NCBI GenBank assembly: GCA_028282325.1
Contig: JANQID010000077.1
Span: 1 to 64,000, forward strand
DNA: 64,000 bases
Direction of reading: 5' to 3'
DNA from: Chloroflexaceae bacterium
GTDB lineage: Bacteria; Chloroflexota; Chloroflexia; Chloroflexales; Chloroflexaceae
Shown in pieces: positions 1 through 64,000 of the stretch; position 1 is the first letter of the stretch; every line of letters starts with the position of its first letter. The translations under genes and the position numbers were made by a program. The notes beneath the pieces are model-generated. The model made no database searches. It was given only the letters and a program-made list of their open reading frames with translations, and was not told the origin of the DNA.

Positions 1-134
1 ACAATATGGGAGACACCGCATGGTGTCATTCTGAGCGCAGCGAAGAATCTCAGATTCTCACAACGCCGAGACCCTTCACGCTGCCTGCGGCGCCATTCAG
101 GGTGACATGCGGCATATGTATCATCGTTTGGTAG
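1..134 (+). repeat. MITE-like dispersed repeat, copy 1 (left end cut by window)
   Basis: This stretch matches, over its whole length and with few mismatches, the reverse complement of 12590-12723. It ends with GTTTGGTAG at 126-134, the right terminal inverted repeat of the complete copy. The first few bases of the element lie outside the window. Positions 135-180 look like a further degraded partial copy, again carrying GGTGACATGCGGCAT. No open reading frame is credible inside it. It was found by eye; no alignment was run. Confidence 0.6.
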
Positions 135-255
135 AGACCCTGAGCAAAGCGAAGGGGAAAGGTGACATGCGGCATGACTTTGATCGTTTCCATAAGTTGT
201 TATGGAGGGCTCTGCGTTCTGCCACTTTTCAGGCGACTTCTTGGGCGAAGCCAGC

Positions 256-2181
256 TCATTGGTAGCCGCTGAACAGCGCGCCCAGGCGGCTCAGTTGCAC
301 GTCATAGGGCGGAAGATTCTCCGGGTGGTGTTCGAAGCGGGCGCGCTCGAAATACTGCACAATGTAGTTTTGTCCATCTTCGGCGTTCATCTCGGCAAAC
401 GGCTCGCTGATCGGAAATCCAAAGACCGCCAGCCCGCCGTCGCGCTCCCAGGCTTGCAGAAACGGGTGACACAAACTGTGTCGCGTTTCGGGGAAGTAGC
501 GGCAGTTTTCCGGCGCGCTATCAACAGCTGGCAACTCGCGCCAGTCGATTCCCTGACGTTTTAACGCCTCGACGCCCAGGCGACCGAGCAAGACGTTGTG
601 CGGCGGCGCGTTCTCCGGGTGATATTCAAAGCGATTGCGCTCGAACCATTGCACCAGGTAGTCGCGGCCATCCTCGCCACGGGCGATATGCGCCGGTGAA
701 ATCGGCAGCCCGAAGACGGGCGCCCCACCGTTGCGCTCCCAATAGTCGCGAAAGATTCCGCCCAGCAGTCGCCCGGTCTCGGCAAAGCCGCGCAGCGCTG
801 CGTTGCTCTGGCGCACATACACAGGCCGTTCGCCGACATTGATCCGCGCCGTCCGCCCGTCGCCGAGCGGCGTCAGCGCGCCGTCGCGTTCGATCAGCGT
901 TGCACTGAGACCGGCTATGCGCGGAATATCGATCGTCCGCGCGCCGTTCAAGCTCCACACCACATCGACGATTCCGCCATCGGGCAGTGCGAATTGGTAA
1001 TCGGCCAGAACGCCGGGCTGATGAAGCGCCCCGACGCCGCGAAACGTCGCCGCATGCAGCAGCCCGACCAACGTCGCATACGCGCGATAGGCAGAGCGTG
1101 GACTGAGATCATCGCGCAGCAGCGCGGCCTGGCTCCAGGGAATCTGCGCCCCCGAAAACTTGTCTTCCAACTGAAAATAGCTGACGTGCTCGATGCCGGC
1201 CGCCGCGGCGAGGATAAACGTGCGCACCATATAATCGGCTTGCTGATCCTCGCTCTTTGCGAATTGCGGCGCGCATACGCCGCCGCAGACGCTCCAGCCG
1301 ACTTCGGTGATCCAGATCGGCTTGCCGCCGCCATGCTCGTCGACCCAGCGTTGCGCCATCGCTAACCGACCGGGGATGGTGACATCGTAGCGTTCACGTG
1401 GGTTGATCAGACTCGGCTCGTCGGGCGCATAATCGATCAGCCAGGGATGCAACGACAACACATCGAAGCTGTCCCAGCCGGCGACCGCGACGACCTGGCT
1501 CATAAAATTGTTTACCCCGACGCCGTCGAAGGTCATCACTCCGCCGTTCAGCACCAGCGCGGTCGGGTCGGCTGCCTTGATCGCATCGTGCGCCGCCCGC
1601 AGCAGATGAGCGTAGGCGACCGGATCGGCGTGCGGCAGCCAGGTGCCATCCTGATCCGGCTCGTTCCAGATTTCCCAGGCGTCGATGCGCGGCGAGCCCG
1701 GCGCGTCGTCGATGCCATCGCCGTCGGAGCGCTCGACCACGCCGGCGGCCCAGGCTGCGTAGGCGGCAGGGTCAGTCGGCGCGCACCAGTAGGCGGGCTG
1801 TTGGGTGATGTGGGCGTAGGACAAACACTCCGGGCTGCTATAGCGCTCCGGCGTGGTGAGCAGCATTCCGATTACGCCGATGCCGGCGTCGGTCAGCAAC
1901 TTGATCCGGCGGTCGTAGAAGCGATTGCCGCGATCATTGCCCCAGGCGGCCCAGCTTATCTCCTCGCGGCTCCACGCGGCGCCGATCCGACGGGCTTTGC
2001 CGATCAACGCGCGGGCTTCGTTCTCGTCGCGTTCGCGCCCGGTGATGTACATATTCAAGCCGAACAAGCCGGGCCGGCGGGGCGATTGGGCATCCTGGGC
2101 GGTTGCCGGCGCGGACGGCGTCATCAACAGGGCGAGCGCCGTGATCAGGAGTAGCGGAAGACGCCAATAATGTTGTGGCAT
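256..2181 (-). CDS. Secreted glycoside hydrolase-like protein with two C-terminal repeats
   Basis: The product is about 641 residues and starts with a signal peptide (hydrophobic core LLLITALALLM, then Ala-rich cleavage region). A (beta/alpha)8 glycosidase-like domain follows. The motif WEIWNEPDQ near residue 174 supplies the probable acid/base Glu, and WITEVGW the probable nucleophile, as in clan GH-A families such as GH39 and GH5. The last about 150 residues contain two copies of a module with the pattern YWERNGG, VFGLPIS, DGxxYxVQxFER, RFExHPEN, PPxxVxLxRLG. That module is common in secreted Chloroflexota proteins and its role is unknown. An upstream ATG at 2217 is possible; the ATG at 2181 was chosen because it puts the hydrophobic core in normal signal-peptide position. 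The substrate is unknown. Confidence 0.75.
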   Translation of the reverse strand: MPQHYWRLPLLLITALALLMTPSAPATAQDAQSPRRPGLFGLNMYITGRERDENEARALIGKARRIGAAWSREEISWAAWGNDRGNRFYDRRIKLLTDAGIGVIGMLLTTPERYSSPECLSYAHITQQPAYWCAPTDPAAYAAWAAGVVERSDGDGIDDAPGSPRIDAWEIWNEPDQDGTWLPHADPVAYAHLLRAAHDAIKAADPTALVLNGGVMTFDGVGVNNFMSQVVAVAGWDSFDVLSLHPWLIDYAPDEPSLINPRERYDVTIPGRLAMAQRWVDEHGGGKPIWITEVGWSVCGGVCAPQFAKSEDQQADYMVRTFILAAAAGIEHVSYFQLEDKFSGAQIPWSQAALLRDDLSPRSAYRAYATLVGLLHAATFRGVGALHQPGVLADYQFALPDGGIVDVVWSLNGARTIDIPRIAGLSATLIERDGALTPLGDGRTARINVGERPVYVRQSNAALRGFAETGRLLGGIFRDYWERNGGAPVFGLPISPAHIARGEDGRDYLVQWFERNRFEYHPENAPPHNVLLGRLGVEALKRQGIDWRELPAVDSAPENCRYFPETRHSLCHPFLQAWERDGGLAVFGFPISEPFAEMNAEDGQNYIVQYFERARFEHHPENLPPYDVQLSRLGALFSGYQ

Positions 2182-2402
2182 AATATCAGGTACAATAGGA
2201 GCTGTCAGCAAAGTCATCGATACAGAACACAGGTCATGATTCGCGCCGCATTATACCATCGCCGCTCACGGCGCGTGGTCGGGCCGGTGTTTGACAGTCA
2301 CAATCAAAATTTGTAGAATAGCGAACAAGCGCATAGATTTACTCAACTTTCTCCAGGTTTAGATCATATCGCCTCGCTTGTCACAGCTTGGAAGGACGGG
2401 TC

Positions 2403-2876
2403 ATGCTCCAATTCGCCGGTTTCTGGATGGCTCTGGTGATGTTTCTTGGCATCTGGTGGGGCCACGTTAGCGTACGCTGGCTGGAATACCGTATACGGGT
2501 CATCTGGCCATCTATTGTCGCCCTGGCGGTTGCCGGTCTGGCGCTCAACGTCTATGCTCTCTTCGCGCCAAACCTGACCATCTCCGGCGTCAGCAGCGTG
2601 ATCGGCGTCACGCTCTTGTGGGACGCTTTCGAGGTCTATCGCCAGCAGAAACGGGTGCAGAAGGGCCATGCCCCTGCCAATCCCCGCAACCCGCGCCACG
2701 CGGCCTATCTGCGCGCGGGTGGCGCAACGACCGATGATCTGCTCGAACGCGAACCGCAGGGCGCTCCGGCTGCTGCCGACACGTTGTCCGTTTCGCGAAC
2801 AACCGGGCGCCGGCGCGACATAGCCGAACCGGTGGCAAAGTCAGCGGTCATCAGAACCACACGTGGAGGAATGTGA
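2403..2876 (+). CDS. DUF4491-like membrane protein (first of pair)
   Basis: This is a 157-residue protein with two to three membrane segments in its first 85 residues. The following stretch, EVYRQQKRVQKGHAP with NPRNPRH, resembles the conserved C-terminal part of DUF4491 (EQxKRVxKGWFPxNPKR), which points to this family. A hydrophilic tail of about 55 residues follows the domain and is rich in Arg and Ala. The ATG at 2403 is preceded by GGAAGGA, so it is preferred over the TTG at 2388. The stop codon overlaps the ATG of the next gene (TGATG), indicating translational coupling. The function is unknown. Confidence 0.65.
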   Translation: MLQFAGFWMALVMFLGIWWGHVSVRWLEYRIRVIWPSIVALAVAGLALNVYALFAPNLTISGVSSVIGVTLLWDAFEVYRQQKRVQKGHAPANPRNPRHAAYLRAGGATTDDLLEREPQGAPAAADTLSVSRTTGRRRDIAEPVAKSAVIRTTRGGM

Positions 2877-3211
2877 TGCAATGGGCCGGTATTGCGCTCG
2901 GCGTTTTTAGTTTGGGCATCATCGGGTTCGGGTTCTACTGGGTCATCAAGCTGGAATATCTGCTGGGCTATCACTGGTGGCCCTATCCGATGGCGCTCGG
3001 CATTCTCATGGTCGGCGGCTCGCTATTCATCCCCAGCGCGATTTACTCGGCGCTACTCGGCATTGCGGGCGGCTCGTTCATCTGGGGGGCGACCGAGATG
3101 AAGGAGCAGGCGGTGCGCGCCGAGTTGGGCTGGTTCAAGTTTAACCCGAAGCCTCGCCCAAGCCCGCCAGGATACCGCTGGATCAAGAAGATCAAGGCCC
3201 CGCATTTGTAA
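2876..3211 (+). CDS. DUF4491-like membrane protein (second of pair)
   Basis: This is a 111-residue protein with three predicted membrane segments: residues about 4-22, 30-50 and 52-68. It ends in a basic, Pro-rich tail. The layout (LEYLLGYHWW, then a hydrophobic pair, then ATEMKEQAVRAELGW) mirrors both the preceding gene and the short DUF4491 proteins. The GGAGGA ribosome site lies in the end of the upstream gene and the ATG shares one base with its stop. The two genes probably act together at the membrane, but no function can be assigned. Confidence 0.6.
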   Translation: MQWAGIALGVFSLGIIGFGFYWVIKLEYLLGYHWWPYPMALGILMVGGSLFIPSAIYSALLGIAGGSFIWGATEMKEQAVRAELGWFKFNPKPRPSPPGYRWIKKIKAPHL

Positions 3212-3339
3212 GAGCCGACAGGCCGATAGCTATCAAGCTATTATAGGACTGGCAGTCCTCATTATTGATAAGCCGGGGCGAATGCGCGGGCCGGGTGCAT
3301 CGCGACCCACGCATCGCTCGCAACGGGGCTGGTAACACC

Positions 3340-3840
3340 TCAGCGGCGCACGAGCGGCAGGTAAGTCCAACTTGTCACTTCAGGCGAACTCACACCGCCG
3401 GGTGGTTCGGTTATCCCCGAAAAAGCGTTGCCGTCGGCATTGGTGTAACGTAACCAGATACTCTGGCCGCGATAGTTGCCGCCCGGAAGGCCCCAGATCA
3501 GCGGGTCGGCAATCTGTCGAGGCGGCGTGAACACCGTCACCGCGTCGAAGCAAACTTCGGTCGATCCGCTGCGCCAGATCTGGAACGCGAGGAAAACATC
3601 ATCCGGGTTATCGTGGAATACGAAAGTGACCGGAAATTCCTGATACTGATCCGCTACGTTAAAATCGATTCCTCTCAAACGCAACGGGCCATACTCCTGA
3701 CCGCCGCCTTTCACCGAAACGCGCGCAATCTCATCGGTTGACGCATTGGAATCGGCTTTCAGGCGAAAATAGGCCGTCATCGATCATCCAAACAAACTCC
3801 CGACCACGAACAATCCGATCCATATCGAACGGTAACGCAT
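3340..3840 (-). pseudogene. Remnant of a secreted beta-sandwich-like protein with in-frame TGA
   Basis: A strong ribosome site (AGGAGG) precedes an ATG at 3840. It starts an 18-residue hydrophobic, signal-peptide-like stretch (RYRSIWIGLFVVGSLFG), which ends at a TGA at 3784-3786. In the same frame, two codons later, an ATG at 3780 opens 146 more residues that begin abruptly inside what looks like a beta-rich domain and end in TYLPLVRR. The simplest reading is a secreted-protein gene that lost an internal segment and gained a stop, leaving the start and the C-terminal domain. Translation of 3340-3780 alone cannot be excluded, but no ribosome site is seen for it. The function is unknown. Confidence 0.5.
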
Positions 3841-3913
3841 AACTCCCTCCTGTTCACTCCCTTGCAGATTGTTGCTTATCGCATCGCTGTATGCCGGCGA
3901 GATGGCGCCTATA

Positions 3914-4312
3914 TTATGTAGAAGTGAGTGCGCGGCTCGGCGTTGTCGCAACGACAGCCGCCGGCGCGCCGGCGCGCTCCACGCGCAGCACGCGCGCCTC
4001 GGCGGGGGCAAAGTCTGGCCCGTGCAGGCGCAGATCGAGGATGAAGGGGCCATCGTAGGCGGCGGGAAGGAGTAAGACGGAACCGGGTGCGCTCCAGCGG
4101 AACGTCGCCTCAGCGCGGTGGAAGCTCGCAAGGGCGTAGGCGTCGCCCGGTGCGCCCACATCCGCCGCAAAGGGTGTCGGGCGTAGCAGGGCCAGGGTCA
4201 ACAGAGCAGCCGTCAACAGCGTAGCGGCGGCGAGTGCGGGGATACTCCGCCAGAAAAAGGCGGTTTTGCTATGGTCGTTCCGTTCCCAAACATCTAGTTG
4301 GGATGCACGCAT
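3914..4312 (-). CDS. Small single-pass membrane protein, unknown function
   Basis: This is a 132-residue protein. A short polar N-terminus is followed by one strong membrane helix (about residues 24-46, Ala/Leu-rich). An extracytoplasmic part of about 85 residues has alternating hydrophobic strands, suggesting a small beta domain. The ribosome site is weak. It lies 45 bp downstream of the Roadblock/LC7 gene on the same strand, so co-transcription is plausible. No family was recognised. Confidence 0.5.
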   Translation of the reverse strand: MRASQLDVWERNDHSKTAFFWRSIPALAAATLLTAALLTLALLRPTPFAADVGAPGDAYALASFHRAEATFRWSAPGSVLLLPAAYDGPFILDLRLHGPDFAPAEARVLRVERAGAPAAVVATTPSRALTST

Positions 4313-4357
4313 AATCGCGTCGAGAAGTATCTTATGCAGCGCGCGGCCAGACCCCGC

Positions 4358-4720
4358 CTACATCTCATCTTTCAACTGCTCAACCATCTGGCGCACGGCG
4401 AAGCGCGCTCGGCCCAGGTTGCCGTTGGGGTTAACTCCCAGCACCACGAAGTAGCCCGGCACAACCGACGAGGCCACATACGTCGCCCGATCCATCTCGA
4501 CGATGAGATCACGCACTGCGCCCATCCCCAGCCGATTCGATGCTAATGCCGCCGCCGAAGCCAGCGATGCCAGTTCAATTTCGACCATCTCGCGGTCGTA
4601 TGGCAGATCATCGGATTTTATCACCATCTCGACGCCCAGACCGTCCGCGCCGATGATGCCGGCGAGTTGGGAGCCGTTGACCCGTGCGATGGCTTCATGC
4701 AAGATATCCGTCAGGCTCAT
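4358..4720 (-). CDS. Roadblock/LC7 domain protein
   Basis: This is a 120-residue single-domain protein of the Roadblock/LC7 (MglB-like) type. The start (SLTDILHEAIARVNGSQLAG) is the first amphipathic helix, followed by a strand with GADGLGVEM. The alternating helices and strands that follow match the fold, as does the C-terminal helix ARFAVRQMVEQLKDEM. In bacteria such proteins commonly dimerise and regulate Ras-like GTPases of the MglA type. No MglA GTPase is in this window, so its partner is unknown. It lies 20 bp downstream of recR and may be co-transcribed with it. Confidence 0.8.
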   Translation of the reverse strand: MSLTDILHEAIARVNGSQLAGIIGADGLGVEMVIKSDDLPYDREMVEIELASLASAAALASNRLGMGAVRDLIVEMDRATYVASSVVPGYFVVLGVNPNGNLGRARFAVRQMVEQLKDEM

Positions 4721-4740
4721 AGTCTGAAGACTCCTTCGTG

Positions 4741-5367
4741 CTACAGTTCGCGCCGACCTTCAAGCGCAGAGCCGAGGGTGTCCGGGTCGGCCCATTCCAG
4801 GTCGCCGCCCGTTGGCAATCCGCGTGCCGGACGGGTAGCCCGCACACCCAGCGGCGCCAGATCTCTGAGTATCAAAAACGCTGTCGCTTCACCCTCGGTA
4901 TTTGGGTTCATCGCCAGAATGACTTCCTCAACCGGCTCCGATTTGACCCGCGCAACCAACTCATCGATTTTCAAATGCTCGCGGTAGATGCCGTCCAGCG
5001 GCGCGATGCGACCATGCAGAACGTGGTACAGCCCTCGATACGCTCCCGTACGGTCGATCGCCAGCACGTCGAGCGGCTCCTCAACGACGCAGATCGTGCG
5101 TTGATCACGCGTGGCGTCGCGGCAGACCACGCAGAGATCACCGACCGTAATGTTGAAGCAACGCGAGCATAGCGACACACGCTCTTTGACTTCGAGGATC
5201 GCCTGGGCCAGCGTCTGCGATTGCTCCGCATCGGCGCGCAGCAGAAAAAACGTCAGCCGCGAGGCCGTTTTCGGGCCAATTCCCGGCAAACGGCTAAACT
5301 CCTCGACCAGACGCGCAACCGGTTCGACCAGCAAAGCAGACGGCTCGCGCGACGACCCATACCCCAT
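4741..5367 (-). CDS. recR: Recombination mediator protein RecR
   Basis: RecR works with RecO and RecF to load RecA onto single-stranded DNA during gap repair. The 208-residue product has the helix-hairpin-helix start (SRLPGIGPKTASRLTFFLL) and a four-Cys zinc site (CSRC...CVVC). A Toprim domain follows, with ICVVEEPLDVLAIDRT and the conserved AMNPNTEGEATA. The ATG at 5367 follows AGAGGGA at good spacing and is preferred over a GTG at 5394. The order dnaX, ybaB, recR on one strand is the classic bacterial arrangement and supports all three calls. Confidence 0.95.
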   Translation of the reverse strand: MGYGSSREPSALLVEPVARLVEEFSRLPGIGPKTASRLTFFLLRADAEQSQTLAQAILEVKERVSLCSRCFNITVGDLCVVCRDATRDQRTICVVEEPLDVLAIDRTGAYRGLYHVLHGRIAPLDGIYREHLKIDELVARVKSEPVEEVILAMNPNTEGEATAFLILRDLAPLGVRATRPARGLPTGGDLEWADPDTLGSALEGRREL

Positions 5368-5427
5368 ACCAGAACGTCCCTCTCGAACAGCCACATCACG
5401 CCAGACGAAACGCCTATCGCTCTCCGG

Positions 5428-5739
5428 CTAGAACATGCCCGGCATGCCCTTCATACCACCCATCAGCGGGCCGAGCCGCTCTTCCGCCAGCTCCTGCGCT
5501 TTGCGGCTGGCATCGTTGATCGCCGCCATAAGCAAGTCCTGCAACATCTCCACATCATCGGGATCGACCACCTCGGGCGAGACGGCGATGCCCTGTACCT
5601 CACGATGTCCGTTCATCTTCACCGTAATGGCTCCGCCGCCGGCAGTACCTTCCACTATCGTCTGGCCGAGCTCTTCCTGGATCTGTTGCATCTGGCGCTG
5701 CATCTGCTGGGCCATTTGCTGAAGCTGACGCGGATTCAT
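5428..5739 (-). CDS. YbaB/EbfC family nucleoid-associated protein
   Basis: This is a 103-residue DNA-binding protein that forms tweezer-like dimers in characterised relatives. The start, MNPRQLQQMAQQMQRQMQQI, is the typical Gln/Met-rich helix. It is followed by the conserved core VEGTAGGGAITVKMNGHREV and by DPDDVEMLQDLLMAAINDA. The ribosome site AAGGAG lies seven bases before the ATG. The gene sits between dnaX and recR, as in many bacteria. Confidence 0.92.
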   Translation of the reverse strand: MNPRQLQQMAQQMQRQMQQIQEELGQTIVEGTAGGGAITVKMNGHREVQGIAVSPEVVDPDDVEMLQDLLMAAINDASRKAQELAEERLGPLMGGMKGMPGMF

Positions 5740-5857
5740 TCAGATTCTCCTTCTCAATCTTATGATTGTGTTCGGTTCGCAAGATTGCTTTAGCTTACCA
5801 CAAAGCACAAGCTGGTGACAAGCCACAAAACGATTGCTATGATCAAAGCCGCTCGCG

Positions 5858-7657
5858 TTACTCTTCGTCCATCTCGATGCCGACAATATCGGCGTCAAAA
5901 ATATTGATTGCCGCTTTGACTAGTTCGTCCTTGCGCGCCTCGCGGATCCGCCCGCGCAGATCCTGGGGGGCTTCGCGGCCCTCGATAACGCACCGGATCG
6001 CCAGACGCATCGCGATATGTTTGCCCAACACTTCCTCGACAATGCGCCGGTTGACGGGCTTCTCCACGTTGTCCTTGTGGAACTGCGACGCGGCCAGCAA
6101 TACCACCGTATTGCCTTCGACATCAACCGGACGCACGCTCTGGAGCAACGCCTGAACCATTTTGTCGCGCGGCCGCACATCGCGCACGACATCTGGCCAG
6201 ACCTGCTCAACACGTTCGAGCAGCGAGATGTCGGCGTTGGCCGCCTTGACCTCGGCCTCATCGCCGGAGCGCGGGCGAGCGGGCTCTGCCGGCGCAGACG
6301 ATTCTGTCGGTGGAGAGGCAGGTGTGGGTTGTGGCGGTTCGGGTTCCGGCGGCGGGGCGGCAACTTGATCCTCCGCGACGGGCTGGGTTTGCGGCGGTTC
6401 TGGTTCCGGCGGCGGGGCGGCAACTTGATCCTCCGCGACGGACTGAGCTTGCGGCGTGTCAGGCATGGCCGGCTTCGCTGCCGACGCCGGAGGGGCGGGC
6501 GGAACGGCAGCCGGCAGCGTAGACGAACGCGTCGTCGTTGGGCGTGCTGGTACAGCGTTCATCTGAGGCGGCGGCGCAACCAGCGCCTCGACGACGGCCA
6601 ACTCGAGCGGCAAATGACCATACGGGCTGGTTCGCAACTGGTAGTCGAGATTGCTGAAGATTTTGATCCAACGAACGAGCGTAGCGGCATCAGACTGTTG
6701 CGCCCACGCCTCCAACTGCGCCAACTCATCATCACTGGCATCGATCAGGCCGCGATCACCGGCGGCGACCGACACCATCAACGCACGCAGCCGCTCAACC
6801 GCATCGCGCGTGAACTGGCGAATATCCGCGCCCTGGTCGGCAATACTGTTGATCACGCGCAGCGCGTCGCCCACGTTGTCGTCGATCAGCGCTGAAATCA
6901 ACGCGTTGACCTCGGCGGCAGCGGTCATTCCCAGCAGGCTTTGCACCTGATCCAGCGCCACCTTCCCGCTGGTAAACGCAGCAAGCTGTTCAAGCACGCC
7001 AAGCGCATCGCGCATACTGCCCGTCGCCGTCCGCGCGATCGCCTCGGCGACGCCAGGTTCCAGCGTCAGCTCTTCTTCGGCGGCGACGCGGCGCAGATGC
7101 TCGGCAATCGCGCTAATGGTGTGGCGAGTGAAGGTGAAACGCTGGCAGCGCGAGAGAATCGTCGCCGGGATTTTGTGAATTTCGGTGGTCGCCAGGATAA
7201 AGATTGCGTGGTCGGGCGGCTCTTCGAGCGTCTTGAGCAGCGCGTTAAACGCTGCCGTCGAGAGCATATGCACTTCATCGATCACATAGACCTTGTAACG
7301 CCCGGTGGTCGGGCGAAACTGCACGCGCTCGATCAGCTCGCGCGCATCATCAACGCTCGTGTGCGAAGCCGCGTCCATCTCGATCACATCCACGGCGCGG
7401 CCATCGGCAATCGCCTGACACGAAACGCACACGCCGCATGGTCGGCTTGCTAGATCGTCCGCAGTGCAGTTCACCGCCTTCGCCAGCAGACGGGCCATAC
7501 TGGTCTTGCCCACGCCCCGCGGTCCGCCGAACAGATAGGCATGGGCTACCCGTCCCTCAACCAGGGCGTTGCGCAATGTCTGGACAACGTGATCCTGGCC
7601 GACGAACTGATCAAACGTCTGTGATCGCCATTTGCGATAGAGCGACTGAGAAGCCAT
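5858..7657 (-). CDS. dnaX: DNA polymerase III subunit gamma/tau
   Basis: This is the clamp-loader ATPase of the replicative polymerase, 599 residues. The N-terminal AAA+ domain has Walker A GGPRGVGKTS, the zinc-binding CxxCxxC region (CGVCVSC), Walker B VYVIDEVHML and sensor 1 ATTEIHKIP. The arginine-finger motif SRCQRF follows the sensor. Domain III covers about residues 240-370. A Pro/Glu/Ala-rich linker (about 375-470) includes a duplicated 20-residue unit. The last about 130 residues form a tau-like domain. No slippery A-rich frameshift site was noticed, so a separate gamma form is not evident. AGAGG precedes the ATG. Confidence 0.95.
   Translation of the reverse strand: MASQSLYRKWRSQTFDQFVGQDHVVQTLRNALVEGRVAHAYLFGGPRGVGKTSMARLLAKAVNCTADDLASRPCGVCVSCQAIADGRAVDVIEMDAASHTSVDDARELIERVQFRPTTGRYKVYVIDEVHMLSTAAFNALLKTLEEPPDHAIFILATTEIHKIPATILSRCQRFTFTRHTISAIAEHLRRVAAEEELTLEPGVAEAIARTATGSMRDALGVLEQLAAFTSGKVALDQVQSLLGMTAAAEVNALISALIDDNVGDALRVINSIADQGADIRQFTRDAVERLRALMVSVAAGDRGLIDASDDELAQLEAWAQQSDAATLVRWIKIFSNLDYQLRTSPYGHLPLELAVVEALVAPPPQMNAVPARPTTTRSSTLPAAVPPAPPASAAKPAMPDTPQAQSVAEDQVAAPPPEPEPPQTQPVAEDQVAAPPPEPEPPQPTPASPPTESSAPAEPARPRSGDEAEVKAANADISLLERVEQVWPDVVRDVRPRDKMVQALLQSVRPVDVEGNTVVLLAASQFHKDNVEKPVNRRIVEEVLGKHIAMRLAIRCVIEGREAPQDLRGRIREARKDELVKAAINIFDADIVGIEMDEE
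6333..6441. repeat. 60-bp tandem duplication within dnaX linker
   Basis: Two nearly identical copies, about 49 bp of near-perfect match offset by exactly 60 bp (6333-6381 and 6393-6441), encode VAEDQVAAPPPEPEPPQ twice in the flexible linker. The length preserves the reading frame. It looks like a recent slippage or unequal-exchange duplication. Confidence 0.8.
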
Positions 7658-7879
7658 TTTTGCCTCTGGAAAGCGTTAATGAGCTTTCATTATACCCGAC
7701 AGCATGCATAGCCGCAAGATAACTTCCACAGCGGATTCTATTGGACAAGCGCCAACCAGACGCATACAATAGACAAATCCCGCCTGCCGAACCGTGTAAC
7801 GATACGGTCTATGCATCCCGCGCTCCAAAGCGTATGAGTTGCAGACTTTTATTATGTCATGTAGAGAAAGGAACGCCCA

Positions 7880-8089
7880 ATGGCCGAGCATGTGTACAAA
7901 ATGATTGAGCTGGTTGGCTCATCGAAGACCGGTATCGAAGACGCCGTCCAGAATGCGTTGAACAAAGCCGCGGAAACAGTTCGCAATATGCGCTGGTTCC
8001 AGGTCGTAGAAACACGCGGGTATATCGATAGCAACCAGGTCGCCTATTGGCAAGTCACCATCAAAATCGGCTTTACCGTGGACGAGTAA
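7880..8089 (+). CDS. Dodecin family protein
   Basis: This is a 69-residue protein typical of dodecins, small dodecameric flavin- or CoA-binding proteins that buffer free flavin. The sequence runs from VYKMIELVGSS through EDAVQNALNKAAETVRN to WFQVVETRGYI, and ends WQVTIKIGF. This is the usual beta-alpha-beta-beta layout, with the aromatic W near residue 38 that stacks on the ligand. AAGGA lies before the ATG. The gene is divergent from dnaX, with about 220 bp between them. Confidence 0.9.
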   Translation: MAEHVYKMIELVGSSKTGIEDAVQNALNKAAETVRNMRWFQVVETRGYIDSNQVAYWQVTIKIGFTVDE

Positions 8090-8115
8090 CGCGGGCGGCA
8101 GGCGGCCCCGCATTC

Positions 8116-9168
8116 TCACACCCACACCACCCGCCCACTAGCCGCGCGGGTCAGCCGGTCGCGGATCGCCAGCGCCAGCCCGGCTTCGCCAAAATCGCGG
8201 GCGAAGATCACGTCGGGCCGGCGCTGATCGAGGGCGCGCAAGGCGGCGTAGAGGCGGCGCGCCACGCCGTCGAGGTCGTCTGCCGCGCCCAAAGCTTCGA
8301 TGTCGGCGCCCAGGTCGGCCAGTTGCGCGGCGTCCTCATCGGCGACGAGCAACGCAGCCCGCCGACCAGCGGCGTGCGCCGCGTGCGTTTGCTCGCGCAT
8401 CCAGGCGCGCACGGCCTCCGGTGCGCCAATGCCCAGCCAGAGTTCCGCTTCCGGCGCGTAGTGGCGTTCTAACAGCCCCGGTGAACGAAACCCGTTCGCT
8501 TCGGGCGCCGAACGCATGGCAACCTCCACCACGCCGATCGCCTCGCGCAGTTGCTCGACGCTTACGCCGCCTGGGCGCAGCACCGTCGGCGGCTCGGTCG
8601 TCAGGTCAAGCACCGTGGACTCGACGCCAATCGGGGTGGGGCCTCCATCAAGCACACAGTCGATCCGGCCATCGAGATCGGCCAGAACGTGCGCGGCGGT
8701 GGTCGGGCTGGTGTGGCCGAACCGATTGGCGCTCGGCGCGGCGATCGGCATGCCAGCGACATACAGCAACTCGCGCGCGATTGGGTGCGCCGGAACGCGC
8801 ACGGCGATCGTATCGCGCCCGGCGCTGACGATGGAGGGAACCGCGGCGACGCGGGGCAAAATCAGCGTGAGCGGACCAGGCCAGAACGCATTGGACAGCC
8901 GATCAACCAGCGGCATGATCTCCGCTGCAACCAGCGGCAAACTGGATCGGTCATAGAGATGGACAATGAGCGGATCGCTGGACGGACGGCCTTTGGACGC
9001 AAAAACGCGCTGCACCGCTGCGGCGTTGAGAGCGTGCGCGCCCAGGCCATATACCGTCTCGGTGGGAAACGCAACCAGACCGCCGGTGCGCAGAATCGCG
9101 GCAGCCTCGATCAAAGCTGCGGCGTGGATGCCAGATGATGATACCCGAAACGTGCGTGTTGAACTCAT
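8116..9168 (-). CDS. L-threonylcarbamoyladenylate synthase (Sua5 type)
   Basis: This enzyme makes threonylcarbamoyl-AMP, the donor for t6A37 in ANN-decoding tRNAs. The 350-residue product has a YrdC/Sua5 domain: GGLVAFPTETVYGLGAHA, then KGRPSSDPLIVH, then PSANRFGHTSPTTAAHV. A C-terminal Sua5 domain follows (about residues 215-350), including SPGLLERHYAPE at the start of the Sua5-specific region. The ATG at 9168 is preferred to an upstream GTG or ATG near 9273, because homologues start shortly before the YrdC core. Confidence 0.9.
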   Translation of the reverse strand: MSSTRTFRVSSSGIHAAALIEAAAILRTGGLVAFPTETVYGLGAHALNAAAVQRVFASKGRPSSDPLIVHLYDRSSLPLVAAEIMPLVDRLSNAFWPGPLTLILPRVAAVPSIVSAGRDTIAVRVPAHPIARELLYVAGMPIAAPSANRFGHTSPTTAAHVLADLDGRIDCVLDGGPTPIGVESTVLDLTTEPPTVLRPGGVSVEQLREAIGVVEVAMRSAPEANGFRSPGLLERHYAPEAELWLGIGAPEAVRAWMREQTHAAHAAGRRAALLVADEDAAQLADLGADIEALGAADDLDGVARRLYAALRALDQRRPDVIFARDFGEAGLALAIRDRLTRAASGRVVWV

Positions 9169-9260
9169 TCTAGAGATCCGACTTTCCAGATGAACCGAAT
9201 ATGCGGCGGATATCGCAACACATCGGTCGCATACATTTTCGATGGCCTGATCACACCGGT

Positions 9261-9289
9261 TTGTCATACACACGACGATTAGCTATGCT
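9261..9289 (+). promoter_or_regulatory. Candidate sigma-70-type promoter for the CNNM gene
   Basis: TTGTCA (9261-9266) and TATGCT (9284-9289) are separated by 17 bp. They lie about 108 bp before the ATG at 9397, in the gap between divergent genes. Other AT-rich hexamers (TATACT, TATAAC) are just downstream. This is pattern evidence only. Confidence 0.35.
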
Positions 9290-9396
9290 ATACTATATAA
9301 CAAGATCTAACCTTCAGATCAAAACTCAATGCACTGCCGGAACCGGCACGTTTGCGCGTCAGCATCGTGCATCACCGTTGAGGAGCAATATACTGT

Positions 9397-10479
9397 ATGT
9401 TCGAACTTGTGATCGCGGTTCTGATCGTCCTGACAAGCTCCGCACTCTGTTCAGGGACCGAAGCCGCGCTATTCTCCGCATCGCTGGTTCGGGTGCGCCA
9501 GCTTGCCGAGACGAAAAAGCCAGCCGCGCTGGCGCTTCTCCGCATCCGCGAGCAGATGACCCGCCCGATTGCTACTATCGTGATCCTGAACAATATCGCC
9601 AACATCGTCGGCAGCATCGTTGTCGGCAGCATCGCCGGAAGCGTGCTGGGCAACGAATGGCTGGGCGCCTTTTCCGGGCTGCTGACCTTCCTGGTCATCA
9701 TCTTTTCTGAGATCATTCCCAAAACCCTTGGGGAACGCTTCTCCGAACGCATCTCGCTCACTGTAGCGCAACCGGTGCTCACATTGACGCTCCTGTTCAC
9801 GCCGATTTTGTGGCTGCTCGAAAAGCTGACCGCGCCGATTACGCAAGGCAACCGGCTGCCAACCACCAACGAAGCCGAGATCCAATTGCTGGCCCGCATC
9901 GGCCACCAGGAAGGCATTATCGAGAGCGACGAGTCGGAAATGATCCAGCGCGTGTTTCGGCTGAACGACGCCACCGCCGAGAGTCTGATGACGCCGCGCG
10001 TCAATATGACCTACCTTCACGCCGATGAAACGCTTGGTGAGGCGAAGGATGACATTCTGCGCTCGCAGCACACCCGCATCATCATTGTGAGCGAGGATGT
10101 GGACCATGTGCTCGGCTTGGCGCTCAAGGATGAACTGCTCGCCGCAATGGTTGCGGGCAAGTATGATAGCCCGCTCGCCACACTCACGCGCCCGGTGCGC
10201 TTTGTTCCTTACTCGGTGCGCGCCGACAAACTGCTCGAAGAGTTTCGGCAGACGCGCCAGCACCTCGCCGTGGTTATCGATGAATTCGGCGGCGTCGCCG
10301 GGGTTGTCACGCTTGAAGATGTGCTTGAAGAGTTGACTGGCGAGATTCTCGACGAAACCGACACGGTCGTAGACTTGCAAGAGGCTGCGCGCCAACGCCA
10401 GGCCAACCGCCTCAAAATGAACGGCGGCGCGTCCGGCTCGATCACGGAGAGCGCCCAGCAGAAGTCGATGACTGCCTGA
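9397..10479 (+). CDS. CNNM/CorC family membrane protein with CBS pair
   Basis: This is a 360-residue membrane protein of the HlyC/CorC/CNNM family, linked to magnesium or other divalent cation export. The N-terminal CNNM (DUF21) domain has three to four membrane helices, with SSALCSGTEAALFSAS, LNNIANIVGSIVVGS and EIIPKTLGERF. It is followed by a CBS pair from MTPRVNMTYL to EFGGVAGVVTLEDVLEELTGEI. The usual C-terminal CorC_HlyC domain appears to be missing; only about 35 low-complexity residues follow the CBS pair. GAGGAG lies 11 bases before the ATG. Confidence 0.88.
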   Translation: MFELVIAVLIVLTSSALCSGTEAALFSASLVRVRQLAETKKPAALALLRIREQMTRPIATIVILNNIANIVGSIVVGSIAGSVLGNEWLGAFSGLLTFLVIIFSEIIPKTLGERFSERISLTVAQPVLTLTLLFTPILWLLEKLTAPITQGNRLPTTNEAEIQLLARIGHQEGIIESDESEMIQRVFRLNDATAESLMTPRVNMTYLHADETLGEAKDDILRSQHTRIIIVSEDVDHVLGLALKDELLAAMVAGKYDSPLATLTRPVRFVPYSVRADKLLEEFRQTRQHLAVVIDEFGGVAGVVTLEDVLEELTGEILDETDTVVDLQEAARQRQANRLKMNGGASGSITESAQQKSMTA

Positions 10480-10568
10480 ATCAGCCGACCACGCAAGAGC
10501 AAAGAATCAACCAGGAGCGCCCGCGATCGACCATATCAATCGCCATCCGCATAGCCCCGTAGCGCCCT

Positions 10569-11702
10569 ATGACCGCTAGCCTCGATCTCGCGCACAGCCA
10601 ACTCCGGCTACCGACATTCCTCCCCGACGCGACATTGGGAGTCGTGCGCGCCGCCGATTCGCGCGACCTGATCGAGGCGAAGATTCAGGCAGTGGTGATG
10701 AACGTCTTTCACCTGATGCAAAAACCGGGATCGTCCACAATTCAAGCGCTTGGTGGGCTGCACCGGATGGCAGCGTGGCCACAGCCGATCATCACCGATT
10801 CGGGCGGTTTCCAGGCCTATTCGCTGATTCGCCAAAACCCCAGGTTCGGTACGCTGAGCGACCAGGGGATCAGCTTCATTCCCGAAGGCGCCGAGCGCAA
10901 GTTCCAGCTTACGCCGGAGAAAAGCATTCAGTTACAGATCGCCTATGGCGCAGATGTCGCGATCTGCCTGGACGATTGCACCCACGTCGAGGCAAATCTC
11001 GCCGAGCAACAGGCATCGGTGCGACGCACGATCCAGTGGGGACGCCGCTGCAAGGCCGAGTTCGAGCGCCAGATCCAACAGCGCCGCCTCACGGCGGAGC
11101 AACGGCCACGGTTGTTTGGCGTGGTTCAAGGCGGCGGCCAGCGTGAACTGCGCCGGGCCTGCGCCGAAGCCCTTCTGGAAATCGGCTTCGATGGCTTCGG
11201 TTTTGGCGGCTGGCCGCTCGACGGCGCGGGCAATCTGTTGACGGATATGCTGGCCTATACGCGCGAACTCATACCGCCCGATCTGCCGATGCACGCGCTC
11301 GGTGTAGGCAAGCCCGAAAACGTGGTCGCTTGTACAAACCTGGGCTACAGCCTGTTCGATAGCGCGATGCCGACCCGCGACGCGCGCAACGGGCGGCTCT
11401 ATGCCTACACTGCCGATCCCGGAAACCCCCGCTTCCGGCTAACGGGAAACTGGCATACCTATCTCTACATCCACGACAAAAAACACATCAAAAGCGATGA
11501 GCCGATCTCACCCGGCTGCGATTGTCACACGTGCGCCGCCTATTCGCGCGGCTACCTCCACCACCTGCATCGTTGCGGCGAAACGCTGTTCTTCCGGCTG
11601 GCGACGATCCACAACCTGCGCTTTATGTCCCGGCTGATGGAGCTTCTGCAACAGCAAGCCGACGCCGATCCGGCACACGCGCAGAAGATCACACCACGCT
11701 GA
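10569..11702 (+). CDS. tRNA-guanine transglycosylase homologue with altered pocket loop
   Basis: This 377-residue protein is of the TGT (queuine/preQ1 tRNA-ribosyltransferase) superfamily. Visible family features are DSGGFQ (D77), the LDDCT motif (D135-C137) and VVQGG (Q187). The nucleophile motif FDSAMPTRDARNG is present (D264), as are the zinc ligands CDCHTC (C317, C319, C322) with H348. The family loop GGLAVGE, which lines the base pocket, is here FGGWPLDGAG (213-220): both glycines remain but Leu is replaced by Trp. All catalytic residues are present, so activity is likely, but the base or RNA substrate may differ from canonical bacterial Tgt. It ends 14 bp before an rRNA methyltransferase gene. 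Confidence 0.85.
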   Translation: MTASLDLAHSQLRLPTFLPDATLGVVRAADSRDLIEAKIQAVVMNVFHLMQKPGSSTIQALGGLHRMAAWPQPIITDSGGFQAYSLIRQNPRFGTLSDQGISFIPEGAERKFQLTPEKSIQLQIAYGADVAICLDDCTHVEANLAEQQASVRRTIQWGRRCKAEFERQIQQRRLTAEQRPRLFGVVQGGGQRELRRACAEALLEIGFDGFGFGGWPLDGAGNLLTDMLAYTRELIPPDLPMHALGVGKPENVVACTNLGYSLFDSAMPTRDARNGRLYAYTADPGNPRFRLTGNWHTYLYIHDKKHIKSDEPISPGCDCHTCAAYSRGYLHHLHRCGETLFFRLATIHNLRFMSRLMELLQQQADADPAHAQKITPR

Positions 11703-11716
11703 GCCGCGAGAACGCG

Positions 11717-12544
11717 ATGAACGCTTCCAGGCCAGAAACGCCAGACCAGATCGATCAACTGGTGCAAGCGGTGCAAAACAGTGCGAAGTATCGCACGATC
11801 AGCGCGGAGTTGATTCGCCGCATTGGCAGCCGCGAACTGGCGATACGGCGCAATCTCAAGACGGCGATCAAGGAGACGAAAAACAGGCTGCATCAGATTG
11901 CCGGAGCTTACCTGGACAAGCCGCCGCGCTACGCCGAATGGCTGGCGGCGCTCGAAGCGGCGGCGCGTAACGCGGATGCCACAGCGGTGCGTGCGACGTG
12001 CATTGACATTATGTCAAATCACACCTCAACCCGCGAGCGCGTCCCGATCCTGGCCGAGTTCTACGCCGCCCTGTTTGCGGCCATTCCGCCGCCGCAAGCG
12101 GTTATCGATCTGGCGTGCGGTCTCAACCCGCTCGCGCGCCCGTGGATGCCGCTGGCCCCAGACGTGACCTACCACGCCTGCGACATCTACATCGACCTGG
12201 CCACATTCCTCAACCGGAGTTTCACGATCCTGCAAACCCCCGGTGAGGCGCACGTCTGCGATCTCATCACTGCGCCGCCAACTCAGTGCTACGACGCGGC
12301 GTTCGTTTTCAAAACCCTGCCGGTTCTCGACCAGATGCACCAGGACGCCGGGCGCGATCTCCTGCGCGCGATCAACGCCAATGCCATCTTCGTCTCATTC
12401 CCGACCCGCAGCCTCGGCGGGCGCGCCCGCGGAATGCCCGCAAATTACGGCGAACGGTTCCGCGCCCTGGCCGCAGCCGAAGGCTGGTCGATCCAGGCAT
12501 TCGAATTCGCAACCGAGCTGGCGTTCCTGGTGCGGAAAGCGTGA
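11717..12544 (+). CDS. Putative 16S rRNA (guanine1405-N7)-methyltransferase, FmrO/ArmA/Rmt family
   Basis: This is a 275-residue protein with the full motif set of the aminoglycoside-resistance 16S rRNA methyltransferases. HTSTRER (102-108) is followed by EFYAALF and the SAM-binding motif I, DLACGLNPLARPWM (131-144). YHACDIYIDLATFLN, FKTLPVLDQM (198-207) and VSFPTRSLGGRARGM (226-240) follow. The N-terminal about 100 residues form the helical extension used for 30S recognition in the family. Members from aminoglycoside producers and resistant pathogens methylate N7 of G1405 in the A site. The ATG at 11717 is 14 bp after the TGT-like gene. No antibiotic biosynthesis, transposase or integron genes are nearby, so this looks chromosomal and native. 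Confidence 0.85.
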   Translation: MNASRPETPDQIDQLVQAVQNSAKYRTISAELIRRIGSRELAIRRNLKTAIKETKNRLHQIAGAYLDKPPRYAEWLAALEAAARNADATAVRATCIDIMSNHTSTRERVPILAEFYAALFAAIPPPQAVIDLACGLNPLARPWMPLAPDVTYHACDIYIDLATFLNRSFTILQTPGEAHVCDLITAPPTQCYDAAFVFKTLPVLDQMHQDAGRDLLRAINANAIFVSFPTRSLGGRARGMPANYGERFRALAAAEGWSIQAFEFATELAFLVRKA

Positions 12545-12588
12545 GGATATGCTGTAAACCTGTCGGGTGCAGCAATACGCAACAGGAT

Positions 12589-12731
12589 GCTACCAAACGA
12601 CGATGCGTATGCTGCATGTCACCCTGAACGGAGCCGCAGGCGGAGGGAAGGGTCTCGATGGCCTGGGAATCCGAGGTCCTTCGCTACGCTCAGAATGACC
12701 GCATGCGGTGTCTCCAGTATTGTTTGGTAGC
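12589..12731 (-). repeat. MITE-like dispersed repeat, complete copy 2
   Basis: The element is bounded by perfect 10-bp terminal inverted repeats, GCTACCAAAC at 12589-12598 and GTTTGGTAGC at 12722-12731. Its interior matches 1-134 in opposite orientation. It has no coding capacity, which fits a non-autonomous miniature element. No target-site duplication could be recognised. Confidence 0.6.
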
Positions 12732-12786
12732 TTTCGTAAAACCTGGAAGACGCACCTAACAGGTTGCGGGACGATATATTTCTCAT

Positions 12787-12832
12787 TTCGTAAGAACTTC
12801 GTAAGCGCTGCTCAACCTTGGCTTGCTACACT
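12787..12832 (+). promoter_or_regulatory. Direct TTCGTAAG repeats at 11-bp period with -10-like box
   Basis: TTCGTAAG occurs at 12787-12794 and 12798-12805, exactly 11 bp apart, and TACACT follows at 12827-12832. The lipoprotein ATG is at 12858. One-helical-turn direct repeats just upstream of a -10 box are typical of sites for OmpR/PhoB-type regulators. This is an inference from spacing alone. Confidence 0.4.
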
Positions 12833-12857
12833 GCGCCGCGTATGCAGGAGGTTGGCA

Positions 12858-13526
12858 ATGGATTGGCGATGGTTCAAGCGGATAAAGCAAGGAGTTGGAG
12901 CGAGTGGATTGCTGCTCGCGGCGCTGATTCTGGCATCGTGCGGGGCGGTCGCGCCGGTGAATGACAACGAGGCTGCCGAGGCGCCCACGCCGACGAGCAC
13001 GGAGACGGCGACGCTGACAGCCACGCAGGAGCCCACGCCCGCGCCAACAACGACGCTCACGGCTTCCGCCACCCCGACGCCCGACCTGCCACTGGCCCCG
13101 GAGTTAGAAGGCGGCGGCGAATGGCTCAACTCGGCGCCGCTCACCCTGGCCGAACTGCGTGGCAAGGTTGTGCTGATCGACTTCTGGACCTATGGTTGTA
13201 TCAACTGTGTGCGAACGCTGCCCTACGTTCAGGAATGGTGGCAGAACTACCGCGATCAGGGGCTGGTGATCATCGGCGTTCACACGCCGGAGTTTCGCAG
13301 CGAGCACGACATCGAAAACGTACGTGCGGCAATCGAGCGACTCAACGTCTCCTGGCCCGTGGTGCAAGACAACAATATGCAGATCTGGCGGGCGTACGGC
13401 AATCGCTACTGGCCACGCTTCTACCTTATCGACAAACAAGGCCGCATCATCTACGATCACATCGGCGAAGGCGGCTATGATCGCACCGAACGGGAAATCA
13501 TCGCCGCGCTCAACGCGGAAAGCTAA
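12858..13526 (+). CDS. Thioredoxin-fold (TlpA/DipZ-like) lipoprotein
   Basis: This is a 222-residue exported thiol-disulfide protein. A lipoprotein signal ends at LILASC (Cys28). A Thr/Pro/Ala-rich linker (about 30-80) leads to a thioredoxin fold with DFWTYGCINCVRTLPYV; the active pair is C114 and C117, in the redoxin/DipZ style. GVHTPEF and a WPRFYLIDKQGRI strand with the cis-Pro region follow. It probably acts on the outer face of the membrane as a reductant or oxidant. AGGAGG stands eight bases before the chosen ATG; an earlier in-frame start at 12708 would bury the signal peptide. Confidence 0.88.
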   Translation: MDWRWFKRIKQGVGASGLLLAALILASCGAVAPVNDNEAAEAPTPTSTETATLTATQEPTPAPTTTLTASATPTPDLPLAPELEGGGEWLNSAPLTLAELRGKVVLIDFWTYGCINCVRTLPYVQEWWQNYRDQGLVIIGVHTPEFRSEHDIENVRAAIERLNVSWPVVQDNNMQIWRAYGNRYWPRFYLIDKQGRIIYDHIGEGGYDRTEREIIAALNAES

Positions 13527-13565
13527 ACGCGACGATCTCCGCTCTCGCTTTATCCGGCCGCTCTG

Positions 13566-14315
13566 CTACACAACACCCGCGCCGCTCTGCACCAACGCCG
13601 TGTCCAGCACTTTCTGGAACGCATCCATATCGGCGTTGAGGTCGCGCAGACGATCGGCAACCTGGTTGCTGGACGAGTCATAGCTAACTGCATCAGCCGT
13701 CCGCAGACGCACCGTTTCGGCCAGCACATTATCGAGGTTAGCGTCGATATTCTGAAGCTGGGCGTTGATGCGCCCGATGTAGGTTCCCAGCGCCTGCGCG
13801 TTGCTCTGGCGATCCACCAGCGCTTTCCGCGTTTCCTGAAGCTGCTGGATCGTGTAGCTATCGGTGACGCGCGCAAGTTGTGCATCGATCTGGTCGATCT
13901 GACTACGCAACTGTTGATGATTGATGGTTGTCAGGTATTGCTCAATCACCTGGCCTTTGCGAGCCAACTCGTGGGCTTGCTCAACCAACTCGCCGGTCTG
14001 CTTAACAACTGGCTGGAGCAAACGCAACAGCGCCCCCTCGGTTCGCGCAACCGATTTTTCCACCTCGCGCTGTGAACGGTCGATCTCCTCGATGACCGCG
14101 CGGAAGGTCGGGCTGGTCAATCGCGCAAACGCCGCCGAACGTTGCGCCGACACTGCCAGCGATGGATCACGCGCCGCCAGAAACACCGCCGTGGCATACG
14201 CGAGCAAACCCACCGGCAACATCCAGATTGTGACGGTCAAACCTGTGAAGACGGCGGCTACCAGCACCATAAGCGCAAGCGGTTGCCGCGCTGCAAGCAA
14301 GACATTCTGCATCAT
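13566..14315 (-). CDS. Membrane protein with long coiled coil, unknown function
   Basis: This is a 249-residue protein. Two adjacent membrane segments (about residues 12-48) are followed by a soluble helical region of some 190 residues. That region is rich in Gln, Glu, Arg and Leu with heptad character (SQREVEKSVARTEGALLRLL, then HQQLRSQIDQIDAQLARV). No catalytic motif is seen. It lies about 175 bp downstream of the solute-binding/VWA lipoprotein gene on the same strand. The architecture is loosely like XpaC-type proteins, but this is not a firm assignment. AGGGG precedes the start. Confidence 0.6.
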   Translation of the reverse strand: MMQNVLLAARQPLALMVLVAAVFTGLTVTIWMLPVGLLAYATAVFLAARDPSLAVSAQRSAAFARLTSPTFRAVIEEIDRSQREVEKSVARTEGALLRLLQPVVKQTGELVEQAHELARKGQVIEQYLTTINHQQLRSQIDQIDAQLARVTDSYTIQQLQETRKALVDRQSNAQALGTYIGRINAQLQNIDANLDNVLAETVRLRTADAVSYDSSSNQVADRLRDLNADMDAFQKVLDTALVQSGAGVV

Positions 14316-14491
14316 CACCCCTGATTCTGGCTATTTCAGAGCCGGGAGCCGAGAACTGCGGCGCTTCCGCCCGTCTTGCAGCCTTCCGCCCCAACCCATA
14401 ACATCTCAGCACAACATCTGTCTGCAACGTAACGAACCATCGACCGGACCAGTCTCACAAAAAGACCGGCCCGATCTCTTCAGGCAACCGA

Positions 14492-16189
14492 TTAGAAGAA
14501 CGTCGCGATGTCGCGATACACTTGCTCAATCCGGGTCGGATCGCTCGTATACGTCTTCGCGCCCGACGCATCGGCAATGTCACGCATCAAATCGGTATCA
14601 ACATCGCTTCCCGTACCGTAGGCGATCGTAAAAACCTTGATGCTGCGTCCTTCCGAATTGGCGCTCAAGAGTTGGGTAAGCTGTTGCGATGTGTTCTCAC
14701 TGCGGTTATCAGCGCCGTCGCTGAGCACCACGATGGCCCGGATGCGCTCATCCGACGGAAGTAAGTTCATCTGCTGATACGCCTCGAACACGGTGTCGAT
14801 CAAGCGCGTATTGCCGTTCGCAAACAGGTTGTCAACGCGTTGGAGCACTTCCTCGCGCTTGGCGCCCAGCGGCCCCAGCGGCGTCAACTCATTCGCATCG
14901 CTGCTGAACACGATGATTCCCAGGCTGTCTTCATCGGACAATTGTTCGATGAACGAACGCAACGCGCGTTTCGCCTGCACCAGGCGGCCTTCGTCGTTCA
15001 TACTGCCCGACACGTCGAGCAAGACTTGTACCTCGACCCGCTTCTTGTTTTGCCCCCACAATTCACGGATCGCCTGTGTCACCTCGGCATCCGGCACTTC
15101 CAGCAACGTCTGCGGCTGATTGGGGTCCACGCCATTCTCGGCAGTCAGCGGAGCAATGATCGAAATCGACGGATCGGAGGGGCGAAAACCGAACTGCAGT
15201 GCTTGCTGTTGCTGTTCGGTCGCCAGGAGAAATTCGCGATACGTCTCTGCTGCCGCGCTCAACTCAGCATCAACCCAGGGCGCATCGAGAACCACGCAGG
15301 GATGATCGCTCCAGAACGTCCCCTCTTTGGGATAGATCGCAACCACCGGCAGCGGTCGATTCGGGTATGTGGTCTGATCGTACGATTCAACCACCAGATT
15401 TTCGTACAACACCGCTGCCGACAGATAAGACGGGCCGCGGTTGAACATCTGGCGACCGAAGAAGCCGGTACTCTCGCCATAGTGAATAATACTGCGCTCG
15501 ACATCCGCCAGGAACTCGGCCACGTCGGGTTGCTGGACATCGGTGATCGTCAGATCTCGCGTCTTGCCGGTAGCCGCATACACGGTTGCCAGAATGCTGG
15601 TGATGCCGCTGTTGCTATAGTCAGGGTGCGTATGCCCGAACTGGAACGGCCCCCACTCCGGATGCCCGAAATCGGCCCAAGTCTGGTTGCTGCGGGTCAA
15701 ATCGGCGATGTCGCCCCATCCAATCGGCGTCTGGGGCCACCCCAGAGCTTCGGCCATCGGCTGCCACATCGCGATCACCACCGGGCTGAGCACCAGGGCC
15801 GGCGGCGTCCCGTCAAACAGCTTCGCGCCGCCGTTATCGCTGGCCCAGCGTTGGTTCGCAATCGGGAGCAAAATGCTGCTGGCCGGGCTCCAGATCGCCG
15901 GCTGGTCCTGGCCGCTGAGAATGCGCTCCATCGAGTCCGCCGAGCCAGCCGGTTCCGCTTCAACGAAGATAGGCCTACCGCCCGTCGATTCAAGCTGACG
16001 GGCGTTAAAATCCGCCGTGACAGCTTCGATCCACGATTCCTTCTCGCTGCCATAGAGCATCTTCACGACCAGGGCGCTGCTGGGCGCTGCGCTTTGACCG
16101 CCGTTGCCATTCCCATTCCCATCATCGCCGCACGCCGCCAGCAAAGCGCCCACCAGCGCTACAAGTATGAAGAAACTGATACGTCGCAT
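14492..16189 (-). CDS. Solute-binding and VWA domain lipoprotein
   Basis: This is a 565-residue lipoprotein with lipobox LLAAC (Cys20) and a Gly/Asn linker. A type-2 periplasmic-binding-protein-like domain covers about residues 38-385, with YGSEKESWIEAV at its start, then SPASSILLPI and FGHTHPDYSNSGITS. A von Willebrand factor A domain covers about 390-565, with the complete metal site DVSGSM and later VVLSDGADN. It shares SPASSI, FGHT and SNSGI motifs with the next gene upstream, showing paralogy. It lies 8 bp downstream of that gene and is probably co-transcribed with it. The ligand is unknown; the VWA part suggests protein-protein contact at the cell surface. Confidence 0.85.
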   Translation of the reverse strand: MRRISFFILVALVGALLAACGDDGNGNGNGGQSAAPSSALVVKMLYGSEKESWIEAVTADFNARQLESTGGRPIFVEAEPAGSADSMERILSGQDQPAIWSPASSILLPIANQRWASDNGGAKLFDGTPPALVLSPVVIAMWQPMAEALGWPQTPIGWGDIADLTRSNQTWADFGHPEWGPFQFGHTHPDYSNSGITSILATVYAATGKTRDLTITDVQQPDVAEFLADVERSIIHYGESTGFFGRQMFNRGPSYLSAAVLYENLVVESYDQTTYPNRPLPVVAIYPKEGTFWSDHPCVVLDAPWVDAELSAAAETYREFLLATEQQQQALQFGFRPSDPSISIIAPLTAENGVDPNQPQTLLEVPDAEVTQAIRELWGQNKKRVEVQVLLDVSGSMNDEGRLVQAKRALRSFIEQLSDEDSLGIIVFSSDANELTPLGPLGAKREEVLQRVDNLFANGNTRLIDTVFEAYQQMNLLPSDERIRAIVVLSDGADNRSENTSQQLTQLLSANSEGRSIKVFTIAYGTGSDVDTDLMRDIADASGAKTYTSDPTRIEQVYRDIATFF

Positions 16190-16196
16190 ACTTCAA

Positions 16197-17393
16197 TTAC
16201 CTCTGATAGTTTTTGCGTCGCCAGAGATTAAGCAACTCGTTGAGCACACTCGCCGAGGGGGTCTCGACGATCTGCGGAATATCAATCTGCACGCCGTAAT
16301 CTTTGTATTTGTTGAACGGATTGTTCGGATCGTCGGTCACGATCGGAACGGACGGGTCTGCCGGGCGAAAACCATATTGCAACGCCAACGCCTGCGTGTC
16401 CGGCGCAAGCAAGAAATCGCGGAAGAGGGCCGCGGCTTCGCGCTCCTCAGGTGTAACCCACTCGGCATTCAAGATTGCGTAGGGGTGGTCGCTGAGAATA
16501 TTCCCCGGCGGATAATAAATGCGGATCGGCTGGCCCCATTTGCCCCGCGCATTCTCGATGCTGCCGTCAAGCGCCAGACTCTCGTAGACCGCAACAAAAT
16601 CATATTTGCCAGGCCCGAAATTGACCATATTGGTCATAAACGTACCGGTGCTATCGCCAAACTCCTGCACCGAATTCTCGATTGCGTCCAGCCACTGCTG
16701 GAACTCGGCATTGGTTATGTCGCCGCTCGCCAGGCCGGAGGTTTTGTCATAATAGCCGTAGGATAGCAAAACCAGCGTCTGGATGCCGCTATTCGACGTT
16801 TCAGGCGACGTATGGCCAAACTTCACAAACCCCCAGTTTTCATCGCCGCCTAGTCCTTTCCAGCCTTCCTCGTTGGCCAGCGCATCATGAATACTATCCC
16901 AGAATTCCGCCGACCCGTTCGGCCAGAGGACCTGCGCGCGCTCTTCCCACATCACCAGCACCAGCGGCGTCAACACCAGCGGCTGGGGCCCATCGGCGCC
17001 GCTATAGTAGATATCGCCGCCATAGCGCGTCTTCCAATCGTCGCGCAGCAGTTCGATCTGAATGGAACTCGCCGGACTAACGACTGTCGGCATCAGATCG
17101 CCCTGAGCGATGCGTGTCACCATTTCGCGTGAGCCAATCCCCTGCAAATTGATTTCGATCGGGCGGCCCCGTACACGCGGATTCGTTGCCAGAAAGCGCT
17201 CCGCGGCCTCGTTCAGCCAGGCCTTTTTCTCAGTGCCATAGGCAACGCTGATCACCACCGGCTCGCCGGCCGGGCCGAGCATCGGCAGTTGAAACGGTGC
17301 AGCGCCTACAGGGCCGATAAACAACGTGATGAGGATCAGCACCAGCGCGAGGCCAAGATAACCGGCAGAAATGATCTGTGAGAGGCGGGTCAT
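16197..17393 (-). CDS. Solute-binding-like exported protein
   Basis: This is a 398-residue exported protein with a hydrophobic N-terminal anchor or signal (about 8-34) and one type-2 solute-binding domain (from VISVAYGTEKKAWLNEAAERF). Motifs shared with the downstream paralogue are SPASSIQIELL, FGHTSPETSNSGIQT and ILSDHPYAILNAEWV. There are no ABC permease or ATPase genes beside it, so a transport role is doubtful and a sensing or surface role is possible. GAGGGAGAG precedes the ATG at 17393, which is preferred over 17414. A strong promoter-like region lies just upstream. Confidence 0.8.
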   Translation of the reverse strand: MTRLSQIISAGYLGLALVLILITLFIGPVGAAPFQLPMLGPAGEPVVISVAYGTEKKAWLNEAAERFLATNPRVRGRPIEINLQGIGSREMVTRIAQGDLMPTVVSPASSIQIELLRDDWKTRYGGDIYYSGADGPQPLVLTPLVLVMWEERAQVLWPNGSAEFWDSIHDALANEEGWKGLGGDENWGFVKFGHTSPETSNSGIQTLVLLSYGYYDKTSGLASGDITNAEFQQWLDAIENSVQEFGDSTGTFMTNMVNFGPGKYDFVAVYESLALDGSIENARGKWGQPIRIYYPPGNILSDHPYAILNAEWVTPEEREAAALFRDFLLAPDTQALALQYGFRPADPSVPIVTDDPNNPFNKYKDYGVQIDIPQIVETPSASVLNELLNLWRRKNYQR

Positions 17394-17426
17394 AACTCTC
17401 CCTCGTAACAACACAGGAATAGAGTC

Positions 17427-17475
17427 ATTATATACCGGAACGAGTGTATTACGGGAATATTAAGAGTGGATTAAG
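17427..17475 (-). promoter_or_regulatory. Three 11-bp-spaced direct repeats plus perfect TATAAT
   Basis: On the minus strand CTTAAT occurs at 17475-17470 and 17464-17459, and CGTAAT at 17453-17448; each is exactly 11 bp from the last. A perfect TATAAT follows at 17432-17427, 34 bases before the ATG at 17393. No good -35 hexamer is visible; the repeats sit in its place. This is the layout of an activator-dependent promoter bound by an OmpR/PhoB-family regulator. The first repeat overlaps the stop codon of the upstream gene. Confidence 0.5.
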
Positions 17476-19141
17476 AATCTGAAGGTTGATAGCCCTGGCG
17501 TAGGGAATATATGTGGATTATCGGCCCATCGTTATATGCAGAGGGTAGAAACTCCTGCACGATCACTGTCTCGCGAAACAGCCTTTGATAGAATGCTGTT
17601 TCATCAGCATAACGCTCAGGCTCGGCCAGAAACCGATCATACATTTGACTGCTCACAACCAGATAGTCGTAGCCATCGTGGTGATAGGCATCGAGCGTGC
17701 GATTCTGAGCCAGCGCAAAGCATGAAAAGACTATGTACTCGCCATCCGGAGATGAACGCGTTATTTTGCCAACGGCCTCATAGCCAATGAAATCTTCCGA
17801 TCTCAATGGAGCAGTATACCATTCTTGAGCAATCTTGCTGCCTGGCGGCAAGTGCTGCAAAATCCACTCGCGCGCAAGTTCACGAGTGCTTGGTCCGGTA
17901 TAGCGTATAGTCAATGCTGCTACCTGCCCGGCCGGCCAGATCGATGCCAAGATGATCAGAACGCCGAGCAGGGCCGGATATCTAGCCATTCGAACGCTGC
18001 CGGCAGGCTTGAAGAACCTGGCCAACCATTGAGCAACAGTGACCAGACCCGCTGCAGCAAACAACCAAACGATCGGAATAATCTGGATGATCCAACGTTG
18101 CCAGTGCAGACCAGAAAGACTTATACCAAAGAGAAAGATTCCCATAAATATCAACAAAAGCCAGCCTTGCACCGAACGTTGCCGTACTGTCTGAGCTATG
18201 CCAATCATAGCTGATATCAGGTGCGGCCAACTCGTACTTCTGGGAATTGCGTCGCTCACATACCACCAGAAGTTACCAATAGGCGATAGGCCGTCGGCGC
18301 CCAGATGCGACGAGCGTGCTTCGCCTAGAATGTTGGTTAAAGCTGTCCGAAAATCAAGTACGAGGAACGGCGTTGCGATCACAAAAGCGCCGACAATCAC
18401 GGCTCCGCCGAAAAGTGCAGTGATCACAAAACGCGTGACACGGCGCGACCACGATTCTAAGCGACCCAGCGCTATCAATACATTGGCGACGAGGAAGACT
18501 GGGATAAGTGCAACCATGAAGTAACGCGTGGCAATAGCCATACCCATTGCTATGCATGTCAAGAGCAGTCTTCGATATGACGGCGCCTCATACCAGCTTA
18601 AGCATAGCCATATGCTCAACAAGCTCCAGAAGGCCGCTGCGGTATCGGAACGCACGGTCTGACCATGTTCAATGACCAATGCTGACAGCAACATAAAACC
18701 CGCGCCAATGAGCGAGATCGTCGGGTTGAAAACACGTCGCCCGATCAAATAGACCAGCGGTATGCAAAGCACGCTGTAAGATATCGTAATGAGACGACCT
18801 AGAATATAGAACTCATACGCATAAGCGTCGAAGGTTACAGTAAAATCGGGATCGGCGCCAAATAAATATCCCTGATGAGCAATGGTATTCCAAATACGCC
18901 CAAGAAACGCGAGCGGATAGATCACCGTCGATCCGGGATGTCCAAACCATTGAGGATTCCAACTGCCGGTAATGATCATATGCATAACCGGACGAACAAA
19001 GTACGTCTCATCAATCTCAGGAGTCCATGGGAGATCGCGCTTGATGCCAAATAGGTGTATTAGCAACGACACTCCCATCAAGGCAAGGATAATCCATCCC
19101 TCTCGTGTGATGTGTCTATGGGGAAGCCAGAGTAGTTGCAT
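17471..19141 (-). CDS. PMT/ArnT-like membrane glycosyltransferase
   Basis: This is a 556-residue polytopic membrane protein with about 10-12 hydrophobic segments. An early extracytoplasmic loop contains LPWTPEIDETYFVRPV, whose acidic residues match the catalytic Asp/Glu position of the GT-C fold. YEFYILGRLITI, LSALVIEHGQTVRSDTAAAF and the C-terminal soluble part follow. Such enzymes move a sugar from a polyprenyl-phosphate donor to protein or glycan on the outer face. It starts 6 bp after the SGNH-hydrolase-like gene, so the two are probably co-transcribed. Confidence 0.78.
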   Translation of the reverse strand: MQLLWLPHRHITREGWIILALMGVSLLIHLFGIKRDLPWTPEIDETYFVRPVMHMIITGSWNPQWFGHPGSTVIYPLAFLGRIWNTIAHQGYLFGADPDFTVTFDAYAYEFYILGRLITISYSVLCIPLVYLIGRRVFNPTISLIGAGFMLLSALVIEHGQTVRSDTAAAFWSLLSIWLCLSWYEAPSYRRLLLTCIAMGMAIATRYFMVALIPVFLVANVLIALGRLESWSRRVTRFVITALFGGAVIVGAFVIATPFLVLDFRTALTNILGEARSSHLGADGLSPIGNFWWYVSDAIPRSTSWPHLISAMIGIAQTVRQRSVQGWLLLIFMGIFLFGISLSGLHWQRWIIQIIPIVWLFAAAGLVTVAQWLARFFKPAGSVRMARYPALLGVLIILASIWPAGQVAALTIRYTGPSTRELAREWILQHLPPGSKIAQEWYTAPLRSEDFIGYEAVGKITRSSPDGEYIVFSCFALAQNRTLDAYHHDGYDYLVVSSQMYDRFLAEPERYADETAFYQRLFRETVIVQEFLPSAYNDGPIIHIYSLRQGYQPSDS

Positions 19142-19147
19142 CGCAAT

Positions 19148-21436
19148 CTACCTGACTGCTATCGGAATGAATACCACATACTGATCGATCACCATACCTT
19201 TCGATACAGTCGCAGTCGGGGTGAGCGAGGGCGTCAGCGTCGCGGTGGGAGTAGATGTCGGCATCAGTGTCGCGGTGGGAGTAGATGTCGGCGTCAGCGT
19301 CGCGGTGGGAGTGGATGTCGGCGTCAGTGTCGCGGTGGGAGTGGATGTCGGTGTCAGCGTCGCGGTGGGAGTGGATGTTGGCATCGGCGGCAGCGGCAAC
19401 GACGGCTCATTTTGCATCACTATGCAGGGCAAATCGGCTATATCTTCACGCGCCCATTCAGCAGCCATCAAGTTATAGCCATCCTGATTGGGATGCAAGT
19501 CGTCAGAAAACCTATCGCTTTCGCCTTCAAAGAGCGTATAAAAATCGGGCCCGACACGCACGCGTTGGTCGTTCTGCTCCACGACTATGGTAGGTATACT
19601 CGTATTATACTCAGCCGTTCGGGTTTTATAGAGATCTTGATCAGGTCGGTTCCTCCATGGAATGCGTGCAACCCAGATATTTAGATCCGGATTAGGGTCT
19701 TGGAGGGAGTCGATCACTCCGCCAAGCTGCGGACTCCACGTCGTTACAGGAATATTATCGCTTACATCGTTGGTTCCAATCTGCAATAGCACATACGCCG
19801 CGCCATATCGTTGTATAAACCCGTTGTATGCATCCACTTTCGCCTGCAGGTTCCTATCTCCTTCTCCCGCAGTACGCGCACCCGAAAATCCCGCGTTGAG
19901 AATAAAGGCCGGCGCGCTGCCGCAACTGGTTAACGCAGGATTGAGACTCACTTGATAACTGCGGTAGTACTCATCACCAGTGTATGCATTATTGTCATAT
20001 TGATAGATATTGCGACGATCCGGGCTATGCTCAGGCGAGCGCTCATAGCTATCTACCGGATAATTGGCGTCGCCAACACCTACTTGCGACCCGCCATACC
20101 CCGCCGTGATCGAGTCGCCGATGCTCAGAAAGACGCGGCCCAGACTAATCGTCTCGATACTGTCGTTTGGTATCTCGCTCAGTCGATTCCCGTTCGCGTC
20201 GATTACATATCCATCGAGTCGGTGATCACCGCGGGGAGCAAGGGTGAAGACAGCTTGAAGCATCTCGCCCGGCGCACCGAAGACGCGTTGAATGACATCG
20301 CCATCAATCACAAAATCGACCCCAGCGCCGGCGCCTTGAAAGCTGGCAGTCGTCGTGAATTGTTGCGCCGATTGAATGTAGGGTATGCGAAATGTGTCTG
20401 AGAGCGTTTCTGTTCCCCCAGCGTCAGGCATATTCGCATCAACAACTAACCATCCGTTCTCATCCAGATCCTGGCCGGCAATTCCCAGGCTGAGCGACAA
20501 TGGTGGCGGATCATTCGTAATCTCAAAGACATTCGCCCCTGGCGGCAACAAATGAAGGTATTGTAATGTAAGAATTCGGGTGACGGGATTCCAATCAGCG
20601 AGATAATCTTGACCGTCGACGAGTATAGTGCTTCCTCGTCGTACGGTCAGGTCGGCGCCTGGCCATTCGCCAATGACGAAGCGCGGTTGGCGCAACCCTC
20701 CATCAGAAGGTATTTGCAGATGTAAGTTCGGATCCTCCGATGCTTGCACCCGCAGAACATGTTGTTGAGGATCATACTGAAGCGCATCCCCAGGAGGTGA
20801 TGAGCTTCCCTGCACTGTTGTAATCTGCACGCCCGGGTCAGGCGTCCATGCGTTGAGGAAGAGCATAGCTTGATGCGCGGAAACTGGCGTCTGTCCATCC
20901 GCAGGCTCTGCAACCGAAAGAGCAGCGCCGATTGTAGCGCCCGATCGGCGATGGAGCGTGGTAACTACATCTGCCGGCCCCTCGATAGAGACCGCCACCT
21001 GATCGCCTGCCCAGATGACATACTCCATCATAAACTCTTCCAGTAACCATCCAGCCCGTCCCTCCCAGACGACGCGAACGTAAACCGGCGTTTGCTCACG
21101 GATGGACAGCGTACCACGCAGCAATGCGCCGCCATTAAGCTTATGCTCAAGCAGGTGCGCCTCCGGCTCAACGAGATTCGCTTGCTGTTCAGGATCGCGA
21201 CGAAGATCATACCAGGCAACAATGCCCATATCGTCAAGGCTCAACGCAAAGCGTCCAGGCGATGTCACCTGCAGAACTGACGAGTCGTCCCGTTGTATCT
21301 CTTCAACCACCAGGCCTGAAGCTGAAGGAGGCAGGAGGTTGGTCGCAACGACTGTTGTCCGAAGCCTTAATGGTAAGATAGCAGCTAAAACCAGAAGCGC
21401 CGCAAGGATAGAAATATAGCTGGTTCGATGGTGCAT
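19148..21436 (-). CDS. Secreted SGNH/GDSL-hydrolase-like protein with Thr/Pro repeats
   Basis: This is a 762-residue exported protein with an N-terminal hydrophobic signal. About 430 residues of beta-rich sequence follow. The SGNH-hydrolase-like domain starts at FLSIGDSITAGYGG (block I Ser). LQIGTNDV supplies the Gly/Asn blocks and SDDLHPNQDGYNLMA the Asp/His block. A tail of repeated TSTPTATLTP units follows and the protein ends in VVFIPIAVR. The catalytic triad is complete, so esterase or acetylhydrolase activity on a surface glycan is plausible. The substrate is not known. Confidence 0.82.
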   Translation of the reverse strand: MHHRTSYISILAALLVLAAILPLRLRTTVVATNLLPPSASGLVVEEIQRDDSSVLQVTSPGRFALSLDDMGIVAWYDLRRDPEQQANLVEPEAHLLEHKLNGGALLRGTLSIREQTPVYVRVVWEGRAGWLLEEFMMEYVIWAGDQVAVSIEGPADVVTTLHRRSGATIGAALSVAEPADGQTPVSAHQAMLFLNAWTPDPGVQITTVQGSSSPPGDALQYDPQQHVLRVQASEDPNLHLQIPSDGGLRQPRFVIGEWPGADLTVRRGSTILVDGQDYLADWNPVTRILTLQYLHLLPPGANVFEITNDPPPLSLSLGIAGQDLDENGWLVVDANMPDAGGTETLSDTFRIPYIQSAQQFTTTASFQGAGAGVDFVIDGDVIQRVFGAPGEMLQAVFTLAPRGDHRLDGYVIDANGNRLSEIPNDSIETISLGRVFLSIGDSITAGYGGSQVGVGDANYPVDSYERSPEHSPDRRNIYQYDNNAYTGDEYYRSYQVSLNPALTSCGSAPAFILNAGFSGARTAGEGDRNLQAKVDAYNGFIQRYGAAYVLLQIGTNDVSDNIPVTTWSPQLGGVIDSLQDPNPDLNIWVARIPWRNRPDQDLYKTRTAEYNTSIPTIVVEQNDQRVRVGPDFYTLFEGESDRFSDDLHPNQDGYNLMAAEWAREDIADLPCIVMQNEPSLPLPPMPTSTPTATLTPTSTPTATLTPTSTPTATLTPTSTPTATLMPTSTPTATLTPSLTPTATVSKGMVIDQYVVFIPIAVR
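19231..19380. repeat. Minisatellite, five 30-bp units
   Basis: Five consecutive units of exactly 30 bp, differing at one to three positions, encode TSTPTATLTP-type decapeptides. A degenerate partial unit flanks it on the low-coordinate side. The repeat is in frame and lies in the tail of the SGNH-hydrolase-like gene, so copy-number change would alter linker length without a frameshift. Confidence 0.9.
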
Positions 21437-21554
21437 GAGGTGATCAATCCAGGACGACTATCGGTGTTGTACTGAAAACAGGTATCGCAAATCCATCCAC
21501 ACCTTTGCATTTCAAACAATAAGCTGGCCTGTCGAGAAGCAGCCTATCGATACT

Positions 21555-21614
21555 AAAGAGCATCTGGCCTATGTATCTATTGATAGAAATGGATACATAG
21601 GCCAGATGCTCTTT
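21555..21614 (-). terminator. Strong hairpin, 23-bp perfect stem
   Basis: 21555-21577 and 21592-21614 are perfectly complementary, with a 14-nt loop. On the minus strand the stem ends in GCTCTTT, a short U-rich end. It lies 32 bp beyond the 4,6-dehydratase gene and before the SGNH-hydrolase-like gene, so it probably ends transcription of the polysaccharide locus. Confidence 0.7.
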
Positions 21615-21645
21615 TGCTTCTATAAGAATACGGCATTCTTTCCAA

Positions 21646-23589
21646 TTATCCGCCTACGGCTCGAGCCAAAAGAGGTTCAGGCAATGGCTGCGACTCTTTG
21701 GTTGCAACATCGGTTGTTAGAGCGTCGAGATCCGGTCTTTCCATCTGCGGCACAAGATAGCATAACGTGCGCAAAATAGCGCTCTTATCATCTCGCTGCG
21801 CGGCAAGCTCCAGCGCATAAACGGCCTCTTGCAGCGAATTAGGAACGAAGCTGCTTGCGTTACGAGCAATGAAGATCTTTTCATGAAACGTGCGATCATA
21901 GGTTTCGCCGGGAATAAACAGCTCTTCATACAGCTTCTCGCCTGGTCGCAACCCACTGAAAGTGATATCAATATCACGTCCTACCTCGAGACCCGATAGC
22001 TCAATCATATCACGCGCGAGATCCACAATCTTGACCGGTTCACCCATATTCAGCGTAAACACCTCGCCGCCGCGACCCAGAGTCGCCGCTTGCAAGACAA
22101 GCTGCACCGCTTCCGGGATGGTCATAAAGTAGCGCTGCATATCCGGATGAGTTACCGTGACCGGTCCGCCGTTCGCGATTTGCTGCTTAAATGTTAACAC
22201 AACGCTACCACGACTGCCAAGCACATTCCCAAACCGCACCGCTAGATAAGCTTTGCCGCTCTTCTTCGCCGCTTGATGGACAAGCAACTCCGCAACTCGT
22301 TTGCTCGCGCCCATAATGCTGGTTGGATTGACGGCCTTATCCGTGGAGATCATTACAAAATGCTCCACACCTACTGCTTGTGCGGCATTAAGCAGATTTC
22401 GCACTCCAAGGACGTTGTTAGTAATTGCCTCAGACGGATTTTCCTCCATCAACGGAACATGCTTATGCGCTGCGGCGTGGAAAACAATCTCAGGTTGATA
22501 TTTATTGAAAATCAAAAGCAAGCGTTCAGCGAAGCGAATGTCAGCAATCGCCGTCTCAACTTGTACATCAGGAGGGAGTTGTTGACGCAATTCATTACGA
22601 ATTGTGAAGAGGCTATTTTCGCCGTGACCGACAATAACAAGCTGAGAAGGCTTAAAACGCAGAACTTGACGACACAACTCGCTACCTATCGATCCTCCGC
22701 CGCCAGTGACGAGAACGCGCTTGCCACGGATCAATTCTCCAACCGCCTTAACATTGGTTCGCACCGGCTGTCTCCGTAGCAGGTCTTCGATCTGGATGTC
22801 ACGTAATTGATTAACGCTTACGTTCCCGCCGATTAATTCATAAATGCCAGGAATAATCTTGGCTTTTACCCCCGAACGCTCGCAAATCGCCATAATCTCA
22901 CGAATAGCCTTGCCTGATGCGGTCGGCATCGCAATAATAACTTGCTGAACTTTATATGTTCGCACAATATGCGGAATATCATCCCTATCTCCCAATACAC
23001 GAATACTATGTATACGAACATCGCGCTTGAGAGGATCATCATCGATGAATCCCACGACCTTCATATCCAGTTGGGGGTTGTTACTCAATTCGCGGACCAT
23101 CATCGCTCCAGCGCTGCCTGCACCCATAACAAGGACGGGCGTTGCTTGCTCAGGCTTTTGACGTCGTGCGCGCACCTTGCGATCATGAGGAGACATTAGT
23201 CGAACTGCAAGCCGAGGGAGCGCAGTGAACATAAGTGCAAGCAAAGCAAAGATAAACGGGATCGAACGCGGCACTAGTATACGATCAGAGATTAGATAAT
23301 CGCCAAGCAACGCCGCCGCGCCGACAAAAATGACTGACAAAGAAACTGCGCCTGACAATGAAAGAAGCTCTTCAATTGAGGCATAGCGCCAATATCGTGA
23401 ATATATACCAACATGCTGGAAGACGATCGGGGTGATAATGGCGCTTAAAACCGCAACAATAGCAAATCCTAACCAGTATTGCGCAATATTGAGAACCTCT
23501 AAACGAAGTACAAAACTCAAATATACCGCTACCGGTAGAAAGAGAAGATCACCACTGAGGAAGTAACGATTGCGAATCGGGATATTCAT
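21646..23589 (-). CDS. Membrane UDP-GlcNAc 4,6-dehydratase-like (PglF/WbpM/CapD family)
   Basis: This is a 647-residue protein. Four to five N-terminal membrane helices (about 1-130) are followed by a first nucleotide-binding domain with VMGAGSAGAMMVREL. The large SDR domain starts at VLVTGGGGSIGSELCRQ, with HKHVPLMEENP and STDKAVNPTSIMGASK. The last motif shows the MxxxK that replaces YxxxK in this family. In the bacillosamine pathway PglF makes the UDP-4-keto-6-deoxy sugar. Aminotransferase, acetyltransferase and phosphosugar-transferase genes follow upstream on the same strand, which supports this role. The ATG at 23589 with AAAGGA is preferred over 23661. Confidence 0.88.
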   Translation of the reverse strand: MNIPIRNRYFLSGDLLFLPVAVYLSFVLRLEVLNIAQYWLGFAIVAVLSAIITPIVFQHVGIYSRYWRYASIEELLSLSGAVSLSVIFVGAAALLGDYLISDRILVPRSIPFIFALLALMFTALPRLAVRLMSPHDRKVRARRQKPEQATPVLVMGAGSAGAMMVRELSNNPQLDMKVVGFIDDDPLKRDVRIHSIRVLGDRDDIPHIVRTYKVQQVIIAMPTASGKAIREIMAICERSGVKAKIIPGIYELIGGNVSVNQLRDIQIEDLLRRQPVRTNVKAVGELIRGKRVLVTGGGGSIGSELCRQVLRFKPSQLVIVGHGENSLFTIRNELRQQLPPDVQVETAIADIRFAERLLLIFNKYQPEIVFHAAAHKHVPLMEENPSEAITNNVLGVRNLLNAAQAVGVEHFVMISTDKAVNPTSIMGASKRVAELLVHQAAKKSGKAYLAVRFGNVLGSRGSVVLTFKQQIANGGPVTVTHPDMQRYFMTIPEAVQLVLQAATLGRGGEVFTLNMGEPVKIVDLARDMIELSGLEVGRDIDITFSGLRPGEKLYEELFIPGETYDRTFHEKIFIARNASSFVPNSLQEAVYALELAAQRDDKSAILRTLCYLVPQMERPDLDALTTDVATKESQPLPEPLLARAVGG

Positions 23590-24200
23590 CAACGATATCC
23601 TTTCATCAATAATGCCCAATAAATCAGGACGCAGCTCCTTCATTTCCTGCATCATATGCACGAATTGCTGACAAGCCGCACGTCATAAGCGTGGTGCATC
23701 GTATAAGCCAGGTTTGTTATGAGCAATGGTAGTGGGATAACATGACAAGCCAATGTCGAACTATCAGCTTGAGATAAATAAAGTGTAACCAGCTTGTTTG
23801 GCTGCGTATTTCAGACCACAAGGCCGAAAAGGTAGCAGGCTTACTGATCCCTTTGCAGGTCCGGTTTAGAAATCAGTGAGGAAAGAAAAATAACTGTGGG
23901 GATGACGAGAAGATGGAGAAAACTGGGTAATGAGCGTCGGTGCTCACTACCGTGCGTGCATTCCGAATGATTCATAGAGAGACATCAGGCAGAGATCGTA
24001 CAATGGTGCAGGACGGTTGGTATCAGAAAGTAAAGCGCCAGTTTCATTCTGCATATGTCGCACTGGATACGCTATTACTACAACGAGACCTTTCTGAGGA
24101 AGGCTTTGGGGCACGATTCGCCGATTGTCGCTCGCGTGTTCTGATTGGCGTTCCAACGCGGCAGGTTGCTGAGGCCCTCAAAAGTTCTCTCGTTGTAGTA
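23590..24200. other. 611-bp intergenic region with inverted repeat, no convincing gene
   Basis: No ORF here resembles a protein family. Short ORFs on both strands around 23940-24293 overlap each other and the aminotransferase end and lack family features. The only structure noted is the inverted repeat at 24076-24200. The promoter of the dehydratase gene probably lies near 23600-23700. Confidence 0.5.
24076..24200 (-). other. Imperfect 24-bp inverted repeat with 76-nt interior
   Basis: 24076-24099 and 24176-24200 form inverted arms that both begin TACTACAACGAGA and end GAGG, with a few mismatches between. The outer arm abuts the stop codon of the aminotransferase gene (24201). It could be a long-armed terminator, or the ends of a small decayed element. 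Confidence 0.45.
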
Positions 24201-25388
24201 CTATGCGCCCATATCCCGCACAACCATCCTCAGGCGCGTACAAACGTAATCGACCTGCTCTTCAGTCATCACTCCGGAAAATGGCAACGCTAAGGAGATT
24301 TGTCCAAGATAGTTGGTTACGGGAAAATCATCAGGTTGATAACCAAACTGTTGATGATAGAAAGGCTGAAGGTGAATAGGCGTAAAATACGGACGACTAG
24401 GAATGCCAGACTCTGCCAGTTTACGCATCACGCTATCGCGGTCGGCAGGAGCTTTCACGCGCACAACGTAGACAAACCAGCTCATATATGTCGTTTCAGG
24501 AACGATGATTGGACGTTCAATCAACTCGATATCGGCCAACCTTTCGTTATACCAGCCGGCCACACGCGCACGCTTTTCCAACAATACATCAAGGCGCTCA
24601 AGCTGAACCCGTCCCATCGCTGCGCTCATCTCATCCAGGCGATAGTTATAACCCAGCCGCGTATGATCTAACCATACGTCGAAAACATCGCGCCCTTGAT
24701 TGCGTAAACTGCGGAATAAATTTGTCCAACTCTCGTTGTTGGTGACAATCATACCGCCTTCGCCCGTAGTCATCTGCTTGTTGGGATAGAAAGCAAACAC
24801 AGCCGCATTGCTCAACGTTCCCGCGCGTCGATCTTTGTAGCGTGCGCCAATAGCCTCGCAGGCGTCTTCAATAACCGCAAGGTCGTGCTGATAAGCAACA
24901 GCATTAATTTGATCCATATCAGCAGGTTGGCCAAAAGCATGAACCGGCAGGATTGCGCGCAACCGACTATCCGAACGCACAGATGCTCGACGGGGCAGCC
25001 AGCGCTGCGCCGCCGCCCCCCCCTGAGCAATATCGTTTGCCGCTTCTGCAACCAGCGCAGGGTTAATATTGCCCGTTTGGGGATCAACATCGACAAATAT
25101 CGGTATTGCGCGCTCGTAGAGAATGACATTCGCTGACGCGACAAATGAGAATGGCGTCGTGATGACGAAATCGCCTTCCTGAACGCCTGCCGCAATCACA
25201 CACAGATGAAGACCGCTGGTTCCGGAGTTCACCCCGATGCCATATGGTAATCCTACATAGTCAGCCGCAGCCTGTTCAAAAGCCCGGATCTCAGGGCCAA
25301 TGCTCAAGTATGAAGTTTGAAGAACCTTATTGACTGCGGCAATTTCAGCATCGGTTAGATCAGGTGAAGACATCGGTATCTGCATCAT
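24201..25388 (-). CDS. DegT/DnrJ/EryC1 family sugar aminotransferase (PglE-like)
   Basis: This is a 395-residue PLP-dependent enzyme that aminates a nucleotide-linked keto sugar. Family features are YGIGVNSGTSGLHLC (phosphate binding), VIEDACEAIGARYKDR (the Asp contacting the PLP ring) and FAFYPNKQMTTGEGGMIVT, whose Lys forms the Schiff base. Placed between the dehydratase and the acetyltransferase, it most likely makes the UDP-4-amino sugar of a bacillosamine-type pathway. The ATG pair at 25388/25385 follows GGGAGG; longer forms from 25499 look like read-back into the neighbouring gene. Confidence 0.88.
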   Translation of the reverse strand: MMQIPMSSPDLTDAEIAAVNKVLQTSYLSIGPEIRAFEQAAADYVGLPYGIGVNSGTSGLHLCVIAAGVQEGDFVITTPFSFVASANVILYERAIPIFVDVDPQTGNINPALVAEAANDIAQGGAAAQRWLPRRASVRSDSRLRAILPVHAFGQPADMDQINAVAYQHDLAVIEDACEAIGARYKDRRAGTLSNAAVFAFYPNKQMTTGEGGMIVTNNESWTNLFRSLRNQGRDVFDVWLDHTRLGYNYRLDEMSAAMGRVQLERLDVLLEKRARVAGWYNERLADIELIERPIIVPETTYMSWFVYVVRVKAPADRDSVMRKLAESGIPSRPYFTPIHLQPFYHQQFGYQPDDFPVTNYLGQISLALPFSGVMTEEQVDYVCTRLRMVVRDMGA

Positions 25389-25396
25389 AATATATT

Positions 25397-26041
25397 TCAA
25401 CCTCCCGCCTTCTTCAGCTCTGTTGCAGGCACTCCGGCAACAACTGCTCGTTCCGGAACATGGCGGTGAACCAATGCGCCCGCGCCAACTACACTCCAAT
25501 CGCCCACTTCTCGCTGAGGCATCACTGTAGCTCCGATACCAATAAAGCAGCCCTCGCCGATACGTACTTCGCCCCCAAGATGAACCCCAGGAGCGATATG
25601 CGTATGCGAGCCAATCTGGCTATGGTGATCGACGCTACAGCCTGTATTGAGAATAATGTTTGATCCGATAATGCTGCCAGGATTCACAATAACGCCTGCG
25701 CAGATAACGGTACCCGGCTCAATACGAACGTCTGGGGCAATTATAGCAGAGGGATGGCGAGCAACAAAGAACTGCTCGCCAGAATTGTGAAGGAGATTGA
25801 AGAAATGGCGTCTTGTTGAGTTATTACCAATACCGATAACAACTGCTTCGTGTGGGATAGTAGGCAGATCCGCAATGAAGGCAAGAACGGAGAGTCCAAG
25901 GAATTCTTGCCCAACGCGCTGCGGATCATCATCAACATATCCTATTGGAACAAAAGAAGAGTTTGCCTCATACGCTCTTTGAAGAACATCTGCCACAACC
26001 TGCCCATGGCCGCCAGATCCCAGGATAATAACACGTTGCAT
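25397..26041 (-). CDS. NeuD/PglD-like sugar O/N-acetyltransferase
   Basis: This is a 214-residue left-handed beta-helix acetyltransferase. The N-terminal Rossmann-like part (VIILGSGGHGQVVADVLQ, then IGYVDDDP) binds the nucleotide sugar. The C-terminal hexapeptide repeats include GCSVDHHSQIGSHTHIAPG, with the His used as general base in PglD-type enzymes. It probably acetylates the 4-amino group of the UDP sugar. The start abuts the sugar transferase stop by one base and the aminotransferase follows at 8 bp, so all three should be translated from one mRNA. Confidence 0.88.
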   Translation of the reverse strand: MQRVIILGSGGHGQVVADVLQRAYEANSSFVPIGYVDDDPQRVGQEFLGLSVLAFIADLPTIPHEAVVIGIGNNSTRRHFFNLLHNSGEQFFVARHPSAIIAPDVRIEPGTVICAGVIVNPGSIIGSNIILNTGCSVDHHSQIGSHTHIAPGVHLGGEVRIGEGCFIGIGATVMPQREVGDWSVVGAGALVHRHVPERAVVAGVPATELKKAGG

Positions 26042-26656
26042 TTAATAAGCCCCGGCGCTTCCTCTGAACTCTTCAGCAGTCACATGGCCCTGTTGAGTAA
26101 TGCCATCTCGTTTGAAAACCTTCCAGAACGTGAGGAAGAAAATCTTGACATCAACCCAGATCGAGAGGTTATCAACATACCAAACGTCAAGCATAAACTT
26201 CTCTTCCCATTCCAACGCATTTCGACCATTCACCTGCGCCCAGCCGGTAATGCCCGGAACAACATTATGGCGGCGCATTTGCCAGTCCGTATAGTAATCG
26301 AGGTACTTCATCAGAAGAGGGCGTGGGCCAATCAGACTCATTTCACCACGCAGAACATTCAGAAGCTCCGGCAGTTCATCCAGGCTCGTACTGCGCAAAA
26401 ACTTGCCGAACGGCGTCAGTCGTTCGTGATCGGGCAGTAAATTGCCCTGGGCATCGCGCGCATCTGACATCGTGCGAAATTTGAACATCGTGAAAGGCTT
26501 ACCATTAATACCTGGCCGCATTTGCCGAAATAGCACCGGCCCGCCAAGATTAATGCGTACCAAGACCACGATTAATAATATGACAGGCAGCAACATCACA
26601 AGAAGCAGGAGCGAAGCAAAGAAGTCTACCAGCCGTTTGCCAAATTGTGCGTACAT
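26042..26656 (-). CDS. PglC/WcaJ-type phosphoglycosyl transferase
   Basis: This is a 204-residue bacterial sugar transferase that moves phospho-sugar from a UDP sugar to undecaprenyl phosphate, the first committed step of polymer assembly. It has a re-entrant hydrophobic helix (10-32), [27 protein letters not shown] with the catalytic Asp-Glu pair, and [10 protein letters not shown]. The short size, without the extra membrane helices of WcaJ/WbaP, matches PglC, which uses UDP-diacetylbacillosamine. The neighbouring genes support the same substrate here. Confidence 0.9.
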
Positions 26657-26833
26657 GCGCTATTGCCTCCGTCTCTAGTAATACTTTGCGTATATGGAGC
26701 ACTTTGAGCAGAAAATGCCAGAGATGTTACGCCAGATCAGACTAGCGTTAAAAACAACAGCAGTGTAGTAAAGAGGGGTTGCTAAGGGATGACAGTTAGC
26801 AAATCCGAGGATGACTAAAAGGTTATGAAATGT

Positions 26834-26873
26834 GTAAACGCGCGAGGGCTATCTCAAGCCCTCGCGCGTTTAC
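26834..26873 (-). terminator. Hairpin, 17-bp perfect GC-rich stem
   Basis: 26834-26850 pairs perfectly with 26857-26873 around a six-base loop; the stem contains CGCGCGAGGG. It lies 50 bp beyond the end of the glycosyltransferase gene 26924-28147. On the minus strand it is followed by a moderately T-rich stretch, so it probably separates this transcript from the PglC-like operon. Confidence 0.7.
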
Positions 26874-26923
26874 GAACATGCTTTTCAGCACGATGTTACA
26901 CAATGCTTATGTGGGTATTGCAG

Positions 26924-28147
26924 TTACTTGCTGCGCGCGAATTTTTCCATCAAGTTCACGAAATCTTCAGCCTGCTGATGACGATTAAAATGTTCGACCA
27001 CATAAGCGCGCGCCGCACGTCCCATTGTCCGTGCTGTAGCGCGATCATCGGCTAAACGCTGAATCGCAGCAGCCAAAGCTGAGTCATCGCCCGGCGGAAC
27101 AAAAAGACCGCCGTTTGCCGACTCTATAACGTGCCGTATTACCCCATCGATGGCCAGGATTGTCGGACGTTCGGCGGCCATATAATCGAAGACCTTGTTT
27201 GGATATGTTGTTCGAAACATTGGAATGTTCCTGAGCGTTGCCAGACAGACATCAGATGCAGCCAACACTTCAGGCATCTCCGACTTGGGCCTTGACCCGG
27301 CAAAAATAACGTTCGGCAGTTCAAGCCGCCGAGCCATTGCCTCCAGATTCGCCTGCTCCTTGCCGCCACCAACCATCAAGAAATGGATGTGCGGCGCGGC
27401 GCGCAGGCGATCAGCGGCGCGAAGCACCGTTTCAAGGTCGTTGGCCATGCCAAAAGCGCCTGCGTAAGTCGCGACAAATCGATTATCGAGATTGAACTCA
27501 TCACGAATACGCTGACCTTTCTCACCGGGAGCGAACATATCTGGATCAACTCCATTCGATATCAGGCTTACTTTGGACGCCGGAACGCCCTTGCCAATCA
27601 AATAGTCACGGTAAGCTGGCGAATTCACCAGCAGATGATCCGCTCGCGCATACAAAAAACGTTCGAGCCAGCGTGACATTGCGATCAAGATTGGGTTACG
27701 CAGCACGCCAATGTCGATGGCAAACTCTGGCCATAAATCACGAATCTCAAGCAAGAACGGACGCCGACGCAGTAACGCGACTAACCAGGCCGATATTGCC
27801 TGAAATATCGGCGGTGAAGTTCCCATCACTGCATCAATGCGCCCGGCGCGCAGCCCGGCAATGACCGAACTCGCCATAAAGCTAAAGAAGGCGACAACCC
27901 GCCAGATAAAACTCCAGTTAAGCGAAGGAAAGGTATAAGCTCGTAGCACGCGCACGCCGTCAAGGTTCTGTTCAGACACAAACTTCCTACGAGCGCCTAC
28001 CTGCTGTCCGGTATTGTAAACGAGATTGCTGGCGACTACCGTGAACTGATGCCCGCGCTCAACCCAGTGACGTGCAAGTTCATAATGTCTTGTGCCGCCG
28101 GGTTCGGTTGGTGCTGCGAATACCTGGTGAATAAGCAGTATGTGCAT
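26924..28147 (-). CDS. GT4 family glycosyltransferase (WbuB-like)
   Basis: This is a 407-residue GT-B enzyme. The N-terminal acceptor domain starts MHILLIHQVFAAPTEPGGTRH, with GTSPPIFQAI and LEIRDLWPEFAIDIG, phrases typical of WbuB/fucosaminyltransferase-like enzymes. The donor domain has YAGAFGMANDLETVL and the Glu motif EVLAASDVCLATL. The ATG at 28147 was chosen because the earlier in-frame stretch lies inside the neighbouring heparinase-like gene. It lies two bases after that gene. The sugar donor is unknown. Confidence 0.85.
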   Translation of the reverse strand: MHILLIHQVFAAPTEPGGTRHYELARHWVERGHQFTVVASNLVYNTGQQVGARRKFVSEQNLDGVRVLRAYTFPSLNWSFIWRVVAFFSFMASSVIAGLRAGRIDAVMGTSPPIFQAISAWLVALLRRRPFLLEIRDLWPEFAIDIGVLRNPILIAMSRWLERFLYARADHLLVNSPAYRDYLIGKGVPASKVSLISNGVDPDMFAPGEKGQRIRDEFNLDNRFVATYAGAFGMANDLETVLRAADRLRAAPHIHFLMVGGGKEQANLEAMARRLELPNVIFAGSRPKSEMPEVLAASDVCLATLRNIPMFRTTYPNKVFDYMAAERPTILAIDGVIRHVIESANGGLFVPPGDDSALAAAIQRLADDRATARTMGRAARAYVVEHFNRHQQAEDFVNLMEKFARSK

Positions 28148-28149
28148 AC

Positions 28150-30318
28150 CTATAACCTTAATTGATCGTCTAGCGCGCCGCTGAGTTCTACTGCGGCGAC
28201 AAGCGGTTGCTCTTCCTTGTCGATCACGAGTTGAACTGTCGCAGCCCAATCCATAGCTTCGATGAACAAAGCTTCACCTTCGCTGCGCACTTGCGATTTT
28301 CCTGGCCCCAAAAGCGACCAGAAAACCTGTTGCGTACTTTGACATTCCAACGCAACTGAGAGCGCAGGCTCACGAACCATATACGTTGGCGCACGCCAAC
28401 CACGTGGCGTGTGCGCATCGGCGCTAACCAGCGAGACGCTTCCAGAATCGCTGAACATCCCGACCTTGATCTCGTATGACCCGGCGGGCGTTTGCATTAT
28501 GAGTCGGCGGTCGCGTTCGTCCCATTCGTATGGAACATCAGGCAATAGCCAGTGCAGCCGATAGGTGTGAGAGCCCGAACTGGCCAACCGATCCAAAACC
28601 AGCCACCAATCATCGGCCAGACGAACCACTCCGCGGCAATGCGCGACCGGCTCTGCCAGCCGTTGGTAGCCGTTATGCGATCCTTCCCAATACGCCAGCA
28701 GACCTTTCGCAGAACGCACATCACGACGCACTTCGCAACGCGCCCAGGGCAACCAGAGAAACTTGCTGAACTTGTCCATCTGGCTCTGTGCATCCACACT
28801 GACGGTGTTGTGATACATTGTCTGGGTCAGCGGGTTATTCCAGGGCGCCGGCGCATTGTAGCTGTACGTTCCGGCGTCTAATGCAATGTTTTGCCCTCGC
28901 CACCAGAGATCAAGATGCAGAAGGTCGGCATGCCCCGGACGATCACAAAACCTTCCGCAATGGATGAAAACGAAGCCCTGTGCGGAGCGCAAGGTGCTGT
29001 ATCCGCCAGCATTGGCCCGCAGATCAACATACGGCAGGTTTGCCGCCGGCGACTCCAGGGCTGATGCGCCGAATAGCCAGAGCAAATCTTCATCCCACGG
29101 TCCCGCATCAAAACGGCGCGTTCCACTGCTGAGATAGCACGCCGCCTGCACAACCGGGCGAAAATCTTGCGGCTGGCAATTGTTCAAGGGCAGCACCAGA
29201 GCGCCGTCATTCTGGCCATAGTTCGGCAAATGACCGCATATGCCATCTTGTATTTGAAAGAGCCACTCGCCTGCCCGTTGGACGCGCTGTTTCAGTTCAG
29301 CGCTCAACGGTTCACCAACGATATCGCCTAGACGCAGCGCCCAGATGTAGTCCTGCAACATCAGCCGGTGATAATTTGTCGAATGTTGAGCAAACGAACC
29401 GTCGTCATAGATAAGGGCTCGGCCCTGCGCCTCCAATACCTGGCGCCCCCGTTCACGCCAGGCGCTCGCGTCACGCAATTCAGGGAACAACAAACCGATG
29501 GTCCATAGCCCTACACCCTCGCTGATACCATGATTGTTGCGCTGACTAAGGGCATAATCGATGTTTGACGCAATCCGTCGACCAGACGCAGCCATCATCC
29601 GGGCCATATTAGCGACGCGATCGGCGGTTGTTGCAGCGGCATCCAGAAACCCATAGAGTCCAAAGCACCAGGCCATCACCCGAAAGGCCGCTTCTTGGCC
29701 GCATTTCCAGTTCGGCCCTTGATTCGGCGGGTTATGCGTTTGCCAGTGCTCCGCCAATGTCCAGAACAGGTCCGCATACTGTTCATCGCCGGTGCGCCAG
29801 TATGCACGAACCAATGCGTAGACAAACCCAAATCGACTTGGCTCCCAGATGATTTTGATATCGCCATAGCCAAAATCACTGATCTGGCTCCAATGCTGAT
29901 CAGCCGGAATACGCTGGCCGCTAAAAGGGTTGACATGCCAATCCGGCGGCATTCCCACCTGTGCAGGCGTATGTTCAAAATAGCGCAATACACCGGCACG
30001 GATCTCTGCACCCAAGCGTTGCGGCGTCGTTTCCTGTGCATCCCAGGCGGACAGAAGCGGCGCATAGGCATGCCTTTGCGCAGGTGCAAAGAAAAAGGCT
30101 GGAGCAAGCGCCAGCCGATGTCTCAGGTATGTTTCCGGATCGGCAAGATCCGCCGCACCAACCGCCGATGAGAGGGGTAATGCTTCCCATGCATATGGCG
30201 GCGACTGTCTACGAATACGCCCGCTCCGCAAGCGGATAGCATAACTCAGACGAAATATCAGCCAGTCTGGGCCAAGATGCGTCCACAATTGCTGAAAACG
30301 TTTTATCCTACCGAACAT
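28150..30318 (-). CDS. Heparinase II/III family protein
   Basis: This is a 722-residue protein with an N-terminal (alpha/alpha)-toroid-like domain (HWHVNPFSGQ-type region, WKCGQEAAFRVMAW, SQRNNHGISEGVGL). The C-terminal heparinase II/III-like beta domain contains CDRPGHADLLHLDLWWRG, IALDAGTYSYN and MYHNTVSVD. Relatives are polysaccharide lyases acting on uronic-acid polymers and are often found in exopolysaccharide clusters. No clear signal peptide is present. The start at 30318 overlaps the wecB-like gene by 11 bp and fits better than 30519, which lies deep in that gene. Confidence 0.85.
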   Translation of the reverse strand: MFGRIKRFQQLWTHLGPDWLIFRLSYAIRLRSGRIRRQSPPYAWEALPLSSAVGAADLADPETYLRHRLALAPAFFFAPAQRHAYAPLLSAWDAQETTPQRLGAEIRAGVLRYFEHTPAQVGMPPDWHVNPFSGQRIPADQHWSQISDFGYGDIKIIWEPSRFGFVYALVRAYWRTGDEQYADLFWTLAEHWQTHNPPNQGPNWKCGQEAAFRVMAWCFGLYGFLDAAATTADRVANMARMMAASGRRIASNIDYALSQRNNHGISEGVGLWTIGLLFPELRDASAWRERGRQVLEAQGRALIYDDGSFAQHSTNYHRLMLQDYIWALRLGDIVGEPLSAELKQRVQRAGEWLFQIQDGICGHLPNYGQNDGALVLPLNNCQPQDFRPVVQAACYLSSGTRRFDAGPWDEDLLWLFGASALESPAANLPYVDLRANAGGYSTLRSAQGFVFIHCGRFCDRPGHADLLHLDLWWRGQNIALDAGTYSYNAPAPWNNPLTQTMYHNTVSVDAQSQMDKFSKFLWLPWARCEVRRDVRSAKGLLAYWEGSHNGYQRLAEPVAHCRGVVRLADDWWLVLDRLASSGSHTYRLHWLLPDVPYEWDERDRRLIMQTPAGSYEIKVGMFSDSGSVSLVSADAHTPRGWRAPTYMVREPALSVALECQSTQQVFWSLLGPGKSQVRSEGEALFIEAMDWAATVQLVIDKEEQPLVAAVELSGALDDQLRL

Positions 30319-31396
30319 AGTCAACAACGATATCGGCGATACGCTCGCTGGCTTTACCATCCCACAACGGCGGCAGTTCATGTGGTCGAACATATCCATC
30401 CAGAACGCGATCTGCTTCACTCCGCAACCGCTGCATATCACGACCGACCAGAGTGTTCGTTCCGAGCGATACAGTAATTGGACGCTCGGTATTCTCGCGC
30501 ACGGTAAGGCAAGGGACACCTAAAAAGGTGGTCTCTTCCTGAATGCCTCCTGAGTCGGTAATAACGACAGATGCGTGATGTTGGAGAGCCAGGAAGTCAA
30601 GGTACCCAATCGGCTCAATCAGATTCAAGCGTTCAATGCCCGGCGCATCGAGTTTAGACAACCGTTGGCGTGTACGCGGATGAACCGGAAAAATGACGGG
30701 AACCCGCTGACCGATTGCAATCAAGGTCTGGACTATCTCCTGGAGCATTTCCTCGTCATCGACATTCGATGGTCGATGTAACGTAACAAGCGCATACGCA
30801 TCATCGCGACGCTCGGCTACTTGACCACGTTCCCACCGCTCAAGAGCCGCCGGCGACAAACGCACAAGCGTGTCAATCATAACGTTGCCCACCAGATGGA
30901 TCTTCTCCGGCGCTACTCCTTCGCGGATGAGGTTCTCATTCCCATCCGCTGATGGCGTTAATAGCAAATCGGCAATCTGGTCAGTAAGCAAGCGGTTGAT
31001 CTCCTCCGGCATGGTTCGATCAAACGAGCGTAGCCCGGCTTCAACATGCCCGACCGAAATATTGAGCTTGGCGCAAACGAGCGCGGCGGCGACGGTGGAA
31101 TTCACATCACCATAGACGAGCACCAGGTCTGGGCGAACATCCTGCGCCACTTCCTCGAATCGGATCATAATCTGCCCGGTTTGCACGGCATGCGAACCTG
31201 ATCCCACTTCTAGATTGAGATCCGGTTGAGGTAGACCGAGTTGTTGGAAGAAGATGTCTGACATCTTCTGATCATAGTGTTGCCCCGTATGCACGAGCAT
31301 CTGCTGCATTCCGTCCCGGGCGGACAGACTTGCGATGACCGGCGCGGCTTTCATAAAATTTGGACGTGCGCCAACGATATGAACAATTCGATGCAT
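30308..31396 (-). CDS. wecB: UDP-N-acetylglucosamine 2-epimerase
   Basis: This is a 362-residue non-hydrolysing epimerase interconverting UDP-GlcNAc and UDP-ManNAc. Motifs are IVGARPNFMKAAPVI, VHTGQHYD, YGDVNSTVAAALVCAKL, HVEAGLRSFDRTMPEEINR and VITDSGGIQEETTFLGVPC. Together with the nucleotide-sugar dehydrogenase at 44.6-45.9 kb it could supply UDP-ManNAcA. The ATG at 31396 is four bases from the stop of the bidomain oxidoreductase gene, so the two are tightly coupled. Confidence 0.93.
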   Translation of the reverse strand: MHRIVHIVGARPNFMKAAPVIASLSARDGMQQMLVHTGQHYDQKMSDIFFQQLGLPQPDLNLEVGSGSHAVQTGQIMIRFEEVAQDVRPDLVLVYGDVNSTVAAALVCAKLNISVGHVEAGLRSFDRTMPEEINRLLTDQIADLLLTPSADGNENLIREGVAPEKIHLVGNVMIDTLVRLSPAALERWERGQVAERRDDAYALVTLHRPSNVDDEEMLQEIVQTLIAIGQRVPVIFPVHPRTRQRLSKLDAPGIERLNLIEPIGYLDFLALQHHASVVITDSGGIQEETTFLGVPCLTVRENTERPITVSLGTNTLVGRDMQRLRSEADRVLDGYVRPHELPPLWDGKASERIADIVVDYVR

Positions 31397-31400
31397 ATGC

Positions 31401-33623
31401 CTACCCCTCAATATCAACCGGCGCACCTATTTGCAAACTTCGTTGCGCGGCCAGCGTCGCTTCAGTTGAACGAACTATCGCATCAAAAGACATCGGCGCT
31501 TCCGCCTTGCCGATAAGATGCTCAACGAATAATCGCCACTCGGCGCGATGCCCTTTGTCCTGCCGCAAAGCAGCTGTTTGATCCAGGCGTTTGCGATTAT
31601 GGCGGATCTCCAACTTGCGAAAATCCTCCATTCGTGCGGCCAGGCCGCCGCCAAAAACTTCAAGATATTCTTTCCCAAACCCTTTATCGCCGTTGGCGGC
31701 ATAGGTAATCGTTCCAATTGAGCCATCCGCAAATTCCAGGTTGATCACAAGATTATCTTGCGCATAGCGGCCATTATCCGGTAGCGTGCGCGTGAGCACC
31801 CTTTGCAGCGTCCTTCCGGCGAGGAACAGCAGCAGATCGATAAAGTGGCATCCTTCGCCAAGCAATCGACCGCCGCCCTGAGCAAGATCATGGACCCAAT
31901 GCTCGCGCGGGATATACCCTGCATTGACGCGATAATTCAGGATCAGCGGCTCCTGGATTTGATCGAGGTATTGCTTGAGCGTAACGATGAAGGGAGCGAA
32001 ACGCCGATTAAAACCAACCATCAAGGCCGGAGCGTACATGCTTTGCTGTTCAGCGCGCTCCGTTGCGGCTGCATACGCCGCCTGGATAGCATTCAACTCA
32101 GAGCCGTTCAAACAGAGCGGCTTTTCAACAAACACATGCTTCCCGGCGACCAGCGCCGCGATGACTTGGCGCGCGTGCAAATGGTGTCGAGTGAGAATCG
32201 CGACGGTGTTGATGTTCGGGTCGCGCAGAATTTCATCCGTGTTGGTTGTACAATACATGAAGCCAAAGCGTTCAGCCGAAGCCCGCGAACTCAAACCGCT
32301 ATTACTCGCAATACCAACCCGCGTAAGGGATTCGATATCTTTGATTGCCGGCAGCAGCGTCGCATTGGCAAAATTGCCCGCTCCCAGCACCCCCAGGGTC
32401 GCTTGCTGTATGTGCGCCAAACCGCCTCGCATCGACGGCTGCACAGACCACGCAACAGATGGTTTCGGAGATAACGCAACTGTACGATCGAGCGCGGCAG
32501 CATCCGTATAGGTCAGGAGCACGCCCATAAAGAGGTTGCCTGACTTGCCGGTAATTACATCATACGAATCTGGCGCATCTTCGATAGCGAAACGATGGGT
32601 GATCAGCGGCTCAACATTGACCTTGTCTTCGGCCAGGAGTTGCACGAATGCCTGCATATTGCGCTGCTCGGTCCAGCGCACATAGGCATAGGGATAATCC
32701 TGGCCTTTATCTTCATAGGCCGGATCGTAGCGTCCCGGCCCGTATGATCGCGAGATACGAAAATCAATCTCTTTTTGATAGTAGGTCTTGCGCGGTATCT
32801 GGGTGCCAACCGCGCCGACGGCGACAACCACGCTTTTGTCACGTGACACTTCACCAGCAAGTTCCACCGGTTGATCGCTCTTTGTATCGGCGGTAATTAG
32901 CGTTGCATCAGCGCCATATCCATTCGAGAATTGCTGACAGAGCGCGATAAATTCATCGGACTGCGATAATGCCGCATCAGCCCCCATCCGCTGTGCAAGT
33001 TCAACACGTTGCGGCTGCAAATCAATACCTATCACAATACACCCGGCGGCCTTGAGCATTTGTACAGTAAGTTGGCCAAGCAACCCCAAGCCGATGACTG
33101 CAACAACTTCGCCGAGCTTGACATCCGCCAGGCGGATGCCCTGCAGCGCGATTGCACCCAGCGTCGTGAAAGCCGCCGCCTCAATGGACACTTGATCGGG
33201 TAGCTTCACGACCAGTGTCCGGGGGACGGCGACAACTTCCGCGTGTACTGCGTAACCGCCGCCAGCGCATGCGACCCGATCGCCAATTTGAAATTCGGAA
33301 ATACCCGAACCGACATCGATAACCGTACCCGCAGACGAATAGCCTAGCGCCATCGGCTGGTCGAGCCGATTTTGCACTGCGTCAATTGTGCCAAGCACAC
33401 CCTCGCGACGGGCTTTATCTATCGTTTGTCGCACGAGATCCGGTCGGGAACGCGCTTTCTGAAGCAAACTCTTCCGTGCAAAATCCACCACCATCCGCTC
33501 CGTACCAGCCGACACCAGTGACGCCCCCGATCGCACGAGAACCTGGCCAGAACCAACTGCGGGCGTGGGAACATCAACAACCGCCGTCTCGCCTGTGCGA
33601 ACGTATTGAAGGAGTTGTTTCAT
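31401..33623 (-). CDS. Bi-domain oxidoreductase: zinc-type alcohol dehydrogenase fused to Gfo/Idh/MocA
   Basis: This 740-residue fusion has an N-terminal medium-chain dehydrogenase part (about 1-370) with ACAGGGYAVHAEV and the Rossmann motif VAVIGLGLLGQLTVQML. The C-terminal Gfo/Idh/MocA part starts near LGVLGAGNFANATLLPAI and includes KHVFVEKPLCL (EKP motif) and GGGRLLGEGCHFIDLLLFL. Such two-domain proteins recur next to heparinase-like and wecB genes in polysaccharide loci, which suggests a redox step on a sugar or uronic acid. The reaction is not established. Confidence 0.88.
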   Translation of the reverse strand: MKQLLQYVRTGETAVVDVPTPAVGSGQVLVRSGASLVSAGTERMVVDFARKSLLQKARSRPDLVRQTIDKARREGVLGTIDAVQNRLDQPMALGYSSAGTVIDVGSGISEFQIGDRVACAGGGYAVHAEVVAVPRTLVVKLPDQVSIEAAAFTTLGAIALQGIRLADVKLGEVVAVIGLGLLGQLTVQMLKAAGCIVIGIDLQPQRVELAQRMGADAALSQSDEFIALCQQFSNGYGADATLITADTKSDQPVELAGEVSRDKSVVVAVGAVGTQIPRKTYYQKEIDFRISRSYGPGRYDPAYEDKGQDYPYAYVRWTEQRNMQAFVQLLAEDKVNVEPLITHRFAIEDAPDSYDVITGKSGNLFMGVLLTYTDAAALDRTVALSPKPSVAWSVQPSMRGGLAHIQQATLGVLGAGNFANATLLPAIKDIESLTRVGIASNSGLSSRASAERFGFMYCTTNTDEILRDPNINTVAILTRHHLHARQVIAALVAGKHVFVEKPLCLNGSELNAIQAAYAAATERAEQQSMYAPALMVGFNRRFAPFIVTLKQYLDQIQEPLILNYRVNAGYIPREHWVHDLAQGGGRLLGEGCHFIDLLLFLAGRTLQRVLTRTLPDNGRYAQDNLVINLEFADGSIGTITYAANGDKGFGKEYLEVFGGGLAARMEDFRKLEIRHNRKRLDQTAALRQDKGHRAEWRLFVEHLIGKAEAPMSFDAIVRSTEATLAAQRSLQIGAPVDIEG

Positions 33624-33874
33624 ACCTTAAGCTCCAGATCCTCTGTCTTCTGGTTCACTGTGCCGTATGTCATTCTGTTCTGCTGAACCGTAGCGGTAAG
33701 CTACTCGATGACTCGGCGAGACGCCAGAAACTCGCCGAGAAATGAAGGCGAAGCAGACTCGATAGAGCTTCGGGAAGCCGCAAGTACCATAACGCAACTG
33801 GCGGCCACTGACCAGTTCAGACAACCCACGTAGATAGTAGGTGTGACAGGTCGACTCGAAGGTCGGGTAGATCG
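33624..33874. other. Intergenic region with small hairpin
   Basis: CTCGGCGAG (33712-33720) and CTCGCCGAG (33731-33739) form a perfect 9-bp stem with a ten-base loop. On the minus strand this lies downstream of the tandem glycosyltransferase gene and could end its transcript, although no T-run follows. A short minus-strand ORF over most of the gap resembles no known family. Confidence 0.4.
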
Positions 33875-36277
33875 TTACCATAGGTATTCATCTTTCGCTG
33901 AACTTTGAACCGACGGGCGGGTGGGCCGTTCATAGAGCGGCGCAAACATCTCTAGCGTGGCTCTCTCAGCCTCTACAGCAGCTTGGTAGTCGGCGGCGAA
34001 GCGACGGGCAGACTCTGACCAGTGTCGGTACTCAGCATTGTCCATATCGACGCATTGTTGCAAGGCAGCCACCCAGCGGGCCGGGTCGCCAAGCGGCAGA
34101 TCCCAGCCGAGCTGACGCGGCTCCAGGTTGCGCCAGGGTGTCTGATCACTGATCAGTGGCGGGCAGCCAGCGGCCAGTGCCTCGAGAATGGCATGACCAA
34201 AGTTCTCGCCTAGTGTTGGCAGGGCGAAGAAATCGTAGCCTGCGAGGGTCGAACTCACCAGATTATGCTCCAGAGGCCCACGGTACTTCACCTGGATATG
34301 ATCGGGCAATTTGGCGATGATCGATTCACAGCGCTGCCAGTACGCAGACTCACGAATGGGACCGTACACTTCCAGGGAGACGCTGCCGACAACCTGTGGC
34401 AGCAACTCGAGCAGGTAGTGCAAGTTCTTCTTCTCAGCAATGCGCGAGAGAAAGGCTATCCGCACACTACCGCTCTGCTTCGGCAACTGTGTCGTTTGCT
34501 GTGGAATAACAGCAGCGCGCTCGGGAAGGTTGGGCACATAAAGCACATCGGCACTGCTGCCGATCTCCTGGCGAATATCGTTGACTTCGCCCTCAGAGGT
34601 CGCTTGCCAGCACAGATTGCGATAGAAACCGATCACAGGCGCTAGGCGCAAAAAGGCACGCTTCTTGGCGCGCTTAAGGCCAAGCGCCCCAGGAGAAAGT
34701 TCACCTCGCGGCGCAATCAGCACGCGTGGTACAGGCAGCACTCCCAGACGACGCAGGCCGAGAGTCATCAGAGTGAGCTTCGAGAAAAAACTATTCAGGT
34801 ACACAATATCGGGAGCAACCTGACCGATCAGACGGCGGATCGTCGCTGCGTTCAGCTCGTTGGGGGCGGCGTAGTACACTTGGGCATGGCCAACCTGATT
34901 CCATACACCATGCTGAATGCCGGAGTAGGGGCCAGCATCGGTCGCATCACGGTCACGAGTGAAGATAAAGAAGGAGAGCTGGTCGCCGAGCCGGTCGACC
35001 GTATTAGAGATCGTTCGTAATGGCCCGCCCGACTTAAAGCCGGGGATGTAGTAGTCGAGCAGCACGAAGATGCGGGGAGGGCGCCCCACCTGCCGAGTCT
35101 GGGTGGAGCCGCCAGCCACGCGCTCAAGCTGATCGGCCACAAGACGGACATCGTGAAGCTGCTCAACGGCTGATCGGGCCACTCCGACCATCTCCATCCG
35201 CTCAGATGCATGCATCATCAGCACCCGCTCGATTCCATCAGCCAGCGCAGCCACATTATCGGACCCAACAACGACACCACTCAGTCCATCGCGTACCAAC
35301 TCGGGTATCCCCGAGATAGCGGTGGTAACCACCGGCGTGCCCACAGCCATAGCCTCCATTATTGCCAGCGGGATGCCGTCCATATCATCGCCTACCCGCC
35401 GACAAGGAAGCACAAACGCAGCGGCGCGAGCCAACTGTTCGGCGACCACCGATGATGGCTGGCTCCCGAGGATCTCTACCTGTGCAGCAAGGCCAAGGGA
35501 GCGCACGCGGGCCTGGATCATCGACAACATTGGCCCATCGCCAATCAACACCGCCTTACCCTTCCAGCCCCGCTTGCGTAGCAAGGCGCAGGCATCAACC
35601 AGCAACTCGGGGCCTTTTTTCGGCACCATGCGCGCCACAAAGACCAGTGGGCCATCGGCATTAGGCGCGGGGTCAAAGGGAAATACGCTCAGGTCGATGC
35701 CCACGCGCACATGGCGCAGGCGACTCCAATTCTGGGTTGGATAGAGATCACGCAGGTAATCGACATTGAACTGTGAGATCGTCCAGATTTCTGTAGCGGC
35801 GGCTGCCAGGGCAGGCACCTCGGGTCGGCGGCAGTAGACATCACGAGCATGGGTAATCAGCAGATAGGACAGGCCAGTAGCACGAGCAAGCAATGCCCCC
35901 ACCAGTGCGCGATTGCCAGCGAAATGGCAGACAATCAGATCGGGGCGAAAACGGCGCAGATCAGCGATCACCGCAGCGGCCTGAACAAGCGCCCGACCGG
36001 CCCGCAGCGCATTACGTGGGCGCAGGCCAGCCAGGGCCAGCCGGGCAAAGAGCGGAACAGCCTGTAGCAGACCAGGCAAGCCAGCGACCCAACCTATCTT
36101 CGGCAGGTCGGGCAGAGCCAGCACCTCGATACCAGTCGGCAAAGCCAGATCGACCGTGGGCCGACGCAGTGTATAGACGCGCACCGCGTGGCCACGGGTG
36201 CATAGTGCCTCAACCTCGTGGCGGATCCAGGTCTCGCCGTGCTGCGGGAAGATCTCGGCGATGTAGATGAACCTCAT
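33875..36277 (-). CDS. Tandem GT4-GT4 fusion glycosyltransferase
   Basis: This 800-residue protein carries two full GT-B glycosyltransferase units. Unit 1 (about 1-395) starts MRFIYIAEIFPQHGETWIRH and has FVARMVPKKGPELLVDA and GIPLAIMEAMAVGTPVV. Unit 2 (from about 405) starts IFVLLDYYIPGFKSGGPLR and has IAFLSRIAEKKNLHYLLELL and NFGHAILEALAAGCPPLI. Both retain the Glu-rich donor motif, so both may be active, adding two successive sugars. The ATG at 36277 follows GAGG. It starts 20 bp after the next GT4 gene. Confidence 0.87.
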   Translation of the reverse strand: MRFIYIAEIFPQHGETWIRHEVEALCTRGHAVRVYTLRRPTVDLALPTGIEVLALPDLPKIGWVAGLPGLLQAVPLFARLALAGLRPRNALRAGRALVQAAAVIADLRRFRPDLIVCHFAGNRALVGALLARATGLSYLLITHARDVYCRRPEVPALAAAATEIWTISQFNVDYLRDLYPTQNWSRLRHVRVGIDLSVFPFDPAPNADGPLVFVARMVPKKGPELLVDACALLRKRGWKGKAVLIGDGPMLSMIQARVRSLGLAAQVEILGSQPSSVVAEQLARAAAFVLPCRRVGDDMDGIPLAIMEAMAVGTPVVTTAISGIPELVRDGLSGVVVGSDNVAALADGIERVLMMHASERMEMVGVARSAVEQLHDVRLVADQLERVAGGSTQTRQVGRPPRIFVLLDYYIPGFKSGGPLRTISNTVDRLGDQLSFFIFTRDRDATDAGPYSGIQHGVWNQVGHAQVYYAAPNELNAATIRRLIGQVAPDIVYLNSFFSKLTLMTLGLRRLGVLPVPRVLIAPRGELSPGALGLKRAKKRAFLRLAPVIGFYRNLCWQATSEGEVNDIRQEIGSSADVLYVPNLPERAAVIPQQTTQLPKQSGSVRIAFLSRIAEKKNLHYLLELLPQVVGSVSLEVYGPIRESAYWQRCESIIAKLPDHIQVKYRGPLEHNLVSSTLAGYDFFALPTLGENFGHAILEALAAGCPPLISDQTPWRNLEPRQLGWDLPLGDPARWVAALQQCVDMDNAEYRHWSESARRFAADYQAAVEAERATLEMFAPLYERPTRPSVQSSAKDEYLW

Positions 36278-36297
36278 CAGCACCTCGCAGCAATCAT

Positions 36298-37455
36298 TCA
36301 ATGAGCGCGGCGGATCTGCCAGGATTCCCCACGCGCATGAAGCAACTGGTCGAACAGATCCGCGAAACGAGCCGCCATCACCGGCGCAGTATGGTCGCGT
36401 AGCATTTTCGCATGACCTGCTGTAGCTAGGCGCGTGCACAGCTGATCATCCTCTAGCAATCTACGAATAGCCATCGCCAGTGCCTCGGCATCGTCGGGCG
36501 GCACCAGCAGACCATGCTCGCCATCAGCGACCAGCTCGGGGATGCCGCCTACGCGGGTGGCCACCACCGGTCGTCCGGCAGCCCAGGCTTCCAGGATCAC
36601 ATTCGGTGAACTCTCGTGCAGCGAGGCAACCACCGCCATATCGCCAAAGCCAAGCACCCGGCCTGCATCGCTGCGATGACCAAGTAAATGCACCCGCCCA
36701 ACCAGGCCGAGCTCAACGATCAGCGCCTCCATACGAGCGCGGTCGCGGCCATCACCGGCAACAACCAGGTGACAGCCCTCAAGGCCAGGGCGCTGGAGCG
36801 CGTCGAGTAGGATGGCATGGCCCTTAATCGCAATCTCCAGCCGCCCGAGGATCACCAGCAGCGGTGCTTCGGCGGGGATGCCGAGGGCGGAACGGCTCAA
36901 CTCAGGGCCAGTATCCGCCACAAACCCATCCAGGTCGAGACCATTCGGAATTATATGCACGCGATCAGCCGGGATGTGGCTATAGCTGCGGCGATAATCA
37001 GCAGCGGCCCGCGAGTTGGCAATCACCCCACTCAGCCAGCCATCGAAAAAGCCACGCAACGTGCGCCAGCGTGAGCGCCCACCCCAGACGATATCGCGCT
37101 GACTGCCGAGCACCACTGGCACCCCGGCCATACGCCCGACGGCGAGGGCCACCTGATCAGTACGCACCCCCTGGATCACCCGCACCCCCTTCGCCCGGCA
37201 GAAGCGGGCTAGGCGGGCCAGGCGCAAGATGCTATCGGGGTAACGCATACGCCGGATACCCAAACTGATCGTCGGCACACCAACGCTAGCCATCGCCGAC
37301 CCCAGCTTCGCATCAGCATAGAGCGAGCAAACATAGGGCGTAAAGCGGCTGCGGTCAAGGTAACGCAGCAGGTTGAGCACCTGGGTCTCGGTTCCTCCGA
37401 CGACCCAGGTGTTGATCAGAAACAGGACGCCGGGTGGCTGGATGTGCGAGGTCAT
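36298..37455 (-). CDS. GT4 family glycosyltransferase
   Basis: This is a 385-residue GT-B enzyme starting with GVLFLINTWVVGGTETQVLNLL, the glycine-rich acceptor-domain motif. The donor domain has LVILGRLEIAIKGHAILLDAL, VAGDGRDRARME and SPNVILEAWAAGRPVVATRVGGIPE (EX7E region). It forms a cluster with the tandem GT4 fusion and the CapK-like enzyme gene, all on the minus strand. The donor and acceptor cannot be told from sequence. Confidence 0.87.
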   Translation of the reverse strand: MTSHIQPPGVLFLINTWVVGGTETQVLNLLRYLDRSRFTPYVCSLYADAKLGSAMASVGVPTISLGIRRMRYPDSILRLARLARFCRAKGVRVIQGVRTDQVALAVGRMAGVPVVLGSQRDIVWGGRSRWRTLRGFFDGWLSGVIANSRAAADYRRSYSHIPADRVHIIPNGLDLDGFVADTGPELSRSALGIPAEAPLLVILGRLEIAIKGHAILLDALQRPGLEGCHLVVAGDGRDRARMEALIVELGLVGRVHLLGHRSDAGRVLGFGDMAVVASLHESSPNVILEAWAAGRPVVATRVGGIPELVADGEHGLLVPPDDAEALAMAIRRLLEDDQLCTRLATAGHAKMLRDHTAPVMAARFADLFDQLLHARGESWQIRRAH

Positions 37456-37497
37456 AGGGCAAAATACTCCATGGCTCAGACTGCGCCTTTATACGCT

Positions 37498-38871
37498 TTA
37501 CCGGCCCCAGTTTTCGGTTGCAACCTCCGAGATAACCGGACGCAACTTACCGGCCCTGGTGCGCACAATTTGGTCAGTCAGCTCGATCTGCAGCGGGGTC
37601 TCGCCCAGGTTGGCACGACAGATCGCCTCGATGCGCTCACGATCCGCCTCGCCAAACCGCGGGCCGGGCACGATCCGTACGATGACACTGTGGTCTTGGT
37701 GCTGGTACACCTGATACAGCTGAATGTCGTGATTCTTGAACATGTGCGGGAACTGCGCCGCATGAATCACCCGCCCGTCGCTGGTAACAACCCGGTCCAT
37801 AGTGCGCCCGCTCACATCGATCAGTATGTGGGCCGGACGACCGGGCTTGGCGTCGTCGGGAAAGTGCGCCATATCACCGTTGCGATAGCGCAACAGGGGC
37901 ATGGCGTAGGAGTGCAGCTTGGTAATCAGCAGGTCAGCATGGCCAGTAGCGTCGAGCGGGCGATCCGGCTCAACCAGGATATTAGCCCAGTCCACCTCCA
38001 GCGTCGGAGTATCGGCTGCACGCTGAAAAGCAATCAGACCGATATCCCGGCCGCCATAACGCTCGTGGACCGGCGTCGAGAAGACCTGCTCGACTATTGC
38101 GCGCTGGTAGGACCAGAGCTTCTCGGCGCCGGTGATAATCGCCCGACTCGGGTAGCCCGGACGCAGCCCCTGGCGGCGTAACCAATCGGCGTAGAGATAA
38201 ATCGCGGAAGCATAGCAGACCAGCACCTCGGGCCGATAGCGGCTAAGGAAAGCGTGCCACTCGGCAAAGACATCGTTGGACATTCGGAAGCAATCGAGGT
38301 AGTGTACATTGCTCAGCCAGAGTACGACCCGTTTGCGTAGACTATCCCGGTCTTGCAGATCGAGGTGGTGCCCCCATATCCGCACGATCCGCCGGCCCTC
38401 ACCGACGCCGATCTGGCGCTCGAAGAACTCAACCCCGCTGAGCCCCCAACCCTTCTCGGAAACATCCTTCCAGATATGGGCTGGTTCGCCAGTGCTACCG
38501 CCGGTCGAATCCTTGAAGATCAGGCGACGGTCGACGCCCTCGGACAGCAAGCGCTCGCGCTGCTTGGCCAGGATGGTTCGATCAAGCGCCGGGATGTGGG
38601 CATAGTCGTCGAAGCTAAAGTCAGCCCGCGGGTCAAACCCAATCTTACGAAACAGGTCGCGGTAGTACGGCACCCGCGCCCCGGCATGACGCAGTAACCG
38701 GCGCAACTCCTCAAGAGCCCATGCATCACGCCTATCGGCCAACCAGGACTGCTGCTCGCGACGCACGCGCAACCCCTGAGCTATAATCGGGCGCATCTCG
38801 CGCGCCATCGGCATCGTGCAGCGAACAAGCGGAAAGAAGAGGCGCTGCGACATTAGCTCTTTAAGACCCAT
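37498..38871 (-). CDS. CapK/PaaK-like adenylate-forming enzyme
   Basis: This is a 457-residue member of the phenylacetate-CoA ligase/CapK branch of adenylate-forming enzymes. The ATP-loop motif is FKDSTGGSTGEPAHIWK, followed by IITGAEKLW and HERYGGRDIGLIAFQ. RNGDMAHF and SGRTMDRVVTSDGRVIH (the usual D-G-R region) complete the adenylation core. CapK-type genes occur in capsule loci, where an acyl or amino-acid group may be activated for transfer to the polymer. Its start overlaps the O-antigen ligase-like gene by 19 bp. Confidence 0.85.
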   Translation of the reverse strand: MGLKELMSQRLFFPLVRCTMPMAREMRPIIAQGLRVRREQQSWLADRRDAWALEELRRLLRHAGARVPYYRDLFRKIGFDPRADFSFDDYAHIPALDRTILAKQRERLLSEGVDRRLIFKDSTGGSTGEPAHIWKDVSEKGWGLSGVEFFERQIGVGEGRRIVRIWGHHLDLQDRDSLRKRVVLWLSNVHYLDCFRMSNDVFAEWHAFLSRYRPEVLVCYASAIYLYADWLRRQGLRPGYPSRAIITGAEKLWSYQRAIVEQVFSTPVHERYGGRDIGLIAFQRAADTPTLEVDWANILVEPDRPLDATGHADLLITKLHSYAMPLLRYRNGDMAHFPDDAKPGRPAHILIDVSGRTMDRVVTSDGRVIHAAQFPHMFKNHDIQLYQVYQHQDHSVIVRIVPGPRFGEADRERIEAICRANLGETPLQIELTDQIVRTRAGKLRPVISEVATENWGR

Positions 38872-40319
38872 TGCCGACGCTCCTTATCTGCCGCAGACGC
38901 AACAGCCGACGGCCAACCGTCCGGGGCATCCTGCACTATGCGGCGTGCTGCCTCGATCAATCCCAAACGCGCAGACAGATAGGCCATCGCAAGCTGCAGG
39001 TACGATACCGTCTTGTAGTGGGAATTGCCCGATATGCCAAAGACAATCAGCACCGTCAACATCATCATAGTAGTGGCAATAAGCGCCCGATCGCGGTCGT
39101 TGTCGAGCCTGGGTATCGCCACAAATCCCATCAAGAAAGCCCCGGCAATAAATGCCACAAATGCGCTGATCCCGAAGATACCCATATCTGCGGCAACCTC
39201 AACAAACATATTATGAATATGAAACTCGCTGTAGGTATGCCGCATCGCACCGATCTCCATCGGCGCATTACCGATACCAACACCAAGCAGCCAGTTCTCC
39301 GAGAAGATAGACAGGCCCATCTCGCGCAACTCACCGCGGCCGCCATCCTCATCGACCACATACATGACTGGTTGAGGGTCAACCAGATCCTTCAACGCCG
39401 ACCAACGACCGATGATTGAGTCCCAGCGAACCATCAGGCCATACGAGCAAACCAACAGCACCGGGATTAGCATCAGCAGCCGATCCTTCCAGCGCCGCGC
39501 ACTCAGTATTGGCCAGCCAATCGCCATTACGCCCAGCACCACCACTGCCGTCCGCGAGACCGTGCCGAGCAGTGTCACCGGCAGTATCGCGGAGCCAACC
39601 AGTCCGACTATGATCCAGAATCGTTTACCATAGCGCGTGAAGAAGAAGGCCCACGGTACGGCGGCTAGTAACGCTGATGCAAATGAGTTCACATTGTCCA
39701 GGTTCCCACTGATCCGTACGACGTCGTTACTATCAGTTACCTGTTTCGCATCTCCACCCCAGGCGGTGCTAGCCTGCCAGATCGAGCCAACAAGGATGAA
39801 CTTCCCCACAAAGACCAGATCGTTGAATGAGCGAATCGAGCGCGTGAGCAGGAAGTAGAGCACCAGGTTGCGCAACAATTCGCCGAATTGCTTATTTGCC
39901 GCGTTCTTATCAGCAGCAATATTCAGCGAAAGATAGGCCACCAGCAGGAACGCGGCAAACAACACATCAGAGACTCGGATCCTCAGCCACTCACGCATCA
40001 AGTCACGGTCGCTATAGAGTCGGATGGCATAGGCCAGACAGGTGGCCAGAAGCATGATCAGGTAAAGCCGCTGTAGTATCGATCCCTTAAGTATCTGGGT
40101 TAGTCCACCGGTGATCGCCAGAGTCGAAACCATACCGACGCCCACCAGAGGATAGTGATAGAGAAAAATGATAAATGCAGAACCGGCGATCGCGATAATA
40201 ACATACAGTGCAAGCGACGATTGCAAGCCAATCAGCGCTGCAATGCCGATAGCACCTGCTAAAAGGAGGATCTTAAAAACTGGAACATTAAAGATTCGCT
40301 GTTGCAGGACATCCGCCAT
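38853..40319 (-). CDS. O-antigen ligase/polymerase-like membrane protein (Wzy/WaaL family)
   Basis: This is a 488-residue protein with about 11-12 membrane segments. A large loop near residues 290-370 contains LLGVGIGNAPMEIGAM and HIHNMFVEVAADMGIFG, the His-Asn plus Gly pattern of the Wzy_C family. It probably polymerises or ligates lipid-linked repeat units on the outer face of the membrane. The ATG at 40319 is preferred over 40475, which would add a long non-hydrophobic lead. The GT2 gene lies 13 bp upstream. Confidence 0.82.
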   Translation of the reverse strand: MADVLQQRIFNVPVFKILLLAGAIGIAALIGLQSSLALYVIIAIAGSAFIIFLYHYPLVGVGMVSTLAITGGLTQILKGSILQRLYLIMLLATCLAYAIRLYSDRDLMREWLRIRVSDVLFAAFLLVAYLSLNIAADKNAANKQFGELLRNLVLYFLLTRSIRSFNDLVFVGKFILVGSIWQASTAWGGDAKQVTDSNDVVRISGNLDNVNSFASALLAAVPWAFFFTRYGKRFWIIVGLVGSAILPVTLLGTVSRTAVVVLGVMAIGWPILSARRWKDRLLMLIPVLLVCSYGLMVRWDSIIGRWSALKDLVDPQPVMYVVDEDGGRGELREMGLSIFSENWLLGVGIGNAPMEIGAMRHTYSEFHIHNMFVEVAADMGIFGISAFVAFIAGAFLMGFVAIPRLDNDRDRALIATTMMMLTVLIVFGISGNSHYKTVSYLQLAMAYLSARLGLIEAARRIVQDAPDGWPSAVASAADKERRQWVLKS

Positions 40320-40332
40320 CTGATGACTCGCT

Positions 40333-41331
40333 TTAGAAATGGATTCGCCGTTGCACGAACAATATGCTGCTCCGAAACGGTTCACTGATCGTCGCCAGTG
40401 GACTATATTTGAGTGCCTGACCAAAAAGTTTGCCAGCAAAAGATAGCTTGCCACGAACCAGATGCCGCATTGCATGGCGGGTCAAGCGTTGAGCCATCGA
40501 GTGATACGCGCGGCGGCGCTGATCTGAAGAAAGCCAATCACCCCAGTATCGCTGTGAGACAGCAAGACCTTCAATTGCAAAATTCGATTCCTGAGAGACT
40601 GTCTTCGATGTGTTATGGTAGCGAAATCGAGCCAGGGGCATATCGATATATGTAACCGAAGCTTGGCGCAGTAATCGACAGAACAAGTCATAATCCATCG
40701 AGTATCGCAACGTTTCATCTATCCATCCAACCTGCTCTAGCAGCAACCGCGGAAAAAAGAGGCCTGGCTGTTGAAACCGACACTGCTTTGTCCATCTCTG
40801 AACCAGATTTGTAAAAGTGAGGCCATATTGTGTTTGCAGCGTCTCGGTGCCATTCTCGCTCTCAAAGCGAAGAACCGGACCGGCAATCAATGTACCGGGG
40901 TTATTATTCCAGGCCGATGCCACATATCCGAGCGCTCCCTGGGTAAGCAGATCATCAGAGTTGATCCAACCGGCAATCTCGCCGCTTACCCGCTTGAAGC
41001 CTTTGTTAAGAGCATGCGATTGGCCGCGATCTTGCTCCGAAACCCAGAACGCCAGAAATGGCTCGTATTTGCGAATTATTTCAATACTGTCATCGGTCGA
41101 ACCGCCATCGATCACCATATATTCCAGGTTCGGGTAGCCCTGGAGCAATATCGAGCGAATCGTCTCTTCGATAAATTGGCCCTGCTGATACGAAGGCGTT
41201 ACAATGCTGATCTTTGGCCATAGCCGGCCATCAGGCGTCATTTCCGGAAGCTGGGTTGTTTCCTCAGTCCATGGCCAACCAACCTTGCCAACCGGCGGCG
41301 GCGGGAGTTGATCCAGAGTTGGACAACGCAT
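40333..41331 (-). CDS. GT2 family glycosyltransferase
   Basis: This is a 332-residue GT-A enzyme with ISIVTPSYQQGQFIEETI, VIDGGSTDDSIEII and the DxD-like INSDD, then a C-terminal region with SMDYDLFCRLLRQA. A hydrophobic or basic tail suggests membrane association. It is clearly related to the GT2 gene at 49.2-50.1 kb; both share the phrases SIVTPSY, GYPNLEY and WVSE, so they are probably paralogues. Confidence 0.87.
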   Translation of the reverse strand: MRCPTLDQLPPPPVGKVGWPWTEETTQLPEMTPDGRLWPKISIVTPSYQQGQFIEETIRSILLQGYPNLEYMVIDGGSTDDSIEIIRKYEPFLAFWVSEQDRGQSHALNKGFKRVSGEIAGWINSDDLLTQGALGYVASAWNNNPGTLIAGPVLRFESENGTETLQTQYGLTFTNLVQRWTKQCRFQQPGLFFPRLLLEQVGWIDETLRYSMDYDLFCRLLRQASVTYIDMPLARFRYHNTSKTVSQESNFAIEGLAVSQRYWGDWLSSDQRRRAYHSMAQRLTRHAMRHLVRGKLSFAGKLFGQALKYSPLATISEPFRSSILFVQRRIHF

Positions 41332-41389
41332 ACGATTTCCTCGAATTTTTCTCAGATTGACAGGCCGCTGCTACAGAGTAATGTGCGAA

Positions 41390-43473
<2,084 letters not shown>

Positions 43474-43576
43474 TGTCGACTTCCTTCCCAAAGTTTTACG
43501 GCTGGCGTTTTCAGTCGATCTGGTTTCGCGCTGCATCGACGTCGCTGATGCGTCCCAATTCTCCCATCACACTCGC

Positions 43577-44569
43577 TCACCCGGTAACAATCTCGCGCGC
43601 CCATTCACGATTAGCTTGATACCAATCAACGGTTCGAGCGACGCCTTCCCGAAAACGCGTTTGCGGTCGCCATCCAAGGATTTGCTCAGCCTTGGTGATA
43701 TTGGCCCAGGTTGCCGGTACATCCGCCGCATGGAGCGCACGATGTTCAATCACGGCTGCTTTGCCGACCAATTCCTCAACGATCCGAATCGCTTCACTCA
43801 GCACAACCGGCTCATCAGATCCCAGGTTGATAATATCGTAGCCTGCCGGTTTCAAGGCTGCAATCACACCAGCGGCAATATCATCAACATAGGTAAAATC
43901 GCGCTCCTGCGTTCCGTCGCCGTTGACCATTACCGGATGACCTTCGCTAATCCATTGAATGAAACGGAAGAGACTCATATCCGGTCGTCCTGCCGGGCCA
44001 TAAACCGTAAAAAATCGCAACACGGTAACATCTATGCCATACAAATAGTGATAGGTGTAGCACAAAGCTTCAGCAGCTTTTTTCGACGCGGCATAAGGAG
44101 ACAGCGGGCCATCTGTGTTTGCATCTTCGCGAAATGGGCGCGGATTCTTCGCTCCGTACAGGCTCGACGTGGAAGCCAGAATGAACTTCGCAACATCAAA
44201 CGCTTTGCACTGATCGAGCAGATTGAGCGTTCCCGACATATTCGTATCAATATAGACCTGGGGATTCTCAACCGACTGGCGTACGCCAGCCCGCGCCGCC
44301 AGGTTAATCACCGCCTCGAACGGCGGCTGTTGCTCGCGCTGCCAGCGGTCAAAGAGGTTAGCAAGCGCAGGTTGATCGCAGATATCGATCTGATCGAATG
44401 TGAAACCCGGGCGATGATGGATTTGCTCCAGTCGCCACTGCTTCAACCGAACATCATAGGCATCATTCATATTATCGATGCCAATAATCTGATGTCCTTG
44501 ATCCAGCAGCGCTTCAGCGACTTTCGATGCTATAAACCCGGCAACTCCCGTAACAAGATAGGTTGCCAT
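43577..44569 (-). CDS. UDP-glucuronate 4-epimerase-like SDR
   Basis: This is a 330-residue extended SDR with YLVTGVAGFIASKVAEALL, IGIDNMNDAYDVRLK, NLAARAGVRQSVENP, ASTSSLYG and PYAASKKAAE (YxxxK), then FFTVYGPAGRPDMSLFRF. These phrases are typical of UDP-glucuronate or related uronate 4-epimerases. The ATG at 44569 has GAGGAG at five bases and shares one base with the stop of the UDP-sugar dehydrogenase gene. That coupling supports action on the uronate made by the dehydrogenase. Confidence 0.85.
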   Translation of the reverse strand: MATYLVTGVAGFIASKVAEALLDQGHQIIGIDNMNDAYDVRLKQWRLEQIHHRPGFTFDQIDICDQPALANLFDRWQREQQPPFEAVINLAARAGVRQSVENPQVYIDTNMSGTLNLLDQCKAFDVAKFILASTSSLYGAKNPRPFREDANTDGPLSPYAASKKAAEALCYTYHYLYGIDVTVLRFFTVYGPAGRPDMSLFRFIQWISEGHPVMVNGDGTQERDFTYVDDIAAGVIAALKPAGYDIINLGSDEPVVLSEAIRIVEELVGKAAVIEHRALHAADVPATWANITKAEQILGWRPQTRFREGVARTVDWYQANREWAREIVTG

Positions 44570-45879
44570 CAATGCTCCTCAAAGGTATGTGGGCGGATGG
44601 CACGACGCGTATCGATGATCAAGCGTGCATGTTGATGGATCTGTCGCCAATCATAGGTGGTATGGTCAGTGGCGACGACCACGCAATCCGCTTTCTGAAG
44701 AGCCGAGACGAGATTCGTGATCCCGGTCATCGACATTCCATCATAGCGGAAAGACGGCACATAGGGATCATGATAATCGACGCGGGCGCCTTTGTCAGCA
44801 AGCAGGTGGATGATGTCCAGCGCCGGCGATTCGCGGAGATCGCTCACGTCTTTTTTATACGCGACTCCCAGAACTAGAACTCGACTGCCTTTGACAGCTT
44901 TTCCGGCGTCATTCAACGCATCCTGCACCTTTTGCGCCCAATATCGTGGCATCGACGTGTTCACTTCGCTCGCCAACTCGATAAAACGGGCATTGTAATT
45001 CAGCGTCTTGAGTTTCCAGGAGAGATAGAGCGGATCGATAGGAATACAGTGTCCGCCTAATCCTGGACCGGGTGTGAACTTCATAAAGCCGAAGGGCTTG
45101 GTTGCAGCAGCCTCAATAACTTCCCAGGCATCCAGGCCGAGTTTATCACACATTAAAAGAACTTCATTCACCAACCCGATATTGACTGCACGGAAGGTGT
45201 TTTCCAGCAACTTAACCATTTCAGCGGACTCGGTCGATGAGACCGGAACGACGCGTTCAATCGCTGATTGGTACAATGCGACACCTGCTTTCAAGCAATT
45301 CGCCGTAACCCCACCCATCACCTTGGGCGTATTGGATGTCGTCCAGTCGGTTCGACCGGGATCGACGCGCTCCGGCGAGAAGCAGAGAAAGAAATCTTCG
45401 CCGACGTTCAGCTCTGGCTGCTGCTCAACCAGGCGCGGCAAAATGACCTCAACCGTCGTACCAGGATACGTCGTACTTTCAAGCACGATCAACATTCCCG
45501 GATGCAAATTAGCCCCAATATTATTGGCGGCGCTAATGATATAAGAAATATCCGGCTCACCGGTCTTCCTCAGCGGCGTAGGCACACAAATGCTGACCGC
45601 ATCACAACGCGACAATTCGGCAAAGTCATTTGTCGCGGTCAACAAACCTTCCTGAACGAGCGGCTTGAGTCGCTCTACCGGGATATCTTCAATGTACGAT
45701 TCGCCTGCATTTAGCGCTTCTACACGCGGTGCATCTACATCAATGCCAACGACGTGATAGCCAGCTTCGGCAAACACGACCGCCAGGGGGAGACCAACAT
45801 AACCGAGGCCGATGATGGCGACACGAGCATCATGCGAGTTAATACTGGCAACAAGCCGGGCGAGTTGACTCGTGGTCAT
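44569..45879 (-). CDS. UDP-N-acetylhexosamine 6-dehydrogenase (WbpA/WecC family)
   Basis: This is a 436-residue NAD-dependent nucleotide-sugar dehydrogenase converting a UDP-HexNAc to its uronate. It has the Rossmann motif VAIIGLGYVGLPLAVVFAEA, then SICVPTPL, ESTTYPGTT, FFLCFSPERVDPG and the catalytic-Cys motif GPGLGGHCIPIDPLYLSWK. VLGVAYKKDVSDLRESPAL is in the C-terminal domain. The GGHCIPIDPLYL form is typical of WbpA-like UDP-GlcNAc enzymes; UDP-ManNAc is possible because wecB is in the locus. Confidence 0.9.
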   Translation of the reverse strand: MTTSQLARLVASINSHDARVAIIGLGYVGLPLAVVFAEAGYHVVGIDVDAPRVEALNAGESYIEDIPVERLKPLVQEGLLTATNDFAELSRCDAVSICVPTPLRKTGEPDISYIISAANNIGANLHPGMLIVLESTTYPGTTVEVILPRLVEQQPELNVGEDFFLCFSPERVDPGRTDWTTSNTPKVMGGVTANCLKAGVALYQSAIERVVPVSSTESAEMVKLLENTFRAVNIGLVNEVLLMCDKLGLDAWEVIEAAATKPFGFMKFTPGPGLGGHCIPIDPLYLSWKLKTLNYNARFIELASEVNTSMPRYWAQKVQDALNDAGKAVKGSRVLVLGVAYKKDVSDLRESPALDIIHLLADKGARVDYHDPYVPSFRYDGMSMTGITNLVSALQKADCVVVATDHTTYDWRQIHQHARLIIDTRRAIRPHTFEEH

Positions 45880-45917
45880 AGAAATTCACCTTTCAGCCAT
45901 GAGCGCGCCAATATATA

Positions 45918-47462
45918 TTATTGGTCATACAAGAACTCAACCGAGGCGGTCATATTCCATCGCAGCCGTTCGTCCCACTGATCAGGCGTAATCAACACAC
46001 GATAGGTGATGCCCATATTCTGGGTGTATTCACCGACAACACTTATCTGGCTAACACGACCTGTCAGATTAAGATCCGGGAGCGCAAAAAACCTTATGGC
46101 AACAGGATCGCCCTCGCGGATATGCACAATACTTAATTCATTCAAATCTTCAGACTGAACTTGCCACGACGATAAGTCCGCCAATAAAACAACTGTTTTA
46201 CCTGTTCCAATAAGCTGACCTTCTTCAACACGCAGAGCAACTACTGTGCCTGCGCTGGGAGCCAGCAACGTCGATTGTTCTAATGCAAGTGTCACAAGCT
46301 TAACGTCTACCTCAGCGCGTAACAACCGTGCTTCAAGGGTTGCAATATCAGTTTGCCGAGGATCGGCGACAAGCTCATCATAACTTGCCTGCGCTTCCGC
46401 TACTACTGCCAACGCGGCTTCCAATCTGGCTTCACGCTCTTCACCGAGCAAACCAGAAAGCCGCGCCTGAGCCTCGGCTACTTCCGCATTAACACTGGCG
46501 ACAACATCGGCATCCGGCGGATTTAGCAACTCTTGCAGATTTAACTGCGCAACGCGCATTTTCGCCTCGGCGAGTTCAACTTCGGCAATCTCCCTCTGGC
46601 GTATCTCTTCATACTCCACACGAGCCTGCTGAAGTTTTTCTTCTAAATTCTGCACAGTTCGCAGTTCCTCGGCTTCGCGATCAATCCGATCAGGCGTCAG
46701 TGAATCTGCTTGTTCCAGTTCCCGATTCTTCCAATACACCCTACTGTAGAGATCTTGCTGAGTGCGCAGATCATTAGCAGTTTGAATAATGCGCGATTCG
46801 GCCTGCGTTTTATCAGAAGCCCACCTGCTACGTACAGCTTCAAGCTCGGCTTCAGCTTGATCCAGGCGCGCCTGAGTTCTTTCTATATCCTCCGTCTTGG
46901 GACCATTCAACAGTTGCTCTCGGTGCAGCCGCGCTCTTTCAAGTTCACTGTGCGCCGCCTCAATATCATCTGCCGTAATGCTGCTTTCCGTTACGTTAAA
47001 CTGAGAACGTACACGCTCGATACGAGCCTGAGCCTGCGCGATTTGCTCCTCGCTCGCTCCCTCAAGTAATTTTTCATAGGCCGCTTTTACCTCAGCCAGT
47101 GTCGCTTGTACATCTTCGAGTCTTAATTGCAAACCCTCTGTGTCGAGTTGAATCAGCGGATCGCCCGCACGTACATAATCGCCTTCTTCAACCAGAATCT
47201 TCGATACAGTGCCGCTCTGCGGAAAACTCAGTTCAACGCTATATGTCGGTATAGCTTTCGCAGCAACGACCAGATCTCCGGATTGTAAGCCGGACTCCAT
47301 TAGCAAACCTTCCATAGCTGTTGCCGGAGACTCTGCAATCGCAGTAGGGGAGGCTGTATTTTCTGGCGCGGTTTGCGATTCATTTGGCGTGGCGCTACAC
47401 GCAGACAGCGCCACGCCAGTGATGACACAAAGCGCCAACATATGTAACAATCGGATATTCAT
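45918..47462 (-). CDS. HlyD/membrane-fusion-type lipoprotein with long coiled coil
   Basis: This is a 514-residue lipoprotein with lipobox VALSAC and a Pro/Thr/Ala linker. A biotinyl-lipoyl half motif lies near SKILVEEGDYVRAGDPLIQLDTEG. Coiled coils of about 260 residues rich in Glu, Arg, Ala and Gln follow, then the second lipoyl half (LLAPSAGTVVALRVEEGQL) and a beta-barrel end. This is the adaptor architecture of efflux and export systems. It follows the Wzz/BY-kinase gene within about 70 bp, so it may help move the polymer out. A GTG at 47465 precedes the chosen ATG. Confidence 0.82.
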   Translation of the reverse strand: MNIRLLHMLALCVITGVALSACSATPNESQTAPENTASPTAIAESPATAMEGLLMESGLQSGDLVVAAKAIPTYSVELSFPQSGTVSKILVEEGDYVRAGDPLIQLDTEGLQLRLEDVQATLAEVKAAYEKLLEGASEEQIAQAQARIERVRSQFNVTESSITADDIEAAHSELERARLHREQLLNGPKTEDIERTQARLDQAEAELEAVRSRWASDKTQAESRIIQTANDLRTQQDLYSRVYWKNRELEQADSLTPDRIDREAEELRTVQNLEEKLQQARVEYEEIRQREIAEVELAEAKMRVAQLNLQELLNPPDADVVASVNAEVAEAQARLSGLLGEEREARLEAALAVVAEAQASYDELVADPRQTDIATLEARLLRAEVDVKLVTLALEQSTLLAPSAGTVVALRVEEGQLIGTGKTVVLLADLSSWQVQSEDLNELSIVHIREGDPVAIRFFALPDLNLTGRVSQISVVGEYTQNMGITYRVLITPDQWDERLRWNMTASVEFLYDQ

Positions 47463-47491
47463 CACCCTCGTATCCCTAAACTAAACCGAAC

Positions 47492-47513
47492 GTTATGTAG
47501 ATCTCCACATAAC
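47492..47513. promoter_or_regulatory. Palindrome GTTATGT-8-ACATAAC
   Basis: This perfect 7-bp inverted repeat with an eight-base centre lies between the Wzz/BY-kinase stop and the HlyD-like start. It could be an operator or a short hairpin in the intergenic RNA; sequence alone does not decide. Confidence 0.35.
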
Positions 47514-47529
47514 CAATTCAGTTATCATA

Positions 47530-48990
47530 TTATTTATTGTGCGTATCAATAACATTCGCAGCTATCCCAAATTCCTCAGCTTTGCCCCGGCGAGACAAGA
47601 CAAGCCGCAAGCGCCGCCACCACCCGATGCGGCGCTTACGCTGACCCTCATCATCATAGTAGTAAGCGCCAGAACGCGACCTCGGCACATTGTTCAACAT
47701 AACGCCCAGAATGTAGACACTCGATTGAGAGATAAGATCGCGTGTACGCGTCACGACGTCTGCACGTGTGGAGCCCGCCTGCACAACCATAAGCACGGAA
47801 TCGCACGCGCGCGCCAGGAGAATAGCATCAACCGCCATCAGCGCCGCCGGACTATCAAAAAGAACGATATCGCCCTGCGACTTCAGTTCCTCAATAAGAT
47901 CAACCATCTGGCGCGAGCCAAAAAGCCGCGCCGGATTTATCGGCAGGGGACCGCTGGGCATCAAAGCGAGATTCTCAATGCTTGTCTCAATAATATGCCC
48001 GCTAAGATCTTCACCGTCTTGACGTTGCAAAGCCGTGGTGACACCAAACGTGTTTGGATGACGGAAAAACTTGTGCAGCGTCGGGCGGCGCAGATCCATA
48101 TCAACGAGCAACACTCGCTTGCCTGTCTGAGCCAACGCTACAGCGAGATTGGCTGCGTTCGTGCTCTTTCCCTCGCCAGGTTCGCCGCTCGTTACCAAAA
48201 TGCTGTGAACAGTATGATCAACATGAGAAAACTCTATATGCGCCAAAAACATACGATATGCTTCCGAGATCGGAGACCGCGGATCAGAAGCCGTTATCAG
48301 CTTCGCAGAAGGTTCAGAGCCTTTGATCGAAGCAATGCTTGCAAGTGTCGGCAACCCGGTAAGACGGCGTATATCCTCGGAGGTCTTGACCGTCTCATCG
48401 AGATACTCGATCAGCAGAGCGATACCCACAGCCAGAACAGCTCCGGCAAATGCCGCCAATGCGGCATTTTGCGTCGTTTGCGGACGGATCGGTTTCAGAC
48501 GCGGTTGCGCAAACTCGATGACATGCAACGCATTGCGATAAGCGACGAAAGGATTGTCCAGCAAATCGCGCTCATTCTGATTGAGCACACGCACCATCTC
48601 GTTAGCAATATCGGCCGCACGCTGCGGATTAGTATCTTCAACAGTTATGGTAAGCAACAAAGTATTTGGCATCACTGAAACCTTGACGCGACCTGCTATG
48701 GATCCTGGACTGGTATTTAGATCAAGGTTTTGAATGACCTGGTCAAGCACCGGCTGCTTGACCAGTAATTCCGCATAGGTTCCAAGAAGCCTTTCGGTCA
48801 AATCCAGGCCGGTATCCGAAAGTTGGGCCGATCCGCCTACAGGTGCATTGACCAGAAGCGTGGTTGAAGACTCGTATACCGGGGTCTGCTGCTCATTCAC
48901 AAAGAAAGCAATGCCTCCTGCAATCGCAGCACATAAGACCACAACTAACCACCAGCGCCAGAGTATTAGTATATATTGCTTTATATCCAA
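47530..48990 (-). CDS. Polysaccharide chain-length/BY-kinase protein (Wzz-Wze fusion type)
   Basis: This is a 486-residue protein. The N-terminal Wzz part is anchored by two membrane helices (about 11-32 and 172-195). The C-terminal bacterial tyrosine kinase domain has Walker A SGEPGEGKSTNAANLA, Walker A' VLLVDMDLRRP and Walker B IVLFDSPA. GAYYYDDEG near residue 450 is a likely autophosphorylated Tyr cluster. It controls polymer length and export. The start appears to be TTG, with AGAAGGG upstream. Confidence 0.88.
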   Translation of the reverse strand: MDIKQYILILWRWWLVVVLCAAIAGGIAFFVNEQQTPVYESSTTLLVNAPVGGSAQLSDTGLDLTERLLGTYAELLVKQPVLDQVIQNLDLNTSPGSIAGRVKVSVMPNTLLLTITVEDTNPQRAADIANEMVRVLNQNERDLLDNPFVAYRNALHVIEFAQPRLKPIRPQTTQNAALAAFAGAVLAVGIALLIEYLDETVKTSEDIRRLTGLPTLASIASIKGSEPSAKLITASDPRSPISEAYRMFLAHIEFSHVDHTVHSILVTSGEPGEGKSTNAANLAVALAQTGKRVLLVDMDLRRPTLHKFFRHPNTFGVTTALQRQDGEDLSGHIIETSIENLALMPSGPLPINPARLFGSRQMVDLIEELKSQGDIVLFDSPAALMAVDAILLARACDSVLMVVQAGSTRADVVTRTRDLISQSSVYILGVMLNNVPRSRSGAYYYDDEGQRKRRIGWWRRLRLVLSRRGKAEEFGIAANVIDTHNK

Positions 48991-49197
48991 GAGAGCAACC
49001 CTTCTGTAATCTATAGTATCAAGGCAGACGCCTATTGTTCTGTTGGATTAACTTTTCTCGGACTCCAAGCGAACGAGGGTCACTATAGAGCATGTTCCTA
49101 CTATACAGACCCGGAAAGCATAGAATCAAGAAGTTAAAACCAAATGTCAATTTGGAAAGGCAAATCTAAAAAAAGATTTATCGCACTGCGCTTCAGA

Positions 49198-50109
49198 CTA
49201 TATAATATAGTGAGTAACAACTTTCCATGAGTCGTCGAACCACACACATCGCTTCACCGAATACAGTATACGCAAGCGTGATAAAAGATACCGAAATTGG
49301 ACAGGCAGCGACGCAACATTTCGGGTTCCAATGATGCGATTCGCGTAGTAGCGCAGCTTACTTTCCCATGGCCCGTAAATATTGCCATGATATCTTCGCA
49401 ATATACGCTTAGCCTCGGTCAGATACTTCTCCTGGTGAATCGCCGTTTTCTGGAGGCTGTGCTTCCGAAAACCGCCAAGCGCAGATGAAACAACACACAA
49501 CTCAGCATGTTCGAAGAATCGCGCCCATAGGTCAAAGTCGCCTGCGAAGCGAAACGACGAATCAACATAGCCGCCTGCGCGTTCCCATAGGGAACGACGC
49601 CAAAATGTCGACTCTTGTTGGATCCAGGCGGGAGCATACCAACCACATCCGGGGAGGTTGGCGCCTCGCCGGAAAGCCTCTCGGCTATATCCTTCGCGGT
49701 AACCGCAACGAATAACTTGTCCTTTCACGTTCCAGTGGGTGGGATGCGCGGAAGTTAGCCATTCGATCTCAGGAAAACGCACGAAGATGTCGGCTATTGT
49801 CGAAAATGCCCATGGCATGTATTTATCATCACTGTTAATCCAGGCCATAATCTCGCCGGTTGAGCGCTGCAGACCCCGGCTGATCGCGTCGTACTGGCCG
49901 CCGTCGGGTTCGCTGACCCAGTAATCGATCCGATCTTCGTGGCGACGGATAATATCAACACTATTATCTGTCGATCCACCATCCAGTACCAGATACTCCA
50001 GATTGGGGTAGCCCTGGTCCAGGACGGAGCGGATGGTCTCATCCAGATAGGCGCCCTGGTTGTACGATGGGGTAACGATTGATATACGCGGCAGCACAGT
50101 ACTACTCAT
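49198..50109 (-). CDS. GT2 family glycosyltransferase
   Basis: This is a 303-residue GT-A enzyme with ISIVTPSYNQGAYLDETIR, VLDGGSTDNSVDII and the DxD-like WINSDDKYMPW. The C-terminal part has FAGDFDLWARFFEHAEL. It is a paralogue of the GT2 at 40.3 kb. The end of the gene and the 200 bp beyond it are AT-rich. Donor unknown. Confidence 0.87.
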   Translation of the reverse strand: MSSTVLPRISIVTPSYNQGAYLDETIRSVLDQGYPNLEYLVLDGGSTDNSVDIIRRHEDRIDYWVSEPDGGQYDAISRGLQRSTGEIMAWINSDDKYMPWAFSTIADIFVRFPEIEWLTSAHPTHWNVKGQVIRCGYREGYSREAFRRGANLPGCGWYAPAWIQQESTFWRRSLWERAGGYVDSSFRFAGDFDLWARFFEHAELCVVSSALGGFRKHSLQKTAIHQEKYLTEAKRILRRYHGNIYGPWESKLRYYANRIIGTRNVASLPVQFRYLLSRLRILYSVKRCVWFDDSWKVVTHYII

Positions 50110-50267
50110 AACTTGCTATTGTTCAACTGCGCAGTTCTGCGCAGAGCTTCTACGTACACTTAGATAAGGCTTCAGAATGCTTCCAGATGTTTGCCATAGC
50201 CCGACAACGGCATGGGGTCAGGTTTCCGGGCTGGCGCCAGAATGGTAACATATCTCAGAACCATATC

Positions 50268-51536
50268 TTATCCAAGAGATTTCCCCAAGATATCCTCAAA
50301 GAGGCGGATAAAGCGACGGGCCTGCACTTCAAGGTCGTACTCAGTGACAGCGCGGTGTCGACATGCAACACTCATAGCCGCACGACGCGCAGGATCTCCT
50401 ATCAACCTATCAAGCGCAGCAGCGAGCGCTGCCACATCACCAGGCGGCACCAGCAAACCTGTCTCAGCACTCATCATGTCTGGGATGCCGCCTACGTTGA
50501 AGCCAACTATTGGAACTCCGCATGCCATCGCCTCAAGCACTGTACTTGGCAGGTTATCCTGAGTTGAGGGAATAACAAAGACATCAGCCGCACTATAAGC
50601 CAGAGCCCGTTGGCGATCATCGGCAATGAAGCCTAGTTCCTGCGTTTTTACCGGCATTGCTGGCGGTAGAGCGCCTCGTCCAACCGTGAGCAAAACGATA
50701 TTCTCCTGATGTTCCATCAGCTTGAGCGCCGCGATTAGCAGCGTGAGACCCTTGAAGGGATCTGCGATATCGCTTGCCACAAAGATCAATACCACAGCCT
50801 GTGGATCAATCCCTAACCTATTCCGAACCTCATCGCGGGGGGTGGGCGAGAAGATCTTCACATCAAGGCTGTTAGGGATAACCGTGACCGGGAAGCGACC
50901 GAGCAGGCTGCTCGTACGAATCTTCTCGGCCATCCAGCGATTCAGGGCCACGATCTGCAAACGATCAGTCGGAACGCGCGCCAGCGCAGCGGCCTTACGC
51001 CGCCAGACCTGAGCGGAAAGATCATGTTCATCTTTCGACCCAAGTTGTGGACAGGCTCCACAGCGCTGCGTGAAGCGATTACATCCAAAATCGTAGTGAC
51101 ACCCTCCCGTAAATGGAACCATATCGCTCATTCGCCAGACTATGGGTGTATGTCGTGACACCTTGAAAAAAAAGGTTCGGTAGTCAACAAGGCGCGACAC
51201 CCAGTGTAGCGCATAAATATCAGCTGGAGGCAGCTGGCGTACCACATCTGAGCCGTGTTCAGAGCGATCATCGCTGAAATATTTGGCATAGGCTGGCCTG
51301 CTGCTCGCGTACGCTCTCAAGTCGCGCCGGATTCGCCGCTTGACAAACCAGCGTCTCAGACGTGTTAGCGGATCATGTGGTGGAACGAAGCCGAGAACGC
51401 CTGGGTCGCTGCCACGTTTGTCGAGTGCGAACATGGTCGATTCCACGCCAAGGCGGCGTAGTCCGCTATGCAGACGGTGGGCAGCAATTGCCGCCCCCAC
51501 GCCCGTGTCAAAGGTGCTGAGATGAGTAATTTTCAT
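50268..51536 (-). CDS. GT4 family glycosyltransferase
   Basis: This is a 422-residue GT-B enzyme opening with MKITHLSTFDTGVGAAIAAHRLHSGL-type acceptor motifs. It has a four-Cys stretch (GGCHYDFGCNRFTQRCGACPQ) that may bind a metal. The donor domain has FVASDIADPFKGLTLLIAAL and NLPSTVLEAMACGVPIVGFNVGGIPD. The same Cys-rich pattern recurs in the GT4 at 54.35-55.6 kb, so the two are related. It lies five bases from the next gene upstream. Confidence 0.87.
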   Translation of the reverse strand: MKITHLSTFDTGVGAAIAAHRLHSGLRRLGVESTMFALDKRGSDPGVLGFVPPHDPLTRLRRWFVKRRIRRDLRAYASSRPAYAKYFSDDRSEHGSDVVRQLPPADIYALHWVSRLVDYRTFFFKVSRHTPIVWRMSDMVPFTGGCHYDFGCNRFTQRCGACPQLGSKDEHDLSAQVWRRKAAALARVPTDRLQIVALNRWMAEKIRTSSLLGRFPVTVIPNSLDVKIFSPTPRDEVRNRLGIDPQAVVLIFVASDIADPFKGLTLLIAALKLMEHQENIVLLTVGRGALPPAMPVKTQELGFIADDRQRALAYSAADVFVIPSTQDNLPSTVLEAMACGVPIVGFNVGGIPDMMSAETGLLVPPGDVAALAAALDRLIGDPARRAAMSVACRHRAVTEYDLEVQARRFIRLFEDILGKSLG

Positions 51537-51541
51537 AGCAG

Positions 51542-52609
51542 TTACCGGCGAGATTTGCTAAGGCGCCGATGGATCTCACCCAGGCTCCAGAGCGGTTCTC
51601 GCACAAAACGATTGATACGATATTTAAAAATGCGCGCTTGCTTGCCCCAACGCCAATCGAAGGGTTCAAGGATTTGTAGGACAAGCCTGCCAAGTCGGTA
51701 GCGGGGGGATTGTAAAATCCGTTCAATATCGTCGGTAGGGCGCACCTCGACCTGTAATCGACCCATGGCAATGTCAGTGCGCAATTGCGTGATCTGCGGG
51801 GGATGTGACCCGGTAAAGCGTTCTAGCCAACTCACCTTATCGTAGACATTGTGAACGCGGTAGGGATAGCGCAGATCGCGAAAGACTTGCTCAGCCCACT
51901 CCAGAGCGCGGAAGCGGTCAACCCATGGGGCGTTGCGATAATACTCACACTTCTCAAAGACCTGCTTGGGGAAGACCAGTGAGTAGTGGTAGAGCACCAC
52001 GCCACGCTTCTCCATCGCACCGGAATTAACCCAATGTAGGCTGCGCAAGTCACGCCCTTGCTCATCATGCACAGTGGGCGGTCGGTGGGTCACATAGCGA
52101 TAACCCGGTTTCCAGCGAAAGAGGCGATGGTATATATCCGATCCGCGTCGCGCATGCCAACTGCCGACCAGGTAATCAAATCCGCCCCAGAATTTAATCT
52201 GTAAGAATGAAACAGCACTGATATCTGAATTCTGGCGCAGCATACTCATCACCGTATGCATAGCCTCGGGAGTATAGAACTCATCAATATCAACTTGCCA
52301 GAGATAATCGCCAGTTGCGCGATCCGCATACGCTTGACTCTGCTCATCCTTCTCGCTCCAGAAGCCATCGCGAGTGATGATCTGGAGCTTGCCCTCCGGA
52401 TCTTCTTCAGCCTGAAACCGGCGCAGCACCTCCAGGGTTCCATCTATCGAGTGACCATCAGGAGTAGCAATAGCGGCAGAGCTCGGATTCGCGCCTTCAA
52501 CCACTATGATCTCGTGGGCAAAGGGATAGATCGAGCGCAGGCAATACCGAGTGAAAGGCTCACCATTAAGCACGATCACGCCGAAGCTAATCCGCGGCTG
52601 GTTACTCAT
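51542..52609 (-). CDS. GT2-like glycosyltransferase
   Basis: This is a 355-residue protein starting ISFGVIVLNGEPFTRYCLRS, followed by IIVVEGANPSS. A probable metal motif VDIDEFYTPEAM takes the place of the usual DxD. The C-terminal half is predicted mixed alpha/beta with several aromatic clusters. It is more divergent than the other GT2 enzymes here. The ATG shares one base with the stop of the neighbouring GT2 gene. Confidence 0.78.
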   Translation of the reverse strand: MSNQPRISFGVIVLNGEPFTRYCLRSIYPFAHEIIVVEGANPSSAAIATPDGHSIDGTLEVLRRFQAEEDPEGKLQIITRDGFWSEKDEQSQAYADRATGDYLWQVDIDEFYTPEAMHTVMSMLRQNSDISAVSFLQIKFWGGFDYLVGSWHARRGSDIYHRLFRWKPGYRYVTHRPPTVHDEQGRDLRSLHWVNSGAMEKRGVVLYHYSLVFPKQVFEKCEYYRNAPWVDRFRALEWAEQVFRDLRYPYRVHNVYDKVSWLERFTGSHPPQITQLRTDIAMGRLQVEVRPTDDIERILQSPRYRLGRLVLQILEPFDWRWGKQARIFKYRINRFVREPLWSLGEIHRRLSKSRR

Positions 52610-53640
52610 CAAGACACTCCCTTTCTCTGCGTCAAGCTGCCACGCAGACTTGAGTTTTGTTGCACAATGCGCCGTGTCTTCTTCAGGACTCGTTCCAGGG
52701 TTCGCTTCGGATTCAAAACAATATCGGCAAATTCCAGCAGAGCTGCTATCACCAGTCGTTGCGACTCGAGCTGCAGACCAAAAGCCCGCAGACTATCACG
52801 ATGGTAGGACCAGAATCTCGGATCGCGCCGAGCCAGGTTGCGGGCCAGAAAGCGGTAGTAGTTGGCGAGCAGCTGCGCACGCTTGCGATCTAGCTCTTCC
52901 GGTGTCAGATAGACTGGCCCATAGCACAGCGCTATGCTCAGATGAGCCAACAGAAAGCTATTCTGTCGCTGGGCGAAGGTCGTCATCTGTTCAGGGTGGC
53001 GTCGAGTGTAGGTAAGCACCTGATGTATAAAACCATAGTCGCAGTGCTGGAGCAACTCGTAACAGACCTCGGTATCGGCATGCAGATTCGCCTCATTATA
53101 AAAGCGCTGTTTCGCCCACACCAGATTCGCGCGAAGGAGAAGCGACGACGGCGACCCGAAGACGCGCAGGCCGCTCAGCAACGAACGCCGACAGATCTCG
53201 CGTCCAGACACCACCGGGCTAGGGTAGTCCAGGCCATTGAGTTCAACGGTATCGCTACTCAGCCGGTAGGCGCCCACGATGCCGACCTGGGGATGTTCTT
53301 CGGCGAGCGCCACCATCTGGGACAAGCACTCGGGGAAGAGCATATCATCGGCGTGGAGCACTTTGATGTAGGCGCTTTCAGGATCGGCCTCGTGCATTGC
53401 CGCATTCCAGTTGGCCAGCATAGGCAGAAACTCTTCGTTCTGCACCACCCGAATGCGCGGGTCGGCTGCAGCATAGCGATTGGCGATGACGTTGGTCTCA
53501 TCTGTGCTGCGGTTATCGACGATCGTGTAGCGCCAGTGCGGGTAGCTCTGAGCCTGCACACTCTCAATACACTCGGCAAGGTAGCGCCCGCCATTATAGA
53601 CCGGCGTCACCACACCCACCAGGGGCGGCGTCCCGCTCAT
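52609..53640 (-). CDS. GT2 family glycosyltransferase
   Basis: This is a 343-residue GT-A enzyme with VGVVTPVYNGGRYLAECIESV, TIVDNRSTDETNVIA and IKVLHADDMLFPECL (DxD region). A basic C-terminal tail suggests membrane association. It overlaps the acyltransferase gene by four bases and the next GT2-like gene by one base, so these three genes form a tight translational block. Confidence 0.87.
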   Translation of the reverse strand: MSGTPPLVGVVTPVYNGGRYLAECIESVQAQSYPHWRYTIVDNRSTDETNVIANRYAAADPRIRVVQNEEFLPMLANWNAAMHEADPESAYIKVLHADDMLFPECLSQMVALAEEHPQVGIVGAYRLSSDTVELNGLDYPSPVVSGREICRRSLLSGLRVFGSPSSLLLRANLVWAKQRFYNEANLHADTEVCYELLQHCDYGFIHQVLTYTRRHPEQMTTFAQRQNSFLLAHLSIALCYGPVYLTPEELDRKRAQLLANYYRFLARNLARRDPRFWSYHRDSLRAFGLQLESQRLVIAALLEFADIVLNPKRTLERVLKKTRRIVQQNSSLRGSLTQRKGVS

Positions 53641-54338
53641 GCCGTCACCTCCTCGTCACTGCGCATCCGCACCACCCGGGCCGGATTGCCGACGGCAATC
53701 GCCCCGGCGGGAATGTCGCGCGTTACGACGGAGCCGGCGCCGACAACCGCGCCGCTCCCAATGGAGACTCCAGATAGTACGGTCACCCCATAGCCCAACC
53801 AGGCATCATCGCCAATCACGATATCGCCTCGGCTGACCAGCGGCTGTTGCTGCATCGAGACACCAGGATCCATCCCATGATCGTATGGGTAGAAAGCGCA
53901 GTTTGGCGCTATCTGCACCCCCGCGCCAATCTGGATCATTGCAAGGTACGCCGAAAACTGACACCGCGGCTGAATAGCCGTATGATCGCCGATTATAATA
54001 CTCCCGCTTTTACCCGTTTCAAAGATCGTATCATTATGTATGCTAACACGATTTCCTATTCGTACCAGCCCGCCTCCAGATTGTTGATAGATTGTTGCCC
54101 GATCACCGATGAAGATATGAGAACCCAGCGAAAGATCACTGTGGTGTATCGAAGCGCTGGGAGACACAAATCCTTGCGCATAGCGCTGCGCCAGAACGGC
54201 GCGACCCTTGTAAGGCGGAACAAACCACGCAGCAAGCCGCGTCGCCAGACGTCCGAAACGACTCAAACCCGCATAGCGCATCCAAAAACCGATCCATCGC
54301 TGTTTCAAGCGATGGCGCACATTATTAGGTAGTATCAT
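53637..54338 (-). CDS. Hexapeptide acyltransferase (WcaF/maltose-acetyltransferase-like)
   Basis: This is a 233-residue left-handed beta-helix acyltransferase with the repeats SLGSHIFIGDRATIYQ and GNRVSIHNDTIFE. The active-site loop is CAFYPYDHGMDPGVSM (His), followed by GDIVIGDDAWLGYGVTVLSG and GAVVGAGSVVTRDIPAGAIAVGNPARV. It probably acetylates a sugar of the polymer. The ATG at 54338 is preferred over a TTG at 54347, but no clear ribosome site marks either. Confidence 0.85.
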   Translation of the reverse strand: MILPNNVRHRLKQRWIGFWMRYAGLSRFGRLATRLAAWFVPPYKGRAVLAQRYAQGFVSPSASIHHSDLSLGSHIFIGDRATIYQQSGGGLVRIGNRVSIHNDTIFETGKSGSIIIGDHTAIQPRCQFSAYLAMIQIGAGVQIAPNCAFYPYDHGMDPGVSMQQQPLVSRGDIVIGDDAWLGYGVTVLSGVSIGSGAVVGAGSVVTRDIPAGAIAVGNPARVVRMRSDEEVTA

Positions 54339-54349
54339 AGAATTCAAGG

Positions 54350-55576
54350 TTACGCCCTGGCCAAGCTGTGATAGAGATCAATATGCTGTTGAACGTGAAT
54401 ACCTACACGATACTCTTGTATCGCCGTATCGCGACATACCTGTCGCATACGCAATCGCAGCGAGCGATCTTCTAGCAGTTGGCAGATTCCATCACGCAAG
54501 TCGTCTGAATCATCACGCCTGGCGAGATAGCCAGTACTCCCCGGTCGAACGAGATCCTCTACGCCGCCGACATCAAAAGCGACCATAGGTGTACCACAGG
54601 CCATGCTTTCCATCAAAACAAGCGGCGAGTTTTCATTGCGAGACGGAAACACAAACAGATCCGCCGCCGAGTAGGCCACAGCCTTTATACGGTCGTGGCT
54701 CACATAACCCAGATCAATGGTCTCGATCCCAGAAGCCCGCGCCATTGACTCGCCATTGCTGCCAAGCAAGAGGAGGACGGTTTGCGGTTTTATGCTTGCC
54801 GGCAAGTTCTGGAGCGCCTGGAGCAATAGATTGCCTCCCTTACGTTGATCGTCCAGCTTGACCGATACAAACATTAAGACATGTTTTTCATGCGGAATGC
54901 CCAGCAGAGACCGACACTGATCCGGGTCAAGCGCATTATAGGCATCGGTATCCAAACCATGCGGAATATGATGAATGTGAAAACGCTTCAGCATACTTTG
55001 GCGCGCTAATTCGGCCAGCCACCGGCTGGGAGTTACGATATGCAACTCTGATTGGCTGTATACCCAATCTTTCAGCTTCCATTCAATGCGCGTGCTGTCA
55101 CGCTGTACGGCGGGTTCGACATCAAGATATGGACATTGACCGCAACCGGTTCGCCAGTGCTCACACCCAAAACTGAATGCACAATGGCCAGTGAGTGCCC
55201 ACATATCGTGAAGCGTGAAAACCGTCGGCTTGCGCCGTGTCAGCCACGGAAGCGCCAGGTACGAAAAATAGTTTGAATGGATGCCATGAATGTGCAAGAT
55301 ATCCGATGAAGCAAACTCTTCCTGACGGAAAACGCCAAAAGCGCTTACCGCATGGATATCATTTAGGCCCAACCTCGAAGTCACTTTACGTATGTTCTTT
55401 TCCAGACGATTGGAGCGTGGAATCTGACCAACGTCCGGAGACTGGGTTGTTTTGCGCCCACAGAGTATGCGCGACTCGACGCCAGCATCTTTCAAACCGC
55501 GATGCAGACGATCCATCGCGACCACACCGCCGGAAGCGCGCGCATTATCACTTGCATGAAGCTGAAGCACTCGCAT
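54350..55576 (-). CDS. GT4 family glycosyltransferase
   Basis: This is a 408-residue GT-B enzyme starting MRVLQLHASDNARASGGVV. It has a metal-binding-like Cys stretch CAFSFGCEHWRTGCGQCPYL, then FVSVKLDDQRKGGNLLLQAL and SPLVLMESMACGTPMVAFDVGGVED. It shares the Cys motif and overall layout with the GT4 at 50.3 kb. The ATG at 55576 is preferred because the longer forms (55594, 55693) add residues not seen at the start of this family. Confidence 0.85.
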   Translation of the reverse strand: MRVLQLHASDNARASGGVVAMDRLHRGLKDAGVESRILCGRKTTQSPDVGQIPRSNRLEKNIRKVTSRLGLNDIHAVSAFGVFRQEEFASSDILHIHGIHSNYFSYLALPWLTRRKPTVFTLHDMWALTGHCAFSFGCEHWRTGCGQCPYLDVEPAVQRDSTRIEWKLKDWVYSQSELHIVTPSRWLAELARQSMLKRFHIHHIPHGLDTDAYNALDPDQCRSLLGIPHEKHVLMFVSVKLDDQRKGGNLLLQALQNLPASIKPQTVLLLLGSNGESMARASGIETIDLGYVSHDRIKAVAYSAADLFVFPSRNENSPLVLMESMACGTPMVAFDVGGVEDLVRPGSTGYLARRDDSDDLRDGICQLLEDRSLRLRMRQVCRDTAIQEYRVGIHVQQHIDLYHSLARA

Positions 55577-55620
55577 AATATAGCTCAAACCCATAATCTG
55601 ATTTGAAGAACGGAGAAAGC

Positions 55621-56475
55621 TCAGATAGCGAGCAATCGGTATCGAAAGCTCCCGTATAACCAGCCCAATTGGAGGCCAAATTGACGCATCCACAAATATC
55701 GTTTATTCTTGTCACGAAGCTGGCCTGCTTTCTGGAGGAGAAAGAGCCAGTTTAAGACCCCGCGTTTCCAATGGTGCCATGGCATCCCCAAATCCCGATA
55801 CCGCTGATAGAGACGTACTTGATATTCGCCATCAAGGCGCGCCTGTCGAAATATCGCCCTAAGCGCTGTGCGGTAGCGATAATGCACAACCGCCTCTGGA
55901 ATAAATCGCAGTGTTGCGCCGTTAAGCTGAGCTTTCCAGCAATAATCAATGTCAGACAGACGAAACATCGTTTCATCAAATCCGCCAATGCTATTATGAA
56001 GCGTGCGGCGAACCCCGATGCCCCAGGTCGACGCTGCCGGAAGAAAATGCAAATGCGTTCGCGGACCTTCGAGGGAAGGTTTCCAGAGTTCACTCGTCCA
56101 GAATGGGTTCAGCTTTCGATCCTCGATTTGCGATACCACGAAATCATAATCGAGGAGCGCCTCGCCCATTGCAGCAACCCACCCATCCGCAACTTCATCG
56201 TCGGCATCGCAGAAAGCGATGGAACCGCTGGTGGCAGCTTGAACCGCAACATTTCGTGCATAAGCTGAACCTAAACGTGCTGACGCATCAACGATGCGTA
56301 GCCGAGGAAGCCATTGTTGATAATTTGCCGCAATGGCCAGCGTATCATCGCTTGAGCCATTATCAGCAAGGAGCAATTCCCATGGCTGCGACCATTGCTG
56401 ACGAGTAAAAGCATCTAATTGGGTAGTGATCGTTGCCGCCGCATTACGACAAGGAATGATGACGCTGAGTTGCAT
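55621..56475 (-). CDS. GT2 family glycosyltransferase
   Basis: This is a 284-residue GT-A enzyme with LSVIIPCRNAAATITTQLDAF, LLADNGSSDDTLAIA and IAFCDADDEVADGW (DxD). It lies 45 bp upstream of the GT4 gene in the same transcript direction. It is separated by about 140 bp, with no gene, from the Wzt-like ATPase, so a promoter may lie between them. Confidence 0.87.
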   Translation of the reverse strand: MQLSVIIPCRNAAATITTQLDAFTRQQWSQPWELLLADNGSSDDTLAIAANYQQWLPRLRIVDASARLGSAYARNVAVQAATSGSIAFCDADDEVADGWVAAMGEALLDYDFVVSQIEDRKLNPFWTSELWKPSLEGPRTHLHFLPAASTWGIGVRRTLHNSIGGFDETMFRLSDIDYCWKAQLNGATLRFIPEAVVHYRYRTALRAIFRQARLDGEYQVRLYQRYRDLGMPWHHWKRGVLNWLFLLQKAGQLRDKNKRYLWMRQFGLQLGWLYGSFRYRLLAI

Positions 56476-56618
56476 ATGACGTGAAGATCAGATTAGAGAC
56501 CACAAGCTAATTCTGACCAACTCTTAGACGCTTTTACATATCAGCCCGCAAATTCGCAGATCCTTAAGATCACCGACCTAACCCTGGCTCTTCATACCAC
56601 AAAGGATATCCGAAACAA

Positions 56619-57947
56619 TCAATGATCACGCGGTTGAAATTTCGTTTCCCAGTTAAATATTGGACGAACTACTCCATCCATATTGCCGGCCCAGTCACCT
56701 CTGGCGGTGTCACCATCAAGACTATCGATCACTTGAAATGCAACGGCCTCGCGCTCTAAAAACTGAGGCACTACTGGCTCCATCGTAATCGCAGTCGCTT
56801 CTACAAAGAGCGCGCCTTCGGAGAGGAAATTGCCAGGAATCCTCACCGAACTTATGTAATATCCGGGAGAACGAGGACGCCGCCGCCATTGAGGATCATT
56901 ATCAAGTGACATAAAAACCTTGATCCCTTCCTCATTACGAACGCTATAATGCGGCAACAGGAGAGAACCTGGCTTCAAGACCTCGTATTCCATCTCGATA
57001 TGAACAGCTTTACGGATATCAATCGCCTCGGTGATATGCCCGTCTTCAGAGCGAACACGAACAGCGCGGAGGCGAGCCACTTCGCCGCTAGGCGCAGTTG
57101 TTGGATCGTCCCAGACTCGCTCCGCCGTCGTTCCCTGGCCTGCGCCTAGATAGGAGCTAATCACGCGATGTGAGGGACCGTCATCCAGCACATTTCCTGA
57201 ATCAAGCAAAATAGTACGTTCGCACATCCGTGTGATCGCTTGCATACTGTGAGAAACAAACAACACCGTTCGGCCTTCGCGCCCCACATCTTGCATCTTG
57301 TTCAAGCACTTTTTTTGGAAGCGCGAGTCCCCAACCGCCAGCACTTCATCGACAATAAGTATTTCCGGTTCTAAATGGGCTGCGACAGCAAATGCAAGAC
57401 GCACATACATACCGCTGGAGTAGAATTTCACCGGAGTATCAATAAACTTCTCGATTTCAGCGAATTCCACAATCTCATCAAACTTGCCAGCAATCTCTGT
57501 CTTGCGCATTCCCAGAATGGCGCCATTCAGAAAAACATTTTCACGACCAGTTAGTTCCGGGTGGAAACCAGTGCCAACCTCAAGAAGGGAAGCCACACGG
57601 CCATAGATCTCGGCGCGTCCCCGCGTAGGCTCGGTAATGCGGGAGAGTACTTTGAGCAGTGTGCTCTTTCCGGCTCCATTTCGCCCAATAATGCCCACTA
57701 TTTCGCCATGATTGATGTCAAACGATACGTCATTAAGCGCCCAGATATAATCTACGTTCACATTACCCTTAGGTTGTTCTCGTTGAGAGCCATTTGATGA
57801 TGATCGCGTTAATGAAGACATCTTCTGTAAAGGGCTTGTCAACAGCGTGCCTAGCCTATCACGGAGTGTTGCATAATTCGTCTTACGTCCTTGACCAATG
57901 CGATACATTTTTGCCAGATGCGCTGCAGAGATGGCAATATTGCTCAT
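56619..57947 (-). CDS. wzt: Polysaccharide ABC exporter ATPase with carbohydrate-binding C-terminus (Wzt)
   Basis: This is a 442-residue ATPase with Walker A IIGRNGAGKSTLLKVLS, signature FYSSGMYVRLAFAVAAH and Walker B ILIVDEVLAVGD, followed by the H-loop VSHSMQAI. The C-terminal about 175 residues (from ARLRAVRVRSEDGH) form a beta-sandwich of the Wzt_C type, which recognises the finished polymer in characterised systems. The ATG at 57947 is preferred over 57995. It lies 40 bp downstream of the permease gene. Confidence 0.9.
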   Translation of the reverse strand: MSNIAISAAHLAKMYRIGQGRKTNYATLRDRLGTLLTSPLQKMSSLTRSSSNGSQREQPKGNVNVDYIWALNDVSFDINHGEIVGIIGRNGAGKSTLLKVLSRITEPTRGRAEIYGRVASLLEVGTGFHPELTGRENVFLNGAILGMRKTEIAGKFDEIVEFAEIEKFIDTPVKFYSSGMYVRLAFAVAAHLEPEILIVDEVLAVGDSRFQKKCLNKMQDVGREGRTVLFVSHSMQAITRMCERTILLDSGNVLDDGPSHRVISSYLGAGQGTTAERVWDDPTTAPSGEVARLRAVRVRSEDGHITEAIDIRKAVHIEMEYEVLKPGSLLLPHYSVRNEEGIKVFMSLDNDPQWRRRPRSPGYYISSVRIPGNFLSEGALFVEATAITMEPVVPQFLEREAVAFQVIDSLDGDTARGDWAGNMDGVVRPIFNWETKFQPRDH

Positions 57948-57987
57948 AACGCTACTTCTCACAGAATTCAGAAGGTGCAGATCTTCA

Positions 57988-58863
57988 CTAAACAAAATCG
58001 GCGAAACTACGTTCCATCCTTCGGAAATAGAACAGACCGCTCACGAAGAGGATAACCGAAACACACGCCGACAGAATAATCATCGCACTTGGCGGATTAG
58101 TGCCGAGCAGCGCCCAGCGAAATCCTTCAACAACGCCGACCATAGGATTCAGGCCATACAAAGTGCGCCAGGGCTCGCCGAGCAGGCTGCTAGGGTAAAC
58201 CACGGGCGTCGCAAACATCCAGAACTGTACCAGGAAGGGCACAATGTGTCTAATATCACGATACTGAACGTTTAAAGCTGAAAGCCAGAGGCCTACTCCT
58301 AATACTGATACAATAGCCAGCAACAAGAACAACGGCAAGAGCAATACGGCTAGAGTTGGAACAACTTGATAGTAAACCATCATGCCAAGCAGCACGATAA
58401 AAGCAATCGAGAAATCAACCAGACCGGCGGCAGTGCTGGCTATCGGCACTAACAACCGCGGAAAGTAGACTTTACGAATCAAGTTGGCGCTTGTCACCAT
58501 ACTATTTGCGGACTGGCTCAACGCCGTTGCAAAGTATTGCCAAGGAAGCAAGCCGGCATAGTTAAAAATGGGGTACGGAATGCCATCCGAAGGAACTCCC
58601 ACCAGACGACCGAAGAACAGCGAGAATACAATCATCGTAACAAAAGGCTGAATAATCGCCCACGCAGCGCCTAATGCCGTTTGCTTGTATCGAACCTTTA
58701 CATCGCGCCAGACGAGAAAGTACAACAGTTCGCGATAGTCCCACAAGTTCTTTAGCCCTAATGAAACCCAACCTCGCGATGGAGCAATAACGACACGCGA
58801 CAAGTCGGTTGGCATAGACGATGTAGCTGGCGGACTTGCCTGTTGTGCATTTGTAGCTGACAT
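57988..58863 (-). CDS. wzm: Polysaccharide ABC exporter permease (Wzm)
   Basis: This is a 291-residue ABC-2 type permease with six membrane segments. Family phrases are DYRELLYFLVWRDVKVRYKQ, ALGAAWAIIQPFVTMIVF, RKVYFPRLLVPIAS and FLVQFWMFATPVVYPSSLL. With Wzt it should export a lipid-linked glycan across the membrane. It is the first gene of a probable wzm-wzt operon. Confidence 0.92.
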   Translation of the reverse strand: MSATNAQQASPPATSSMPTDLSRVVIAPSRGWVSLGLKNLWDYRELLYFLVWRDVKVRYKQTALGAAWAIIQPFVTMIVFSLFFGRLVGVPSDGIPYPIFNYAGLLPWQYFATALSQSANSMVTSANLIRKVYFPRLLVPIASTAAGLVDFSIAFIVLLGMMVYYQVVPTLAVLLLPLFLLLAIVSVLGVGLWLSALNVQYRDIRHIVPFLVQFWMFATPVVYPSSLLGEPWRTLYGLNPMVGVVEGFRWALLGTNPPSAMIILSACVSVILFVSGLFYFRRMERSFADFV

Positions 58864-58929
58864 CTAAGAGATCTCCCGATGGCAATTGCGAGTATCACTG
58901 ACCTTATACAAGCTATGTTGACAAACATT

Positions 58930-60480
58930 CTACCCGGTCATCGAGAGAGACGACGCAGGCATAAGTCGGCGGGAGAAGAACCATACCGCACTGGCTGTAA
59001 TGATAACGCCGATAGTCACATTTCCAAAATCAAACATGCTGCCGCCTATGAAAACAACAAAACTCTCAAGCGCCAGCACGGACGCCGTTATCGCTGCTAT
59101 GAACAGCTTTATGTCCTGCTTTCTTCCTTTGTATGAGCGTAAAATCCGGAGCCATAACACCAACCAGAGCCCTACAGGAATAAAAATAAGGCAATGATAG
59201 AGCAGTCTGAAAATATCCATTGACTCGTTATTTACTGGAGATGCCGCATCGACGCCGAGAAAGCGTTGAAAGAACATCGGTTCGGGCCTTAAACGAAAAC
59301 TATAAGCATTCTTGATAGTATCAACATATACTGTTATGGTTGGGCGGTTATACGTAATGAGCAATCGCCGTTTCTGATCAGGAATTGCAAAGACATCTGG
59401 AACCGTCATTTCCGGCGCTGCGCCATTTACTCCCGATATCGGCGTCCGCAAGCGAATGATCAAGTCATCGTCCTGTTGTCCGATCGTAAAATTACGCTCA
59501 CTCGTTCCATTGGAGAGAGAGACAATGCGCGCGGGTCCGCTTTGCATAGGTTCCGCCGACGCTACAGTAGCAATAAGCGAGAACTCGGACGTCTCGCGAA
59601 TGTGTTGTATCGCTGAAACAGGAGGAACCTCGCTAATCAGCCAACTATCCTTGTCCAATACGACTTTACCGTCATTGATGGGTGATAACGGCGTTCTTTG
59701 CCATATCAACTCTGGCTGATCTTTGGGCGATGCGGTTTGATCCTGAGTAAACGTATAAGCTAAGACTGCCTGATCAATCGGTCTTTCGGGATAATCTTCG
59801 CGGAAAACGTTTTGCGATTCGGATGGAGAGAAGATCCGATCCGCCATTTGTATATCGAAAACCACTCCTTGCCATGGTCGGTTTCCTGTTAGCTCATTGC
59901 CTATGATGAGGTGATATTCCTTATTCCAATCATCTAACCTCGCAAATGACTGGAGCGCAACCGCTGTCGAAAATGCCAAAATGATATATATACTTAATCC
60001 TGTAATGAGTGCATATACTGATGAAATCAGAAACCTGGAGCTGAGAAAAAGCCAGAATCCAGTGAATGCGCCCAGACTATTCATCAACACATCGACGGGC
60101 GATGGAAATCGCGAAGGTAAGAAAACCTGAGTCAGTTCAATAGTCAACGAAAGGAGAAAGCTTGCCGCTATCACGTATATTGCGGCATAGAGCGTATGTT
60201 GCCGTCGTCTGAGTATCCAGATTGCAAGGCTAAAGCCAAACGGAATATAGAGGATAACATTATCCCGCATATCCATCGGATGACTTTCGCCTTCCAAGAA
60301 CGTCTGCCATACCGACCTTATGCTTAATGCGCCATCAATTCGTGTGGTTTGGAAATCATATGGCGACAATGTAAGCTGGATAATTAAAAACATAACCCCC
60401 AGGATCGCAATTCTAAACCAGCGATCAGTGAGGTTATCAAAATGAAAGGCGGGATTCCTAATAATATTAAGACTCTGCAT
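58930..60480 (-). CDS. VanZ-like membrane protein with embedded LamG-like domain
   Basis: This is a 516-residue protein. The N-terminal about 180 residues are a VanZ-like domain of four to five membrane helices (LSPYDFQT, MDMRDNVILYIPFGFSLAIWI, IELTQVFLPSRFPSPVDVLMNSLGAF). An extracytoplasmic region of about 220 residues resembles a concanavalin/LamG beta-sandwich (WQGVVFDIQMADRIF, then TSEFSLIATV, then LLITYNRPTITVYVD). Three more membrane helices end the protein. A membrane-anchored glycan-binding role is possible. A TTG at 60486 has better ribosome-site spacing than the ATG at 60480, so either may be used. Confidence 0.75.
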   Translation of the reverse strand: MQSLNIIRNPAFHFDNLTDRWFRIAILGVMFLIIQLTLSPYDFQTTRIDGALSIRSVWQTFLEGESHPMDMRDNVILYIPFGFSLAIWILRRRQHTLYAAIYVIAASFLLSLTIELTQVFLPSRFPSPVDVLMNSLGAFTGFWLFLSSRFLISSVYALITGLSIYIILAFSTAVALQSFARLDDWNKEYHLIIGNELTGNRPWQGVVFDIQMADRIFSPSESQNVFREDYPERPIDQAVLAYTFTQDQTASPKDQPELIWQRTPLSPINDGKVVLDKDSWLISEVPPVSAIQHIRETSEFSLIATVASAEPMQSGPARIVSLSNGTSERNFTIGQQDDDLIIRLRTPISGVNGAAPEMTVPDVFAIPDQKRRLLITYNRPTITVYVDTIKNAYSFRLRPEPMFFQRFLGVDAASPVNNESMDIFRLLYHCLIFIPVGLWLVLWLRILRSYKGRKQDIKLFIAAITASVLALESFVVFIGGSMFDFGNVTIGVIITASAVWFFSRRLMPASSLSMTG

Positions 60481-60767
60481 ACTCAAGTTTAGCTTCCAGG
60501 GCGACAGTTAAAAAATATTGCTACTCCAGGAATTCACCAGGGAAACTCAGTAGACCTGTGTAAATCAGAAGTGTCGTGTTTTCGCCCGCCCCTTGCCTTC
60601 AACAACATTTATAAAGCCACAATCAGATGCATACCCACAAGACGACTACAGACAGTAACACATGCTCTATTATATGTAAGCTGCGGTAATGACGATACAA
60701 TTACGCGGATCAGGAAACGAGATGAACAAACTGTTATTGAGCGCGATTCTTCGGCAATCCGGCTGCG

Positions 60768-62504
60768 TCAGCCGTGCTGACCGTTAGCCGCGCCGAAACA
60801 GTGTGGGTTCGCGCGTATCAAGTCGTCGGCGCCGCGAAAACCCTGGAGCACGAGCGGCGTGCCGAGCGAGCCGAGTGCGACGATCGGACCGGTGATCATA
60901 AAGGTGTAACGCCCGGTGCGTTTGGGGTCAGGCAGCGAGCAGTAGCGCGCGAAGCCTTCTTTGCCCAACTCGGCCTCGACGTATTCGCGATCTGCGCCGA
61001 GTTTGAAGCCCTGACCGAAAATTCTCACCTGGAGCTGGCGCAAAATGGTCTTGTCGAAATCGTGCAAGGTCTGGGTGATAAAAAGCCAGCCGACGCCGTA
61101 CTTGCCGGTCATACGCACACTCTGGGCCAGCAGCGACCGCGTGCGCGCGCCGTCGTTGCTTTCGCTGGCATGCTCGCCGGCGAAGAGGTGCGCCTCATCG
61201 AGCACAACCAGAGCGTTGCTGCTCTGACCTTTATTGAAGCTGCGGTGGATAACGTGACGCAGCCGGGTGAGGATCTCGTTAAGTAAGAAGTAGGGAACCG
61301 CGTCATAGCTGTGCTCCTGGCTGAGCGAGAGCACCACGACTTCTCGGTCGATCAGGACGCGTTGAATGAGGTGCGATAACGGCGTGCGCCCTTCGTCGGT
61401 GCGAAACGCCTGGAGCGCCTGGAGCCAGATCTTCCGCAGCCGTGCTTCGTCAAGCTGATAGCGCGCCATCACATCTAGCGCGCGTTGCCCTTCGCCGGGC
61501 GTCGTGCCGGGGCGGCTGGCGTAGATGACATCGGCAAAACGGGCGAGATCCTTTACCAGCAACGGCAAATCGGCGCTCCGCAAATCGCGCACGGGGCGTC
61601 GTTTGCCTTCGGAAGTGGCCAGATCGTTGATCAGGCCGGCCAGTCGTTCGCCGGCCTCGCGTTCCTTGTTCGCCCCTTTGAATCCCAGACTTTCGAAGAA
61701 TCCCGCGCGGCGCAGCGTTTCCGTGAACGCCTCTGCGCCCTCCAACGCCACCTCATCGGTGGTGGTGACCACCACCTCGCGCCGGGTGCGCAGCGTGTTT
61801 AACAAACGACGAATGCTGAAATCCACCCGATGATCGCCTGCAGCGAAGCGATCACGGCCAAACTCGCCCTGTGGATCGATAACCAACAGCCCCATATCGG
61901 CGTTCGCGGCAAAACCGGCGAGTAGCTGTGCCGCCAGGATGCTTTTGCCGCTCCGAGTCTGGCCGAAGACACCCATCATCACCGCTTCGCCAAATCCGCC
62001 CTGTTCGGTGCTGCCGAAGTGACGCAATGTCAGCGGCGCCGGCAAGCCATCGCCCGGCGATTGTCCGGCGTAGAAAATGCCCGGCTCGGTATGCACCAGC
62101 TCACGTAGCGCTTCAACTGAGGCCGGATGCACGGGCGTGCCGCTTGGCGGCGGCGTGGAAAGCGTGGTGCGTCGCTTGACCTGGCCTGCATCGTCGAGCA
62201 GGAAGATGCCCAGCGCCGTGAGTTGAGCGCTGGTCAGGTCGCTCTCGCCACTCAACACGGGCAGGGGGCCTTGATGTTTGATCACCGAACGAATCACCGG
62301 ATCTTCATGCCAGCGGTTGCGGGTGACAATGCCGCCGAGCTGGCAGAGGGCGCGCTTGCGATAAGCCTTGCCGTTGAAGCGTTCAACGACCTCAAACGTA
62401 ACCCATGCGTGGTCAAGCGCGCGATCACGCGCGGTTTCCAGAATATCAACGGTGAAGGAGGTTGTGCTGTTGGGCGACCCAATAATAGCGATGGGTTGCA
62501 TCAT
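60768..62504 (-). CDS. HerA/DUF87-type ATPase
   Basis: This is a 578-residue P-loop ATPase. An N-terminal beta-barrel-like part (HAS-barrel region, about 1-160) is followed by a RecA-like core with Walker A VFGQTRSGKSILAAQLL and Walker B NALVVLDEAHLFAG. RSLLAQSVRMTGKYGVGWLFITQ is near the C-terminus. Relatives are hexameric DNA-pumping ATPases, often paired with the nuclease NurA. No NurA gene is seen next to it. The ATG at 62504 is preferred over a GTG at 62531. Confidence 0.85.
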   Translation of the reverse strand: MMQPIAIIGSPNSTTSFTVDILETARDRALDHAWVTFEVVERFNGKAYRKRALCQLGGIVTRNRWHEDPVIRSVIKHQGPLPVLSGESDLTSAQLTALGIFLLDDAGQVKRRTTLSTPPPSGTPVHPASVEALRELVHTEPGIFYAGQSPGDGLPAPLTLRHFGSTEQGGFGEAVMMGVFGQTRSGKSILAAQLLAGFAANADMGLLVIDPQGEFGRDRFAAGDHRVDFSIRRLLNTLRTRREVVVTTTDEVALEGAEAFTETLRRAGFFESLGFKGANKEREAGERLAGLINDLATSEGKRRPVRDLRSADLPLLVKDLARFADVIYASRPGTTPGEGQRALDVMARYQLDEARLRKIWLQALQAFRTDEGRTPLSHLIQRVLIDREVVVLSLSQEHSYDAVPYFLLNEILTRLRHVIHRSFNKGQSSNALVVLDEAHLFAGEHASESNDGARTRSLLAQSVRMTGKYGVGWLFITQTLHDFDKTILRQLQVRIFGQGFKLGADREYVEAELGKEGFARYCSLPDPKRTGRYTFMITGPIVALGSLGTPLVLQGFRGADDLIRANPHCFGAANGQHG

Positions 62505-62701
62505 GGCTTTGCACAAAAATGCTGTAAACACAATTTGGCGCTAGCAGGGGCGTTTGGGGCGCAGGAGCGCTTCGCTTCCCAGTATACAACTTTACAAACA
62601 TATGTGCAATAAGAATATTTGTGCGTATTTCACTGTCAGTATGCAACCAATGACCCGACGATCTCGATTCGTGCAAGCGCCGATCGGCGTCGGGTCAATC
62701 G

Positions 62702-64000
62702 CTAGAGTCCCGTCGCGGTGGCATGTTCAACCAGATCTTTCCGAATAAACACGTGCAACTGCTTGCTTCCCCAGATCCAATGCACCGGCGTTCGCCTGAT
62801 ATCGTCGTCGAGAAAGACCGGGTACGTGGTATGGACATACTGCTCCGGCACCTCACTGCGCAAAAGCGCCTCGACGAAGGCGTCGTAGCCAACGATGATT
62901 CCCGGTCGCATTTCTCGCACGCAGCCAACCGGAATAGCGCCGATACAGCCGCAATTGCGCTCATCAGGAATGCTCATCGGGTGCCAGCGGAGCACCTGCG
63001 GCGAAACCAGGCCGGCCCCGTCGATAATACGGCCCCTGAAGGTATCGCCGAGACCGCCAATCTCCGCTGCCAACAAAGTTGTGTTGGGGTACTGGCGAAA
63101 CAAGGACGCGCCGATTTCTCGATAGAGCCGCACGCGCGCACCCCGCTCGAAATGTTGATAGTGCGCCGGATTGCCGGATGCAGCCAGCCAGACCTGCAAC
63201 AGGCCGACAAGCAGAATCGCCAGCACCGGCGTCGCCAACACGCCGACGCTGAGCAACACACGTCGCGAACGGTTGCTGGCCATGAGCGCGCTCACCGAGA
63301 ATACGAGCGGTACGGCATACAATGGAATATACCAGGGAAAAATGAACGTTCGGGTTGACAGATACGCACCGGCGATGGCAACACTCCAGCCAATCAGGAA
63401 CGCGCCCAGCAAGCGATGGGCGCGCCATGCGCGTTCGATCAAAGTTCTCATCGTTCCATAGGCAAGGATCGCTCCAACGAGCACGATGAGCGAAAGGAGG
63501 TACAACTCCTTGGCCGCCATTGGAATAGCATATTGCCAGAACGGCAAACGAATATCCGGCAACAAGCTATTTGTGATGTCCTGAAAAACGCTGGCGTAAT
63601 CGATCGAGTACACAATCGATTTGGCTCGGATCGTATGCGGTACGAAGGATCCAAAAAAATAGAGGCTGTATGCCATAAAAGGCGCCGCCCCGAGAATCGG
63701 CAACAATACCATATCGCGCAGACGAAAGCGATGCTCGATCAGGCCATAGATCAACACCAGCACCAGAACCAGGAGTAATTCCAGACGAAAGAAGACGGCG
63801 ACGCTGAAAAAGAGGAAGCAATAGCTGTTGTCTCGAACGAGCAAATGCAAGCCGATGCCCACAATAAGTAACGCGACGACGGTTTCCATTAAACCGATGC
63901 TGTGTTGAATTGTCAACGCAATGTATATGAACAGAACGGCCCAGTAGGCAAGTGTGCGATGGGGACGGTGGGCAAGCCGACTGATCAACGCTGCGTACAC
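62702..64000 (-). CDS. Multi-pass membrane protein, N-terminus cut by window edge
   Basis: The visible part is 432 residues, running off the window at its 5' side. About nine or ten hydrophobic segments lie in the first 290 residues (LLVLVLVLIYGLIEH, PILGAAPFMAYSLYFFG, TIRAKSIVYS). A soluble C-terminal domain of about 140 residues follows. The pattern resembles GT-C type membrane glycosyltransferases, but the catalytic first loop is not in the window. Confidence 0.65.
   Translation of the reverse strand: MYAALISRLAHRPHRTLAYWAVLFIYIALTIQHSIGLMETVVALLIVGIGLHLLVRDNSYCFLFFSVAVFFRLELLLVLVLVLIYGLIEHRFRLRDMVLLPILGAAPFMAYSLYFFGSFVPHTIRAKSIVYSIDYASVFQDITNSLLPDIRLPFWQYAIPMAAKELYLLSLIVLVGAILAYGTMRTLIERAWRAHRLLGAFLIGWSVAIAGAYLSTRTFIFPWYIPLYAVPLVFSVSALMASNRSRRVLLSVGVLATPVLAILLVGLLQVWLAASGNPAHYQHFERGARVRLYREIGASLFRQYPNTTLLAAEIGGLGDTFRGRIIDGAGLVSPQVLRWHPMSIPDERNCGCIGAIPVGCVREMRPGIIVGYDAFVEALLRSEVPEQYVHTTYPVFLDDDIRRTPVHWIWGSKQLHVFIRKDLVEHATATGL

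Follow-up and report, generated by a model that had tools for sequence, protein, structure and literature searches.

The window, by which the whole analysed stretch of 64 kb is meant, is part of contig 118 in a genome of 4.6 Mb and 140 contigs. In agreement with the original prediction, a solute-binding protein (SBP), a second binding protein joined to a VWA domain (SBP-VWA) and a coiled-coil membrane protein (CC) are encoded there on the minus strand, preceded by a putative promoter region, as follows.

17446..17475 (-): Pho-box-like array CTTAATCC-act-CTTAATAT-tcc-CGTAATAC, three repeats with an 11-bp period, upstream of the SBP start
17427..17432 (-): putative -10 element TATAAT, read from the sequence, 13 bp past the third repeat
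17396..17404 (-): putative ribosome-binding site GAGGGAGAG, read from the sequence, ahead of the SBP ATG at 17393
17393-16197 (-): SBP, 398 aa, with N-terminal signal/anchor; SBP_bac_11 (PF13531) 72.5 bits, 5.7e-20
16189-14492 (-): SBP-VWA lipoprotein, 565 aa; VWA_3/VWA_2 52.7/51.3 bits, SBP_bac_11 35.2 bits
14319..14491 (-): 173-bp gap that separates SBP-VWA from CC and contains a weak terminator-like hairpin at 14485-14469
14318-13566 (-): CC, two-TM helical/coiled-coil protein, 250 aa; no Pfam family reaches the cut-off

The gap ahead of CC exceeds that in most relatives, and because of this unusual length and the weak hairpin, expression of CC might be partly uncoupled from the upstream genes in this genome. 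Terminator-like sites in the region (5 found, 3.6 expected) show no clear excess over shuffles. The window also holds an FmrO-type rRNA methyltransferase family gene (11522-12544, plus strand; PF07091, 213 bits), of a family known for aminoglycoside resistance and here present in an environmental member of the Chloroflexota, and a gene for an SGNH-hydrolase-like secreted protein of 762 aa (19148-21436, minus strand), with a tract of TLTPTSTPTA repeats and a hydrophobic tail at its C-terminal end.

The two binding proteins had been predicted to be paralogues, one of them carrying a metal-site VWA domain, and both points hold. SBP and SBP-VWA align over residues 38-381 (36% identity, E 2e-57), and both exceed the PF13531 cut-off and so belong to the type-II solute-binding proteins. 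SBP-VWA consists of the lipobox LLAAC, an SBP part (residues ~38-384) and a VWA part (~384-565) with the metal-site pattern DxSxS...T...D, and its complete MIDAS (D392, S394, S396, T461, D491) is identical in 52/52 homologues. The SNSG motif of SBP and its residues S248, T249, G250 and E271, which are pocket-like, are conserved in 35/35 homologues, and the pocket-like motifs SPASS, SNSG, STG, YE and SDHP are near-invariant in both paralogues.

When the AF2 model of SBP-VWA (pLDDT 91) was compared with the PDB, the top match was the sulfate-binding protein 5um2 (Z 29.2, rmsd 3.2, 299 aligned). The nearest SBP folds were sulfate-binding proteins (Z 29.2, 28.2, 27.5), a thiamine-binding protein, the glucose-6-phosphate binders AfuA and 6lkg, the latter of which we take to be HptA, and P5PA (pyridoxal-phosphate); thiamine aside, their ligands are oxyanions or phosphate-bearing compounds. 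HptA is a precedent of an SBP that serves sensing by a two-component system. With these sulfate/molybdate-type and phosphate-ester binding proteins (Sbp 1sbp, AfuA, HptA 6lkg) the window proteins have the type-II SBP fold in common (Z 25-29), but they are only about 12-18% identical to them, are without permease and ATPase, and have one copy joined to a VWA domain. Fold neighbours and near-invariant motifs taken together, the best guess for the ligand would be an oxyanion or a phosphorylated compound. A second, divergent SBP-VWA paralogue of about 545 aa, often divergently transcribed, adjoins the operon in five Chloroflexales loci (L015, L016, L019, L020, L022). Other SBP_bac_11 genes of this genome (G000:C28, L112 780-7866) adjoin permease-like and nitrogenase-like (NifB/E/N-looking) genes and probably serve molybdate uptake.

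The VWA domain is closest to those of inter-alpha-inhibitor, BatB and calcium-channel alpha2delta. Alpha2delta and the VWA-Cache proteins likewise combine an extracellular MIDAS VWA with a small-molecule-binding domain, a likeness in working only: their binding domain is a Cache domain, whereas it is an SBP fold here, and sequence kinship is limited to the VWA. Such neighbours, together with the lipobox on SBP-VWA and its probable surface location, would also suit surface assembly or adhesion, with the SBP folds as dead scaffolds, the VWA domain bound to wall or matrix and CC as inner-membrane anchor. A dead scaffold would have no need of near-invariant pockets, however, and the pocket-like residues of both SBPs are near-invariant across phyla, which counts against this explanation; we consider it unlikely.

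For CC, the expected coiled-coil membrane protein, the AF2 model (pLDDT 90) displays two helices of TM length (13-29 and 31-49) followed by an all-helical domain, which is predicted from charge and hydropathy to be cytoplasmic. Aligned by hhalign with the hairpin coiled-coil protein of the PspA-AAA operons described below, CC reached 96.2% (E 2e-9); profile comparison with PspA gave only 0.6%, by which CC was ruled out as a PspA homologue. Structure searches returned generic helical matches only and were discarded as a route to the fold identity of CC: Foldseek found no match under 1e-3 for the model, and the top VIA-align match (Z 13.8, to designed helical proteins) falls within the noise for helical bundles where an ESCRT-III/PspA/Snf7 fold is asked for.

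A search for SBP-VWA loci through 84,980 genomes returned 79 loci, and co-occurrence was assessed in a sample of 100 related genomes, 62 of them with the SBP family and 54 with CC. The SBP family was present in every one of the CC-bearing genomes (54/54; Fisher p 4.6e-20). CC genes stand downstream of SBP and/or SBP-VWA on the same strand in 51/56 cases, mostly within 200 bp; the layouts among the 56 were SBP, SBP-VWA, CC in 27, SBP, CC in 18 and SBP-VWA, CC in six. Where SBP stood directly beside CC (the 18 cases), SBP-VWA was usually encoded elsewhere in that genome. Within Chloroflexota, to which all the closest homologues belong, the order SBP, SBP-VWA, CC is nearly constant. Outside this phylum, a CC homologue adjoins SBP-VWA in Myxococcota and in the actinomycetotan Miltoncostaea (E 5e-21), and weaker versions of the core were seen in Streptomyces (weak CC homologue) and Deinococcus (by architecture). 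The Streptomyces protein, annotated by PGAP as 'substrate-binding and VWA domain-containing protein', shows this domain architecture too, at 32.5% identity over 94%, and is followed by the weak CC homologue; its annotation gives no function. Kept gene order and co-occurrence thus strongly support, at the level of the genomes, that SBP, SBP-VWA and CC form one genetic module, as had been proposed. No described SBP-VWA system was found in open-licence papers, and as far as these show, the module is uncharacterised, which agrees with its having been called poorly described.

Several neighbours recur in part of the relatives. Genes of the GPP34 (Golgi phosphoprotein 3) family abut the operon in Chloroflexota (L035 4077-4727, L037 8421-9059, L039 5553-6209), and PlsC-type acyltransferase genes lie near it (L038 8460-9035, also L042, L048 and L069), 3' of CC in several Anaerolineae loci; few in number, these neighbours are compatible with a membrane-lipid context. 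A PhoB-type response regulator gene directly follows CC in L031, L043 and L047, with PstSCAB next in L031. The regulator, Pst, GPP34 and acyltransferase genes are occasional neighbours that run in the operon's direction. Two-component genes in general appeared to be frequent neighbours, but by a rough estimate they are no more so than the genome-wide background, and their frequency was not counted as evidence.

The promoter had been described as regulated, and with three repeats at 11-bp spacing and a TATAAT it looks so. Repeats of CTTAACCT with 3-bp linkers constitute the cyanobacterial Pho box, which the window array matches (PMC1906773). The sequence-level mark of the Pho regulon, 8-bp direct repeats with an 11-bp period at a promoter, is present, and the spacing from the repeats to the TATAAT would resemble that of activated Pho promoters. 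In the 64 kb the exact motif YTTAAYN5YTTAAY occurs at a single site (17459-17475; 0.02 expected), and 18/21 pstS genes examined in related genomes have the window motif upstream at 11-12 of 12 positions. Scored with a PWM built from pst promoters only, the window promoter reached 22.7 bits and ranked first of 55 SBP promoters; with the pst-derived PWM it also topped each of the 273 upstream regions used as controls (p 1e-6 overall, 9e-9 AT-matched). A second exact site in this genome (G000:C1:40050-40066; L114, L155) lies upstream of a phosphonate transporter operon of the phnC-phnE-phnD type, whose phnC exceeds the TIGR02315 cut-off, while genome-wide the exact motif has 6 distinct sites versus 4 in the reversed control. 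The pst operon of this genome reaches a contig end. Across relatives the Pho box is patchy (missing in L017, L018 and L019). Its enrichment persists with SBPs merged at 80% (p 4e-5) and 70% identity (p 0.002) and is gone at 60% (1/15 clusters); upstream of the operons outside Chloroflexota no Pho box was recognisable. Judged from its promoter sequence, the window operon is probably under phosphate control in this genome. Another triple Pho-box-like array (G000:C48:39053-39080) stands about 110 bp ahead of the gene for a binding lipoprotein of the oligopeptide type (SBP_bac_5).

Phosphate control could also mean accessory uptake, in which Pho-induced extra binding proteins would pass phosphate or phospho-compounds to a Pst or Phn transporter encoded elsewhere. 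Besides the Pho box at the SBP promoter, PstC/PstA encoded in this genome and the phosphonate transporter behind the same motif are in line with this, as is PstSCAB directly downstream of CC in a few loci (L017, L031). However, PstC-type genes occur in 90/100 relatives whether or not the module is present and almost never beside it, only 2/56 CC genes lying within about 5 kb of one; pst operons of relatives have their own pstS, and both the VWA fusion and the obligate pairing with CC are atypical of shuttle SBPs. We therefore hold accessory uptake to be rather improbable. The original prediction had assumed a system without a transporter and named a dedicated, co-conserved ABC transporter as the finding that would speak against it. 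No ABC ATPase signature was detected in any open frame of the 64-kb window, the conserved neighbourhoods contain no permease or ATPase as a binding-protein-dependent ABC importer would, most relatives agree in this, and PstC is not co-conserved with the module. By this genomic evidence the module is not an ABC importer, and sensing rather than uptake is plausible. A role within a TelA/XpaC toxic-anion system, for which the earlier suggestion of such genes nearby is the one point in favour, was rejected: TelA is absent from this genome, versus matches in 3/14 control genomes, and we give this next to no credence.

More can be learned from Acidobacteria, Verrucomicrobia and others (organism names as in the MAG records), where SBP-VWA and then SBP are followed by a PspA-family protein (PF04012, 39.5 bits), next a hairpin helical protein and last an AAA ATPase of 550 aa. 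The CC homologue is accompanied by PspA and/or dual AAA in seven loci (L052, L056, L059, L060, L062, L065, L067). The N-terminal half of the long AAA protein has no Pfam AAA match. A search with this protein exceeded 850 bits in 7/9 such genomes tested, sometimes elsewhere in the genome, and found a divergent copy (293 bits) in an eighth; it found none in Granulicella (L059), three Chloroflexota and one Polyangiaceae genome. Three more distant operons (L105-L107) encode a PspA-like protein, an SBP (NMT1-like) fused to OmpA, a hairpin protein and a dual AAA; their hairpin protein compares at 98.4% with those of the Acidobacteria/Verrucomicrobia-type operons and at 67.7% with CC, there in the hairpin part only. 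A separate VWA protein is encoded near two of the three, and in L106 a VWA gene and a DnaJ-domain gene lie next door.

Resembling L105-L107, operons with PspA, a Snf7 protein with TM, a dual AAA whose first copy is inactive and a PBPB-OmpA protein have been described (Ravi et al. 2024, PMC11237479), with no mention of vWA in the main text. To judge from gene order, their 'Snf7 with TM' would correspond to the hairpin protein reported here. Our module shares with those operons a coiled-coil protein with a TM hairpin as well as a secreted SBP, and the SBP/SBP-VWA operons outside Chloroflexota further share PspA and a long, half-unmatched AAA like the dual AAA; the Chloroflexota version, in contrast, is without PspA/AAA, has its SBP fused to VWA instead of OmpA, lacks an ABC permease and possesses a Pho-box promoter. 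Among the parts of the PspA and AAA operons, the window contains the TM hairpin coiled-coil component, and neither PspA nor the dual AAA. The single PspA of this genome lies on contig C46 among unrelated genes, and for the dual AAA only partial AAA-domain matches of FtsH/CDC48-like size were obtained in the genome. An operon-type PspA was absent from 61 relatives in a search run without positive control, ordinary PspA being present in the own genome.

That VWA and AAA share an operon outside Chloroflexota, and that a weak cobaltochelatase VWA match exists, might point to an AAA + VWA pair of the MoxR/chelatase type that inserts a metal or a cofactor. Yet the AAA is cytoplasmic while the lipoprotein with the VWA domain is secreted, the AAA looks like one of the CDC48/FtsH type and not like MoxR, and no such AAA occurs in this genome, which makes this explanation very unlikely.

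As far as sequence can establish it, an SBP predicted to lie at the surface and a lipoprotein, SBP-VWA, whose MIDAS is intact are genetically tied to a putative membrane-hairpin helical protein, with a PhoB-type site upstream. Our preferred explanation, to which we assign about even chances, is a surface sensor that phosphate starvation induces and that probably detects an oxyanion or phospho-ligand, acting on the membrane via CC and not importing. PhoB would induce the operon under phosphate limitation, and both SBP domains would bind a ligand outside the cell, an oxyanion or a phosphorylated compound, whereupon the VWA domain may make a metal-dependent, ligand-controlled contact either with the other surface partner or with the cell wall. 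The hairpin of CC would relay this state to the inner leaflet, and there the helical domain of CC could act as, or recruit, a membrane scaffold; in other phyla the inner arm would be completed by a PspA-family protein and the dual AAA ATPase. Because of this completion, the most likely output, by analogy, would be a local remodelling of the membrane, or stress protection, and not import, and since the Chloroflexota lack this PspA subtype and the dual AAA partner, remodelling as an output is borrowed from other phyla. A wider version, in which the surface SBP/SBP-VWA pair reads a phospho-ligand across phyla and drives an inner-leaflet scaffold (the hairpin coiled coil, with PspA/AAA in some phyla) in an ESCRT-III-like remodelling under nutrient control, is a speculative and doubtful extension. 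The module is best called a Chloroflexota variant in a family of secreted-SBP and hairpin-coiled-coil operons.

Of the earlier interpretation, the single system and the missing transporter stand and the TelA/XpaC link falls; the Pho-box promoter, the PspA and dual-AAA operons elsewhere and the GPP34/acyltransferase neighbours in some relatives go beyond it. Binding proteins are nearly always interpreted as transporter components, but here about 60% of the sampled relatives, and members of several phyla, carry a transporter-less module containing them. It joins two rarely linked fields, phosphate-starvation control and membrane remodelling of the PspA/AAA type, and offers a directly testable gene set for cultured Chloroflexota.
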